Positions 1 to 49,603 of a stretch of DNA of 49,603 bases are shown piece after piece. This DNA comes from Bacteroidota bacterium (lineage in GTDB: Bacteria; Bacteroidota; Ignavibacteria; Kapaibacteriales; NICIL-2). Both the position numbers and the translations under genes were made by a program. The DNA is taken from the NCBI GenBank assembly GCA_019695345.1, contig JAIBAE010000025.1, positions 1 through 49,603 on the forward strand, written 5' to 3'. The notes under the pieces were generated by a model. The model searched no databases and had not been told where the DNA came from. It saw only the letters and a program-made list of their open reading frames with translations. Position 1 is the stretch's first letter. Each line of letters begins with the position of its first letter.

Positions 1-45
1 GGGTTTGCGCGCTGAAGGATTGCTACGGCGCACAACGGAACCCCA
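1..45 (+). repeat. Partial copy of dispersed intergenic repeat family 2
   Basis: The first bases (GGGTTTGCGCGCTGAAGGAT and onward) closely match the inner part of the copy at 46465-46536. The left half lies outside the window. No gene is visible here; it sits just ahead of the first + strand gene. Confidence 0.55.
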
Positions 46-162
46 AATATCTTTTCGTAATCTATTCTTTGTTTTGTTCATTGAAAAAAATAGTGCATTT
101 TGCCATAGGGGAAGCAGCGCCACTGTTGGCGTGTTTTTTTGGTGGGGGCACCTTTTATTGTT

Positions 163-999
163 ATGGAAAAAATTCTCGTTATTTCATCGTCGGTTATACT
201 TTCTATTGTAGGATTGATTGCGGCAAGTGCCATACATTCTGCATTTAGCCGCAGGCGTACGGTTTCCAAAGTGCGTAAGGAAGAATGGTTGCGCGAGCAC
301 AGGCGTATGAAATTTGAAACACTAAACCTGTTGCCGGCACCAGTGCGGAATTACCTTAGCGCGGTTATCAGCGAGAACACCGAACAAATTCGTTTTACCA
401 CGCTTGAGCAACGTGGCGAGTTCCGTTCGCTTTCGCAACCTAAATGGGGCAAGTTAAAGGCAACGTTATCGCATAGCGGTACAATTCCCGGTATGGCGTG
501 GCATGCTTCTATAAAAGTATCGCCGCTATCGTGGACTACCGCCCAACTGCTCTACCACGATGGATATGGTTCGGGGTACGTTAAGTTTATGGGAATCTTT
601 ACCATTTTCGACCCCGAAGGAAAGGAAGTAAGTCACGCATTACTTACCCGCATTTTAATGGAAACCGTCTGGTTTCCTACATCGCTTATTCCCGGTGGGT
701 TGTTACGTTGGGAGCCCATTGATGCTACATCGGCACGGGCAGTTATTACCAACAAAGGAAAAAGCGTTTCGGCCGTGTTCCACTTTAACGAGAACAACGA
801 AGTTGAACGCGTTATTACACGCGATAAATACCGCGACGCGGAAACATCCTACGAGCGCGAGCAATGCACCATGTATTGCAGCAAGTATCAAAACTTTGGC
901 GGCGTTCGCATTCCAACCGAAGTTCGCCTTGAATGGAATATGGAAGAAGGCGATTACGAGTACGCACGCATTTCTGTTGTTTCGTGCAGATTTGAATAA
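163..999 (+). CDS. DUF6544-family membrane-anchored protein
   Basis: The protein has 278 residues with one N-terminal membrane segment (about residues 5-24), then a cytoplasmic-looking basic stretch. The rest resembles the DUF6544 (DUF6920) family: LPAPVRNYL near residue 50, a W-x-A strand (MAWHASIKVSP), and a run of beta strands ending in a charged C-terminus. The family has no established function. An in-frame TTG lies upstream at 139, but ATG at 163 puts the hydrophobic segment directly at the N-terminus and is preferred. It is followed after 30 bases by the glycosylase gene on the same strand, so the two may be co-transcribed. Family assignment is by motif memory; function unknown. Confidence 0.7.
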   Translation: MEKILVISSSVILSIVGLIAASAIHSAFSRRRTVSKVRKEEWLREHRRMKFETLNLLPAPVRNYLSAVISENTEQIRFTTLEQRGEFRSLSQPKWGKLKATLSHSGTIPGMAWHASIKVSPLSWTTAQLLYHDGYGSGYVKFMGIFTIFDPEGKEVSHALLTRILMETVWFPTSLIPGGLLRWEPIDATSARAVITNKGKSVSAVFHFNENNEVERVITRDKYRDAETSYEREQCTMYCSKYQNFGGVRIPTEVRLEWNMEEGDYEYARISVVSCRFE

Positions 1000-1029
1000 C
1001 CGGCAGAGTACGGAGTAAGGATACCACAC

Positions 1030-1653
1030 ATGAAACACGCTCCGGCGTATGTTCTTGAAGCATATACTTTAAAACAAGCAGACATCAAACAGCGTCTTTC
1101 GGAATTTACTGTAGTTCCGCCCACAGAGTATTTTTACGAGTTATGTTATTGTATCTGCACGCCGCAAAGCAAAGCAGTACACGCATTCCAATGTGTTGAG
1201 AAACTTCGTAGCGGTAACTTCCGCGAGCAAGCGTTCGACCCCACGCCCATACTACGCAATCCCAATCATTACATTCGCTTTCACAACATGAAAGCAATCA
1301 GTTTACAGCAACTGCGCAACAGCTTTAACAAAATACAAGAAACACTTGCAAGCACGGTAACACCGGAAGAAAAACGCACATGGCTTGCGCGCAACATCCG
1401 TGGTATTGGCATGAAGGAAGCATCACACTTTTTACGCAACATTGGTTACCGTAATATTGCCATTATAGACCGCCATATTCTCCACCACTTACACAAGTGT
1501 GGTGTTATAGAAGAAACCACCTTTCCGGGCTCGGTAAAAAAATACTTACACATAGAACAACTGTGGAAACAATTTGCTGACGATATTTGCATCCCTTTAG
1601 ATGAACTCGACCTGTTATTCTGGTCGTTACAAACAGGCGAAATACTAAAGTAA
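1030..1653 (+). CDS. ogg: N-glycosylase/DNA lyase, Ogg2 type (8-oxoguanine repair)
   Basis: A 207-residue helix-hairpin-helix-GPD glycosylase of the Ogg2 type, which removes 8-oxoguanine from DNA and cuts the abasic strand by a lyase step. The hairpin motif IRGIGMKEASHFLRNIG supplies the expected catalytic lysine (K129), and AIIDRHIL supplies the essential aspartate (D147). YELCYCICTPQSKA near residue 40 is also characteristic of this family. Length is normal for Ogg2, which lacks the N-terminal domain of human OGG1. It lies between the DUF6544 gene and the SET gene on the same strand with short gaps. Other HhH-GPD enzymes such as Nth are less likely because no iron-sulfur cysteine cluster is present. 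Confidence 0.88.
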   Translation: MKHAPAYVLEAYTLKQADIKQRLSEFTVVPPTEYFYELCYCICTPQSKAVHAFQCVEKLRSGNFREQAFDPTPILRNPNHYIRFHNMKAISLQQLRNSFNKIQETLASTVTPEEKRTWLARNIRGIGMKEASHFLRNIGYRNIAIIDRHILHHLHKCGVIEETTFPGSVKKYLHIEQLWKQFADDICIPLDELDLLFWSLQTGEILK

Positions 1654-1690
1654 ACACGGAAGTTCAACACATAATCATCACACAACATCT

Positions 1691-2197
1691 ATGGCAAGTA
1701 ACCAGACAATTATAGTAAAGTCCCGTTGTGCGTATACCGATGCCGACGGCAAACGTTGCAAAACAATAACAAGCATAACACATCCATTTTGCCCGGACCA
1801 CACGCGCCACATATATGGCGTGGAAGTGCGCCCATCGCAAATAACAGCAGCAGGTCTGGGTTTGTGGGCAGTGCGCGATATCAAACGCAACACACATCTA
1901 TTTAACTACGAAGGTGAACGTCTGTTAAAACGCGAATACAACGAACGCTACGAAGACTCACATCTTGGTGTGTACGGAATAGAGTTAAACCGCCGCATAG
2001 TAATAGATGCATGCCGCACCGATTCCGGCATAGCGCGGTACATCTGTTCGTATCAGGGCTCGGGGCAAAAACCAAACATCAAATACGAAAGCGACGGCAA
2101 AGTAATCGAAATGATAACCACACGCTTTATTAAAGCAGGCGAGGAAATTCTTGGCGATTACGGCGAAGAAATGATGACTGCACTTGGCGTAGAGTAA
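1691..2197 (+). CDS. SET-domain protein (putative lysine methyltransferase)
   Basis: A 168-residue compact SET protein. SET features run from about residue 40: GLGLWAVRDI (cofactor-binding G-x-G), YGIELN, RYICSYQG in the place of the usual RFINHSC knot motif, NIKYE, and the C-terminal AGEEILGDYGEEM with the catalytic-type tyrosine. The first 40 residues carry C13, C23, C34 and H37, spaced like a small zinc knuckle. Known SET enzymes transfer a methyl group from S-adenosylmethionine to lysine side chains; the substrate in this bacterium is unknown. It ends the short + strand group starting at 163. A dispersed repeat follows directly. The SET assignment is firm, the zinc site is inference. Confidence 0.87.
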   Translation: MASNQTIIVKSRCAYTDADGKRCKTITSITHPFCPDHTRHIYGVEVRPSQITAAGLGLWAVRDIKRNTHLFNYEGERLLKREYNERYEDSHLGVYGIELNRRIVIDACRTDSGIARYICSYQGSGQKPNIKYESDGKVIEMITTRFIKAGEEILGDYGEEMMTALGVE

Positions 2198-2205
2198 ATA
2201 GTTTT

Positions 2206-2270
2206 TTGCTAACGCATTGCGGCACCAAACCACCAACAATTACAACACCTTCTCTTTGCCGGAGAGAACC
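2206..2270 (+). repeat. Dispersed intergenic repeat family 1, copy 1
   Basis: Left end TTTTGCTAACGCATTGCGGC followed by ACC, right end TTGCCGGAGAGAACC. In this copy TTCTCT and AGAGAA flank the loop TTGCCGG and could form a small hairpin. It lies between the SET gene and the cyclotransferase gene. Confidence 0.85.
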
Positions 2271-2342
2271 GCGTGCTAATAACAACGTTGTTCGTATAGT
2301 ATAGTTTGCATAGTATATTACAGAAAAACACTACAGTATGTT

Positions 2343-3155
2343 ATGAAAATTTACCTTAGTTTCCTGATGGTAGTGATACTACTTGGTTGCAACGAAAAAC
2401 AAAAGAAAACCAACAACGTTGTCCCTGCCGAAAAACCAACACCGGCTATTAGCTACCAATACGTTGCGTCGTACCCGCACGATATTACATCGTTTACCGA
2501 AGGGTTTCTATTTTATAACGGAAAACTCTTTGAAAGCACCGGAGCCACTACAGAATTACCGCAAACACGCTCTCTGTTTGGAATTGTAAATCTTACAACC
2601 GGAAAGATTGATACAAAAGTAGAAATTGATAAAGTGAAATACTTTGGCGAAGGGATAACAATACTAAACGGCAAAATATACCAACTAACATACAGGTCTA
2701 AAGTTGGGTTTGTGTACGATGCCACTACCTATAAAAAGCTTAGCGAATTTACACTACCAAGCGATGAAGGTTGGGGATTAACAACCGATGGCACTAACCT
2801 GATAATGAGCGATGGCACATACGAACTCATCTATCTCGACCCCGCAACACTACAGGCAATAAAAAGAGTTCCTGTTACCGAAAAAGGCACAGGCATTGTA
2901 AACATCAACGAACTGGAATACATTAACGGATATATCTTTGCCAACATCTGGACGACCAACACCATTATAAAAATCAACCCAAGCGATGGTACTGTTATTG
3001 GTAAACTTGATTTGTCTTCGTTATCGGATGATGCAAAAAGTATTAACCCGGGCTCGTTAGAAATGAACGGCATTGCCTTTAACGCAACCACCGGCAGAGT
3101 ATTTATAACTGGAAAAATGTGGCCAAAAATATACGAGCTGCAACTTGGTAATTAG
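2343..3155 (+). CDS. Glutaminyl-peptide cyclotransferase (lipoprotein)
   Basis: A 270-residue beta-propeller enzyme of the plant/bacterial glutamine cyclotransferase family, which converts N-terminal glutamine of peptides to pyroglutamate. The N-terminus is a lipoprotein signal (MKIYLSFLMVVILLGC, lipobox cysteine C16), so the enzyme is probably tethered to an envelope membrane and faces outside the cytoplasm. Family motifs are TSFTEGFLFYNGKLFESTG near residue 50, GEGI, GWGLTTDGT and the final LEMNGIAFN-type strand. In FCB bacteria these enzymes may protect exported proteins that begin with glutamine after signal cleavage; that role is inferred. The next gene starts 38 bases downstream with its own ribosome site. 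Confidence 0.9.
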   Translation: MKIYLSFLMVVILLGCNEKQKKTNNVVPAEKPTPAISYQYVASYPHDITSFTEGFLFYNGKLFESTGATTELPQTRSLFGIVNLTTGKIDTKVEIDKVKYFGEGITILNGKIYQLTYRSKVGFVYDATTYKKLSEFTLPSDEGWGLTTDGTNLIMSDGTYELIYLDPATLQAIKRVPVTEKGTGIVNINELEYINGYIFANIWTTNTIIKINPSDGTVIGKLDLSSLSDDAKSINPGSLEMNGIAFNATTGRVFITGKMWPKIYELQLGN

Positions 3156-3193
3156 GTAGTATATATCATTCTCTTTACGCAGAGGAGATACCA

Positions 3194-3925
3194 ATGCACA
3201 TAGCCAAACATACAACCGGATATATACTGCTTGCACTAATTGTTATTACTGCAGTAGTTGGTTTACTACTGTCTCCACCTATGCCACAAGATGAAACTTA
3301 CCATCACTTCAGTGATACATGGATGTTACTGGGCATCCCCAACCTGTGGAATGTACTTTCTAACATACCATTTTTGGTTGTAGGGTGTTTGGGTTTATAT
3401 CAATATTCTAAACAAGAGAATGTATCTGTACAGCACCTTCTGTTTTATGGTGGCATTGCATTAGTATCATGTGGCTCTGCCTATTACCATTGGAATCCAA
3501 ACAATACAACACTTGTGTGGGATCGCCTGCCCATGACGCTTGCATTTATGGCGTTAACCTCTGTTATAATAAGCCAGTTTGTTCATTACCGTGCAGGAAA
3601 GATTGCATTAGTGCCATTGCTTGTTACTGGCGTTATATCTATTGTGTATTGGGTATATAGCGGCGATATACGGTTGTACGCAGCTGTTCAGTTTGTACCA
3701 TTGCTTTCTATTCCGGTAGTGCTGTTGTGTTTTGCTCAGCACCGTGATACAACCAAAGGATATTGGATGCTAGTTATGTGTTACATCTTGGCAAAAGTAA
3801 CCGAACATCTGGACTACCAAATCCATAACGCACTTGTTATTATAAGCGGACATACTCTTAAACATGTATTTGCCGCCCTTGGTGTGTATCTGATGTTACG
3901 ATACCGCAATCACACGTCTGTTTAA
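3194..3925 (+). CDS. Ceramidase-family (CREST) integral membrane hydrolase
   Basis: A 243-residue protein with about seven membrane helices. It matches the bacterial alkaline-ceramidase-like branch of the CREST superfamily: YHHFSDTWMLLGIPNLWNV near residue 35, SAYYHW, VWDRLPMT, and TEHLDYQIHN with SGHTLKH near the C-terminus. The histidines in SAYYHW and SGHTLKH and the aspartate in WDRLP correspond to the proposed zinc-dependent active site. Known relatives cleave amide bonds of ceramides; in bacteria the substrate is mostly unproven. A good ribosome site (GAGGAG) precedes the ATG. The stop codon overlaps by four bases the stop of the convergent gene on the other strand. Confidence 0.8.
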   Translation: MHIAKHTTGYILLALIVITAVVGLLLSPPMPQDETYHHFSDTWMLLGIPNLWNVLSNIPFLVVGCLGLYQYSKQENVSVQHLLFYGGIALVSCGSAYYHWNPNNTTLVWDRLPMTLAFMALTSVIISQFVHYRAGKIALVPLLVTGVISIVYWVYSGDIRLYAAVQFVPLLSIPVVLLCFAQHRDTTKGYWMLVMCYILAKVTEHLDYQIHNALVIISGHTLKHVFAALGVYLMLRYRNHTSV

Positions 3926-4566
3926 TCTCCAGCTTTCAACAGGTAACCAATCTGAAAAAAAGGCAATGGTGTTGACGCAGGACCAAATGCCATTCCTGCC
4001 TCTAACAAAAAGCCGTAGGAATAATACACTCCTGCTAACCCAACATACGAATAGTCCACCCTCGATATGTACTTGTTATTATCCAGAACCAAATTATTAA
4101 GTCTGCCCTGACCGTAAACTGCACCCATATAGCTTAGGGTATGCTCTGATTCTTTAAGGCAGAACAAAACATCAACCTGTGTTCCTTGTACATCCTCAAA
4201 CTGCATACCGGATAGATGCATAGAAAAACCACCAAGATGAAATCCTATTCTTGCATTATATACCGCAGGTAATCCAAATGTTGCACCAACCGCTAAAAAC
4301 CCTCTGCTTGAATCAACTCCCGGAGTGCTAATTCCTGTGCTATACACAGGTTCAATGTGTTGTATATCAAGTATGTCGGTACGGCGAATACTCTTTACTT
4401 TATCTGGGCTGATACGTACAATTATTTCCGTAGAACCGTTGTACACAAGTACACCGGTTACCAGTGTAGAGTCGGGTTTTATTCGTACCCGCACAGAATC
4501 GGATGCGGCATATACACGTAACTGTGTTATCACAAACAGAGTGGCAAGTATTACAAGGTATTTCAT
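3922..4566 (-). CDS. Secreted protein of unknown function, possible small outer-membrane barrel
   Basis: A 214-residue protein with a signal peptide (about residues 1-20, cut near VYAAS). Residues 21-70 form an SH3-like beta stretch (GVLVYNGSTEIIVRI, SIRRTDILDIQHI) often seen as an N-terminal part of Bacteroidota envelope proteins. The remainder has glycine-rich, alternating strands and ends in YLLKAGD, compatible with a small beta barrel. I do not recognise a named family. It is convergent with the ceramidase gene, whose stop codon it overlaps, and nothing else is transcribed with it. Confidence 0.6.
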   Translation of the reverse strand: MKYLVILATLFVITQLRVYAASDSVRVRIKPDSTLVTGVLVYNGSTEIIVRISPDKVKSIRRTDILDIQHIEPVYSTGISTPGVDSSRGFLAVGATFGLPAVYNARIGFHLGGFSMHLSGMQFEDVQGTQVDVLFCLKESEHTLSYMGAVYGQGRLNNLVLDNNKYISRVDYSYVGLAGVYYSYGFLLEAGMAFGPASTPLPFFQIGYLLKAGD

Positions 4567-4983
4567 AGGGTAGTTCGTTATGTGTTATGAACGTATACCG
4601 TACAAAATAGCGAATTACAGAGTAATTATTTCAATCATCGCTGTAGTAGTTGGTTATTTTGCTAACGCATCGCGGCACCGCGCGGTTGTGTATTAACACT
4701 GCCATCTGCCGGAGAGAACCTTCAGCTATTCACACCATTGTTCGATGTTGAAGTACATACATCAAATATCTTTTAAACAGTTTATTTCCACTCATTCTCT
4801 GCCGTTACAATTTATAGTGGCGTTGCCTATTATAGAACTATGAGTTTGTATATAAGTTCCATACGTTTGGAACGATGACAGAACTTCATACTTTCACAAA
4901 AGTACATTGTAATGCAACCGCGCTTTTGTATGTTTGAGCAGAACAACACTCGTCTTTCCAATTATACTTCTTACATACAGAGA
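4567..4983. other. Intergenic region with one repeat copy
   Basis: Divergent spacer between the envelope protein on the - strand and the lipoprotein on the + strand. It holds the family 1 repeat at 4659-4720. The rest is AT-rich and presumably carries the two promoters; I see no further gene. Confidence 0.5.
4659..4720 (+). repeat. Dispersed intergenic repeat family 1, copy 2
   Basis: Left end TTTTGCTAACGCATCGCGGC followed by ACC, right end TCTGCCGGAGAGAACC. Its middle is almost identical to that of the copy at 48809-48872, which makes these two the closest pair in the window. Confidence 0.88.
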
Positions 4984-5679
4984 ATGTTTATGCGTTTCGT
5001 TTATGCTATTTTACTGCCTGTAGTATTCTTTCTATCCGGCTGCACCTCATCAACCGATAGTACTAATACTTTACAAGTTCCCAATAAACTATCTGCCTTT
5101 TTTTATAACGGAAAAAGAGGCACTACCTATACATTTAAGACTACGGAAATCGACGAAAACAACGATACGCTTTACTCCCATTATAGTCATATCATTAATA
5201 TAGATACTAATGGTGGTTTATTTGTTGGCCCGCATGTCGGAATAGCTGTAGCGCGTGTAGAAGCAAATAAACAAGAAAAGGGACAGGATTTTTATGCAAC
5301 CGATTCTACCCTCTGTAAATTATCATACGAGCAATCCGACGGTCCTATATTGTTACAAAAACCTCTAATTAATGGCACTACATTTCGGCTTGGGGGTTCT
5401 TATACTTTTCATCCAAATATTGCTGCAAAAATCATAAGTACAAATGCACCGCTTACCGTGCCGCAAGGTACGTACACTACTATTCAGGTGGCTCGGGAGT
5501 TTTTAGATACAGTACGCAATAATGGCCCGTATGGGCTTGTTACTGAAAAATGGAGCCAAACCTGGTATTATGCGGTAGGTAAAATGTGTGTTAAGAACAT
5601 TACAATTATAAAAGCATATAACAATCAAGCTCTCACTTCACAAAAAATCAGGATTGAAGAACTTGAATCTATATATTAG
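4984..5679 (+). CDS. Lipoprotein of unknown function
   Basis: I do not recognise this protein. It begins with a lipoprotein signal (MRFVYAILLPVVFFLSGC), so it is exported and lipid-anchored. About 210 residues follow, with alternating strands (TTYTFKTTEIDENNDTLYSH, TYTTIQVAREFL) and the closing WYYAVGKMCVKNI segment, resembling the exported single-domain proteins common in FCB bacteria. An upstream ATG at 4912 would place 24 polar residues before the signal and is rejected; 4984 (MFMRF) or 4990 (MRF) is the likely start. No strong ribosome site is visible. It stands alone between two repeat-bearing spacers. Confidence 0.6.
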   Translation: MFMRFVYAILLPVVFFLSGCTSSTDSTNTLQVPNKLSAFFYNGKRGTTYTFKTTEIDENNDTLYSHYSHIINIDTNGGLFVGPHVGIAVARVEANKQEKGQDFYATDSTLCKLSYEQSDGPILLQKPLINGTTFRLGGSYTFHPNIAAKIISTNAPLTVPQGTYTTIQVAREFLDTVRNNGPYGLVTEKWSQTWYYAVGKMCVKNITIIKAYNNQALTSQKIRIEELESIY

Positions 5680-5765
5680 TATATAACTCATTCAACATCC
5701 AAAGTTGGGATGCAGTAAAAGACTACAGTTCTTTAACCTTTTACTTAAAACAGATTGGTATTTTC

Positions 5766-5856
5766 TGCTAACGCATTACGGCACCAAACGTTATTGTATA
5801 AACTGTATGGGGAATTCATGAATTCCCCATACGTCGTTATTCTGCCGGAGAGAACC
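5766..5856 (+). repeat. Dispersed intergenic repeat family 1, copy 3 (expanded)
   Basis: Ends are CTGCTAACGCATTACGGCAC and CTGCCGGAGAGAACC. This copy is longer than the others because its variable middle contains the 28-bp perfect palindrome listed separately at 5805-5832. Confidence 0.85.
5805..5832. repeat. 28-bp perfect palindrome inside a repeat copy
   Basis: Half-site GTATGGGGAATTCA followed immediately by its exact reverse complement, without spacer. It could form a cruciform or act as a dyad binding site. It lies in the middle of the family 1 copy at 5766-5856. Confidence 0.9.
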
Positions 5857-5924
5857 TTGTGTAAACAACACGCATATATGTATTTTGAACATTATCTATT
5901 AGCATCCACCTCGTCAACCAAAGA

Positions 5925-7499
5925 ATGGAAGAGTACTATAAAAAATTACGCCTTATACTTCCGAGATTTTTAATGGTCTCAATATCTTCTATTATTGGTT
6001 TGTTGATTGTACATGTACTGGTAGATACATTCGTTAGCATTTCCCTTTTCACGGATGAAGTGTGGGAATTTTATTTACCAATTATCAGCACACTTATTCC
6101 GTTGCTTATATGGCTGTATCCCCGACTAAAGTTATTGCGCTATAAAGAAAAGTTCATTAGGAAGGGATCTGGGGCAACTTTCATTATAACGATATTATTT
6201 ATTGCTTCTGCCATCCCATCCGGACTTGTTCAAAATTACTTCAGAGCAACATCTGTCAGAATAAAACGAGTTTCATCTGTGTCAGATATTAATACTACAA
6301 TCCCTTCACGTTTCTATATTACCGACACATGTTCTCTCTCAACATCTAAACCTTCAGTATACTCTCGTTCCTATCAAAAAGACAAGAAACAAACTGCTGT
6401 TGTTATTAATCTCTATTTTGTACGAGAGTTATGCTCAAATCCTACAGACTCAAGTAAAAACAGTAACTCCTATTGGCTGGGAAAAGAATACTCGATAACA
6501 TTAAGTAATGAGATAAGCAATGAACGAAAACAAGAGCTATACTCAACATTTTATTCCGAGAGCTCAACTGATTTTTACAATATTGCAATAAAAGATATTA
6601 AGTGTTTCGAGAGAGTTAACAACTCCACATTAGATTACTATCAAAAGGCTATCATTCTTTCAAACACATATTATACTACACAAGAGTTAATAGTTTTTAA
6701 GCCTTGCTACGAATTACCAAACTTGCAATCTAACACAAACCTTGCTTGGATTTTTTTAACATACGGAATTGGGCTTGTATATATTCTCTTTCAACTAATT
6801 TTTCCAAAAGTTAAAAGTGAAAAAGAAGTTCAGGATGAGGCATTAAAATTTACATCGTTTAAAAAGAACACTCAAAAATTTCTAAATCTATTTATTCCAA
6901 AAGATTCTCATACAGTAACTGCACTAATTCTTGATATCAATATATTAATCTTCATCGTTATGATATTTTCAGGAGTTGATGTTTTTTCTCCAACATATCG
7001 GGATTTAATTTCATGGGGTGCAAATTTCAAACCCCTTGTAATACAAGGTGAATGGTGGCGTTTGGGGACCTGTATGTTTATTCATGCAGGCATTTTGCAT
7101 GTTGTAGCAAATATAATCGGGTTGTTGATAGTATCTGAGCTGATAGAACCGCATTTTAGTTTTTCACAACAGTTGTTATTGTATATATGCAGTGGAGTTA
7201 TTGCCGCGGGTTTCAGTTTGTATTGGTATGATAATGCCGTTTGCGTTGGTGCTTCCGGTGCAATATTTGGGTATTATGGTGCAGTTATTTCGTTGGCATT
7301 CACAAAGGCATACCCTAAGGCAGAGCGTAAGAAATTACTACAATCAATGCTATTATTTATTGGGCTAAATATACTGTATGGATTAAATGGTGAGGTTGAT
7401 AACGCCGCACACTTAGGCGGGCTTGCATCCGGAATTGTTCTTGGCGGTATTATCTATGAACTACATATCAAAAACAAACAACTTTCGGATTTGTCATAG
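5925..7499 (+). CDS. Rhomboid-family intramembrane serine protease with long N-terminal extension
   Basis: A 524-residue membrane protein. The C-terminal 190 residues are a rhomboid core: WWRLGTCMFIHAGILHVVAN, the serine motif GASGAIFGY (S444) and the histidine in AAHLGG (H496), forming the Ser-His dyad that cleaves membrane helices. The first 320 residues hold three membrane segments (about 13-35, 45-65, 80-100), a polar presumably periplasmic domain (110-270) and a further helix near 285; I do not recognise that domain. The gene is more AT-rich than its neighbours and has no obvious partner. Protease activity is expected from the intact dyad; substrates are unknown. Confidence 0.85.
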   Translation: MEEYYKKLRLILPRFLMVSISSIIGLLIVHVLVDTFVSISLFTDEVWEFYLPIISTLIPLLIWLYPRLKLLRYKEKFIRKGSGATFIITILFIASAIPSGLVQNYFRATSVRIKRVSSVSDINTTIPSRFYITDTCSLSTSKPSVYSRSYQKDKKQTAVVINLYFVRELCSNPTDSSKNSNSYWLGKEYSITLSNEISNERKQELYSTFYSESSTDFYNIAIKDIKCFERVNNSTLDYYQKAIILSNTYYTTQELIVFKPCYELPNLQSNTNLAWIFLTYGIGLVYILFQLIFPKVKSEKEVQDEALKFTSFKKNTQKFLNLFIPKDSHTVTALILDINILIFIVMIFSGVDVFSPTYRDLISWGANFKPLVIQGEWWRLGTCMFIHAGILHVVANIIGLLIVSELIEPHFSFSQQLLLYICSGVIAAGFSLYWYDNAVCVGASGAIFGYYGAVISLAFTKAYPKAERKKLLQSMLLFIGLNILYGLNGEVDNAAHLGGLASGIVLGGIIYELHIKNKQLSDLS

Positions 7500-7578
7500 A
7501 TTTGTATTCGTAATCAGGTGCTCAGTTCCCTTTATTAAGGATTCTGTTACTTCTACACCTCTTTTCCTACCCATACCT

Positions 7579-7645
7579 TTCTCTCCGGCAATGCATTGGT
7601 GTTTAGTAACACGCCGTTTGTTGCCGTCACGCGGAAGCAAACAAA
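7579..7645 (-). repeat. Dispersed intergenic repeat family 1, copy 4 (reverse)
   Basis: On the - strand it reads from GTTTGCTTCCGCGTGACGGC to ATTGCCGGAGAGAAA. The left end is more diverged than in other copies. It lies between the rhomboid and transaldolase genes. Confidence 0.65.
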
Positions 7646-7676
7646 ACTTTACCTGTTACCACACAGAACACATCCG

Positions 7677-7684
7677 TATTTTTG
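7677..7684 (+). promoter_or_regulatory. Bacteroidota-type -7 promoter element (TATTTTTG)
   Basis: TATTTTTG fits the TAnnTTTG -7 consensus of Bacteroidota primary sigma factor and lies 35 bases before the transaldolase ATG. The same octamer stands ahead of three other genes in this window. Confidence 0.5.
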
Positions 7685-7718
7685 TAGCATTACCGTTTAA
7701 CTATTACACAAAGCACGT

Positions 7719-8393
7719 ATGGAACTTTATGTTGACTCTGCGAATTTGAAAGAAATACGCCACGCGGCGTCTATGGGAATTATTAGTGGTGTTACTACAA
7801 ACCCATCGTTACTTGCCAAAGAAGACCCAAATCAGGATATTAAAACGTTGTTACTTGATATTCACGCCAGTGTTGGCGGACACCTTTCGGTTGAAGTTGT
7901 TTCCACCGATACCGCCGGTATGCTGCGCGAAGCCGAGGAGATTTTGAAATGGGCACCCGAAGCAACTATTAAAATCCCAATGATTGCCGATGGCTTGGCG
8001 GCAGTGAAAGAACTGAACCGTCAGGATATTCCTACCAATGTTACGTTGATTTTTTCGGCTACGCAGGCACTTGCCGCGGCTAATGCGGGTGCCACCTACG
8101 TTAGTGTGTTCTTAGGCAGATTAGATGATATTGGTGCCGATGGCGTTCAGGTTGTGCGCGATGTTGCTGAGATTTGGGATATGAATGATTTAGATGCGTT
8201 GATTATTGCCGCTTCTATACGCCATCCTATCCATGTAATGGAATGTGCTAAAGCAGGTGCACATATTTCTACGGTTCCGTATAAAGTGTTGATGCAGTGC
8301 ATTAAACACCCGCTAACCGATTCCGGATTGCAGGCGTTTTTAAACGACTACAATAAGATGCAGTCTGAAAAAGAAAAACTTGGGACAAAATAA
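7719..8393 (+). CDS. tal: Transaldolase (TalC/FSA-type family)
   Basis: A 224-residue TIM-barrel aldolase of the short transaldolase/fructose-6-phosphate aldolase family, active in the non-oxidative pentose phosphate pathway in the cytoplasm. MELYVDSANLKEIR and GVTTNPSLLAKE are family hallmarks. The Schiff-base lysine is K85 in ATIKIPM. Residue 131 is phenylalanine (FLGRLDDIG), whereas E. coli fructose-6-phosphate aldolase has tyrosine there; this favours true transaldolase activity. A TATTTTTG promoter element lies upstream. The next gene starts two bases after the stop, so the two are probably translated together. Confidence 0.92.
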   Translation: MELYVDSANLKEIRHAASMGIISGVTTNPSLLAKEDPNQDIKTLLLDIHASVGGHLSVEVVSTDTAGMLREAEEILKWAPEATIKIPMIADGLAAVKELNRQDIPTNVTLIFSATQALAAANAGATYVSVFLGRLDDIGADGVQVVRDVAEIWDMNDLDALIIAASIRHPIHVMECAKAGAHISTVPYKVLMQCIKHPLTDSGLQAFLNDYNKMQSEKEKLGTK

Positions 8394-8394
8394 C

Positions 8395-8901
8395 ATGAGG
8401 TTGCAACGATTAATAGTAGCCACAGTGTTTGTATGCACTTTGGTTGCCGCAGCATTTGCAACTGCATCGCTTATTGGTAAAAAGGCAATCTCTTTTACTG
8501 TTAAAGACCAATTTGAAAAAGAATGGAAGTGGGAACAGTTTAAAGGTAAAAACGTTTTACTGTTTATCTGCGATAAAGATGGAAGAGCATACGCCGATGC
8601 ATGGGGTAAACCTCTGCGTGCTGCATTTGGCAACCAATGCGAGTACGTTGCCATTGGCGATATGAGCAGCGTTCCGTTTTTTATGAAGGGATTTGTTAGA
8701 GGTAAAATACGCGATGGTATGCCACAACCATTACTATTGGATTGGGATGGCGATATAGTTGAATATTACAACTGCAAAGAAGACGTAATGAATGTTGTGA
8801 TGGTTGATAAAACCAATACCATCCGTTATGTTACCAATGGCACCGGCACGTCCGATGAACTTAAAACAACAATACAAGAAGTACAGAAACTGTTAAAGTA
8901 A
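8395..8901 (+). CDS. Exported thioredoxin-fold protein without redox cysteines
   Basis: A 168-residue protein with a signal peptide (MRLQRLIVATVFVCTLVAAA). The mature part looks like the thioredoxin/peroxiredoxin fold: GKKAISFTVKDQFEKEW at the start, NVLLFICDKDGR for the first central strand, QPLLLDWDGDIVEYY and NVVMVDKTNTIRYV for later strands. The usual CxxC or peroxidatic cysteine is missing, so it is probably not a normal oxidoreductase; it recalls the YtfJ-like exported group. A TTG upstream (8380) overlaps the transaldolase and is rejected in favour of ATG 8395. It follows the transaldolase stop by one base, suggesting translational coupling. Confidence 0.6.
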   Translation: MRLQRLIVATVFVCTLVAAAFATASLIGKKAISFTVKDQFEKEWKWEQFKGKNVLLFICDKDGRAYADAWGKPLRAAFGNQCEYVAIGDMSSVPFFMKGFVRGKIRDGMPQPLLLDWDGDIVEYYNCKEDVMNVVMVDKTNTIRYVTNGTGTSDELKTTIQEVQKLLK

Positions 8902-8902
8902 G

Positions 8903-8930
8903 CAAAGGCAAGGAAGCTACCTTGCCTTTG
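8903..8930 (+). terminator. Stem-loop after the transaldolase pair (possible terminator)
   Basis: CAAAGGCAAGG pairs perfectly with CCTTGCCTTTG around the loop AAGCTA (11-bp stem). There is no T-run after it, so it may be an RNA 3' end stabiliser or Rho-type end rather than a classical intrinsic terminator. Confidence 0.5.
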
Positions 8931-8951
8931 TAGTATAAGGAATATACAGTA

Positions 8952-9644
8952 ATGAGAGATATAATTATATATACCGATGGCTCGTGTTTACACAACCCGG
9001 GGCGCGGTGGTTGGGCAGCAGTTGTTATTGACGGCGAGAACAGATACGAACTAAGCGGCGGCGTTGTGCTTAGCACCAATAACCGTATGGAAATTCGTGC
9101 GGCAATTCAGGCGTTACGCTCGCTTGATATCAGCGATAGTACAAATATGAATATCAAGATTTACAGCGATTCCCAACTGTTGGTAAACAGCATTCAACAA
9201 GGGTGGGCTGTGCGGTGGCGTGCTAATAACTGGAAGCGTAATAAAAAGGACAAAGCAGAAAACCCCGATTTATGGGCAGAGTTACTTCCCGAAATTGAAC
9301 AACGCAATGTTGAGTTTGTATGGATACGCGCACATGTTGGAACAGCCGAGAACGAACGTTGCGATGTACTTGCAAAAGCTGCGGCAGAACAAGCCACAGA
9401 GCACGATACCGTGTACGAACAAACCTATGCACAACAAACAGCAGAACAATCTGCTACACAAACTACCGAACAAACCACACTGTTTGCAGAACCTGCCGCA
9501 GATAACAATGCTTATGTTGTTCGGTATCACAAGGGCACGTCAACCATTCATATACAACATGCTACAAACGGCACACTCCGAATTCCCAAAAACAGAATAA
9601 TGGAAGTGATAAATGCAATTAAAGATTCTATGGCAAGTGCGTAA
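8952..9644 (+). CDS. rnhA: Ribonuclease HI with C-terminal extension
   Basis: Residues 1-148 form a complete RNase HI, which cuts the RNA strand of RNA-DNA hybrids. The four metal-binding acids are D9 (YTDGSC), E47 (NNRMEIRA), D73 (YSDSQ) and D138 (ERCDVLA), with H128 in RAHVGT; the basic handle WRANNWKRNKKDK is present. After a Thr/Gln-rich linker (about 150-185) there is an extra segment of about 45 residues (AYVVRYHKGTSTIHIQ, LRIPKNRIMEVINAI) that I do not recognise and that standard RNase HI lacks. The stop codon is one base ahead of the next ATG, so the secreted-protein gene is probably co-translated. Confidence 0.93.
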   Translation: MRDIIIYTDGSCLHNPGRGGWAAVVIDGENRYELSGGVVLSTNNRMEIRAAIQALRSLDISDSTNMNIKIYSDSQLLVNSIQQGWAVRWRANNWKRNKKDKAENPDLWAELLPEIEQRNVEFVWIRAHVGTAENERCDVLAKAAAEQATEHDTVYEQTYAQQTAEQSATQTTEQTTLFAEPAADNNAYVVRYHKGTSTIHIQHATNGTLRIPKNRIMEVINAIKDSMASA

Positions 9645-9645
9645 T

Positions 9646-10473
9646 ATGAGATTCCTGTGTAGCGTATATGCTGTGTTTGTATGTGTAACAGCAATAAGTA
9701 CTGCACAGCCATTAACCATCTCGTTAAGTATCATGAACCGTCCGGGTAATTCCATTGCCGATTGGATTAGCAACCCCGATGCAGTTATCTTTCGTATTAC
9801 AAACCCGCGAACGGAATCGGCAGATGTGCGTGTGGTTAGCACAATAAAAAAAGAAAACACGGTTGTTGCTCAAACCAAATTTCTCAACATGCCCGTGTTG
9901 TCAATTCCACCCGGAACAGTTTCGCTTAGTGCCGAGAGTTTATTCCCGCCCGAGGCAATAGAGTTTAGTCCGCAAGTGCAACGCACCGCTTTACGTGGAG
10001 GTTTACTTCCACCCGGAACATATAGTGTGTGTATTCAACTCTACGAACCCAACATCCCCGATAGCACCAAAAGTAACCGCGAATGCAAAAACGTTTTTAT
10101 TACCGGATACGATGTGCCCATAATACTCGAGCCATCAAACTACACACGTATCGAGCCCGGTAATCCAATCACCTTCCGTTGGAAAGGTGTTCAGCCGCAT
10201 CCCTCGGTTCCAAAAATTGTACGCTACAAAGTATTTGTGTACGAGGTAAAACGCGGACAAGATCCATTCCACGCCGCCGAAACAGCAAAGCCCATCTACG
10301 AACGTTTCTCGGAAAGTAATACGCCGTTGGTGTTATACTGGCAACCATCTAAAGGAACGCTCAATCCTGAGCTTGATTATGTTTGGACGGTGCAAGCACT
10401 TGATATGGAAGGCAAGCCATACGGTCAGCCCGATGGTCGCGCCGAACCCGCAATCTTTAAGGTGATGAAGTAA
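9646..10473 (+). CDS. Secreted protein of unknown function with Ig-like fold
   Basis: A 275-residue protein with a signal peptide (MRFLCSVYAVFVCVTAISTAQ). Residues 25-150 read as beta strands with VFRITNPRTESADVRV and LPPGTYSVCIQLYEP, typical of an Ig-like domain; residues 160-275 form a second fibronectin-like domain (PITFRWKGVQ, YWQPSKG, LDYVWTVQALD). No sorting domain is visible at the C-terminus. The function is unknown. ATG 9646 is one base after the rnhA stop; an upstream in-frame ATG at 9613 would overlap rnhA and place polar residues before the signal, so it is rejected. Confidence 0.65.
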   Translation: MRFLCSVYAVFVCVTAISTAQPLTISLSIMNRPGNSIADWISNPDAVIFRITNPRTESADVRVVSTIKKENTVVAQTKFLNMPVLSIPPGTVSLSAESLFPPEAIEFSPQVQRTALRGGLLPPGTYSVCIQLYEPNIPDSTKSNRECKNVFITGYDVPIILEPSNYTRIEPGNPITFRWKGVQPHPSVPKIVRYKVFVYEVKRGQDPFHAAETAKPIYERFSESNTPLVLYWQPSKGTLNPELDYVWTVQALDMEGKPYGQPDGRAEPAIFKVMK

Positions 10474-10479
10474 GAGCGT

Positions 10480-10788
10480 TTACTTTACGGTATATCCCAA
10501 ATCTTTCAGGCGTTTGGTAACAGTAGCAATGTGGTTTCCCTGTAACTCTATGGTGTTATCGCCAACACCGCCGCCAGTGCCGCATTGTTTCTTTAACTTC
10601 TGCGCAAGGTCTTCCAGTTCACTTGGCGTTGACTGAAAACCTTTTACCAACGTCACGGTTTTCCCTTTACGTCCTTTTGAATCCAACACAACTTTCAGCA
10701 CAACGGGTTTGCCGTTATAACCGGTTTGTACTTGTTGTTCGTCGGGTTGTTGCATACCCAGGGCAGCGGCTAAATCTGTAAGTTTCAT
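10480..10788 (-). CDS. yciH: SUI1-domain translation factor (YciH family)
   Basis: A 102-residue protein of the eIF1/SUI1 family, known in bacteria as YciH, proposed to check start-codon choice on the 30S subunit. Visible motifs are VVLKVVLDSKGRKGKTVTLV, the glycine loop CGTGGGVGD, and IELQGNH with a C-terminal helix (VTKRLKDLGY). A GTG lies two codons upstream (10794), but ATG 10788 is the natural start. A TATTTTTG promoter octamer lies 28 bases upstream on the same strand. It is convergent with the secreted-protein gene, only six bases apart. Confidence 0.92.
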   Translation of the reverse strand: MKLTDLAAALGMQQPDEQQVQTGYNGKPVVLKVVLDSKGRKGKTVTLVKGFQSTPSELEDLAQKLKKQCGTGGGVGDNTIELQGNHIATVTKRLKDLGYTVK

Positions 10789-10815
10789 ATTCACTCAATC
10801 AATAATCATTCGCCA

Positions 10816-10823
10816 CAAAAATA
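10816..10823 (-). promoter_or_regulatory. Bacteroidota-type -7 promoter element for yciH
   Basis: TATTTTTG on the - strand, 28 bases ahead of the yciH ATG. Same octamer as at 7677, 10956 and 40734. Confidence 0.5.
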
Positions 10824-10848
10824 CAACGGTTCTTAGGTATTATCTGCT

Positions 10849-10912
10849 ATCGCCAGACCGCACCTATCCACACACTTATCAACATTTCCACACTATGCGG
10901 ATAAGAACAAAC
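10849..10912 (+). repeat. Dispersed intergenic repeat family 1, copy 5 (diverged)
   Basis: Left end CTGCTATCGCCAGACCGCAC, right end TGCGGATAAGAAC. Weaker than the other copies, but both ends and the spacing fit. Lies between divergent promoters of yciH and the glycosidase gene. Confidence 0.5.
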
Positions 10913-10955
10913 CCATCCAAACAAACCAATTATCGTTTACATCCAATACTCCTTG

Positions 10956-10963
10956 TATTTTTG
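10956..10963 (+). promoter_or_regulatory. Bacteroidota-type -7 promoter element for the glycosidase gene
   Basis: TATTTTTG lies 26 bases before ATG 10989, a normal distance for a short leader. Confidence 0.5.
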
Positions 10964-10988
10964 ATAGTTACTCCTATTTAACATTGCA

Positions 10989-11723
10989 ATGGCACAACGT
11001 TATCATACAAAGATTATACTGTTACTTGTAACAACTACGCTCATGGTGTTGCTTTCGGGGTATTCCCCTCAAACATCAACCGAGTATGTTGAATACATTG
11101 CCGATATACAACACCAAGCACTTATCATGTATTGGAAAAACGAAAACGGTGATATTCTCCGTACAATCCAAAACCTTAAAGAACACGTGGAACAGCAAAA
11201 TCAACAACTGCTATTTGCAATGAATGGTGGCATGTTTACACAAGAGTATGCTCCGCTTGGTTTATACATACAACAACAAAAAGTGCTTACCTCGCTTAAT
11301 ACAAAAAGCGGCTTTGGTAATTTCTACATCAAACCCAATGGTGTATTTTGGGTTAGCACAAACAACAAAGCGGAAATTACACCAACCGCAAACTTTACGT
11401 TAACCAAGAATATTCGGTATGCAACGCAATCCGGCCCAATGTTACTTATCAATGGTATTATCAATACCGCGTTTACTAATGGCTCTAAAAACGTGAACAT
11501 CCGCAACGGAGTTGGGATTCTGCCTAATAACAAGGTGTTGTTTGTTATGTCTAAACACGAAGTTAATTTTTACGACTTTGCTTTGTATTTTAAGCAACGG
11601 GGCTGTTTACAGGCCCTTTACTTAGATGGCTTTGTTTCCAGAACGTATGCACCGTCTCAAAAATGGATACAGACCGATGGTGATTTTGGTGTAATGATAG
11701 CCGTAACAAAGCCAAAAAAGTAA
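10989..11723 (+). CDS. Phosphodiester glycosidase (NAGPA/DUF2233) family protein
   Basis: A 244-residue exported protein (signal segment about residues 8-25, no lipobox cysteine). It carries the conserved blocks of the NAGPA domain named after the human enzyme that uncovers mannose-6-phosphate: LLFAMNGGMF near residue 75, ATQSGPMLLINGII, NIRNGVGI and the C-terminal ALYLDGFVSRTYAP. Bacterial members are thought to cleave or bind sugar phosphodiesters of the envelope; the substrate here is unknown. It has its own promoter element and stands alone, with a repeat on each side. Confidence 0.85.
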   Translation: MAQRYHTKIILLLVTTTLMVLLSGYSPQTSTEYVEYIADIQHQALIMYWKNENGDILRTIQNLKEHVEQQNQQLLFAMNGGMFTQEYAPLGLYIQQQKVLTSLNTKSGFGNFYIKPNGVFWVSTNNKAEITPTANFTLTKNIRYATQSGPMLLINGIINTAFTNGSKNVNIRNGVGILPNNKVLFVMSKHEVNFYDFALYFKQRGCLQALYLDGFVSRTYAPSQKWIQTDGDFGVMIAVTKPKK

Positions 11724-11813
11724 AACTGCGTTCTCGAACACACTGATGTTTGTGTTTATTATATGTGGCAACCTGTGTTACTACTCATCCGCGGTAAACG
11801 TAATATGTAGCAG

Positions 11814-11879
11814 AAGGAACTCTCCCGCAAAAAGTATGGTTGTAGCGAGCATAGTGGGCCGGTGCGGCTTTTCCCAAAA
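11814..11879 (-). repeat. Dispersed intergenic repeat family 1, copy 6 (reverse)
   Basis: On the - strand it runs from TTTGGGAAAAGCCGCACC to TTTGCGGGAGAGTTCC. The left end is degenerate, but the GCCGCACC core and right end fit. It lies between the glycosidase and metalloprotease genes. Confidence 0.55.
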
Positions 11880-11988
11880 AAATATTCTGCAAATACAACG
11901 CCTTTTAAACATCTCCTTGCAGATGCGCATGGCAGGTTGTATGTTGTACCCACTCTTCCACAGTTTACTTTATGCATAGGGGATTATT

Positions 11989-14900
11989 ATGCGGATTCGT
12001 TTCTACTTTTTTATTCTTTGTTTGTTTACGTACAGCATTATTCCGCTTTGGGCGCAATCCGGCGTGTTGCCGTTGTTCCAAAAAGTTACCGGTGCGCAGA
12101 ATGCTTCGAGACCAGTGCCACAAAACGCAGCGTTTGTTACCATAAATAGTACGTTATTCGATGCCGTTGTACCTTCGCAGTTGAATGAAATCCGTATTCC
12201 AGATTTCCCGCTTACAAAAAAACAGCAGGTAACATTGCGTTGTACAACCATGAATGTTCTCTCGAACGAAGGTATTGTAGTAGAAGGCACGCACAGCGGC
12301 GATGTGTACCGCGAACAGGAAAAATATATTTCGGTAAAAGGAAGTATTGAGGGGATTGAAAACTCGTTTGTGTACCTAACTTTTTTCCGTACGTATAGTA
12401 TGGGATTTATTGAAGTGCCGGAAGCCGGAAGTATACAACGGTACATTATTGCCCCCGATAATATCGAAGCTACTACACCTACAATGATTGTGTATAATCA
12501 ACTTGATGTACCATCGCCACCACGTCCGGAATGTCATGCCGAAGACCTTCCCGATTACCAACGTCGTGCCGATGCGGTGTTTGCGTCGCTACGTGATAAT
12601 AAATCATTAACGAACAACTCATCGCTCCAGAATGCACAAACATTGGTTGCTCAAATTGCTATTGATTGTGATACCAAGTACTTTACTGCGCACGGCAGTA
12701 ACTTTACGCGTGCAGCAAATTATGCACTTGTATTAATGGGTGCCGTAAGTGCTATTTACCAGCGTGATATGAATATCATGATTCAGGTTCCGTACTTGCG
12801 GATATGGACATCCAACTGCCCCTACTCCGGTGATAATGGTGCAATGTTAGGACAAGTACGTACGTATTGGAATACCAATATGAAAAGTGTTAAACGGTCG
12901 TTAGTGTATTTGTTTACTTCGTATGCAGGTGGCTTGGCGTGGGTTGGTGTATTGTGCGGAGACTACGGATATTCTGTTGGTGGTCCGGGTAATTCGGTGA
13001 ACTATCCTGCAAATGCATATGTTTGGGATTCGGATGTTGTAAGCCATGAGATTGGACATAATTTTGGTTCGCCACATACACATAATTGCGGTTGGGCACC
13101 TCCGGTGGATTCATGCGTTACCAGCGAGGGCGGTTGTTACGCAACACCACTCCCGCGTAAAGGAACCATTATGAGTTATTGCCACCTTACAAACTTTGGT
13201 ACTGAGTTACGGTTTCACCCAAGGGTAGCAACGTTAATACGTTCATCGGCTCAGCGCCAATTAAACAACTGTATTCATAACCTTACCCCAACGTATTCAA
13301 TTGATGTAGCTGTTGTAAGCATTACAATTCCGGCTAATGGAGCAAAGGTTGTTAAAGGTACTACATTTACGCCACAGTCCATTATCCGAAACGTTGGTAC
13401 GCAAAACCAAAGTAATATTCAGGTAACCTATACCATTACTCTACTTGGTAATACAACACCTGTGTATACATCAACAAAAACAATTGGAAGTTTAACTAAC
13501 GGGTTTTCTGTTGTTCAGTCGTTCGATGCTACTTCGTTAAATACAAATAACACGTATCAGGCAACAGTAAGCATTACTATGAATAACGATGGTAATCTCC
13601 AGAACAACGCTCTTTCCCGTCCGTTTGTTGTAGAGAATCCTTCGGCAACAGCGGTGCAGGTTACGTATCCTAACGGTGGCGAAGACCTTTTAGTAGATAG
13701 CACTGTTACCATTACATGGACGCATAGTAATATTGACCAAGCATTAGTTGAATTAACAACCGACGATGGCTTATCTTGGCAAACAATAAAAACATTTCAA
13801 CCGGCCAAGGACTTAAAGCTGCAATGGAAAGTTCCTGCACTTACTACAACGTCGGCACGGATACGAATAACCGATATGGCCAACTCAATGGTGTACGATG
13901 TAAGTAACAATGTGTTCACTATACGCCTTGATAACGATGCACAAGCTTTAGAATTTGTGTATCCGCAAATGGACTCAACGGTAACAGCACCATTTTCACC
14001 TAAGGTAATGGTTAGGAACAACGGATTGAATGAATTGAAAGATGTTAACGTTACTCTGCGCTTACAATACAGAAATAGCGGGTTAGATGTCTATAACCGA
14101 ACTGTTGCCGTACCGGTGTTTCCGGCAGGGAGTACAATCACCATTCCATTTCCTTCTGTTGCGGTATTACCGCCGGGACAGCACCTAATGCTTGCCAAGA
14201 TTACAGCCGCAAAAGATAGAAACCCCGCCAACGATTCCATAGGAAGAATGTTTACACACAAAGGTGGTATTGCGCCACCATTAGGTCTTCGCGGGGAAGC
14301 AGTAAACAAAGCTACATTGTTATGGTGGTCTGCATCGCTTACAAAAGATATAACTCGATATACATTGATGCGGGGAACACATCCCGACACCATGCGTACT
14401 ATTGCCACCTTGCCAACTACTATTCTTTCGTATGTAGATGAGAGCGTACAAAACTCAATACCGTATTACTATACAATTATTGCAGAACGAAACTCCGAGC
14501 GTTCTGTGTACTCTAACATTATACAGCTAACACCAAACAAACGGTTATTATACGATTCGCTAACTGCTGTACGTGCATTAGTCCCCGAGCATGGCGTAAC
14601 CTCAGTTCCTAACCCAGTGCAGTTTACATGGACTTCCATTAACGGTGGTATGTGTTATCAGGTTCAGATATCGCAAGGTACTGATACAAATACTGTAGTA
14701 GGGAATTATATACTTACCACCAACGAACCAATTGTGTTACCATTAACATTTAAGCAAACATATACATGGCGTGTGCGTGCATGTAACTACAACAACACAA
14801 CACCGTGGAGCAAACCCAACACATTTACTATTGGAAGCAACTGTGCAGGTAACTTATTAAACTTTACAACCTCGGCCGATAATCTTTCTGCGCCTACATT

Positions 14901-16956
14901 TGAATGGAAAGCAGGCGGACCAACAACCGTAGAGTTTTGGAATTATGTTGCTTCAAGTGATGCAAGTGCATCGCAGTTTGCATTTAGGGTTGGTGTTGAT
15001 AATGCGGCTAACCGCTTTTCGGTAACTGCACCATTTACCGATGGGCAGTTATATTGGGACTATGGTAATATCAATACAAACGGACGCCTTAAAACTGATT
15101 ACTCTCCGTACCTTGATAAATGGACGCACGTTGCCGTTGTTTCCGATGGCAAAACCTTTAAAGCAATTTACCTTGATGGTAAACTCATTGAGTCTGCGCA
15201 AATTGCCGACGAAGCAAAAACTCTAACCGGACTTCGTATTAGTGTTTCGCATCGTGGTAAAATAGATGAGTTCCGTGTTTGGAATAAAGTTCGTACGGCC
15301 GATGAAATTGCATCAACATTAAACAAACGTCTTACCACTCCGGTTAACGGTCTTGTTTCATATTACCGTTTCGACGAAAATGTAAAAGATACAATCCTTG
15401 CCGACCAAGGAGCGCAGCAAGCACCGGGTTATCTCAACAGTTCCAGAGTGCATCAGGCATCCGATGCACCAATCAATTGCACAAATAATACTACACTAAC
15501 TGCGCCAATACTTAACACACCTCCTAATCAAGCTATTTCGCCATTTCCTGTTCAGGCAGTTACATGGAACACTGTAACAAATGCACAAGCATATCAGGTA
15601 CAAGTTTCCCGCACCCCTGATTTCACAACAGTAGATTCGTGGATTCCCAACGTTGCCACGGTAGCAACACCCGTGTTAGGATTACTCCCTAAAACAACAT
15701 ATTACTGGCGTGCCCGTGCAATAAATGCACTGGCGGTAAGCCAATGGTCAACAGTCTGGACGTTTACCACCGACACCGTTTGCGGAAGAACCTCCGTACC
15801 GGAATTTAACGGTACGAACAAAGCACAAGTACCTGATTTTAAACTTACCTCGGGCGAGGTAACAATTGAGTGGTGGCATTACGTTGACTCCGCATCTGTA
15901 CGGAACAGTTCGGCATTTGCAGTTGGCACCGCCGATGACGGCAATAATCGCTGTCAGGCACATGTGCCCTGGAGCGATAGAAAAATCTATTGGGACTTTG
16001 GCTCAACAAGTGGTGGCCGAATATCAACCGACTACACACCATACATTGGTAAGTGGACGCATGTTGCCGTAGTAAGCGATGGTAAAAACTTCAAAGGTAT
16101 TTATCTGAACGGGCAGTTAGTGGAATCCGGCACCATTGCCGAATCGCCCCGTAACCTTCAGCAACTTACCATTGGCCAGCAAATAACAAATAACGGATTC
16201 AAGGGACGCATAACCGAATTCCGCTTTTGGAATCGTGTTCGTACAAACGATGAAATTCTTCGTTTCATGAACACACGCATAACCAAACATCCAAACCTTC
16301 TTGGATATTGGCAAATGAACGAAGGCGCAGGCAACATCATGATTGATGCAACCATTGGCGATACCTCCGCGCACAAAGCAACATTCACAACAACACCATC
16401 GTGGATTAACACAAACATTTCCGTAGCACCTGTAGCACCGCAAATTACCGGACGCGATACAGTACTCTTTGGCAACACTACAACATACTCCGTTCCATTT
16501 AATGGTGGCACAATAGCGTGGACGGTTGGTGCAGGAGCATCGATAGTAAGTGGTGCAGGCACAGGTACGATAACACTGCAATGGGGAAGCAACGATACCA
16601 TAAGCACAATCACCGCATCAATTATAACAACCGATGGCTGTGTAACAACAGTAACTAAACGTGTGGTTATTCTTAACCCGCTTAGTGCCCCAACCGATGC
16701 AACGCAGGCAAACGCAATTGTTGTTATACCTAACCCTGCAACTAACAACGCAACGCTGTTGTTTAACGGCTTTGGCGAAACTACGGTAGAGGTGCGTACT
16801 CTTCTTGGTGAGCTTGTGTATAGTACTTCTTTGCTAGCGCAGGATAGCGATAACCGCGTACTACTTCCGCTTGGCGGATTTGCATCAGGCATGTACCTTG
16901 TGCAACTACGCACCGGTGCTGCTACGCGCAGCACAATGATGCAGGTTATCCGGTAA
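11989..16956 (+). CDS. Large secreted zinc metalloprotease (M12-type) with LamG and FN3 domains and T9SS signal
   Basis: A 1655-residue secreted protein. A signal peptide (about 1-22) is followed by a propeptide-like region and a reprolysin-type protease domain (about 210-430). This domain has the zinc site HEIGHNFGSPH (H353, H357, H363; catalytic E354) and a Met-turn in TIMSYCHL (M395). Then come CARDB/Ig-like repeats (440-760), FN3 domains, two LamG-type lectin domains (about 950-1130 and 1265-1450) each preceded by FN3, an Ig-like segment and a C-terminal T9SS sorting domain starting at VVIPNPATNNA (about 1578). It should cross the outer membrane by type IX secretion and digest external protein, with LamG domains as likely carbohydrate or protein binders. 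Confidence 0.93.
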   Translation: MRIRFYFFILCLFTYSIIPLWAQSGVLPLFQKVTGAQNASRPVPQNAAFVTINSTLFDAVVPSQLNEIRIPDFPLTKKQQVTLRCTTMNVLSNEGIVVEGTHSGDVYREQEKYISVKGSIEGIENSFVYLTFFRTYSMGFIEVPEAGSIQRYIIAPDNIEATTPTMIVYNQLDVPSPPRPECHAEDLPDYQRRADAVFASLRDNKSLTNNSSLQNAQTLVAQIAIDCDTKYFTAHGSNFTRAANYALVLMGAVSAIYQRDMNIMIQVPYLRIWTSNCPYSGDNGAMLGQVRTYWNTNMKSVKRSLVYLFTSYAGGLAWVGVLCGDYGYSVGGPGNSVNYPANAYVWDSDVVSHEIGHNFGSPHTHNCGWAPPVDSCVTSEGGCYATPLPRKGTIMSYCHLTNFGTELRFHPRVATLIRSSAQRQLNNCIHNLTPTYSIDVAVVSITIPANGAKVVKGTTFTPQSIIRNVGTQNQSNIQVTYTITLLGNTTPVYTSTKTIGSLTNGFSVVQSFDATSLNTNNTYQATVSITMNNDGNLQNNALSRPFVVENPSATAVQVTYPNGGEDLLVDSTVTITWTHSNIDQALVELTTDDGLSWQTIKTFQPAKDLKLQWKVPALTTTSARIRITDMANSMVYDVSNNVFTIRLDNDAQALEFVYPQMDSTVTAPFSPKVMVRNNGLNELKDVNVTLRLQYRNSGLDVYNRTVAVPVFPAGSTITIPFPSVAVLPPGQHLMLAKITAAKDRNPANDSIGRMFTHKGGIAPPLGLRGEAVNKATLLWWSASLTKDITRYTLMRGTHPDTMRTIATLPTTILSYVDESVQNSIPYYYTIIAERNSERSVYSNIIQLTPNKRLLYDSLTAVRALVPEHGVTSVPNPVQFTWTSINGGMCYQVQISQGTDTNTVVGNYILTTNEPIVLPLTFKQTYTWRVRACNYNNTTPWSKPNTFTIGSNCAGNLLNFTTSADNLSAPTFEWKAGGPTTVEFWNYVASSDASASQFAFRVGVDNAANRFSVTAPFTDGQLYWDYGNINTNGRLKTDYSPYLDKWTHVAVVSDGKTFKAIYLDGKLIESAQIADEAKTLTGLRISVSHRGKIDEFRVWNKVRTADEIASTLNKRLTTPVNGLVSYYRFDENVKDTILADQGAQQAPGYLNSSRVHQASDAPINCTNNTTLTAPILNTPPNQAISPFPVQAVTWNTVTNAQAYQVQVSRTPDFTTVDSWIPNVATVATPVLGLLPKTTYYWRARAINALAVSQWSTVWTFTTDTVCGRTSVPEFNGTNKAQVPDFKLTSGEVTIEWWHYVDSASVRNSSAFAVGTADDGNNRCQAHVPWSDRKIYWDFGSTSGGRISTDYTPYIGKWTHVAVVSDGKNFKGIYLNGQLVESGTIAESPRNLQQLTIGQQITNNGFKGRITEFRFWNRVRTNDEILRFMNTRITKHPNLLGYWQMNEGAGNIMIDATIGDTSAHKATFTTTPSWINTNISVAPVAPQITGRDTVLFGNTTTYSVPFNGGTIAWTVGAGASIVSGAGTGTITLQWGSNDTISTITASIITTDGCVTTVTKRVVILNPLSAPTDATQANAIVVIPNPATNNATLLFNGFGETTVEVRTLLGELVYSTSLLAQDSDNRVLLPLGGFASGMYLVQLRTGAATRSTMMQVIR

Positions 16957-16973
16957 TTGTGTTGTAGTATTTA

Positions 16974-17450
16974 CTACATCAGTGATGTTTGTCGAATCAC
17001 CTTTTTAATAATCACAATTTGCCCTAAGTGGTAGTGTGTGTGCTCTATAATGCCATGCAGGTTGCGGAAGTAATTACCATATTTTGGGTCGGCAAGATAT
17101 TCGTTTAAAATACTATCGGGTAGTTGTTCAATGTGGTGGGCAAAGCTTTCGGCTTCGTTCCATACCATTTGTAAAAACTGCTCCCACTCTTCCTGCGATG
17201 TTATAGGTGGGTGATTGAAACTAAGTTTATCGTTACCATCAAGCACACCGCCTTGTAACACGGGTAAGGTAACATGTATAAAGTAATGTATGTGATACAC
17301 CAGTGTTGCAATCGTATTGCAGGAATACACGTGTGTTGTTGCATCCTTCCATGATACATCAGCAAGTACGTCTTTTAAATTGGAGTACGTCCAGTTACCG
17401 CCAACATGAACTTCGCGAATATGTTTTGCTATTTGTTGTGTTATCGTCAT
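16974..17450 (-). CDS. DinB-fold (DUF1572-like) protein
   Basis: A 158-residue four-helix protein of the DinB/YfiT superfamily. The metal-binding histidines typical of the fold are visible: LVYHIHYFIH (H53/H55) in the second helix and HGIIEHTHYHLGQI (H137, H141) in the last helix. Relatives include metal-dependent thiol transferases and damage-induced proteins of unknown activity; nothing here indicates the reaction. It is convergent with the metalloprotease gene, with 17 bases between stops. A second, unrelated-looking DinB protein lies at 31104-31601. Confidence 0.8.
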   Translation of the reverse strand: MTITQQIAKHIREVHVGGNWTYSNLKDVLADVSWKDATTHVYSCNTIATLVYHIHYFIHVTLPVLQGGVLDGNDKLSFNHPPITSQEEWEQFLQMVWNEAESFAHHIEQLPDSILNEYLADPKYGNYFRNLHGIIEHTHYHLGQIVIIKKVIRQTSLM

Positions 17451-17585
17451 CTTGTAAATCTATTCTATACAACATACGCCAATTTACAACCAGCAGTTAT
17501 TATACTAAAATGATTTAAGAATACACAATTTCAAAGGTGCTATTACCTTGTTGAAATTCAGAGAACTGCTCTTTTTTGCTTGTTA

Positions 17586-17605
17586 AGACGCGAGGCATCG
17601 CGTCT
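17586..17605. repeat. Short REP-like hairpin
   Basis: AGACGCGA, loop GGCA, then TCGCGTCT: a perfect 8-bp stem. The same palindrome type (GAGACGCGA...TCGCGTCTC) recurs between genes in many unrelated environmental bacteria, as far as I recall. Single copy in this window. Confidence 0.6.
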
Positions 17606-17710
17606 CTACAAAAGAAAGGAAAATCGAAATTGTTCACTTCTAAATCATATTAGTATTATAGACTACATCGTTACCATACTATTCACGATGTTGGATAATT
17701 ACGGAGTGTG

Positions 17711-17777
17711 ATGATACTCTGCGGCAGTACAATGGTTGTAGATGCATGAGGTGCGGTGCCGTCCGGCGTTAGCAGAA
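17711..17777 (-). repeat. Dispersed intergenic repeat family 1, copy 7 (reverse)
   Basis: On the - strand it starts TTCTGCTAACGCCGGACGGC followed by ACC and ends near TACTGCCGCAGAGTATC. It lies just after the TolC-like gene stop codon. Confidence 0.7.
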
Positions 17778-17786
17778 TAATACCCA

Positions 17787-19148
17787 CTACCATTTAGCAG
17801 TTGCCCAGTTGTAACTTGCCATTGCGCGGAAGTAATCGGCACGGGCGGTAACAAGGCGGGCTTGTGCCTCGGCTAAGGCGCGTTCGCGGATGTTTACAAA
17901 GATGAGCGTGGATTCGCCTGCGGTGAAACGTTTTACTTCGGCTTGTTGCATGGTTGTTGCAAGTTGAACTTCGCGTTCGGCGGCAACGATGCGCTCGGTT
18001 GCTTTGTTTAATGCCGAGAGTGCATCGTCTATCTCTGCTTGTATTTGCCTGTTTAGTAAGATGCGTTGATACGAGATACGTTGTGTGTTGATTTGTGCAA
18101 ATTGTTCCTGCGCATTGGCAGAACGGAATAATAATGGTTGCGATATACTTAACCCTACCTTAAATGTATTAAGTGCGGGCGAGTTTAATGGTGTTAGTAG
18201 TTGTCCTTGCGCTTCTATTAATGGACGTTGTAGTTCGTTTGCAAGTTGTACATCCAGTTGTGCGCTTTGTTCTTGAATAATGATTCTTCGTGCTTCGGGG
18301 CGGCGTGTAAGGGATAATGTTCTATCGCGTTCAATTTCAGTTGTTGCAAGTTGTTCGGGGTTGGGTAGTATTGCCGGACGTATTGGTTGTGTTTGTTGTG
18401 TTCCGTCGGTGTTCCATAAAAATGTAGCTGCGGTAATTGCCGCTTGTTCAGCATTCCGTTGCGAACGTACATATTCTCCGCGCCGGCGTTCAACTTCTTG
18501 CAGTGCTTCTATGCTATCTATTGCCGCAACTTCGCCGGCACGGGCACGGCGTGCAATTTGCGTAAAGCGTTCTTCGGCAGTGCGAAAGATTGCTTGTGCA
18601 ACTTGTACTTGCTCTGTGCTTTCTACCCAATCCCAATATCGTAACGATGCTGTTCGGAAGAGTGAGTTGCGTTCTTGTTGTACTGATATGGACGCAAGTT
18701 CAGGACGAAGCAATGCTTTTTGCAGAGCAGTTCTTCTGGAGTCGGTGTTGATTCCTTGCCACAGCGGCATACTAACACCTACACCAACTTCAGCCGAGCC
18801 GTTAGTTGTGTTTTCGGGGTTTATGCTTGTGCCATCGCCGCGTTTAAGGTTTGCATTAATGCGCGGACCGAACATTGTTGCCAATGGCATTTCAAGCCCG
18901 GCATCCAGATAGTTTACTTTTTCTTTGCCATCGGTTGTTTTAAGTTCGTACTTTCCTTTCAGGAATATATCAAAGTTACTTTGTGCTTGCAGTACATCTG
19001 CATCGGCAGTGTTTTTTTCTAATGCAGCAGCACGAAGTGTTGGGTGCGCTATTTCTACTTCCTGTAAAAAACGTTGAAGAGTTATTGGCTCTTGTGCGTT
19101 AAGCGTAGCAAAGCAAATGCAGAAGAACAGTGCTACAAGTGTTCTCAT
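17787..19148 (-). CDS. TolC-family outer-membrane efflux channel
   Basis: A 453-residue protein with a signal peptide (MRTLVALFFCICFATLNA) and the two-part alpha-helical/beta repeat of TolC proteins: ITLQRFLQEVEIAHPTLRAA at the N-terminus and long amphipathic coiled helices around 160-230 and 350-430, ending SYNWATAKW. It forms the outer-membrane exit duct of a tripartite exporter. Its start codon overlaps the stop of the adaptor gene (ATGA), and the ABC exporter lies just upstream, so the three genes form one operon in the order ABC, HlyD, TolC. Confidence 0.92.
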   Translation of the reverse strand: MRTLVALFFCICFATLNAQEPITLQRFLQEVEIAHPTLRAAALEKNTADADVLQAQSNFDIFLKGKYELKTTDGKEKVNYLDAGLEMPLATMFGPRINANLKRGDGTSINPENTTNGSAEVGVGVSMPLWQGINTDSRRTALQKALLRPELASISVQQERNSLFRTASLRYWDWVESTEQVQVAQAIFRTAEERFTQIARRARAGEVAAIDSIEALQEVERRRGEYVRSQRNAEQAAITAATFLWNTDGTQQTQPIRPAILPNPEQLATTEIERDRTLSLTRRPEARRIIIQEQSAQLDVQLANELQRPLIEAQGQLLTPLNSPALNTFKVGLSISQPLLFRSANAQEQFAQINTQRISYQRILLNRQIQAEIDDALSALNKATERIVAAEREVQLATTMQQAEVKRFTAGESTLIFVNIRERALAEAQARLVTARADYFRAMASYNWATAKW

Positions 19149-20374
19149 TTTTTCTCCTTGCTTTGTTCTTCTTTAACATCGGTTACACCATGAGCTCGTA
19201 CCGGAAACTGTGGTGGGAATCCGTTTAGTTGTCGCCATACTTCGTATCCAAGTGATACCTTGTTAAGTAATACCCAACCTGTTACATCAGACCCTTGGCG
19301 TAAGTACGAACGGTTTGGCCACGATCCGTATGTTGTATCGGGTACAACCAGTATTCTGAATTTTCCTTTGCCATCATCTACAGCATCAATAGCAGCTACT
19401 TTTCCATGAAAGGTACCGATGCCCATTTCGGGAAGTCCGGAAAATTGGAATGCGGGGAAGCCGGCAAATTGAAGAGTAACATGCTTACCAACATCTACTA
19501 ATGCGGCATCCATACCCGATACAAATATCTCGGCGGCAATATCACCCGTGTATGGAACAACTACGGCCAGTTTATCGCCTTCTTTTACAGTTTGCCCTGC
19601 GCCTGCTTTCATGATGCGTGTAACCTGACCGTTAATTGGCGATATGATTGCACTTCCACTTCTGCGTCCGCGGGCGTTGCTTAGGCGTAGTTCAGCTTCT
19701 TGTATGGTAACATTTGCTTGACGTTCTATGCGTTCTTGTTCTGATTTAACTGCTTCAAAATTTTGGCGTGCCGATTTTACTGCCGCATCGAACCTGATGG
19801 AATCGTTGGTTGCTTTGGTGTAGTTTACTATTGCACTTTCTAAGTCTCTGCGCGATACCAAGCCGGAATCGGAAAGATGTATTGCACGTTGGTATCGTGT
19901 GCGTGCAATGGATACTTCGGTTTTTACTGCATCGAACGAGGCGCGTGCTGCCTCGAGGGACTGAACCGCCTGTTTAGTTCGTTCCATTGCGGTGACTATG
20001 GCAGCGTCCTGCGCCAGCAAAATATTATCTCTTGCTGTTTCTAATCTATCGGCAAAGTTGGGGTCGATAAAGTTCACATTAATGTCCTGCAATACAGCAA
20101 TGGTATCGCCTGCTTTAATGTTTGCACCTTCGTTAACATACCACGCCACTATGCGCCCGTTGATAGTTGCTTCGATTGTTTGCGCGCGCGCATTTGGAAC
20201 AAACGATGTTACATCGCCCGAGCCGGCAACAGTTTGTTGCCACGGAATAAGCACAAATGCACTTACTATTATTAAAATCATTATTATAATTAATATTGCA
20301 AGTGGACGCGCATGTTTGGGCGCCTCAACCATTTTTAATGATATCATTGTTTGCTGAAGTTGTGTGGATGTCAT
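19145..20374 (-). CDS. HlyD-family membrane fusion (adaptor) protein
   Basis: A 409-residue adaptor with one membrane helix (about 25-45, ILIIIMILIIVSAFVLI), a biotinyl-lipoyl-like split domain (INGRIVAWYVNEGANIKAGD and SPINGQVTRIMKAGAGQTVK), and a long coiled-coil hairpin (about 115-230). It bridges the inner-membrane ABC exporter and the outer-membrane TolC-like channel. It overlaps the TolC gene by four bases and follows the ABC gene after 43 bases. The C-terminal tail is charged (KEEQSKEKK). The transported substrate cannot be read from this protein. Confidence 0.92.
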   Translation of the reverse strand: MTSTQLQQTMISLKMVEAPKHARPLAILIIIMILIIVSAFVLIPWQQTVAGSGDVTSFVPNARAQTIEATINGRIVAWYVNEGANIKAGDTIAVLQDINVNFIDPNFADRLETARDNILLAQDAAIVTAMERTKQAVQSLEAARASFDAVKTEVSIARTRYQRAIHLSDSGLVSRRDLESAIVNYTKATNDSIRFDAAVKSARQNFEAVKSEQERIERQANVTIQEAELRLSNARGRRSGSAIISPINGQVTRIMKAGAGQTVKEGDKLAVVVPYTGDIAAEIFVSGMDAALVDVGKHVTLQFAGFPAFQFSGLPEMGIGTFHGKVAAIDAVDDGKGKFRILVVPDTTYGSWPNRSYLRQGSDVTGWVLLNKVSLGYEVWRQLNGFPPQFPVRAHGVTDVKEEQSKEKK

Positions 20375-20417
20375 TGATCTTTTTTTCTGGTTATACTATG
20401 TACGTATAATTGGGTTG

Positions 20418-22568
20418 TTATCTGCACAAATCCGGGAAGAGTTTTCGTAATTCCGAGTTAGGTGACATCATTAGCTTTTCGGGTGCATCATGCTCTATAA
20501 TGTTACCGTCTTTCAGTGTACATACTTCGTGTGCTTTACGTAATAAATCGCCATCGTGTGAGATATCCAGTATCGTCCAATGAGATTCATTGTACAACTG
20601 CTCTATAATAGCAAGTTTGGTTGCACGTTCAACACCTTCAAATGCTTCGTCGAGAATAATCAATCTGGGTTTACACAATATGCAACGCGCAAGTATTATT
20701 CTTCGTACAACACCATACGGTAAGTTTGTACCGCCCGATACCACGTAGGTGTTTAAACCGTTTGGCAGAGTACGCATATCGTCTTCTAACCCAGCCATGG
20801 CAATAGCCCATGTAAGTTGCTTGTACGATACAACGCGCCCCATAGTGATGTTTTGTTCTATAGTTCCGGCAAACACATCATTATCGCGAGATACAACACC
20901 AATGTTATTACGAATTGCAGTAAGCGACATTCTGCGGGTATCGTAGTCGTTCAGAAATATTGCGCCATGTTTGGGTTCGTGAATTCCCGCAAGCAGTTCG
21001 GCAAGTGTTGTTTTACCGGAACCGTTTTCGCCCACCAAACTAACTCTGTTTCCGCTTGGGATGTGAAGTGTGAGTCCGTTAAATACAGTATGGTTATTTG
21101 GATATGTAAACTGGAGGTTTAATATTTTGATATCTAATGCTTTTTGCGATATATCGGGCGATTCCCCGCCAACTGCCTCAAGTTCTTTATCGGTAATAGT
21201 TGCCAGTTTATCTATGCCGGTTAGTAAATCGTAGAAGTCTTCAAATTGTGTTATCAGTTTTTCAATTGAACCTAGCAGCGCTATTATTACAAGCTCTGCC
21301 GCCACAAGTTGGCCTAACGATAACTGACGTTCGATAACCAACATGCCACCTAACCCTAATACACCAACAGTTGCTATAGAGCGGAAAAACGACGACCCAG
21401 CAACCTGGCGCGCTATTACCAAAAAATGCGAGCGGTGTGCTTTTACATATTTTTCGGCAATCGAATCTAAATACTCGTAACTAAACTCCGGAGTTGCGTT
21501 TAACTTAAACGCCTGCTGGCAGCGTGCTATTTCTTCTAACCAATTTGCTACGGCATATTTTTTCTTGGACTCCATGATTGATGTGGTAAGACCTTTACGC
21601 CCCAACACCAGCACCAATACTACAATAAATACAACCAGAAAAATATCAAACAGTAAAAAGAATGGATGATATACCGCAAGTAGAATTAATCCAATAAGTG
21701 CTACCAACACTGCACTTACGCCATCAAGTAAAAATTTACCAAGTGATTTTGTAACAGTAATAACATCAAAGAATCTGTTTACAAGTTCCGGTGCATATTC
21801 GCCTTCCAAAGCGCGGTGTTTTATACGCGGTAATCTGTAGGCAATATCAAATGCAGTACGAACAAATATTCTACGCCGCAATACATCAACAACATACATC
21901 TCCATAACATTAAACACCCCAAGCAGCAATAAGCCTAACCCAACGCCAACGCACAACACAACTAATTGCGATGTATAAATACCAAGCGATACCGCATTTA
22001 CAATAGCTTGCGATGACAGTGGCACTATTAACGATAGCAATCCCATAATAACCGAATACACAATAACAACTACAATATCCTTCTTTTCCTGTTTAAGAAG
22101 TTGCCACAGTTTATCTAAGATATGTCCGGTAGATACGTGGTGATGGTGTTCTTCTTGTTGGTGGTTGTTACGAATTTCGGGCATGTTCTTTTCGTTGGTA
22201 AGAAACGAATGCATGTTTCCTTTTATACTAAATACAGGTAGCATTTCAATATCCGATATGGGTATTGCTGTATCTGTACAAACCTCGTGTGCAGTTTTTG
22301 TACGTATATCAATTGCAACAACGGTATTATTCCATACCGTGTATACAACAATAGGTTTATCTACCTGTGCAATTCCTGCAAACGTCCGTACCGAAACACC
22401 ATATCCTTGCAGTATGGTACACACTGTTTCAAACTGTGATTGATGCGACTGTTCTTTAATTAAAGCAAGAATATCCGATGTAGAAACCGATATATTCAGT
22501 GCTTTATACAAACACTGAAGTGATGTAGAAAGAGTAATGAACGACTGGGCTGAAATATCCTTATCCAT
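20418..22568 (-). CDS. ABC exporter with degenerate C39-like N-terminal domain (type I secretion)
   Basis: A 716-residue fused permease-ATPase. Residues 1-130 resemble a C39 peptidase domain, but the catalytic cysteine position is not cysteine (STSLQCL in place of CGxxCL), so it is probably a non-cleaving C39-like docking domain. A His-rich linker (HHHH), about six membrane helices (160-430) and an ATPase follow, with Walker A GENGSGKTT and Walker B RLIILDEAF. The signature loop is unusual (VSGGTNLPYG instead of LSGGQ), as in some Bacteroidota exporters. Start: the open frame begins at TTG 22580, but ATG 22568 is preferred. It heads the exporter operon with HlyD and TolC genes downstream. Confidence 0.9.
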   Translation of the reverse strand: MDKDISAQSFITLSTSLQCLYKALNISVSTSDILALIKEQSHQSQFETVCTILQGYGVSVRTFAGIAQVDKPIVVYTVWNNTVVAIDIRTKTAHEVCTDTAIPISDIEMLPVFSIKGNMHSFLTNEKNMPEIRNNHQQEEHHHHVSTGHILDKLWQLLKQEKKDIVVVIVYSVIMGLLSLIVPLSSQAIVNAVSLGIYTSQLVVLCVGVGLGLLLLGVFNVMEMYVVDVLRRRIFVRTAFDIAYRLPRIKHRALEGEYAPELVNRFFDVITVTKSLGKFLLDGVSAVLVALIGLILLAVYHPFFLLFDIFLVVFIVVLVLVLGRKGLTTSIMESKKKYAVANWLEEIARCQQAFKLNATPEFSYEYLDSIAEKYVKAHRSHFLVIARQVAGSSFFRSIATVGVLGLGGMLVIERQLSLGQLVAAELVIIALLGSIEKLITQFEDFYDLLTGIDKLATITDKELEAVGGESPDISQKALDIKILNLQFTYPNNHTVFNGLTLHIPSGNRVSLVGENGSGKTTLAELLAGIHEPKHGAIFLNDYDTRRMSLTAIRNNIGVVSRDNDVFAGTIEQNITMGRVVSYKQLTWAIAMAGLEDDMRTLPNGLNTYVVSGGTNLPYGVVRRIILARCILCKPRLIILDEAFEGVERATKLAIIEQLYNESHWTILDISHDGDLLRKAHEVCTLKDGNIIEHDAPEKLMMSPNSELRKLFPDLCR

Positions 22569-22679
22569 AATAACCAACAACTATAATTGTACGCTATAAT
22601 TCCAATTTAACGAAAATAGTTCCCACTTATTTAATTGGAATTAACGCTCCAAGAATATGGTTTTATGCGGAGTGTGGGG

Positions 22680-22744
22680 TTTGCTATCGCAATCTGCGCC
22701 GTGTAACCAATTACATACATGCCTCTTACATGCAGGAAAGAAGC
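22680..22744 (+). repeat. Dispersed intergenic repeat family 1, copy 8
   Basis: Left end TTTGCTATCGCAATCTGCGC, right end ATGCAGGAAAGAAG. Lies between the haem-binding protein gene and the exporter operon. Confidence 0.65.
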
Positions 22745-22816
22745 TTCTGCTTTGCACAATATATATCGTGTATAAAATTTTCTTTTCAGGATGAATGTTG
22801 TCGGTTGTTTTCTGTG

Positions 22817-23314
22817 TTATGCCCTCTTGCGTTTAAGTACTAAGCTATCTGCAGGGTATGTTGCCTTTAAGGTATCCATAATGGATGTTGCCCAGTTGAT
22901 AAGCGTTTGTTTTTGTTCCGTTGTAAGGCGCGCATCGGTATGAGTAATAGTATATGACGATATTGGCATTTCGCCTTCTTTTATCATTTCAATTACCTCT
23001 TCCAGTTTGTGGTTTTGTATAGCAACGCGGCGTTTGGTAAACTCGTTAAAGTTGAGTTCGTGTTTTCCTTCATCAACATGGTTAGCCATAAAACTTGCAA
23101 CGGGTTGAATGTTTGCATACCACGGGTAACGTGTGTTGTTGCTGTGGCAATCGTAACATGCTACATCTAATATCTGTTGTACGTTTTGGGGGACGTTATA
23201 CTTTTTAGCAATATCAAATTCGCCCGCGGGGGTTGCCGATATGTTTTGCTCTGGGCGATACAGTTGTGCAAGCACTACTACAAGTGCAATACCAATCAAG
23301 ATTTTCTTTTTCAT
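22817..23314 (-). CDS. Haem-binding domain (cytochrome-like) exported protein
   Basis: A 165-residue protein with an N-terminal hydrophobic anchor (MKKKILIGIALVVVLAQL) and the c-type haem motif in VACYDCHSNNTRYPWYANIQ, followed by a methionine-rich part (SFMANHV, EGEMPISSY) that may supply the second haem ligand. This matches the single-haem haem_bd family common in Bacteroidota. It is probably periplasmic and involved in electron transfer. The open frame extends upstream to 23518, but that part runs through a family 2 repeat; ATG 23314 gives a proper export signal. The exporter operon lies upstream on the same strand but 250 bases away. Confidence 0.85.
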   Translation of the reverse strand: MKKKILIGIALVVVLAQLYRPEQNISATPAGEFDIAKKYNVPQNVQQILDVACYDCHSNNTRYPWYANIQPVASFMANHVDEGKHELNFNEFTKRRVAIQNHKLEEVIEMIKEGEMPISSYTITHTDARLTTEQKQTLINWATSIMDTLKATYPADSLVLKRKRA

Positions 23315-23396
23315 AATTGTGTCTTTTATTGTTCTTGTGCGGAAATTACCGAAAAAGAATGTAGTAACCGCAAATGGTACACGGAATACTTTTGCG

Positions 23397-23462
23397 AAGC
23401 TGTACCGGTGGGTTCGCACCGGGTTGGCGCGCTGGCGCGGTTGCTTCGGCAGATGTGGAAAA
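23397..23462 (+). repeat. Dispersed intergenic repeat family 2
   Basis: GCTGTACCGGTGGGTTCGCA then CCGGGTTGGCG, followed by GTTGCTTCGGC and ATGTGGAAAAC. Lies downstream of the third cyclase gene and upstream of the haem-protein gene. Confidence 0.8.
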
Positions 23463-23542
23463 CAGTTTTTGTATTTGTCGGGTGAAACATTCAGGATTAA
23501 TATTTTGGTTCCGCTCACGGCATTTCACACCGTTGTGCTCGG

Positions 23543-25624
23543 TCACCCGTTGCCGTCCGAGCGTTCTAAGAAATACGTTCTCATCATTCCTTTGCCTTTG
23601 ATTTCGATTTCGCCGCGTGGGATAACGACAACCCCATCCCCGCCTTCCCCCGTAGGGAAGGACACGGAATCGTGTGTTTGGGTGGGAGTCAACGCACGAA
23701 CAAACTCCTCACTCACATGTATTCTTCCTGCCTCGCCGTGGCTTTCCATGCGGCTTGCGGTATTCACGGCATCAGAGAAAACATCATAGATAAATCTATC
23801 TTCTCCAACAACACCTGCTACCACCGGGCCACAGTGAATACCTACTCTAATACTGAGATGTCCATAACCATCAAAGTAATTCTTTAACTCATCCGGAATA
23901 GAAAGCGACTCAATCATTTCAAATGCTGCAGATGTTATTCTTTGAGCATGGTCAGAACATTCAACCGGGGCACCGGCTATTGCCATATATCCATCGCCTA
24001 TTGTTTTAATTTTTTCACAACCATGCTTCTTTATAATTCTATCAAAGTCTGAAAAAACATACCCTAAAAATTGAAGTACTACTTGTGCGGGCATGGCTGA
24101 ACTGATTGTTGTGAATCCCTTAATATCAGCAAAAAGAATAGACACATTAGGGAAGTAATCTGCTATCTGTTGCTCGTCATTAATTATTCGGTTTGCAATG
24201 CTAACAGGAAGCACACGGTGGAGCAATGTGGTGGTTGCGTTCATTTTAGCATCTGCTGTTGCTTTGGCAAGTTCAATTATCCTTTGGTGTTCGCGAATCG
24301 CCTCTTGTTTCTTTACTTCCACCATATTGAGTTCTCGCGCAGCTTCAATGTACTTTCTTAGTTGAACAGCAAGTTCTTTCCATCTACCTTGACTCTCGTA
24401 TAAATCTGCAAGGTAATTGTAAAAATCAACAACTATTGCTTTAGCTTCAATCTTAATACCTAATGCAATTGCCTTTAACAAATATTCTTCAGCTTTAGTA
24501 GTACTGTAGCTATCAAATTCAGGTATAGCATACAGTCCACCGATGTTTCCTGCAACAAGCGCTACACCGGACTCTTCACCAAGTGCTTCATGAACAGAAA
24601 GTGCTTTAAACATGTACTCCAATGCCTTATTATAGTCACCAAGTTGCTTATACACATTGCCGATGTTTCCTGTAACATGGGCTATACCTGATTGTTCTCC
24701 GAGTGCTTCGTGTGCAGAGAGTGCTTTACCATAGTATTCCAATGCCTTGTCATAATCGCCGATATCAGAATATACATTTCCTATATTCCCTGTTACACCC
24801 GCCATACCAGATTGTTCCCCAAGTGCTTCCTGTTCTGCGAGTGCTTGTAACATGTATTCCAGCGCCTTATTATAGTCGCCAAGTTCCTTATATATACTCC
24901 CGATGTTCGCTCTAACGCGGGCTAACGATGATTGTGCTCCTACTGCTTTGTGTGCAGAGAGAGCTTTATTAAAATATTCTATCGCTTTGTCATAGTCGCC
25001 AAGATTGTAATACACAATCCCGATGTTTCCTGTAACGCTGGCTGCAAATGATATGTCTCCAAGTGCTTCATGTACAGAGAGTGCTTTACTCATACATTCC
25101 AATGCCATGCTGTAGTCGTCGAGATTCATATACACAAGTCCGATGTTCCCGGTAACACGTGCTACCCCGGAGTCATCACCAAGTGCTTGATGTATAGAGA
25201 GTGCTTTGTTATAGTATTCCAATGTCTTGGCATAGTCACCAAACTTGTTGTACACATTTCCTATAAGGTTTAGTGCCTTGGGTTTGATATCGTCGGTACC
25301 ATATTCCTCTGCTACTGCAAGAACTTGCTCTGCTTGTTCAAGGGCAGTATTGTTGTTACCGCGGCGGTATGCAGTAGTGGCAAGGGAAAGAAGTGCGTAG
25401 ATGTAAAGTAAAACTCCTTTTCTGTCTTCAACTGTTGGAATGGAATGCTGTGCTGAGTTTGTTGTAGTACCTGAATGGGGAAAGACATTGCTTAAGGGTA
25501 TGGTTTGTGTGAACTGAACATTGCGCAGGACTCGTTGTGCAAGTTGTTCTGCTTCGTCGAAATTACTAGTGTTGCTTGCTTTATTTGCTTTGTCAAGCAA
25601 TGCTTGTAGTTCAGCGTGTGTCAT
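23543..25624 (-). CDS. TPR-containing adenylate cyclase (class III), third of three
   Basis: A 693-residue cytoplasmic protein. About eight 40-residue TPR units (about 80-400) precede a coiled linker and a class III cyclase domain (about 490-665). Both metal aspartates are present (D500 in LFADIKGF, D544 in IGDGYMAIAG), as are the adenine-selecting lysine (EKIKTIGD) and aspartate (YDVFSDAVN) and the transition-state arginine (NTASRMES), so it should make cAMP. TPRs probably sense a protein partner. A hairpin-forming insert lies in frame near the C-terminus (23631-23690). Its last codons and 3' flank closely repeat those of the neighbouring cyclase. It has a promoter-like motif shared with the first cyclase. 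Confidence 0.92.
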   Translation of the reverse strand: MTHAELQALLDKANKASNTSNFDEAEQLAQRVLRNVQFTQTIPLSNVFPHSGTTTNSAQHSIPTVEDRKGVLLYIYALLSLATTAYRRGNNNTALEQAEQVLAVAEEYGTDDIKPKALNLIGNVYNKFGDYAKTLEYYNKALSIHQALGDDSGVARVTGNIGLVYMNLDDYSMALECMSKALSVHEALGDISFAASVTGNIGIVYYNLGDYDKAIEYFNKALSAHKAVGAQSSLARVRANIGSIYKELGDYNKALEYMLQALAEQEALGEQSGMAGVTGNIGNVYSDIGDYDKALEYYGKALSAHEALGEQSGIAHVTGNIGNVYKQLGDYNKALEYMFKALSVHEALGEESGVALVAGNIGGLYAIPEFDSYSTTKAEEYLLKAIALGIKIEAKAIVVDFYNYLADLYESQGRWKELAVQLRKYIEAARELNMVEVKKQEAIREHQRIIELAKATADAKMNATTTLLHRVLPVSIANRIINDEQQIADYFPNVSILFADIKGFTTISSAMPAQVVLQFLGYVFSDFDRIIKKHGCEKIKTIGDGYMAIAGAPVECSDHAQRITSAAFEMIESLSIPDELKNYFDGYGHLSIRVGIHCGPVVAGVVGEDRFIYDVFSDAVNTASRMESHGEAGRIHVSEEFVRALTPTQTHDSVSFPTGEGGDGVVVIPRGEIEIKGKGMMRTYFLERSDGNG
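23631..23690. repeat. Hairpin element inside the third cyclase gene
   Basis: CCTTCCC (23643-23649) pairs with GGGAAGG (23655-23661). CATCCC-type and GGGTGGG-type arms flank it. It is read in frame and encodes a Ser/Gly-rich linker (SVSFPTGEGGDGVVV). The same place in the two other cyclases holds comparable elements. Confidence 0.65.
24500..25260 (-). repeat. Tandem 120-bp TPR-coding repeats in the third cyclase
   Basis: Units of 40 codons repeat with 120-bp spacing (GNIGNVYxxLGDYNKALEYM pattern). They are diverged in sequence, unlike the nearly identical units in the second cyclase. Confidence 0.8.
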
Positions 25625-25649
25625 GGTTTTTTGTAAGTGTTACACCGCA

Positions 25650-25664
25650 TACAAATTACACATT
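25650..25664 (-). promoter_or_regulatory. Shared upstream motif of the cyclase genes
   Basis: AATGTGTAATTTGTA (- strand) lies 26 bases ahead of the third cyclase. The identical 15 bases lie 22 bases ahead of the first cyclase (29734-29748). Likely a promoter core or regulator site. Confidence 0.5.
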
Positions 25665-25680
25665 CCATAACAATTACTAT

Positions 25681-25748
25681 GCGGTGCTGTACCGTTGGGT
25701 TCGCACCGGGTTGGCGTGCAGAAGGATTGCCTCGGTAGAGGTGGAAAC
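25681..25748 (+). repeat. Dispersed intergenic repeat family 2
   Basis: GCTGTACCGTTGGGTTCGCA then CCGGGTTGGCG, followed by GGATTGCCTCGG and AGGTGGAAAC. Lies between the second and third cyclase genes. Confidence 0.8.
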
Positions 25749-25798
25749 AAGATAAAAATTTGTGGTTCTCTCACGGTATTACACGGCGTTATGCTCGG

Positions 25799-27592
25799 TC
25801 ACCCGTTGCCGTCCGAGCGTTCTAAGAAATACGTTCTCATCATTCCTTTGCCTTTCATTTCGATTTCGTCGCGTTCAATCAACCCCATCCCAACCTTCCC
25901 CAAAAGGGAAGGAGTATCTGTTAGTAAGGCATCTCCTTTGGAGAGGGTTTGGGTGAGATGTATTACAAACTCCTCACTCACATGTATTCTTCCTGCCTCG
26001 CCGTGGCTTTCCATGCGGCTTGCTGTGTTCACTGCATCGCCCCATAAATCGTAGAGAAACTTATTTTCCCCAACAACGCCAGCTGCGGCGGGACCGCAAT
26101 GTACACCAATACGCACTTGTATTTCGGGAATTGATTCTATCCACGTTCTGTCACCATATTCTTCCGGAAATGTAACCACCAGGTTTTGCATCACATCAAG
26201 AAGTTTGAGTGCGGCGTGGGCTGCGCGGTGGGTGTGGTCTTCTTGAATAACCGGCGCACCCGCTACTGCCATGTACGCATCACCAATGGTTTTGATTTTC
26301 TCTAAGCCAAACTCACGCATTACGCCATCGGCAGCAGTGAAGATGGCATTGAGTAAATGCACAAGTTGTTGTGCGGTGATGGTAGTAGAGATTCTTGTAA
26401 AATCAACAATATCCATGAAGAGAATTGAGACAGAGTCGAAGTGGTCGGCAATGGGATTTTCACCTTTGATGAGGCGTGTGGTTATTTCTTCGGGGAGGAT
26501 GTTGTTGAGAATGTTCTTCTCGGCGGTGGCGCGGGTGCGCTCTATTTCAATCGCTTTTTGTTGCTCGCGGATGGACTCTTGCTTCTTGACTTCTTCTATG
26601 TTTATCTCGTCCTTTATCGCAATGTGTTTCTTGTTTTGCGCAAATGCTTCTTCCCAACGCTTTTCGTGTTCATAGAGTTCTGATAAGGTTTTATGAAACC
26701 CGACCAAATATGATTTCGCTCCAATCTCCGTACTTATCGCCAGCGCTTTCAGCAAAAACTCCTCTGCCTTCACCGCGTCAAAGCCCTCAAACTCAACCGT
26801 AGAGTATGCCGCGCCGATGTTGCCAAGATGATTTGCAACTCCCGCCTTGTTGCCGAGTTCTTCCGCTATCGTGAGCGCCTTGCCGTAATACTCTAATGCC
26901 TTGGGGTAGTCGGAGAGATTCTGGTGCACAGAGCCGATGTTGCCAAGCCATGCTGCTACTTCCGCCTTGTTTCCGAGCTCTTCCGCTATCGTGAGTGCCT
27001 TGCCGTAATACTCTAATGCCTTGGGGTAGTCGGAGAGATTCTGGTGCACAATGCCGATGTTGCCAAGCCATATCGATACTCCCGCTTTGTTGCCGAGCTC
27101 TTCGAACATGGAGAGTGCCTTGCCGTAATACTCTAATGCCTTGGGGTAGTCGGAGAGATTCTGGTGCACAGAGCCGATGTTGCCAAGCTTTGTTGCAACT
27201 CCTGCCTTGTTTCCGAGCTCTTCTGCTATGGAGAGTGCCTTGCCATAATACTCTAATGCCTTGGGGTAGTCGGAGAGATTCTGGTGCACAGAGCCGATGC
27301 TACCAAGTGCTTTGGCTATGCCTGCTTTGTCAGCTATTTCCTCGCTTAGAAGCAAGGAAGAGTTGAGATGCTCAAGTGCTTTGGGGTAGTCGCTTCGCCT
27401 CCACGATACCACTCCGAGTATGCGTGTGGCGTGGGCGCGGAGTTCATTACCCTGTCGCTCCGCACCATTCCCATTATCATCGGGGACTTTTGAGAGGACT
27501 TCATTCGCCAGCCGCTCAGCTTGGTCGTAGTTGCCTTTGTTTTGTTCTTCTTCTGCTTGGGAAAGCAGGGCTTGTAGTTGTTCGTGTGTCAT
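25799..27592 (-). CDS. TPR-containing adenylate cyclase (class III), second of three
   Basis: A 597-residue protein. Residues 60-290 carry about six TPR units of 40 residues (GNIGSVHQNLSDYPKALEYY), several nearly identical in DNA. A coiled linker (about 320-375) follows, then the cyclase domain (about 385-565) with D394 (LFMDIVDF), D438 (GDAYMAVAG), lysine in EKIKTIGD, aspartate in YDLWGDAVN and arginine in NTASRMES; all active-site positions are intact. Its ATG overlaps the stop of the first cyclase by one base (TAATG), so translation is probably coupled. A palindromic element (25880-25962) is read in frame near the C-terminus. The last residues match those of the third cyclase. Confidence 0.92.
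   Translation of the reverse strand: MTHEQLQALLSQAEEEQNKGNYDQAERLANEVLSKVPDDNGNGAERQGNELRAHATRILGVVSWRRSDYPKALEHLNSSLLLSEEIADKAGIAKALGSIGSVHQNLSDYPKALEYYGKALSIAEELGNKAGVATKLGNIGSVHQNLSDYPKALEYYGKALSMFEELGNKAGVSIWLGNIGIVHQNLSDYPKALEYYGKALTIAEELGNKAEVAAWLGNIGSVHQNLSDYPKALEYYGKALTIAEELGNKAGVANHLGNIGAAYSTVEFEGFDAVKAEEFLLKALAISTEIGAKSYLVGFHKTLSELYEHEKRWEEAFAQNKKHIAIKDEINIEEVKKQESIREQQKAIEIERTRATAEKNILNNILPEEITTRLIKGENPIADHFDSVSILFMDIVDFTRISTTITAQQLVHLLNAIFTAADGVMREFGLEKIKTIGDAYMAVAGAPVIQEDHTHRAAHAALKLLDVMQNLVVTFPEEYGDRTWIESIPEIQVRIGVHCGPAAAGVVGENKFLYDLWGDAVNTASRMESHGEAGRIHVSEEFVIHLTQTLSKGDALLTDTPSLLGKVGMGLIERDEIEMKGKGMMRTYFLERSDGNG
25880..25962. repeat. Palindromic element inside the second cyclase gene
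   Basis: Outer arms of CATCCCAACC type and GGTTTGGGTG type enclose CCTTCCC/GGGAAGG (25894-25900 with 25906-25912) and a smaller CTCC/GGAG hairpin. It encodes TQTLSKGDALLTDTPSLLGK and the next residues. It has the form of intergenic palindromes seen in other bacteria. Confidence 0.65.
26815..27310 (-). repeat. Tandem near-identical 120-bp TPR repeats in the second cyclase
   Basis: At least four to five units with exactly 120-bp spacing; for instance CCGATGTTGCCAAG recurs at about 26815, 26935, 27055 and 27175, and with small changes at 27295. Long blocks are identical between units, pointing to recent expansion or homogenisation. Confidence 0.92.
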
Positions 27593-29712
27593 TATGCTCT
27601 CTCCAAGAAAAACGTTTTCATTATGCCTTTGCCTTTGATAGCAATTTCGTCACGAGGTATAGCCCTCATCCCTTCCTTCTCCCAGTGGGAGAAGGTGTCC
27701 GAAGGACGGTTGAGGGCTTGTAAAAACTCCTCACTCACATGTATCCTCCCCGCCTCGCCGTGACTCTCCATTCTACTCGCTGTATTCACTGCATCGCCCC
27801 ATAAATCAAAGGTGAATTTCTTGTCGCCTATAACGCCGCCGATTGCTTCACCGCAGTGCAGACCTATACGTACTTGTATTTCGCCAACCTGCTCTGCCCA
27901 ACTTGTCTCGCCAAGTTCTTCGGGAATAGTGACAGATAAGTTATTCATTGCTTCCATTACATCTAAAGCGGCAAGTGCTGCACGTTGTGCATGGTCATCT
28001 TGGTGAACAGGCGCGCCGGCAACTGCCATATAGGCATCGCCAATGGTTTTGATTTTCTCCAAGCCATGTTTCTCCATCACTGCATCGGCATTACTGAAAA
28101 TGGTATTGAGGAGATAGATAAGATGACGCGGTGGAATGATAGCGGCAATGCGTGTGAAGTTCACCAAATCCATAAAGAGGACGCTGACATTCGGGTAACT
28201 GTCGGCAATAAATGTTTCATTGTTGATGAGTCGGTCGGCGATGATAGGCGGAAGTGTATTATGCAAGATACGTTTTACTGTTGCTGCTTCAGCCCTCTCA
28301 ACAGCAAGTTGTTTTTCGCGCTCTGCGGTTTTGCGTTCATAATCCAATTGCTCGGCTTTCTTTTTGGCATCTTCGCTTTGGACTTCCTCTTTTAGTTCGT
28401 GGTATTTTTTTAAGTGGTCAAATGCTTCTGATTTTCGTCCTTGTTTTTCGTAAATCTCAGTAAGTGATTCGTGAAGGAGATATAGTCCCTTTTTGTCGCC
28501 TAATTCCTCGAATATTGCTCCTCCTTGCAGTGTATATTCTTCTGCTTTCTTCAAATCATATCCGTCAAATTTTATTTCTGCATATACCTGTCCAATATTA
28601 CAAATCCAGTTAGCCATTCCACGTAAATCATTAATATCTTCACAAATAGCAACAGCCTCTTCGTAGCATGCGAGTGCATTGCTAAAGTCATAGAGCTCTT
28701 TGTACTGATTCCCAATATTCCCAATATGTCTTGCTACTCCGCTCTTATTATCAAGCTCTTCATCTAGTGTGCGTGCTTTATGTAAATATTCTAACGCTCG
28801 TAAGTAGTCAGAATGTTCACTATGTACAATTCCTATATTGCCTGTGCATAATGCCACACCTTGCTTGTTACCAAGTTGTTCATAAAGTGTGAGAGCTTTC
28901 TCGTTGTATTCAAGCGAGCGGGAATAGTCGGAGAGAAGACTAAATACATTTGCGATAGTAGAGGTAATAAAAGCAATGCCGAGCTTGTTACCGACTTCTT
29001 CATAGAGAAATAGTGCTTTCAGATTGTATTCCAATGCACGTGAATAATCATGGAGATTCATATAAACGCTACCAGTGCAATAGAGGTTGTGCCCAGCCCA
29101 ATCCTTATTACCAATTTCTGTATTAATGCTTAGCGCTTGGCTGTAATGCTCAAGAGCGAGTGAATAATCTCTGAGGTCGGCATATACGCTTCCGATGTTA
29201 TGAATAGCACCTGCCATAGCTTTTTTGTTGTTGAATTCTTCATGAATTGCAAGTGCTTTCCGATGGTATTCCAACGCGCGTGAATAGTCCTGAAGATTAT
29301 TATAAGTAAGCCCGATGTTACCTGTGATCAATCCAATGCTTCGTTTATCTTCAAGTTCTTCATAGAGTGCAAACGCTTTAAACTCGTATTCTAATGCACA
29401 ATGGAAGTCAAATAGTTGCTTGTGCACGACTCCTATGTTAAGGTGCGCACGAGCAGTTAATTTTTTATTCTCAGAATTCACGGCTAAGCCAAGTGCCTGC
29501 TCTGCAAAAGGCAATGCCTCTTGTGCATACCCGCGACTCCACAATGATTCACTCAAAGCAAGAAGTACTTTGCAGTGGAGTTCGGGTTCGTTAGCAATAC
29601 TCTCTTCTGTAAGGAGCAGCTGTGCTTGTGTTTCTACTTCTGCGAAGTCGTTGCCTGTTTTTACCAGTGCTTCGAGTTCTTCTACTGCTGTATGTAGTTC
29701 GTTGGGTGTCAT
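27592..29712 (-). CDS. TPR-containing adenylate cyclase (class III), first of three
   Basis: A 706-residue protein and the first gene of the cyclase cluster. About nine TPR units (about 75-420) are more diverged than in the second cyclase. A coiled linker (about 435-490, KKAEQLDYERKTAEREKQ) leads into the cyclase domain (about 505-685) with D515 (LFMDLVNF), D559 (GDAYMAVAG), the lysine in EKIKTIGD, aspartate in DLWGDAVN and arginine in NTASRMES, so adenylate cyclase activity is expected. A palindromic element (27661-27718) is read in frame close to the C-terminus. The stop overlaps the next cyclase ATG. A WYL regulator is transcribed divergently from the shared upstream region. Confidence 0.92.
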   Translation of the reverse strand: MTPNELHTAVEELEALVKTGNDFAEVETQAQLLLTEESIANEPELHCKVLLALSESLWSRGYAQEALPFAEQALGLAVNSENKKLTARAHLNIGVVHKQLFDFHCALEYEFKAFALYEELEDKRSIGLITGNIGLTYNNLQDYSRALEYHRKALAIHEEFNNKKAMAGAIHNIGSVYADLRDYSLALEHYSQALSINTEIGNKDWAGHNLYCTGSVYMNLHDYSRALEYNLKALFLYEEVGNKLGIAFITSTIANVFSLLSDYSRSLEYNEKALTLYEQLGNKQGVALCTGNIGIVHSEHSDYLRALEYLHKARTLDEELDNKSGVARHIGNIGNQYKELYDFSNALACYEEAVAICEDINDLRGMANWICNIGQVYAEIKFDGYDLKKAEEYTLQGGAIFEELGDKKGLYLLHESLTEIYEKQGRKSEAFDHLKKYHELKEEVQSEDAKKKAEQLDYERKTAEREKQLAVERAEAATVKRILHNTLPPIIADRLINNETFIADSYPNVSVLFMDLVNFTRIAAIIPPRHLIYLLNTIFSNADAVMEKHGLEKIKTIGDAYMAVAGAPVHQDDHAQRAALAALDVMEAMNNLSVTIPEELGETSWAEQVGEIQVRIGLHCGEAIGGVIGDKKFTFDLWGDAVNTASRMESHGEAGRIHVSEEFLQALNRPSDTFSHWEKEGMRAIPRDEIAIKGKGIMKTFFLERA
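27661..27718. repeat. Palindromic element inside the first cyclase gene
   Basis: Outer arms AGCCCTCA and TGAGGGCT pair perfectly, and inner arms CCTTCTCCC (27675-27683) and GGGAGAAGG (27687-27695) form a 9-bp stem. The segment TGTCCGAAGGAC between them parallels TGTCCGATAGGAC in the intergenic element at 30892-30954. It encodes NRPSDTFSHWEKEGMRA. Confidence 0.8.
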
Positions 29713-29733
29713 GGTGTACCTTTATTATCTGCC

Positions 29734-29748
29734 TACAAATTACACATT
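29734..29748 (-). promoter_or_regulatory. Shared upstream motif of the cyclase genes
   Basis: Same 15 bases (AATGTGTAATTTGTA) as ahead of the third cyclase, here 22 bases before the first cyclase ATG. Confidence 0.5.
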
Positions 29749-29762
29749 ACTACACAAACTTT

Positions 29763-29832
29763 GCGCCGCTGTACCAGTGGGTTCGCACCGGGTTGGCGTG
29801 CAGAAGGTTTGCTTCGGCCGATGTGGGAAACC
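29763..29832 (+). repeat. Dispersed intergenic repeat family 2
   Basis: GCGCCGCTGTACCAGTGGGT then TCGCACCGGGTTGGCG, followed by GGTTTGCTTCGGCCG and ATGTGGGAAACC. Lies between the divergent first cyclase and WYL regulator genes. Confidence 0.82.
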
Positions 29833-29913
29833 CACAAAAAATTTCTCGGGACTGATTGCTAAATTGCAACCGATACCACAACCCGCACGGTACTTTACAA
29901 ATTCCTTTATTGT

Positions 29914-30864
29914 ATGCAAAAGTTAGATAGGTTGCTTTCGATTGTGTTGATGCTTCACACTAAACGTGTGGTACGTGCAGAAGAGTTAGCACGACATTTT
30001 GGTGTTAGTCCGCGCACTATTTACCGCGATGTAAATACGTTGTGCGAAGCCGGCGTTCCGGTGGCATCGGAGGCGGGAGTTGGGTATTCGTTGGTGCGTG
30101 GTTACCATTTACCTCCTGTTATGTTTACCGATGAAGAAGCAAGTGCGGTGGTGATTGGTACGGAATTTTTGCGAGGTCTTTCGGCATTGCCGGAGTTAAC
30201 CCATAATGCGGTTTCGGCTGTTGCTAAAATACTTGCTATTCTGCCCGATAAAACCAAAGAGCGGATTCACCACATGCAGGAAACAACTGCTGTAATGATT
30301 ACCGCACGCGATGAATCTGCACAGGTACTTGTTCCAACCATATTTGCCGATTTGCAACGTGCTATTGCCGAACGTAAAGTTGTGCGGACAACCTACTACA
30401 CCGCCGCACGCGAAGCACAAACCGAGAGAGACATAGAACCGCTTGGCATGGTGTATTATTCGAACAATTGGCATTGCATTGCCTACTGCCGTTTACGTAA
30501 AGAAGTTCGTGATTTCCGCGCCGATAGATTCCGCGCGTTACTTGTTCAAGATGAACAGTACAAACCACATGTTCATTTCCGTCTGCTGGATTTTTTAAAC
30601 ACGCGTTACACTATGGATAACCCCGTTACAGTAAAGGTATTGTTTGATAGAACATCGGCGCGCTTTGTACGCAATAAAATGTATTATGGTTGGGTAGAAG
30701 AAGAGAATACTATAGATGGTGTTATCATGACGTTCTTTGCACCTAGCGTCGCTTTTATTGGAAGATGGTTACTATCGTATGCCGACCGTATTAACATTAT
30801 TGAACCACCTGAACTCCGCGCGTATATCTGCGATGTTGCAGAAAAGGCATTGAGAAATTTGTAG
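29914..30864 (+). CDS. HTH/WYL-domain transcriptional regulator (YafY type)
   Basis: A 316-residue regulator. Residues 1-60 form a DeoR-like winged helix-turn-helix (RAEELARHFGVSPRTIYRDV). Residues 140-240 form a WYL domain in which the name motif is altered (GMVYYSNNWHCIAYCRLRKE, with RDFRADR), and a C-terminal WCX extension follows. Such proteins bind DNA and sense nucleotides or small ligands. It is divergent from the cyclase cluster and shares a 200-base upstream region with it, so it may control the cyclases, itself, or the DinB and VOC genes downstream; none of this is shown by the sequence. Confidence 0.9.
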   Translation: MQKLDRLLSIVLMLHTKRVVRAEELARHFGVSPRTIYRDVNTLCEAGVPVASEAGVGYSLVRGYHLPPVMFTDEEASAVVIGTEFLRGLSALPELTHNAVSAVAKILAILPDKTKERIHHMQETTAVMITARDESAQVLVPTIFADLQRAIAERKVVRTTYYTAAREAQTERDIEPLGMVYYSNNWHCIAYCRLRKEVRDFRADRFRALLVQDEQYKPHVHFRLLDFLNTRYTMDNPVTVKVLFDRTSARFVRNKMYYGWVEEENTIDGVIMTFFAPSVAFIGRWLLSYADRINIIEPPELRAYICDVAEKALRNL

Positions 30865-30891
30865 ATAGAATATTCTGCGCTTGTACGTTGT

Positions 30892-30954
30892 ATTCCCCCT
30901 TGCTTTGCTTTCCCCCTTTTCGGAAAGGGGGATGTCCGATAGGACAGGGGGAAT
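30892..30954. repeat. Nested palindromic intergenic element
   Basis: Outer arms ATTCCCCCT (30892-30900) and AGGGGGAAT (30946-30954) enclose a hairpin TCCCCCTTT / AAAGGGGGA (30911-30919 with 30924-30932), followed by TGTCCGATAGGAC. The layout is the same as that of the element inside the first cyclase gene. Confidence 0.85.
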
Positions 30955-31103
30955 TCACACGAACCGGTAATCCTTATTTGTAGTTCTGTACACAACCAGT
31001 TTTCAACGGGAAAACCCTCCTGACATACTGTTGTCACACCCCACCTGTAGTTTGCATCCGAAATCTGAAACATATTTATATACACTAACCGGAGGGCAGG
31101 ACT

Positions 31104-31601
31104 ATGGCATTAATCCCAATGCTTTTAAAAGAAATGGAACAAGAAGCACAAACTACACGCAAGATGTTATCGCGCATACCAACCGATAAATTCGATTGGA
31201 AACCGCACGAAAAAAGCATGGAGATACGCCGCCTTGCTGTTCACATTGCAGAACTCCCAACATGGGTTTCTATGACGTTAACCACCACCGAGCTTGATTT
31301 TGCAACATCGCCCTACACACCGGAACCAATACAAAGCACTAACGACCTTCTTGCATACTTCGAAAAATGTCTGGCCGATGGTAAAGCACACCTTCAGGCA
31401 GCCAGCGAAGCCGAACTTGACAACATGTGGACGTTGCGTAATGGCGATACAATATTTCTAACTGCAAGCAAAGCCGAATTTATCAGAACAACATACTGTC
31501 AGGTTGTTCACCACCGCGCACAACTTGGCGTGTACTTACGCTTACTCAACATTCCTATTCCGGGAAGCTATGGCCCAAGTGCCGACGAAATGGACTTTTA
31601 A
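31104..31601 (+). CDS. DinB-family protein
   Basis: A 165-residue four-helix DinB protein. H47 (RRLAVHIAELP) and the histidine pair H136/H137 (QVVHHRAQLGVYLRLL) are the expected metal ligands, and the ending PIPGSYGPSADE is typical of this group. Family members include metal-dependent thiol-S-transferases; this one has no assigned reaction. The ribosome site GGAGG precedes the ATG. The VOC gene follows after 43 bases on the same strand, so the two may form a small operon, possibly for stress or toxin handling. Confidence 0.88.
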   Translation: MALIPMLLKEMEQEAQTTRKMLSRIPTDKFDWKPHEKSMEIRRLAVHIAELPTWVSMTLTTTELDFATSPYTPEPIQSTNDLLAYFEKCLADGKAHLQAASEAELDNMWTLRNGDTIFLTASKAEFIRTTYCQVVHHRAQLGVYLRLLNIPIPGSYGPSADEMDF

Positions 31602-31644
31602 TCAACAACCCGCAATCATATACTTACTATACAGGAGCATCGTT

Positions 31645-32016
31645 ATGAAAAATGCAATTAACTGGTTCGAAATCCCTGCAGCAGATTTTAACCGCGCCGT
31701 ACAATTTTACTCGGCGGTATTCAACGCGCAACTCACAGCCGAGCAAATGGGGCTAATCCAAATGGCTGTATTCCCAAGTGAAGGCACCGGCACAGTTGCA
31801 GGTGCAGTATGTGCAGGCGAAATGTATTCGCCAAGTGCAACGGGAACAATGGTATACCTAAATGCAAACGGCCAGATGAACGATATGTTAGCCCGCATCA
31901 CTAATGCAGGCGGCACAGTAGTAATGCCACGCACCGTCATCACCCCGGAAATCGGTTACATGGCAGTCTTCCGCGATACCGAAGGCAACCACGTATCACT
32001 GCATTCCAACGATTAA
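31645..32016 (+). CDS. VOC-family protein (glyoxalase/bleomycin-resistance fold)
   Basis: A 123-residue VOC protein with the paired beta-alpha-beta-beta-beta modules: NWFEIPAADFNRAVQFYSAV at the start and YMAVFRDTEGNHVSLHSND at the end, the latter carrying a usual metal-binding glutamate position. Single-module proteins of this kind dimerise to make the active site; the substrate is unknown. The open frame extends upstream to 31504, overlapping the DinB gene, but ATG 31645 has a good ribosome site (CAGGAG) and gives the family's normal N-terminus. Confidence 0.88.
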   Translation: MKNAINWFEIPAADFNRAVQFYSAVFNAQLTAEQMGLIQMAVFPSEGTGTVAGAVCAGEMYSPSATGTMVYLNANGQMNDMLARITNAGGTVVMPRTVITPEIGYMAVFRDTEGNHVSLHSND

Positions 32017-32042
32017 CCCAAACACGCAACACCCCGATACCT

Positions 32043-32074
32043 ACGCCCAATTGTACCCGTTTACAGTTGGGCGT
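32043..32074 (+). terminator. Intrinsic terminator after the VOC gene
   Basis: ACGCCCAA pairs with TTGGGCGT (8-bp stem), followed by the T-rich TGTTGTTTGTT. Ends the DinB-VOC pair. Confidence 0.7.
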
Positions 32075-32095
32075 TGTTGTTTGTTATAAATAACA

Positions 32096-32160
32096 TTTGC
32101 TATCGCCCGACCGCACCGGGCGGTGTACAAGTAATATCCACCGCACTGGCGTAGGATACT
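32096..32160 (+). repeat. Dispersed intergenic repeat family 1, copy 9
   Basis: Left end TTTGCTATCGCCCGACCGCA then CC; the right end (CACTGGCGTAGGATAC) is weak. Lies between the two convergent terminators. Confidence 0.6.
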
Positions 32161-32196
32161 GCTTTTACAAATACACCTTAATCGTTTATCACAAAA

Positions 32197-32216
32197 AAGG
32201 CGGCTATTGCCGCCTT
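32197..32216 (-). terminator. Intrinsic terminator after the S74/lipoprotein operon
   Basis: AAGGCGGC, loop, GCCGCCTT with a T-run on the - strand side (TTTTTTGT). It stands five bases after the stop codon of the lipoprotein gene. Confidence 0.85.
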
Positions 32217-32221
32217 GAAAG

Positions 32222-33130
32222 CTATTTCCATTGGATAGGGATGGATTTTATTTCACCCCAAATTTCCTTACCATCTACGGTTGGATATGTTCTATCACCA
32301 TAACCAGCTACAATTCGCTTTAGTCCTATCCATCTTGGCATAACATGTAAGTAATAAGTACGGTTTCTCTCAAGATGCTTCATATTCACCCCATCGAATA
32401 ACTTGAAAGTTCGAGTTTGGGTTGCCCCTTTTTGAATATTGAATTCTCCTTTCTCAATCCATCCCATATTCTTAAAATTACTATCATTAGGCAGTTCATT
32501 CGTAGATACATTCGCATTTTCAGATATTTTGTACGCAATTTTTATTGGCAAATATGTACGTGTCCAATCTAAAGCTGCATCATTGATAGTAGTGGCTTCT
32601 GCTGTACATGACACCACTGTATCCCTACTAATCACTCTTGTTGAGTCATGTGGATCCTTTTGTACTACTATTGTTTGCATTAAACTTGCAGTTGCACTTG
32701 TGTTCACTTTTGCAGGTAGTTCTATAAGTGTTATTGTTTTTATGGTGTCAATATTAGAATTGGAGAACTTGTAAGATACATAAGTACTGTCTATGCCATT
32801 GCAAAGTACATTTGTAATAGTCACAGTATCAAACCCTACCTTGGTATATCTAATGGAATATACCCCAGAGTCTATATTTCTAATAACCCAGTTACCAACT
32901 GAATCAGAAAAGGTAGAATAGTTTTTTCCAACTATTTCAATTTTTATTCCGCGATAATCTTCTTCCCACCACATTTTGTCTTCCATATCAAAAAATCCTA
33001 CTTTACCTGCTATAATACCAGTTCCATTATTTTGAACTTGACTTATTGGAGGGGTTATATCCTGACTACAACTACTTAAAATTGTAAGTAATAATATAGT
33101 AGCAAATACTTTTTTAATCATTGTTTTCAT
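32222..33130 (-). CDS. Lipoprotein with carboxypeptidase-regulatory-like domain
   Basis: A 302-residue lipoprotein (signal ending LTILSSC). After a short linker, residues 38-110 form a carboxypeptidase-regulatory-like beta sandwich (GTGIIAGKVGFF, SVGNWVIRNIDSGVYSIRYT, KVGFDTVTI), a common non-enzymatic module in FCB surface proteins. The rest is beta-rich and unrecognised. It lies 13 bases after the large S74 protein gene on the same strand and shares its terminator, so the two are an operon; the lipoprotein may help display or anchor the larger protein. AT-rich like its partner. Confidence 0.7.
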   Translation of the reverse strand: MKTMIKKVFATILLLTILSSCSQDITPPISQVQNNGTGIIAGKVGFFDMEDKMWWEEDYRGIKIEIVGKNYSTFSDSVGNWVIRNIDSGVYSIRYTKVGFDTVTITNVLCNGIDSTYVSYKFSNSNIDTIKTITLIELPAKVNTSATASLMQTIVVQKDPHDSTRVISRDTVVSCTAEATTINDAALDWTRTYLPIKIAYKISENANVSTNELPNDSNFKNMGWIEKGEFNIQKGATQTRTFKLFDGVNMKHLERNRTYYLHVMPRWIGLKRIVAGYGDRTYPTVDGKEIWGEIKSIPIQWK

Positions 33131-33143
33131 AATGCTGTAATTG

Positions 33144-36044
<2,901 letters not shown>

Positions 36045-36052
36045 CAGGGAAA

Positions 36053-36058
36053 CTCCTT
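36053..36058 (-). promoter_or_regulatory. Ribosome binding site deciding the S74-protein start
   Basis: AAGGAG with an 8-base spacer to ATG 36044. It shows that translation begins upstream of the heptanucleotide repeat. Confidence 0.8.
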
Positions 36059-36362
36059 TTTATGAAAAATGATATAAAGTATGTTGGGTTCATTACTTTC
36101 AAAGGAAACCATTGTATGTATCGCATCAAACCGGAAAATGTAAGGAGTACAACATAATTCAAAGGAACAAGGATTATCCGGTTACATGGCAATATACACT
36201 TTCTATTTTCAAAATCAAGATAATTTTCAACATGTTCTTATTCCCGTTTTTATATATTTCTGTATTACACTTTGTACTTTACAGTACTGCTATTAACTAC
36301 AATTGTTCACACGAATTTTTAATTGTATAACATTAATCATGGAAACGGCTGTATATTTAATG

Positions 36363-36430
36363 CGGTTCTCTCTCCGGCAGTATTCTGTTCTGATGTTATA
36401 ATACTTCAGATGCCGTCAAGCGATAGCAAC
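36363..36430 (-). repeat. Dispersed intergenic repeat family 1, copy 10 (reverse)
   Basis: On the - strand it starts TTGCTATCGCTTGACGGCAT and ends ACTGCCGGAGAGAGAACC. Lies 15 bases ahead of the NUDIX gene start. Confidence 0.8.
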
Positions 36431-36444
36431 AATTACAATTACCT

Positions 36445-37080
36445 ATGCACCCATTTGCACACTATTTAGATACACGGTTACAACATGCCTTGCCGGGTAT
36501 GGAAGCGCAACGCCGTATGGCTCCGCGGTTCGAGAATGGCTCTGTCCGCTCGTTTGATGCACCGCCCAACAGCAAACACAGCGCTGTTCTTGCATTGCTT
36601 ACTATGGTGAATAATGAGATTGCTGTTGTGTTAACATTGCGCAGTAATAATTTACCATCGCATAAAGGACAAATAAGTTTTCCGGGCGGGCGCATGGATG
36701 ATGGCGAAACCTACGAACAAACTGCCTTACGCGAAACGTTTGAGGAAGTAGGCATTCCCGAACACACTATTACTATACTTGGTAGGTTAAGCGATTTATA
36801 TACACCGCCTTCTAATTCATCTATACATCCTGTTGTTGGTTGGTGCCCGGAGTTACCCCAACTTACTCTTAGCCAGAGCGAAGTTGATGAGTGCTTTACT
36901 GTTCCCTTACACATGTTACATAGTGCAGAACACGTTACCGAGGAAGAATGGGAATACCGCAACCAGCGCATGACGGTTCCATTTTGGAAGGTACATCCAA
37001 CTACTCCGTTGTGGGGTGCAACTGCGGTAATGCTAAGTGAGTTGATGGAATTATACTCACAATGGTTGGCAACACAGTAA
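36445..37080 (+). CDS. NUDIX hydrolase, CoA-pyrophosphatase type
   Basis: A 211-residue NUDIX enzyme of the CoA diphosphatase group (NUDT7/8, YeaB-like), which splits coenzyme A and its esters into 3',5'-ADP and a phosphopantetheine. The NUDIX box GGRMDDGETYEQTALRETFE continuing with EVGI is intact, and the group-specific segment LPSHKGQISFPGGR stands just before it. SDLYTPPSNSSIHPVVGW after the box also fits this group. Length is normal. It is convergent with the next gene (two bases between stops) and has its own upstream spacer. Confidence 0.9.
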   Translation: MHPFAHYLDTRLQHALPGMEAQRRMAPRFENGSVRSFDAPPNSKHSAVLALLTMVNNEIAVVLTLRSNNLPSHKGQISFPGGRMDDGETYEQTALRETFEEVGIPEHTITILGRLSDLYTPPSNSSIHPVVGWCPELPQLTLSQSEVDECFTVPLHMLHSAEHVTEEEWEYRNQRMTVPFWKVHPTTPLWGATAVMLSELMELYSQWLATQ

Positions 37081-37082
37081 TG

Positions 37083-38015
37083 TTACAACTCTACGCGTAC
37101 ACCTGCAACAAGCGATTGGTCTATCTGGCGGCGAACCGAGAAGTTGCTATCGTACAATAAACGCATCGTGTATTCCAGATTAAACACACCATAACTAATA
37201 CTTGCAAGTGCAAGCGAACCAACACGTGCTTTGGTAATATCTTTATAGGTGTCTTCTTTACCAAGTATCACCGTTTTAACACTTGCGTTCAGTTGGAATA
37301 AATCACCTATTTGTTTGCGCGCAGCAAAATCAACAATGCCACTTATGCCAAGTTGAATGTCCACATTAGAAATTGGGCTACTTGGGTCGCGTTTAAGTTG
37401 TTCGCGTGTTTCAACAGTTTGGAAGTCTTGTGTGTAGGTTTGTTGCAAGGCATATCCCAAACCATACGTCAAAGAAATTTCGCCTGTACCGTCTTCGGCA
37501 GTATTGCTTAACTTCTGCCCGAAAAATAGTGCGTGGTATAAAAACAGCGGGTCGGCAAATCGTGTTACCACTGTATCCATGTATCCCTGTTTCATCTGGG
37601 TTTCGGCGGTGTTTTCTAAAAACAATCTGAACCCAAGCGATGGCAATACGTACATAGATGGCGTTAACGAGAAGATAAGATTATCTTGTGTTTTAACAGG
37701 TTCTTCGTGCTCGGTATGTAATTGCCCGTATTGCATAAACAAACTGCTTGTTAGCCCAAACACTCTTCCTTCCCAGTTCATTCTTCCCTGTAAACTTGCA
37801 AGCCATTGTACGGTTAATGTTTCTTCGTCGGACTTGCTAATGTTCTGAAACGTAGCACCAAATGTAGGTATTAAGGCATAGGTAAAAATTGCCTTCTTTT
37901 CCTCGGTGGAATCGGTGTTGGGTGGTGTTGTAAGTGTAGCAGTTGTATCTTGCCCAAACGCCATACTTGCGTACACACACAATACCAGAACAAATATCGA
38001 AAGATGTTTTATCAT
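37083..38015 (-). CDS. Outer-membrane beta-barrel protein (DUF3078-like)
   Basis: A 310-residue protein with a signal peptide (MIKHLSIFVLVLCVYASMAFG), a Thr/Pro-rich linker and then repeated amphipathic strands ending in an aromatic-rich barrel (FNLEYTMRLLYDSNFSVRRQ, VAGVRVEL). The layout recalls DUF3078 outer-membrane proteins of FCB bacteria, whose function is unknown. It lies 43 bases after the small exported protein gene on the same strand and may be co-transcribed with it. Confidence 0.65.
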   Translation of the reverse strand: MIKHLSIFVLVLCVYASMAFGQDTTATLTTPPNTDSTEEKKAIFTYALIPTFGATFQNISKSDEETLTVQWLASLQGRMNWEGRVFGLTSSLFMQYGQLHTEHEEPVKTQDNLIFSLTPSMYVLPSLGFRLFLENTAETQMKQGYMDTVVTRFADPLFLYHALFFGQKLSNTAEDGTGEISLTYGLGYALQQTYTQDFQTVETREQLKRDPSSPISNVDIQLGISGIVDFAARKQIGDLFQLNASVKTVILGKEDTYKDITKARVGSLALASISYGVFNLEYTMRLLYDSNFSVRRQIDQSLVAGVRVEL

Positions 38016-38058
38016 AATATCATTTAACCTGTTTAACTGTGGAATAACGCCGCCTTAC

Positions 38059-38544
38059 TTACATACATGCTCCATCCGAACAACGGATTTTCCCTTTCAT
38101 CGTATTTCCGCTTACTGATACTTCCACACATATCTCAAAAGTTCCCGCTGTAGTCCATGCAGTTTTCTGAGCAGTCTTTTGCATCCACTCGCTCATGGTA
38201 AGAACTTTCTTTTGCCCTTTTTCGGGAATTAATAATCGTAAGGTTTTAGGCAATCCTTTTTGAGCAATGGGTTTGCCGGTGGCATCTAAGGTTGTAATAG
38301 CAAGGTCGGGCGAGCCATCGCCGTCGCAATCTGCATCAAGAATAAAACGTTTGGTGCCAACAACAACTTCAATCTTGTATTTACCATCGGGCAGGTTGGC
38401 TAACGTAAAGCTACCATCGGCATCGGGTTTAATTTGTGCTGCCACACGGTTGCTTCCATCAATTTTCAGGAATACATCAGTACCAGCATAGGCACTACAC
38501 GCCATTGCACAGAGCAATACTACACACCAATATATAGTTTTCAT
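38059..38544 (-). CDS. Small exported protein with acidic calcium-loop-like motif
   Basis: A 161-residue protein with a signal peptide (MKTIYWCVVLLCAMACSAYA). Residues 25-75 look like a small beta domain (GSFTLANLPDGKYKIEVVVG), followed by DADCDGDGSPDLAI, which has the aspartate spacing of calcium-binding loops. The C-terminus carries cysteines (CVEVSVSGNTMKGKIRCSDG). I do not recognise a family. It lies just upstream of the barrel protein on the same strand, so a joint envelope role is possible. Confidence 0.6.
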   Translation of the reverse strand: MKTIYWCVVLLCAMACSAYAGTDVFLKIDGSNRVAAQIKPDADGSFTLANLPDGKYKIEVVVGTKRFILDADCDGDGSPDLAITTLDATGKPIAQKGLPKTLRLLIPEKGQKKVLTMSEWMQKTAQKTAWTTAGTFEICVEVSVSGNTMKGKIRCSDGACM

Positions 38545-38621
38545 ATTCTTTTATTACCAATAGTACAATTGTTGGGTATCACGAAAATAACTACACAGTG
38601 TGTAATAAACGGGAACTTCTT

Positions 38622-38688
38622 TTGGGCTTCCGCCCGATACCGCACCGCACGGTACATCAAAATACAGCCTCCATTTGCGGGAAAGATG
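38622..38688 (+). repeat. Dispersed intergenic repeat family 1, copy 11 (diverged)
   Basis: The GATACCGCACCGCACGG core and the right end TTTGCGGGAAAGATG fit; the left end (TTTGGGCTTCCGCCC) is diverged. Confidence 0.5.
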
Positions 38689-38799
38689 CTTTGTAAATAA
38701 ACAAATGATTATCGCCCTAATGGTAACATCAACTCTGTAGTTCTGCTTTTTTCTGTGTTCACACATCCTGTCGCGCTATACGTGCTGTGTTACATATAA

Positions 38800-38868
38800 G
38801 GTTCTGCTCCGCACACGGTAATGGCTATTTGGTTGTGCAACGTTTGGTGCGGATTGCGTTAGCAAAAA
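38800..38868 (-). repeat. Dispersed intergenic repeat family 1, copy 12 (reverse)
   Basis: On the - strand it starts TTTTTTGCTAACGCAATCCG then CACC and ends TGCGGAGCAGAACC. It begins two bases after the glycosyltransferase stop codon. Confidence 0.82.
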
Positions 38869-38870
38869 AC

Positions 38871-39917
38871 CTACTTAAACATTCCAAGCCAAACATCATC
38901 GCCCGATGACGTTGTTGTACGCATGTATTCTGTTCTGGGTGTTTGTGCAGCCAATACTTTTTGCAACGATGCAGCTGCGTGTGCGCGGTGTTGTTGCTCA
39001 ACTAAATGAGATTCCATTGTAGCCGGCTGTGTAAATAATGTTAAGGCATCGGCAAAGTATTGCTGAATACTTTTTGCTGCTGCAAGTACAAACAACCGTA
39101 GCCCTTCGCGGTGAACATCATTGCTTGTAAAGTTGAGCAGTTGTTCTACACGTAATAAATGGTCGTGCGCTAATGCAATCTGTGCCGCACGTATTTGTGC
39201 AAGTTCCTGTTGTTCGGCAGAGAGTTGTTTGCTACCTAATACCGGTGTTAAGAGTTGTTCTGCTTCGCGGAGATTTCCGGCGGCAAATTCGGTGAGTCCT
39301 AAATGGTACTGCAACCATACATCGTTTGGATGTTGTTCTCGTTCCTTACGCAGAAGTTCCAAATTACGCTGTACCTTTTCCGGCGATGGCTCGGCGTACC
39401 CGTAGTGGTAAATCTGCATGCACGACTCCGCAATGGTAAATCCGGCGGTTCGTATGGATTCTGCCACTTGCTCGTGTACACTTCCTGTGTAACGGATACG
39501 AACATCGCGACGGAACAACCGTGTGTACGAGTGGCTGTGCTGAGTACCGCCATCGTACGAAAGTGCATTGATGATGTTAAGTTGAATGCCACCTACAGCT
39601 TGATTATAAAGTAAGGCATGTTCTTTCAGAAATGATTCTTCATCGAATGTTTCATCGGCATCAAGTGATAATATCCAATCAGTGCGCATGTGCCGTAATG
39701 CGTGATTACGCGCTTCGGAGAAATCATTGGTCCATGTAAAATGATACACCTCTGCCCCAAGTCGTGTGGCAATAACCGGCGTGCCATCGGTAGAGCCGGT
39801 ATCAATAACTACAATCTGTTTTGCCAAAAATTTGACCGATTCAATTGCCTTGGCAATAGTAGAAGCTGCATTTCGGACTATAATTGCTACGCCTAATGTT
39901 GGTGTACGTTTTTCCAT
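38871..39917 (-). CDS. Family 2 glycosyltransferase with TPR-like C-terminal half
   Basis: A 348-residue protein. Residues 1-220 form a GT2 domain of the type often fused to TPRs (SunS/WaaE-like): GVAIIVRNAASTIAKAIESV, VIDTGSTDGT, and the metal motif LSLDADETF. It would transfer a sugar from a nucleotide-sugar donor in the cytoplasm. Residues 225-348 are helical TPR-like repeats (WLQYHLGLTEFAAGNLREAE). The open frame extends to 39974, but ATG 39917 (MEKRTPTLGVAII) gives the family's normal start. Acceptor unknown. It lies downstream of rpsU on the same strand, past a terminator. Confidence 0.88.
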   Translation of the reverse strand: MEKRTPTLGVAIIVRNAASTIAKAIESVKFLAKQIVVIDTGSTDGTPVIATRLGAEVYHFTWTNDFSEARNHALRHMRTDWILSLDADETFDEESFLKEHALLYNQAVGGIQLNIINALSYDGGTQHSHSYTRLFRRDVRIRYTGSVHEQVAESIRTAGFTIAESCMQIYHYGYAEPSPEKVQRNLELLRKEREQHPNDVWLQYHLGLTEFAAGNLREAEQLLTPVLGSKQLSAEQQELAQIRAAQIALAHDHLLRVEQLLNFTSNDVHREGLRLFVLAAAKSIQQYFADALTLFTQPATMESHLVEQQHRAHAAASLQKVLAAQTPRTEYMRTTTSSGDDVWLGMFK

Positions 39918-39974
39918 AAACAAGTGTAAGGGTTTATATCCGTTAATGGTTTTGGTAAGAAACCAAAAACACAA

Positions 39975-40016
39975 AAAGCAGGCACCGTACGGAGAGTTCC
40001 GAACAATGACTGCTTT
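39975..40016 (-). terminator. Intrinsic terminator after rpsU
   Basis: AAAGCAG and CTGCTTT arms (7-bp stem), an inner CGGA/TCCG stem, and a T-rich tract on the - strand side. It lies 24 bases after the rpsU stop. Confidence 0.7.
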
Positions 40017-40040
40017 CTTTTAGGGCAAATGTTGTGCCGC

Positions 40041-40235
40041 TTACTCTTGCTCTGCTTGGAAACGTGCCTGGCGGCGGATAGCTTTCATCCGTGCCATACG
40101 TTTTTCAATAGACGGCTTAACAAAAGCCGTACGTGCTTTGAATTCGCGTAATACACCGCTACGCTCGTATTTTTTCTTAAAACGGCGCAAAGCGCGGTCT
40201 ATCGATTCGTTCCCTTGAATTGTAACTCCAATCAC
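40041..40235 (-). CDS. rpsU: Ribosomal protein S21
   Basis: A 64-residue basic protein with the full S21 pattern: GVTIQGNESIDRALRRFKKK at the N-terminus and KPSIEKRMARMKAIRRQ behind it. S21 belongs to the small ribosomal subunit and helps start translation. The start codon is GTG at 40235, preceded by GAGG eight bases upstream. It is the second gene of a pair with the Tudor-like protein gene, 33 bases upstream, and is followed by a good terminator. Confidence 0.97.
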   Translation of the reverse strand: MIGVTIQGNESIDRALRRFKKKYERSGVLREFKARTAFVKPSIEKRMARMKAIRRQARFQAEQE

Positions 40236-40268
40236 CGAATATACCTCACTAATGGTAAAATGAAATAA

Positions 40269-40694
40269 TTACAAACGTTCAACTAGTCGTTTTTCTTTGT
40301 TCTTTTCGAACAACACAACTATGGCATTTCCACCGCTGGTTGTAATCTCCTTAGAGCGTACAATACCAACATCATCCCAAGTTTTGTGGTAAATCACATC
40401 GCCCACCTGATATTCATCTTTTGGTGAATACTGACGTGAGTCCTCGCGCGAGATACGAATAATAGCGATATTATTACGCTCTTGTTGTGCCTGTAAGGCA
40501 TCCAAGTTTATTAACTGGGAGTGGTGGCTAACCGTACAACGTGCCCATTGCTGGCGTCCGTTTTCAGTTTCCATTGGCTCACCAATCAACTCGTGCTTGG
40601 TTTCGCGCATTAAAAATGGCGAATAAATTGTGATGTACTTTGCCTTCCGTGTCCGTTTCTTTTCCTTTTTCTCTCCTGTTGCTGTCTCAGCCAT
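40269..40694 (-). CDS. Small protein with Tudor/CarD-like C-terminal domain
   Basis: A 141-residue cytoplasmic protein. The N-terminus is basic (MAETATGEKKEKKRTRKAK). The C-terminal 55 residues (YQVGDVIYHKTWDDVGIVRS, NAIVVLFEKNKEKRLVERL) resemble the small beta-barrel at the end of UvrD/PcrA and the RNA-polymerase-binding CarD fold, which suggests binding to nucleic acid or polymerase. This is a structural guess. ATG 40694 is chosen over the frame opening at 40763, because the promoter octamer at 40734-40741 lies between. It heads a two-gene unit with rpsU. Confidence 0.65.
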   Translation of the reverse strand: MAETATGEKKEKKRTRKAKYITIYSPFLMRETKHELIGEPMETENGRQQWARCTVSHHSQLINLDALQAQQERNNIAIIRISREDSRQYSPKDEYQVGDVIYHKTWDDVGIVRSKEITTSGGNAIVVLFEKNKEKRLVERL

Positions 40695-40733
40695 GCAAAC
40701 TCCATAAATGGGTGTGGAAAAAGTCGTAGCTGG

Positions 40734-40741
40734 CAAAAATA
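40734..40741 (-). promoter_or_regulatory. Bacteroidota-type -7 promoter element for the Tudor-rpsU pair
   Basis: TATTTTTG on the - strand, 40 bases ahead of ATG 40694. Confidence 0.5.
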
Positions 40742-40832
40742 CAAAAATTTGCTTGCGGGGCAATGCGTGATTTTGCTGAAAAAGCTACTTTTCTTTATAA
40801 AACAGACCGTAAAACCTTGTATTTATGTGTTT

Positions 40833-40896
40833 TGTTGCTATCGCAGGACTGCGCCGTACGTTCGTGCAAGTACGCATTCCACCACCGGCAGAACAA
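40833..40896 (+). repeat. Dispersed intergenic repeat family 1, copy 13
   Basis: Left end TTGTTGCTATCGCAGGACTG then CGCC, right end CACCGGCAGAACAAAAC. It forms an inverted pair with the copy at 41015-41084. Confidence 0.72.
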
Positions 40897-40937
40897 AACC
40901 CTAAGCAAGCAAGAGCGGTTATCGTTGATTTAGTGGT

Positions 40938-40962
40938 AACACGGAGAATCGGAGGCACAGAG
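40938..40962 (+). repeat. CACGGAG/CACAGAG repeat
   Basis: A 25-base stretch starting AACACGGAGAATCGGAG matches 46402-46426 at 24 of 25 positions. Similar motifs (CTCTGTG...CTCCGTG) are frequent between genes of environmental bacteria, from memory. Confidence 0.7.
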
Positions 40963-41014
40963 AAATTTCCACAGAGTTCTATGTGTTCTCTTTTGTGTTT
41001 GGTTATTCCACGTG

Positions 41015-41084
41015 GCGCTCTCTCTCCCGCAAAAAAAGAACGCCCTGCATTGCTGGAATGCGCGGTGCGGTTTGCGATAGCAAC
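41015..41084 (-). repeat. Dispersed intergenic repeat family 1, copy 14 (reverse)
   Basis: On the - strand it starts GTTGCTATCGCAAACCGCAC then CGC and ends TTTGCGGGAGAGAGAGCG. It ends four bases before the ftsI stop codon. Confidence 0.75.
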
Positions 41085-41087
41085 AGA

Positions 41088-43214
41088 TTAATCTTCACAT
41101 TCTAATAAACATTCGGTTTGCTTTCCTTTTTTACTCCAGGTTTGGCGCACTACTTTACCGCTACCTTGTACACGTACGGCAAAGTTGGAACTGTGTAACA
41201 CAGCAATAGCACGCCGAAGTGTAAAACCGCGAACATCGGGTAATGTGCGTTCTTTGCTTGCCGTGGAGTCGTTTGCATTTGCACGAAGTTGTACAATGAT
41301 TTCTGTTCCGCGTTGAACATGCCCGCCGGGCTTTATAGATTGTTGGATAACCATACCATTGTTTTTGTCGGCTTTTATTCGCAGTCCTGATTCATGCAAC
41401 ATTGTTGTTGCAGCTTCTTTTTCCAGACCACGTATATCGGGCACGGTTACAGTGTCGCTGTGAACAATTGTGTTACCAAGCTCGGCAAGTGCCGGCATGG
41501 ATGACGCCAACCCGGGCGACATAACAATGCGCTGTACAATCTTACGGAAGATTGGTGCTGCTGTGCGCCCACCGTAAATATCCGTTTGTGGTTTATCAAG
41601 CATTACAAGAATTACAAGCTGAGGATTTTCTACGGGGAAGTACCCAACAAACGACGCCGTATATGCTTGCTTAGAGTATTTGCCATCTACAAGTTGTTGT
41701 GCAGTTCCTGTTTTACCGGCTATGGTTATTCCTTGAACACGCGCGTTTATTCCTGTGCCATGCTCAACTACCTGAGTAAACATTTTGCCAAGCGTTTGCG
41801 CTGTTTGCGGGGAAATCACTGTCCGTATTTTTTGCGGCTCGAACTCTTGCAGTGCATGACCATTTTCGTCGAGTACTGCTTTTACAATGTAGGGTTTCAT
41901 CATAACGCCGTTGTTGGCAACAGTTGCATACGCATTGGCAACTTGCAATGCAGTTGCGGCAAGTTCGTACCCATAACCCATAAACAGTTTGGTAGTGTTA
42001 TCAAACTCTTTGGGCTTTTTTAGTAAACCGCGAACCTCGCCAGCTATATCAAATCCTAATGGTATCCCAAATCCAAAGTCGCGCGTGGTGCGGTAAAACA
42101 CATCACTTGGAATTGTTCGTGCTAAATTTCCAAATACAATGTTACTTGATTTCTCCAACGCTTCGGTTAATGTACAGGTACCAATTGGTTCGTGGTCGCG
42201 TACAATTGTTCCGTCGTGCAAAGCCATTTCACCATTCATACCATCTACAACGCTTTCGGGTGTAGTTAGTTTATTCTCTAAAGCAACTGCCGTTGTTATC
42301 AATTTAAACGTTGAGCCGGGCTCGTACATATCGGTTATTGCGCGCAGTCGCATTTGGTCGGCACTGGCAACAGAAAGATTATTCGGGTTAAATGTTGGAT
42401 AGGACGCAATAGCTACAATCTCGCCTGTGTGTGGTTGTATGGCAATGGCTGTTCCCGATACTGCCTGTGCATCCTGAATTCCTTTTTGTAGTTCGTACTC
42501 AACTATTCCCTGCACTTCGGCATCAATAGTAAGTTGCACGGCAACACCATTGGTAACCGGCGTTCCGGAGTTATTCATTGCCGGACGTATCCGCCCTTTC
42601 CCATCGCGTTGCATTATCTGGTATCCATTCTTGCCACGCAGTAAGGAGTCATACGCAAGTTCAATACCTGCCAATCCTTTGTTATCTACATCTGTACATC
42701 CAATAACCTGCGATGCCATAGCACCGTACACATAGTTCCGTTTTGGCTCGGTAACGCGAATCAATCCTTTAATATGCAACGAGTCAATTGCCGCTGTTTG
42801 GTGGGTGGGAACGCCACGCACCAGCCACACAAACCTACGTGTAGGGTTATCCGTAATCTTTTTCAGGAGTGATGTTCTATCGGCACCGGTAATGTTGGAA
42901 AGCAACTCACAAACAATTTCCTTTTGTTCAATTGTTTGCGGGTCGGCCGCATACGAAGCACTTTGAATTGTCTTGGCAATCTCGCGACCGGTTCGGTCGT
43001 AAATAATTCCACGTTGCGGACGTAATTCCACGCGTGCTTCATATTGCTTGCGCGCACGTTCACGGTATTCGCCACCACGAATCACCTGCACCATAAACAG
43101 CCGCACAAGTACCGCCAGAAACCCAATAACAAACACACCTGCAAGCAGACGCAAACGCCATCGTTCGTTACGGGGGTCAAAGGGTACGGTAGCTTTTTGT
43201 TCGGGTGCATCCAT
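41088..43214 (-). CDS. ftsI: Division transpeptidase FtsI (PBP3) with two PASTA domains
   Basis: A 708-residue class B penicillin-binding protein that cross-links septal peptidoglycan. It has one N-terminal membrane helix (about 18-40), a dimerisation region (RPQRGIIYDRTGREIA), and a transpeptidase domain with the acylated serine in STFK (S301, K304), EKSSNIVFG, and KTG (K501-G503). Two PASTA domains follow (VPDIRGLEKEAATTMLHESG and LPDVRGFTLRRAIAVL), as in SpoVD-like and Chlorobi FtsI, and may sense muropeptides. ftsL lies 16 bases upstream. The expected downstream murE/mraY genes are absent. Confidence 0.93.
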   Translation of the reverse strand: MDAPEQKATVPFDPRNERWRLRLLAGVFVIGFLAVLVRLFMVQVIRGGEYRERARKQYEARVELRPQRGIIYDRTGREIAKTIQSASYAADPQTIEQKEIVCELLSNITGADRTSLLKKITDNPTRRFVWLVRGVPTHQTAAIDSLHIKGLIRVTEPKRNYVYGAMASQVIGCTDVDNKGLAGIELAYDSLLRGKNGYQIMQRDGKGRIRPAMNNSGTPVTNGVAVQLTIDAEVQGIVEYELQKGIQDAQAVSGTAIAIQPHTGEIVAIASYPTFNPNNLSVASADQMRLRAITDMYEPGSTFKLITTAVALENKLTTPESVVDGMNGEMALHDGTIVRDHEPIGTCTLTEALEKSSNIVFGNLARTIPSDVFYRTTRDFGFGIPLGFDIAGEVRGLLKKPKEFDNTTKLFMGYGYELAATALQVANAYATVANNGVMMKPYIVKAVLDENGHALQEFEPQKIRTVISPQTAQTLGKMFTQVVEHGTGINARVQGITIAGKTGTAQQLVDGKYSKQAYTASFVGYFPVENPQLVILVMLDKPQTDIYGGRTAAPIFRKIVQRIVMSPGLASSMPALAELGNTIVHSDTVTVPDIRGLEKEAATTMLHESGLRIKADKNNGMVIQQSIKPGGHVQRGTEIIVQLRANANDSTASKERTLPDVRGFTLRRAIAVLHSSNFAVRVQGSGKVVRQTWSKKGKQTECLLECED

Positions 43215-43230
43215 GCCGGGTGTTTGGAAT

Positions 43231-43566
43231 CTACTTAGTGGTAATAACTATTGGTGCTTCTTGTGGTTGCATCATACCAAGTTTCTCGGCGGCAATGTGC
43301 GATATCCTATCGGCCGACCGCAAACGTGTTGTCTCTATGCGTAATGCTTCGTTGGCAGAAACAAGCGAATCGCGCGAACGCTCTAACGTTTGTACTTCCT
43401 GAAGTAATTCATTAACACGCACTACGTTACTAACGTACAATATCGTTCCCAACGCACTGCACACCACAAGCAGAAATATACTCAGCCTGTTCAGTTTACG
43501 GCGTTCTTTAACAACCGCACCGGGTTCGGCAGGTTGCATGGGAATTTGTTCCGCTGGCGATGCCAT
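43231..43566 (-). CDS. ftsL: FtsL-like division protein
   Basis: A 111-residue bitopic membrane protein: a cytoplasmic N-terminus, one helix (about residues 28-48, LSIFLLVVCSALGTILYV) and a periplasmic coiled coil with leucine-zipper spacing (VNELLQEVQTLERSRDSL), ending in AAEKLGMMQPQEAPIVI. This is the FtsL/DivIC pattern, and its place directly upstream of ftsI is the classical one. The open frame extends to 43635, but ATG 43566 gives the normal layout. Sequence conservation in this family is low, so the name rests on topology and gene order. Confidence 0.85.
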   Translation of the reverse strand: MASPAEQIPMQPAEPGAVVKERRKLNRLSIFLLVVCSALGTILYVSNVVRVNELLQEVQTLERSRDSLVSANEALRIETTRLRSADRISHIAAEKLGMMQPQEAPIVITTK

Positions 43567-43650
43567 GAAATAATAACGAGAGAAAAATTGGAAATGCTGC
43601 GTATGCAATTTACCAAACGCACGCGGGTTCACCACATAAAAATGTGTTCA

Positions 43651-43905
43651 CTACTCCGAAACCGATTTACCTATTGCTTTAAACTTATCAAACTTTGCAC
43701 TGTACAACACAATATTCAGGTCAGAGTCTCGCAAGGTACCGCCCGAAGGCGAATAATAAAACTCGGCTAATGTTCCCGTGTTTTCTTTAGCAAGTGTGCC
43801 GTGTTCATCTACATAAAACCTAAGGTGGTGATACCCAAGTTGTAGCGGAGTTTGTTCTGCCTGTGCCATCAACGCCGCCGGCGAATACACATATAGTTCG
43901 TTCAT
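43651..43905 (-). CDS. Small conserved-looking protein of unknown function upstream of ftsL
   Basis: An 84-residue soluble protein (LGYHHLRFYVDEHGTLAKEN, LNIVLYSAKFDKFKAIGK) with no signal or membrane segment. I do not recognise it. It lies 84 bases upstream of ftsL on the same strand, at the place where mraW (rsmH) usually stands, and it could be co-transcribed with the division genes. The reading frame, acidic composition and codon use are compatible with a real gene. Confidence 0.55.
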   Translation of the reverse strand: MNELYVYSPAALMAQAEQTPLQLGYHHLRFYVDEHGTLAKENTGTLAEFYYSPSGGTLRDSDLNIVLYSAKFDKFKAIGKSVSE

Positions 43906-43920
43906 TATTGTTCTTATGTT

Positions 43921-43983
43921 TGTTTGCTATCGCAAGCCGCACCAAACGGCATACACAAAACTACCAAATCCGTGCGGGACAGC
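43921..43983 (+). repeat. Dispersed intergenic repeat family 1, copy 15
   Basis: Left end TTTGCTATCGCAAGCCGCAC then CAAACGGCA, right end CCGTGCGGGACAGCAC. Lies between divergent genes. Confidence 0.72.
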
Positions 43984-44112
43984 ACTCCAGTTACAAATTC
44001 TACCCGCTAACGTTTAAACATTTTTAACATCTCATCTGCACATTATCTCTTTCGTACTATACGTCTCATCGTTTACCTATTCATCACACATTCACTATCC
44101 ATTGTTACACCT

Positions 44113-44610
44113 ATGTCCACAACTTCAGAGTTACTCCTTGTAAAGAAAATTCGTTTTATTCTTGTGGTGTTTATTATTGGCTTGGTACTAAGTGGCATTA
44201 CTGCCTTTCCAATCGAAACCCAACTATCAGTTGTTGATGCACATCTCTATCTGTTCCCTCAGTTTATGCAATCATGGTTACATAACGTTTACATGGCTGT
44301 ACAAACAACTAACGCCACGTATCCTTTTTTAAGTTACGGAACAGACTGGCTTGCCTTTGCCCACATAGTAATTGCCATTGCATTTATTGGCCCATATAAA
44401 CACCCTGTACGGAATATATGGGTAGTACAATTTGGAATGATAGCATGTGTATTAGTTCTGCCATTGGCATTAATAGCCGGCGAGATACGCCACATTCCAT
44501 TGTATTGGCGTATTATTGATTGCATGTTTGGTGTGATTGGTTTTATTCCGCTATACGTATGTTACAGATACATCGTAGCATTAGAAAAACTTGAAAAGAA
44601 GAACTTCTAA
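44113..44610 (+). CDS. Integral membrane protein of unknown function
   Basis: A 165-residue protein with four membrane helices (about 13-33, 77-95, 103-125, 133-153). Conserved-looking loops are TDWLAFAHIVIAIAFIGPYK and PVRNIWVVQFGMIACV, and RIIDCMFGVIGFIPLYVCYR closes the last helix. It resembles hypothetical membrane proteins of other FCB genomes, but no function is known to me. It lies 160 bases before kmo on the same strand, separated from it by a family 2 repeat, so co-transcription is uncertain. Confidence 0.7.
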   Translation: MSTTSELLLVKKIRFILVVFIIGLVLSGITAFPIETQLSVVDAHLYLFPQFMQSWLHNVYMAVQTTNATYPFLSYGTDWLAFAHIVIAIAFIGPYKHPVRNIWVVQFGMIACVLVLPLALIAGEIRHIPLYWRIIDCMFGVIGFIPLYVCYRYIVALEKLEKKNF

Positions 44611-44652
44611 CATTGCAATTCTAACATTGCAATTAATGCTCATCAATCCAAC

Positions 44653-44723
44653 CGCGCCGCTGTAACGGTTGGCTCCGCCTGTGTGACGGCGCACAAGGCG
44701 CGCTTCGGCACGTGAGGGAAAAC
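44653..44723 (+). repeat. Dispersed intergenic repeat family 2 (diverged)
   Basis: CGCGCCGCTGTAACGGTTGG, then CTCCGCCTGTGTGACGG, CGCGCTTCGGCACG and TGAGGGAAAACC. Lies just ahead of kmo. Confidence 0.7.
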
Positions 44724-44772
44724 CATTATTTTTACAGATATATTTCATTTCACTTTTATTGAATACGATTCG

Positions 44773-46125
44773 ATGAAAAACATTACCATTGTGGGTGCAG
44801 GGTTGGTGGGTTCGCTACTTTCTATTTACTTGGCAAAACGCGGGCATAAGGTTTCGGTGTACGAACGACGCCCCGATATGCGTACGGCAAACATTTCTGC
44901 CGGACGCTCGATTAACCTTGCCCTTAGCGACCGCGGTTGGCGCGGACTTGAACGTGCGGGCTTGGCAAAAGAGATTGAGAAAATTATTATTCCCATGCCC
45001 GGGCGCATGATGCACGCTACCGATGGCACTCTTACATTCCAACCATACGGAAAAGAAGGTCAGGCAATTAACTCGGTATCGCGCGGACTGCTGAACAAAA
45101 CACTTATGTCTGCCGCCGAACAACATCCTAATGTTACGTATCATTTTAATCAGCGCGCACTTGATTGCGATTTAGCTGCAACTACCATGACGTTTGAAAA
45201 CACCGAAACAGGCGAACAATCTGTTGTGCAGAGTGACATCATCTTTGCTGCCGATGGCGCGTTCTCGGTTGTGCGAAATAAAATACAACACACCGACCGC
45301 TGTAACTATAGCCAAGAGTATTTAGAGCACGCATACAAAGAGCTTGTTATTCCGCCCGGACCAAACGGCGAGTTTATGATTGAAAAGAATGCCTTGCATA
45401 TTTGGGCGCGCAAAAGTTTTATGATGATTGCCTTGCCTAACACCGATGCAACCTACACCTGTACGTTGTTCCTTCCGTATAAAAGTACACCCGATGTTCC
45501 GGGGTTCGACCAACTAAACACCGAGCAAGACGTTCTGAATTTCTTCAACACACACTTCCCCGATGCCGTGCCGCTAATGCCAACACTGTTGGAAGACTTC
45601 TTTAGCAACCCAACGTCATCGCTTGCAACGGTGCGCACATACCCGTGGGTTCGCGGCAACGTTGCTCTTATTGGCGATGCCGCCCATGCCATCTGTCCGT
45701 TCTTTGGGCAAGGTATGATTTGCGGCTTTGAAGATTGCGTAGTGCTGGACGAATGTTTGGAACGTAACGGCGATAACTGGGAAGCAGCATTAGATGAATA
45801 TCAACAACTACGTAAACCCAGCGGCGATGCCATTGCACAACTTGCGCTCGATAACTTTATAGAAATGCGCGATAAAGTTGCCGACCCACAATTTCTTCTC
45901 CGTAAAAAGATTGAAGCCGAGATGCACAAACGCTTCCCCGAACTCTACACACCGCTTTATACGCTTGTAGTGTTCACCCCCGATGTTACCTATGCCGATG
46001 CATACCGCCGCGGCAAAGAAAACGATGCGCTTATGGAAAAGATTCTTGCACTACCGGATATTGCAAACACATGGAACACCGATGCCGCTATGAACACCAT
46101 TAAAGAAATGTTACAAGCACGGTAA
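44773..46125 (+). CDS. kmo: Kynurenine 3-monooxygenase
   Basis: A 450-residue FAD-dependent aromatic hydroxylase that turns L-kynurenine into 3-hydroxykynurenine with NADPH and oxygen, in tryptophan breakdown or de novo NAD synthesis. Motifs: the FAD-binding GAGLVGSLLSIYLAKRGHKV at the N-terminus, SINLALSDRG, and GNVALIGDAAHAICPFFGQG near residue 300, all diagnostic for KMO. It stands alone; kynureninase, kynurenine formamidase and tryptophan dioxygenase are not in the window. A TATTTTTA promoter-like octamer lies at 44727-44734. A strong terminator built into a repeat follows the gene. Confidence 0.95.
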   Translation: MKNITIVGAGLVGSLLSIYLAKRGHKVSVYERRPDMRTANISAGRSINLALSDRGWRGLERAGLAKEIEKIIIPMPGRMMHATDGTLTFQPYGKEGQAINSVSRGLLNKTLMSAAEQHPNVTYHFNQRALDCDLAATTMTFENTETGEQSVVQSDIIFAADGAFSVVRNKIQHTDRCNYSQEYLEHAYKELVIPPGPNGEFMIEKNALHIWARKSFMMIALPNTDATYTCTLFLPYKSTPDVPGFDQLNTEQDVLNFFNTHFPDAVPLMPTLLEDFFSNPTSSLATVRTYPWVRGNVALIGDAAHAICPFFGQGMICGFEDCVVLDECLERNGDNWEAALDEYQQLRKPSGDAIAQLALDNFIEMRDKVADPQFLLRKKIEAEMHKRFPELYTPLYTLVVFTPDVTYADAYRRGKENDALMEKILALPDIANTWNTDAAMNTIKEMLQAR

Positions 46126-46141
46126 TATCTAAGAAACAATT

Positions 46142-46207
46142 TTTTGCTAACGCAGGACGTCACCGCACCTCCTGCGTTTTTTATTGCCGTACTTTGCCGG
46201 AGAGAAC
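46142..46207 (+). repeat. Dispersed intergenic repeat family 1, copy 16
   Basis: Left end TTTTGCTAACGCAGGACGTC then ACCGCACC, right end TTTGCCGGAGAGAAC. Its left half doubles as an intrinsic terminator for kmo. Confidence 0.85.
46149..46183 (+). terminator. Intrinsic terminator for kmo inside a repeat copy
   Basis: AACGCAGGA (46149-46157) pairs with TCCTGCGTT (46170-46178), a 9-bp stem followed by TTTTATT. T-rich bases also precede the stem, so it could work on both strands. Confidence 0.8.
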
Positions 46208-46258
46208 ATTCAGAAACTGTTTAAGTTTTAAATCGGACGATGTAAAGCAAAGATTGTC

Positions 46259-46341
46259 ATTCCCGAAAACGCTGATTAAGCGTTTATCGGGAATCCACAT
46301 ATCTCTTTTTACGTAAAATGGACACCCGATTTCTCGGGTGT
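46259..46341. repeat. Two-hairpin intergenic element (ATTCCCGA type)
   Basis: First hairpin: ATTCCCGA (46259-46266) with TCGGGAAT (46287-46294), continued inward by AAACGCT/AGCGTTT. Second hairpin: ACACCCGA with TCGGGTGT (46322-46341). It resembles the widespread GTCATTCCCG...CGGGAATCCA intergenic repeat, from memory. Confidence 0.8.
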
Positions 46342-46401
46342 GACAGTTTCTGAATAATTCTTAAACAGTTTCTCACCATATCTACACCGTTCAAAATTCT
46401 G

Positions 46402-46426
46402 AACACGGAGAATCGGAGACACAGAG
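46402..46426 (+). repeat. CACGGAG/CACAGAG repeat
   Basis: Matches 40938-40962 at 24 of 25 positions. Lies between two other repeats. Confidence 0.7.
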
Positions 46427-46464
46427 CAAACACAGAGGTATAACTCAATTGCATACATATACAC

Positions 46465-46536
46465 TGCGGCGCACAACGTTCGGCTCGCACCGGGTTTGCG
46501 CGCTTAAGGGTTGCTTCGGCTGTGGCGGGGAACACC
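46465..46536 (+). repeat. Dispersed intergenic repeat family 2
   Basis: CTGCGGCGCACAACGTTCGG then CTCGCACCGGGTTTGCGCGC, GGGTTGCTTCGGC and TGTGGCGGGGAACACC. Its inner part matches the start of the window. Confidence 0.78.
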
Positions 46537-46555
46537 ACTATTTTCTTACATGCTC

Positions 46556-48718
46556 TTATTCGGGTACTTTGATAAACAACAATGTTGTGTTTTGTATATG
46601 TACTGTATATACACCGTCAGGTAATGCAGAAACATACAGTGTTACACCGCTGTTAGTTGATGTATACGGAACCGAATGCGAAAGCCCGCGCATATCGGTA
46701 ATGTTGATTGGGGTATGCTGTGCTTCGGGCAACGTTATATACACCTGTGAAGTTGCAGGATTGGGGTACAACAACGCGGTGGAATGTAGTTCATCTACAT
46801 ACGTATTGATAATTGTTTTTATGCGAAGTGTTCTCCATGTGCTCCACTCGCCCCAGCCCGATTCGTTGAGTGCCTGAACGCGCCAACGGTATGCAGTGCC
46901 GCGTTGTAATGCTTGTTGTGTAATAGTTGTATCGTGTAGTGTGGAATCGGTAAATACTACGGTAGCACCCTGATATAACTCAAACCGATATGCCGTTATA
47001 TTTGGCTGTGCTTTGTTCCATACAAACGATATGGTTTGCGAAGTATCATCTGTGTTATCTACGGGTAATTGCAACTGCACTTGTGCAGGAAATGCCAGAC
47101 TGCTGAACGTCCACGAGTCGCTCCATGCACTCCACCCGGAAACATTCTGTGCGCGTACACTCCATGTATACACCTGTGCAGGTGCTACAGCTATTGTGCA
47201 TATTGTATCGCTAAGAACGGAATCGAGTATTGTAACGTTAGCATTGTTTGTAACACGCACATTGTACCGTTGGATATCGGGTGAAGTTTTTTTCCATACA
47301 ACAGTCACATTGTTTTGTACAAGTGCTGTGTTGTTGGCAGGCAGTGCTAATACTACACGTTGTGGCAACGGCACCGACCAAAATGAACGGATGTCGCTCC
47401 ACTCGCCCCACCCGCTTGCATTTTTTGCACGCACGCGCCAGCCAAATTCGGTTGCCGGTGGTAATCCATCTAAACGTGTTGTAGTGGCTGTGAGAGTTGA
47501 ATCGGTACGGATAACATTTCCTAACACCATTAGGTCAATCTGATACCGCACAACCTGTGGCGAGCTTGGTTGCCAAGTACACGTAACAGAGTTAGCATGT
47601 AGTTGTTCGGTGTTACCGGGCAAGCTTAGTACAACCTTATCGGGCAGTGGTAATGTTGGTGGTGCAAATAAATGAGAATAGCCATTTGCATATTGATACT
47701 TGTTACCATTGCGCGGCACTGCATCCCAGTTAACCGACCACGTCATCATGCCTCGTACATCTGGGTATCCACCGTTTTGTGCAAGAGTGTAGTTGCCGGG
47801 TTTAGAACCTTTACCCAACAAGTATTGCATTGCAGCGTACACCGTAGCGGAATCGGTAAACCCTCCGCCGGCAGCGCTTGGGCTTGCGGGTAAGCCAATA
47901 GCAATTTTAGAAGCGGGTAATCCTGTAAACACGCCGCCACTTGTGCTAAAGCCACGTATGGCGGCTTCTGACATAGCAATAATAAAATCAGCTGTGCCTT
48001 GTGTGTAGATGTTTCTATCTATACCATACATTGTACCGCTATTATACAACTGCACTTGTAGTATATCAATGGAATCGCGCAGAGCATGAAGCACTGGCAG
48101 ATAGCCGCCCCATATACTGCCAAACCCCGATTGCCCGCCTTGTACGTATGCAGTTTCCGGTGCTAACGTAAAAAGCATTTTACGCCCAATGGCATTACGG
48201 TAGTTTGCCATAATTTGTTTGATAGCATCAATCAGGTTTATTTGTGCAACATTCTGCGGAGCGGAAATAGTGCCGCCGGAAATAAGGATAGATGCTCCGC
48301 TTTCAATATCAATATCCAATCCATCAAATCCATAGGTTGTTAGCAATGCTGTTACCGAACTAACAAACGCGTTTTTATTAGCCGTTGTAGTTAGGTCTAT
48401 AGTTGCCGTAGCACCGCCAACACTTAGTAAAACTTTTTTGCCTTGTGCCTGCACACGTTGCATACGAGTAATAAACTCTTGTTGTGTTCCACGGTCGGGT
48501 GCAAACTGCATCGTCATATCGGTATTCGATACCGGCATGGCAAACGCAACCTCCAATACATTATAGCGCGCATCAACGGAATCCAGGTGAATATACGGTG
48601 CGTTGTTATCGCTCCAGTTGTGCCAGTAACCAACCAAAGCAGGGGTTGGCATTTGGGCAAACAGCATACTACCGCCAAACAACAACACAACAACCGTTAT
48701 AATGAATTTTGTAATCAT
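46556..48718 (-). CDS. Secreted GH18 chitinase with three FN3 domains and T9SS signal
   Basis: A 720-residue exported enzyme. After a signal peptide (MITKFIITVVVLLFGGSMLFA) comes a glycoside hydrolase 18 barrel (about 22-345) with KVLLSVGGATAT and the catalytic motif DGLDIDIES (D132, D135, D137, proton donor E139), plus QVQLYNS and MMTWSVNWD at the later conserved places. These enzymes split chitin or related GlcNAc polymers by substrate-assisted catalysis. Three FN3 domains (about 354-625, each ending SGWGEWS or similar) lead to a C-terminal T9SS sorting domain (LLYPNPATSQVYI, about 645-720). ATG 48718 is preferred over 48742 because it begins the signal peptide. Confidence 0.94.
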   Translation of the reverse strand: MITKFIITVVVLLFGGSMLFAQMPTPALVGYWHNWSDNNAPYIHLDSVDARYNVLEVAFAMPVSNTDMTMQFAPDRGTQQEFITRMQRVQAQGKKVLLSVGGATATIDLTTTANKNAFVSSVTALLTTYGFDGLDIDIESGASILISGGTISAPQNVAQINLIDAIKQIMANYRNAIGRKMLFTLAPETAYVQGGQSGFGSIWGGYLPVLHALRDSIDILQVQLYNSGTMYGIDRNIYTQGTADFIIAMSEAAIRGFSTSGGVFTGLPASKIAIGLPASPSAAGGGFTDSATVYAAMQYLLGKGSKPGNYTLAQNGGYPDVRGMMTWSVNWDAVPRNGNKYQYANGYSHLFAPPTLPLPDKVVLSLPGNTEQLHANSVTCTWQPSSPQVVRYQIDLMVLGNVIRTDSTLTATTTRLDGLPPATEFGWRVRAKNASGWGEWSDIRSFWSVPLPQRVVLALPANNTALVQNNVTVVWKKTSPDIQRYNVRVTNNANVTILDSVLSDTICTIAVAPAQVYTWSVRAQNVSGWSAWSDSWTFSSLAFPAQVQLQLPVDNTDDTSQTISFVWNKAQPNITAYRFELYQGATVVFTDSTLHDTTITQQALQRGTAYRWRVQALNESGWGEWSTWRTLRIKTIINTYVDELHSTALLYPNPATSQVYITLPEAQHTPINITDMRGLSHSVPYTSTNSGVTLYVSALPDGVYTVHIQNTTLLFIKVPE

Positions 48719-48808
48719 ACTATGGCATACACAATGAAACACGCGGCAAAGTTAGAGAAACTTTCCAAACAAAACGGATGGATACAAATACGTTAGTAGT
48801 ACTTGTTG

Positions 48809-48872
48809 TTGCTATCGCCTTGCGGCACCAAGCGGTTGCTGTATTAACCACTGCCATCTGCCGGAAAGAACC
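48809..48872 (+). repeat. Dispersed intergenic repeat family 1, copy 17
   Basis: Left end GTTGCTATCGCCTTGCGGCA then CC, right end TCTGCCGGAAAGAACC. The middle is nearly identical to the copy at 4659-4720. Confidence 0.87.
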
Positions 48873-48970
48873 ACAGCAACAAAAAACTGTTGTTCGTGTG
48901 AAAGGTGTGTTGGTTATGTTTGCGATGAACTAAAAACAAAATGAAATAGATAATCTAAAAAACTTCCTCT

Positions 48971-49456
48971 ATGAACAAGTTAGCGGTAAGTGGCGGGACA
49001 ATTCCGTTAGTCAAAAACATTACGACAGAAAAGACCATGAAAGTACAATCATTCGAATACATGCGGACAATTTATGGCGGCAACAGAGACTTGGAGCCTG
49101 ACGACCTCAAGGAAAGAGAAAAACTACTGACTGAGTATAAATATTCTGTGATCGTAGAAGGCGAACACATGGAATACGACAATTTGCACAAGTGGATGAA
49201 ACAAAATATACAGACCGAACCCGTTGAAGAAATTCACTACGGCAAGACAGATTATGACTATGGCTTTGTAGAATTCTTTTTAGCAGAAAAAATACAAGAA
49301 GAAAAATTAAGACTTGCTGTGCCAAACATTTACACGACTTATCCTTTTTCAAATCCTCCTGGGAAAATATGTAAAAGTGACGGTAGCGACAAAGACATTG
49401 AATATACACCGACAGACAAAAATGCGATTGTTTATTCAGCAGACGAAAAAGCATGA
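48971..49456 (+). CDS. Small protein of unknown function with atypical composition
   Basis: A 161-residue soluble protein that I do not recognise. A likely alternative start is ATG 49037 (MKVQSFEYMRTIYGGNRDLE), which would give 139 residues; neither start has a clear ribosome site. The protein is rich in charged residues (EPDDLKEREKLLTEYKYSVI, FFLAEKIQEEKL) and ends in a Lys/Asp-rich tail. Codon use (GACAG, CGGACA) differs from the neighbours, and it sits at the window edge after a repeat, which suggests recent arrival. Evidence that it is expressed is lacking. Confidence 0.5.
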   Translation: MNKLAVSGGTIPLVKNITTEKTMKVQSFEYMRTIYGGNRDLEPDDLKEREKLLTEYKYSVIVEGEHMEYDNLHKWMKQNIQTEPVEEIHYGKTDYDYGFVEFFLAEKIQEEKLRLAVPNIYTTYPFSNPPGKICKSDGSDKDIEYTPTDKNAIVYSADEKA

Positions 49457-49603
49457 AAGCTCTGTGGCACACAACCTATAACAGCGGTAGCTGTTGCACA
49501 ACTACCTAAAGTTTTACGTTGGCTGTATAGTGCGCTGTAGCATTATAGTTTTTATGTAGTGTGTTATAGCACATAATACACGTGGAAGAGTAAAAAACGA
49601 TGC

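Follow-up and report, generated by a model that had tools for sequence, protein, structure and literature searches.

Ectopic gene conversion among bacterial paralogues is reported from M. tuberculosis (PMC13061034) and from H. pylori AlpA (PMC5971833). The Rickettsia palindromic elements (RPE) are reported as dispersed short palindromic repeats that are also read in frame within genes (PMC10969869). Both subjects bear on a cluster of nucleotide cyclase genes in a Bacteroidota bacterium of the order Kapaibacteriales. The window, the whole 49,603-nt stretch of DNA that we analyzed, is one entire contig (C13) of a 4.56-Mb genome of 163 contigs, labelled G000. A search combining kapabacteria with adenylate cyclase found no literature. 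At the ends of two neighboring cyclase genes, W2 and W3, we observed two identical blocks, a contrast in silent sites, conflicting trees, copies of a dispersed element, and the make-up of the linker between the blocks. We conclude that W2 and W3 are very probably old paralogues whose 3' ends were recently homogenized by short-tract ectopic gene conversion.

Results

W1, W2, and W3 are adjacent minus-strand genes, each encoding a class III cyclase domain preceded by TPR repeats:

27592..29712, minus strand: W1, TPR and class III cyclase gene, overlapping the start of W2
25799..27592, minus strand: W2, TPR and class III cyclase gene
23543..25624, minus strand: W3, TPR and class III cyclase gene

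Their products are predicted class III nucleotide cyclases on the basis of both domain and fold. The W1 to W3 domains score 180.2, 178.3, and 178.9 bits, respectively, against PF00211 (cut-off, 21.9), and the predicted structure of the W2 domain (mean pLDDT, 93.5) aligns with solved cyclases at Z scores of 26.0 to 26.6 over 182 to 184 residues, with 26.6 to 5oyh. The best protein matches listed, from Bacteroidota, Chlorobiota, Ignavibacteria, and Candidatus Kapaibacterium MAGs, are at most 46% identical, in a list from which very near genomes may be missing. G000 has 19 class III cyclase domains, and the domain is absent from 21 of the 41 genomes searched. Very large expansions are seen in the same-order relatives G030, G012, and G031 (62, 37, and 32 domains). 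Within W2, the 120-nt TPR units at 26813-27412 (minus strand) are arranged head to tail and reach 88% identity, which suggests that they may have undergone recent intragenic expansion or homogenization.

The shared sequence of W2 and W3 lies at the end of the cyclase domain in both genes and consists of two blocks, A and B, separated by a linker:

25965..26023, minus strand: block A of W2, 59 nt identical to W3 23700-23758, coding for ASRMESHGEAGRIHVSEEF
23700..23758, minus strand: block A of W3, 59 nt identical to W2 25965-26023
25868..25966, minus strand: W2 linker, 33 aa, type-2 insert, not homogenized with W3 (hand-counted coordinates)
23612..23701, minus strand: W3 linker, 30 aa, not homogenized with W2 (hand-counted coordinates)
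25792..25855, minus strand: block B of W2, 64 nt identical to W3 23536-23599 (KGKG...DGNG, stop, 7 nt)
23536..23599, minus strand: block B of W3, 64 nt identical to W2 25792-25855

An earlier note on this DNA had placed a near-identical coding stretch at about 23700-23775 and 25968-26040. Block B encodes KGKGMMRTYFLERSDGNG, followed by the stop codon and 7 nt. The same note had described near identity between 23514-23605 and 25770-25860, starting about 30 nt beyond the stop codons; an exact 64-nt match is indeed present, but it reaches only 7 nt past them. We attribute the outer likeness beyond that point to a dispersed 64-nt element (see below), and the 148 nt around block B (23492-23639 and 25748-25895) are 83% identical overall. 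The exact tracts end 7 nt past the stop codons on one side and at 23758/26023 on the other. When 23400-25624 was compared with 25660-27592, the only further exact match of at least 18 nt was 21 nt within the family 2 repeat. The remainder of the two genes is clearly diverged, as the note had also held. Of 12 informative 60-column windows, 10 show protein identity of 29 to 56%, and the last two reach 63% and 77%; the DNA of the cyclase-domain head is 55% identical. The DNA of the linkers between the blocks matches in 62 of 110 aligned columns (56%).

Silent sites and trees support exchange between W2 and W3

We compared silent codons, defined as ungapped positions where the two genes encode the same amino acid and where that amino acid has more than one codon, in all 171 paralogue pairs of G000, 11 of which are direct neighbors. 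Linker columns (162-190 in G000) were excluded, and the permutation test treats codons as exchangeable. Silent codons of W2 and W3 agree at 26/57 positions upstream versus 39/42 in the core block and tail (Fisher P = 4.6e-7). In the best segment, 38 of 39 silent codons agree (permutation P <= 5e-5), and the pair is one of two among the 171 that reach the lowest value possible in the first permutation test. Averaged over all pairs, silent agreement rises from 0.471 (head) through 0.485 (core block) and 0.518 (KGKG part) to 0.656 (last codons); upstream, W2 and W3 agree about as often as an average pair. Since paralogues in general resemble each other more in the last codons than elsewhere, part of the raw W2-W3 signal is the repeat, and we repeated the test without the codons that the repeat supplies. 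The contrast persisted at 26/57 versus 31/34 (Fisher P = 1.2e-5, or 0.0021 after multiplication by 171; permutation P = 0.00016, or about 0.03 after the same correction). In the core block, the silent identity of W2 and W3 (0.905) is the highest of all 171 pairs (mean, 0.485), and a constraint common to all paralogues is therefore not the cause.

Without the repeat-derived last codons, 2 of the 171 pairs survive correction, and both are direct neighbors, a coincidence with a chance of about 0.004 by simple arithmetic. The only survivor other than W2-W3 is C18_4510/C18_6585 (36/73 versus 31/35; Fisher P = 0.0095 after correction), in which the segment begins earlier, at column 77. The other 9 of the 11 neighbor pairs in G000 are not significant after correction, among them the adjacent C31_17332/C31_19292 (permutation P = 0.015). 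A reverse pattern appears between W1 and C31_69075, which are alike in the head (95/127) and less so in the tail (16/34; Fisher P = 0.0032, uncorrected).

Trees of the two parts conflict. W3 groups with C18_8224 in the head tree (97.5/98) and with W2 in the tail tree (94/95). With tail data, from a tail that is short at about 150 nt, the AU test rejects the head tree (2e-58); with head data, it rejects the tail tree (6e-4). The identity of each tail to the sister of its head fits transfer in either direction between W2 and W3. As marks of conversion, W2 and W3 thus combine a silent-site excess, a tree conflict, and sharp ends without flanks carried along. Gene conversion was the earlier note's own interpretation of the patchwork; uniform divergence, which it had named as the observation that would speak against it, was looked for across the paralogues and not found.

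A dispersed element covers the stop codons

The 64-nt element, E3, spans the stop codons of both genes, and family 2 repeats follow them:

25758..25821, minus strand: E3 spanning the W2 stop codon, 64-nt dispersed element
23502..23565, minus strand: E3 spanning the W3 stop codon, 64-nt dispersed element
25698..25749, plus strand: family 2 repeat behind W2
23411..23462, plus strand: family 2 repeat behind W3

We found 16 strong copies of E3 in G000 and at least four weak ones. The model search scored 150 of 1,465 first-look candidates, so that weak copies may have been missed; the 16 strong copies were also recovered by a pattern search. All 16 lie at or behind the 3' end of a same-strand open frame. 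In 11 of the 19 G000 cyclases, both the final codons (...GNG) and the stop come from E3, and the other five strong copies start 9, 9, 20, 53, and 124 nt past a same-strand open frame. Besides those of W2 and W3, copies lie at C31:21506-21569, C32:8298-8361, C32:10342-10405, C32:14310-14373, and C32:20701-20764. Seven of the eight cyclases that lack E3 have an open frame overlapping that of the next cyclase. Among 41 genomes, the E3 core was matched within 2 mismatches only in G000 and the relative G002, where one cyclase is ended by a copy. On this sequence evidence, the identity across the W2 and W3 stops is in part that of E3. Its position suggests that E3 may be a 3'-end signal, a role to which RNA folding lends no support. 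We considered E3 as a structured RNA or terminator and set this aside, with no Rfam match in the window and fold z scores of -0.68 and -0.64 for the 3' flanks. For a possible shared ancestry of E3 with the family 2 repeat, local alignments scored only slightly above shuffles.

Family 2 copies do stand behind both genes, in agreement with the earlier note, and another precedes W1 (29780-29831). The suggestion that such flanking repeats promote conversion was not supported. The open frames of C18_4510 and C18_6585 overlap, as do those of the mosaic neighbors in G030 (below), leaving no repeat between them; the family 2 repeat is therefore not needed for conversion. The window contains another repeat family as well, at 2196-2294, 4657-4744, 5755-5880, 46134-46210, and 48799-48896 (GCTAACGC..GCGGCACC ... 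TGCCGGAGAGAACC).

The linker is a loop that accepts in-frame inserts

In the W2 model, the linker is predicted to lead from the helix that follows HVSEEF, by way of a loop and an added helix (178-187), to the next strand. Linkers are 24 to 33 aa long in 15 of the 19 G000 cyclases. In a census of other genomes (117 distinct tails from 181 open reading frame hits, after motif-less and duplicate rows were dropped), they are 14 to 17 aa in 76 tails and at least 23 aa in 17. Some of the added sequence is palindromic, as in W1:

27663..27716, minus strand: PE-1 in the W1 linker, 54-bp palindrome in frame, 53/54 to the unit (hand-counted around the 21-mer 27675-27695)

PE-1 sits in the linkers of W1, C31_17332, and C53_29979, and the C18_4510 linker bears a decayed likeness to it (43/54). 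The PE-1 core occurs within 2 mismatches at 22 places in G000, and 9 of these agree with the 54-bp unit in at least 50 of 54 positions. Of these nine good copies, three lie within open frames of 533 to 709 aa (533 being the limit of the fetched stretch); at the remaining six, the longest open frame is 55 to 114 aa. We did not find PE-1 in several unrelated genes, the long-frame copies among the nine good ones all lying in cyclases. A second kind of linker, type 2, has by eye two hairpins in an outer stem and occurs in five cyclases. Our first type-2 pattern was too strict and returned cyclase linkers only; a looser search added two copies elsewhere. One of these two, at about 1501-1610 of locus L223 (G000:C104), is a type-2-like palindrome, a different repeat type from PE-1, and lies within the reading frame of a T9SS type A sorting domain (TIGR04183; 26 bits versus a cut-off of 23).

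The same linker site carries long linkers of other sequence in G002, G013, G015, and G030 and at loci L162, L168, and L169. On two G015 contigs, C35 and C59 (L109, L110, and L225-L231), tandem cyclases carry a common, nearly identical 38-aa linker starting VRELGMRNE. When sought as a genome-wide repeat with a 20-nt signature at up to 1 mismatch, this linker gave 7 matches, all on the two cyclase-cluster contigs.

We computed fold z scores of linkers from dinucleotide-preserving shuffles. Scores of -2 or below were obtained for 8 of 29 linkers of 23 to 40 aa versus 9 of 80 linkers of at most 17 aa, with mean z of -1.17 versus -0.46. We therefore discarded the idea that every long linker is a strong hairpin: W2 and W3 (-1.1 and -0.9) do not stand out. 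Our claim of palindromes rests instead on the PE-1 scores of -2.9 to -4.3 in three genes and on the dispersed PE-1 copies. The linker region, a loop of the cyclase fold, accepts in-frame inserts, some of them dispersed palindromes.

Mosaic tails recur in other genomes

Of the arrays fetched from G030, G015, G009, G002, G013, and G021, those of the first three were put through the same silent-codon test. Tail mosaics resembling W2-W3 were found in two of these three genomes. In G030, 12 of 595 pairs fall below a permutation P of 0.005, where about 3 are expected by chance, and eight of these segments end in the tail. In G015, 5 of 28 pairs do so, all five in the tail (best Fisher P, 1.5e-9). 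G009, which also has tandem cyclases, gave none among 21 pairs at that threshold. The clearest case is C71_9119/C71_11041 in G030, with silent codons 98% alike in the head and 59% in the tail; C71_11041 shares with C71_5236 a tail segment at 26/28 and an identical linker (60/60 nt). Only 3 of the 12 significant G030 pairs are adjacent, and the mean tail excess is 0.105 for adjacent pairs versus 0.082 for others, so neighbors are hardly favored there.

We compared linkers in 13 mosaic pairs, namely, the 2 of G000, 6 of the 8 tail-ending G030 pairs (permutation P < 0.005), and all 5 of G015. They are 73 to 100% alike in nine pairs. In the other four, they are only 35 to 56% alike although the flanks on both sides are homogenized, which fits either loop exclusion or two separate tracts.

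Discussion

These results led us to consider how the ends of W2 and W3 could have become alike. In this view, W2 and W3 are ancient paralogues whose silent sites have become saturated. Most likely, the neighboring tandem genes paired, probably through RecA-type machinery, at two strongly protein-constrained stretches, namely, the HVSEEF-ending motif and the KGKG...TYFLER terminus. These motifs beside the linker could supply the short near-identical stretches that conversion needs. The heterologous linker may have been left out as an uncorrected heteroduplex loop, or two separate tracts may have been converted. The stop-codon block would additionally be kept alike as part of E3. The stop-spanning element and the in-frame inserts, neither of which the earlier note had recognized, account for part of the patchwork look.

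Could the likeness have arisen with no exchange at all, through strong protein constraint together with a dispersed repeat at the stop? E3, with its 16 strong copies, does cover stop codons, and the last codons are more alike in every paralogue. Nevertheless, block A lies more than 100 nt away from E3, the core-block silent identity is nearly double the mean, and the silent-codon test holds without the E3 codons; we regard this explanation as very improbable. Even less weight falls on an assembly artefact in which short reads merged two similar genes. The 59- and 64-nt blocks are shorter than a read and the assembly has 163 contigs, but differing linkers interrupt the blocks, and genomes that were assembled independently show the pattern too.

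Two further explanations are somewhat better placed but still unlikely. Unequal crossing-over or duplication in the array, rather than conversion, could have fused heads and tails of different genes, as the tandem arrangement and head/tail chimaeras such as G030 C71_11041 and C31_69075/W1 might suggest. The identity of W2 and W3, however, stops 7 nt past the stop codon with the downstream flank not carried along, and the linker inside the tails is unshared, which makes this improbable here. SbcCD-type hairpin cleavage is a possible source of breaks at palindromes, and slightly less improbable is that breaks at palindromic linkers start the exchange, so that the inserts themselves drive conversion. 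Tracts do lie on both sides of the linker, and 15 of 19 G000 linkers are long. Yet break repair should replace the linker, which is unshared in 4 of the 13 mosaic pairs, and the folding of the W2 and W3 linkers is unremarkable. Moreover, some G030 genes that form tail mosaics have linkers of 20 aa, and palindromes are therefore not required for conversion. Short-tract conversion anchored on the conserved motifs remains our preferred explanation for W2 and W3.

A broader picture can be drawn only tentatively, and we hold it to be rather doubtful as a whole: the TPR-cyclase arrays of this order may contain a recurrent 3'-end shuffling zone, anchored on near-invariant catalytic motifs, through which enzyme ends are passed among paralogues, while one loop serves as a repeated landing site for palindromes that diversify the enzyme and is shielded from homogenization. 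The exchange between W2 and W3 shows how a large bacterial signaling family can remain similar at the catalytic end even as its other parts diverge. The arrays offer natural gene pairs with homogenized flanks and an unhomogenized insert. They also offer a case of a dispersed palindrome read as protein beyond the reviewed Rickettsia example (PMC10969869). The intragenic palindrome copies gather at one loop of one fold, and insert tolerance is thus testable on the enzyme.

Each of these processes is of a known kind; the combination is unusual and is present in several genomes. The W2 domain has its fold in common with the class III adenylate/guanylate cyclases 5o5k (46% identity) and 5oyh. Unlike those, W1 to W3 carry TPR repeats N-terminal to the cyclase domain, and their linkers are about 8 to 19 residues longer than the 14 to 17 usual for class III cyclases. 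PE-1 is like RPE in being a short dispersed palindrome read in frame as a conserved peptide, RPSDTFS[HQ]WEKEGMR in PE-1. It differs in size, 54 bp versus about 150 bp for RPE, and in that its intragenic copies are found in one cyclase loop only; the likeness is one of description (PMC10969869). As in the M. tuberculosis and H. pylori AlpA cases, W2 and W3 show mosaic identity tracts between diverged paralogues. They differ from those cases in that the tracts lie at the 3' end of TPR-cyclase genes, occur in three genomes, and can omit a heterologous insert (PMC13061034, PMC5971833).

Follow-up and report, generated by a model that had tools for sequence, protein, structure and literature searches.

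How do GC-rich palindromes of an intergenic kind come to be read in frame at the same position of three neighbouring genes, and what becomes of them there? The question is raised by a stretch of 49,603 nt (the window, meaning the whole of the DNA analysed), which forms contig C13 in a genome assembled to 4.56 Mb in 163 contigs (completeness 99.9%, contamination 0.3%). Relatives of this genome are found among metagenome bins of Candidatus Kapaibacterium and Ignavibacteria, and they place it in Kapabacteria/Ignavibacteria, so that an FCB bacterium, the host group guessed in a preliminary description of the sequence, was the right guess. The best account of the locus, and in our judgement a probable one, is near-neutral capture of dispersed repeats in a tolerant loop of the cyclases, followed by gene conversion.

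Palindromic elements in the cyclase loop

The three genes are adjacent, lie on the minus strand and share one architecture, TPR repeats plus a class III adenylyl cyclase domain: cyclase 1 (23543..25624, cyclase domain 23564-24154), cyclase 2 (25799..27592, domain 25820-26446) and cyclase 3 (27592..29712, domain 27601-28206). The class III assignment is based on PF00211 matches above cut-off and on the presence of all catalytic residues. The source genome has 19 such cyclases; a literature search found no paper on cyclases of Kapabacteria. Intergenic stretches that resemble one another (CTGTACCGGTGGGTTCGCACCGGGTTGGCG..GTGGAAA) adjoin the cyclase genes at 23399-23460, 25688-25745 and 29768-29830.

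Each of the three catalytic domains has a variable loop, on the minus strand at 23603..23701 in cyclase 1, 25859..25966 in cyclase 2 and 27640..27723 in cyclase 3, where it runs from IHVSEEF to IKGKG. Three hairpins had been reported in frame between IHVSEEF and KGKG, and they are present there, in minus-strand ORFs. The element of cyclase 3 (27663..27716, minus strand) is a 54-bp palindromic repeat, type 1, with copies 85-100% identical elsewhere in the genome. It consists of outer arms CCCTCA..TGAGGG, an inner hairpin CCTTCTCCC/GGGAGAAGG and a small hairpin TCC..GGA, and its in-frame peptide is LNRPSDTFSHWEKEGMR. Cyclase 2 carries a two-hairpin repeat, type 2, partly decayed (25881..25960, minus strand; peptide LTQTLSKGDALLTDTPSLLGKVGMGL), and cyclase 1 a type-3 repeat (23632..23688, minus strand; peptide TPTQTHDSVSFPTGEGGDGV) that is related to type 2. 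The encoded peptides do differ completely, as was first stated, but the DNA does not, the elements of cyclases 2 and 1 being related.

An intergenic palindrome at 30892..30954 follows a type-1-like plan, with CCCCC outer arms, a TCCCCCTTT hairpin and a TGTCC hairpin. The common layout that had been noticed between it and the cyclase 3 hairpin (then delimited as 27661-27718) is confirmed: both show outer arms, a single long hairpin inside them and a smaller one, TGTCC..GGAC. No second copy of the intergenic sequence was found in a 439-kb sample of the genome, described below.

Compared with shuffled sequences, positions 27655-27725 fold strongly as DNA (z = -6.3, 0/200 shuffles as good), as does the intergenic stretch 30890-30958 (z = -5.1); empty loops of other paralogues gave z from 0.2 to 1.0. 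The element stretches of cyclases 2 and 1 fold weakly overall (z = -1.3 and -1.5), with their CCTTCCC/GGGAAGG stems intact. These elements, at 25880 and 23631, are real but degenerate, and their status as elements rests on homology to other copies.

The three filled genes of the window are real but too low a count, because 11 of the 19 cyclases in the genome carry an in-frame palindromic element in this loop. Type 1 is found in L010, L012 (decayed), L023 and cyclase 3 (L025), type 2 in L017, L018, L021 and cyclase 2 (L027), and type 3 in L011, L014 (decayed) and cyclase 1 (L022). Three loops (L009, L013 and L015) are clearly empty, with a plain length of 18 aa. Those of L020 and L024 appear, by eye, to hold a decayed copy of another, unrelated repeat (GGTCGTTTCGACAAG..), while L019 and L026 have longer loops in which no repeat was recognised; L016 was left unparsed in this census.

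The modelled cyclase domain (mean pLDDT 92) matches solved class III cyclases with VIA-align Z up to 27. Its repeat-derived residues 177-190 sit between the helix at 170-176 and the strand at 191-201, and pLDDT is ~66 at loop residues 181-190 against 92 overall; the loop is probably solvent-exposed and tolerant. Both metal Asp, the Lys/Asp purine pair, the Asn and the Arg are invariant among 25 relatives, so that the cyclases look active.

Dispersed copies, reading frames and decay

Palindrome copies were to be looked for elsewhere in the genome, and type 1 has ~20 more outside the cyclases, all intergenic, none in frame with a coding signal on both sides. Full or half copies of type 2 occur at ~20 further places, which are intergenic save for two paralogous secreted proteins, L220 (C104) and L228 (C8), where the repeat is in frame at ~1501-1570 in each. 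In these long proteins it sits inside an apparent C-terminal T9SS-like sorting domain, VVNALGQVV[TSPKPSPKERTSESSFPSPLERAGVRSRSGAMPRVE]HKVQIEASGL. In L220 the type-2 repeat is followed, in frame, by a GTAG-type palindrome.

The 439-kb sample comprised the window and ~390 kb of contig stretches picked for holding cyclases. It contains 46 GC-rich perfect hairpins with arms of at least 8, of which 37 are intergenic, in the 15% of the sample that is intergenic DNA, and 9 intragenic; five of the nine lie in the cyclase loop, a ratio that is valid for the sample and not for the genome because of the way the sample was picked. Arms of at least 9 occur in 0.2% of random 95-nt coding windows. Chance hairpins were ruled out by the shuffle folding, by the distribution of hairpins in the sample and by the random coding windows.

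The pattern as a whole might still be an artefact, of chance GC-rich hairpins or of mis-assembly of metagenome bins. The relatives are metagenome-assembled, and in the source genome type-1 and intergenic type-2 copies occupy disjoint contig sets, both of which would suit such an explanation, the second perhaps through an assembly mixed from two genomes; it is opposed by the recurrence of the pattern in bins of different studies, by the 85-100% identity at which dispersed copies match and by contamination of only 0.3%, and we regard it as extremely improbable.

Types 2 and 3, the elements of cyclases 2 and 1 included, have homologous second halves that are read in different frames. Type 2 in the cyclases reads LTQTLSKGEG..PSLLGKVGMG, and the second half of type 3 reads SFPLGEDRDG, one frame over; the DNA that gives LTQTLSKGEG in cyclases gives TSPKPSPKERTSE in the secreted proteins. 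The type 2/3 repeat DNA is read in three ways, with two frames used in cyclases and the third in the two secreted proteins, which argues that the peptide sequence is not the thing kept. CTCC-type elements have 4-5 of their 6 frames open, and survival in frame is therefore likely for them. In L012 and L014 the palindrome has decayed and the frame is still open.

The loop in relatives and exchange among paralogues

Relatives were expected to lack the element and to have a shorter linker, and many do: 51 of 114 sampled linkers are short (20 aa or less), 50-51 contain a repeat that was recognised, and 12 contain something else, being longer but without such a repeat. Together with the further type-1 copies between genes, this supports the earlier interpretation. 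The filled loops hold a variety of repeats. Among other genomes the same loop has a GTAGAGAC..GTCTCTAC repeat. The loops of UWPOB_KAPA1 include GTAGAGACGGTGCATGCACCGTCTCTAC and, in an adjoining paralogue, GTAGCGACAGGTCACGACCTGTCGCTAC; 12 of the 13 such palindromes in that bin are on two cyclase-cluster contigs. SZAS-91 has a loop repeat CATTTCGACTNCGCTCAATG with many copies on non-cyclase contigs, intergenic where tested, and reversed-pattern controls for the GTAGAGAC..GTCTCTAC and CATTTCGACTNCGCTCAATG searches gave 0 matches. A GGTCATT..AATGACC loop repeat is dispersed in two bins (25 and 50 among the matches listed). An AT-rich repeat, GGAATGA..TCAATTC (class F), occupies cyclase loops of UBA2373 and UWPOB_KAPA1 and was not found outside cyclases in these two genomes at E <= 0.001. 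CTCTCC-type loop repeats occur in MAG-305, SZAS-91 and a groundwater bin. At least five of the families at the loop (CTCC group, F, G, H and K) are unrelated in sequence, which at one protein position implies at least five captures.

In one cyclase of MAG-305 (L289, C66) a CATTTCGACTCCGCTCAATG repeat is in frame at position 1500, near the N-terminus of the cyclase, so captures are not limited to the loop.

If the palindromes had a function as RNA or DNA hairpins close to the 3′ ends of the cyclase genes, under selection for mRNA stability, termination or translation, the strong folding of the type-1 copy would be expected, and REPs close to gene 3′ ends do play a role in mRNA decay. Against this, in L012, L014 and the palindrome variants of UWPOB_KAPA1 the hairpins decay with the frame open, 51 of the 114 linkers have no hairpin, the captured classes H and F have perfect arms of 4-6 only, and an Rfam (RNA-family) search of the window gave no match. 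We consider selection on the hairpins quite unlikely and near-neutral capture the better reading.

Cores and loops have different histories. Two adjoining cyclases of SZAS-91 (L091; their loops are near 10993 and 12936) match at 100% over ~480 nt in the catalytic core but diverge on either side of it and at the loop, which is filled in one gene and empty in the other; identity breaks ~75 nt before the loop. This tract looks like the product of gene conversion or of a cassette exchange. A UBA2373 gene and a UWPOB_KAPA1 gene have 98% core identity and different repeats in the loop, and within the source genome cyclase 3 and L024 have cores ~90% identical and different loops. Conversely, the cores of L020 and L024 are only 59% identical, yet their loops and tails agree at 85-90%. 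Cores that are 90-100% identical with different loops indicate that recombination among paralogues, and not insertion alone, spreads and swaps the repeats; loops and cores thus travel separately. Three filled genes need not, given gene conversion, be three insertions; of the earlier phrase 'three times at one site' the recurrence at the loop is real, and a count of three insertions does not follow, conversion being responsible in part. A tree of catalytic domains gave 48 changes of loop label against a minimum of 11, a few of the labels having been assigned through simple patterns ('other' took in some class-K linkers and 'empty' one class-D linker that was cut short, which was partly corrected). 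The tree was set aside as an insertion count on account of these labels and since cores recombine between genes.

With conversion this evident, a single ancestral capture might be thought sufficient, with duplication of genes, conversion and drift responsible for the rest. Many loops of one genome do have a repeat and its junctions in common, as with type 1 in L023 and L025 and class F in G015. None of the at least five unrelated families is derivable from another, however, and we hold a single capture to be very improbable; it is contradicted as a full account and likely to be partly true within genomes.

G030 (SZAS-91), G012 and G031 have very large families of class III cyclases, often arranged in tandem, with 34-68 matches in each genome of 3-3.7 Mb.

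The numbers of cyclase matches (19 to 68 per genome), the fast turnover of loops on conserved cores and the several unrelated repeats at a single loop would also suit a selected platform for diversification, in which repeats and cassette exchange prevent cross-dimerisation of paralogues or vary their response. What we find within genomes speaks for the opposite of insulation, with one repeat common to many paralogues (6 sampled loops of G015 and 13 of G030), and many paralogues have plain short loops. Selection for diversity is thus an unlikely explanation. The related proposal, that the loop has evolved as an insertion platform that diversifies a regulatory or dimer-contact loop through captured repeats and cassette exchange, is in our view equally doubtful; if it were true, selfish repeats would have been domesticated as raw material for diversity of signalling enzymes.

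Probable capture of repeats, and known coding palindromes

In the account that we prefer, capture with little effect followed by conversion, short palindromic repeats of several unrelated families (REP/MITE-like, of non-coding origin) would occasionally enter coding DNA. The site of capture would be the class III cyclase loop between the post-IHVSEEF helix and the last two strands; as this loop would accept any open frame, captures would persist there and be mostly lost elsewhere in genes. Through gene conversion between the numerous paralogues (at least 19 per genome), which often stand in tandem, a captured repeat would then spread and loops would be swapped, and after capture the palindrome would decay with the reading frame kept. 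The repeats were presumably once mobile, and their effect on the enzyme is presumably near neutral. In filled genes the repeat often replaces several loop residues and is not a clean insertion, which leaves room for insertion with deletion or for template switching; simple insertion perhaps explains the captures only in part.

No target-site duplication was evident in the flanks of the listed type-1 copies, and the source genome yielded no enzyme by which the repeats would be moved. For PF01797 (Y1_Tnp) it has one intact protein (C123), a broken match and a weak match. Within 1.5 kb of the C123 transposase gene (TnpA-REP-like) there is no palindrome of this kind, and on this ground a RAYT was put aside as the probable mover. 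On contig C53, at 24389-24763, there is a broken Y1-type transposase remnant with stops; the same contig has a five-cyclase cluster.

The first comparison to be drawn, with Rickettsia palindromic elements, holds for behaviour and not for class. Those elements (Ogata et al. 2000, as reviewed in PMC10969869 and PMC2229807) are 105-150 bp long and lie in unrelated genes, and each is reported to encode a conserved peptide. Both there and here palindromic repeats are dispersed, intergenic as well as in frame within protein-coding genes, and the host protein tolerates them. The cyclase-loop elements differ in size (54 bp for type 1, ~57-80 bp for types 2 and 3, 28 to ~115 bp over all), types 2 and 3 are read in three frames where one conserved peptide per family would be expected, and we therefore do not class them as Rickettsia palindromic elements. 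The elements here also belong to several unrelated families, with several frames used per DNA, and it is mainly in a single loop of a single gene family that they were captured. By analogy with the Rickettsia coding palindromes, the loop may be regarded as a trap for repeats.

GTAG and CGTC REPs have been found inside ORFs of many bacteria, with loops and linkers proposed as neutral sites for them, and in two Xanthomonas species recB is reported to hold REPs that differ although their positions are nearly the same (Di Nocera, De Gregorio and Rocco 2013, PMC3733652). Class G palindromes carry GTAG..CTAC ends, whereas types 1-3 have neither a GTAG nor a CGTC tag at their ends; and in the available part of that paper the genes are unrelated, with no mostly filled multi-gene family and no cassette exchange reported. 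MITEs fused in frame (ERIC, Correia, YPAL; PMC2229807) are likewise small non-autonomous repeats translated within genes. The cyclase-loop elements have outer inverted arms and are shorter, and no terminal TA or target duplication was recognised in them.

Earlier records of coding palindromes are mostly isolated cases from unrelated genes. What is new here is that several unrelated repeats concentrate in a single loop of one gene family, in many genomes and with mosaic exchange. With dozens of paralogues involved, and loops that are empty, filled or decayed side by side, there are many replicates, which bear on whether selfish repeats become protein sequence and on their later fate, and they offer a testable case of captures spread by gene conversion. 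The enzymes themselves have the fold and the catalytic residues in common with known class III adenylyl cyclases (PF00211; Rv1625c and RhGC domains), and differ from them in the loop after the IHVSEEF helix, which is lengthened to 21-59 aa by repeat-derived sequence.
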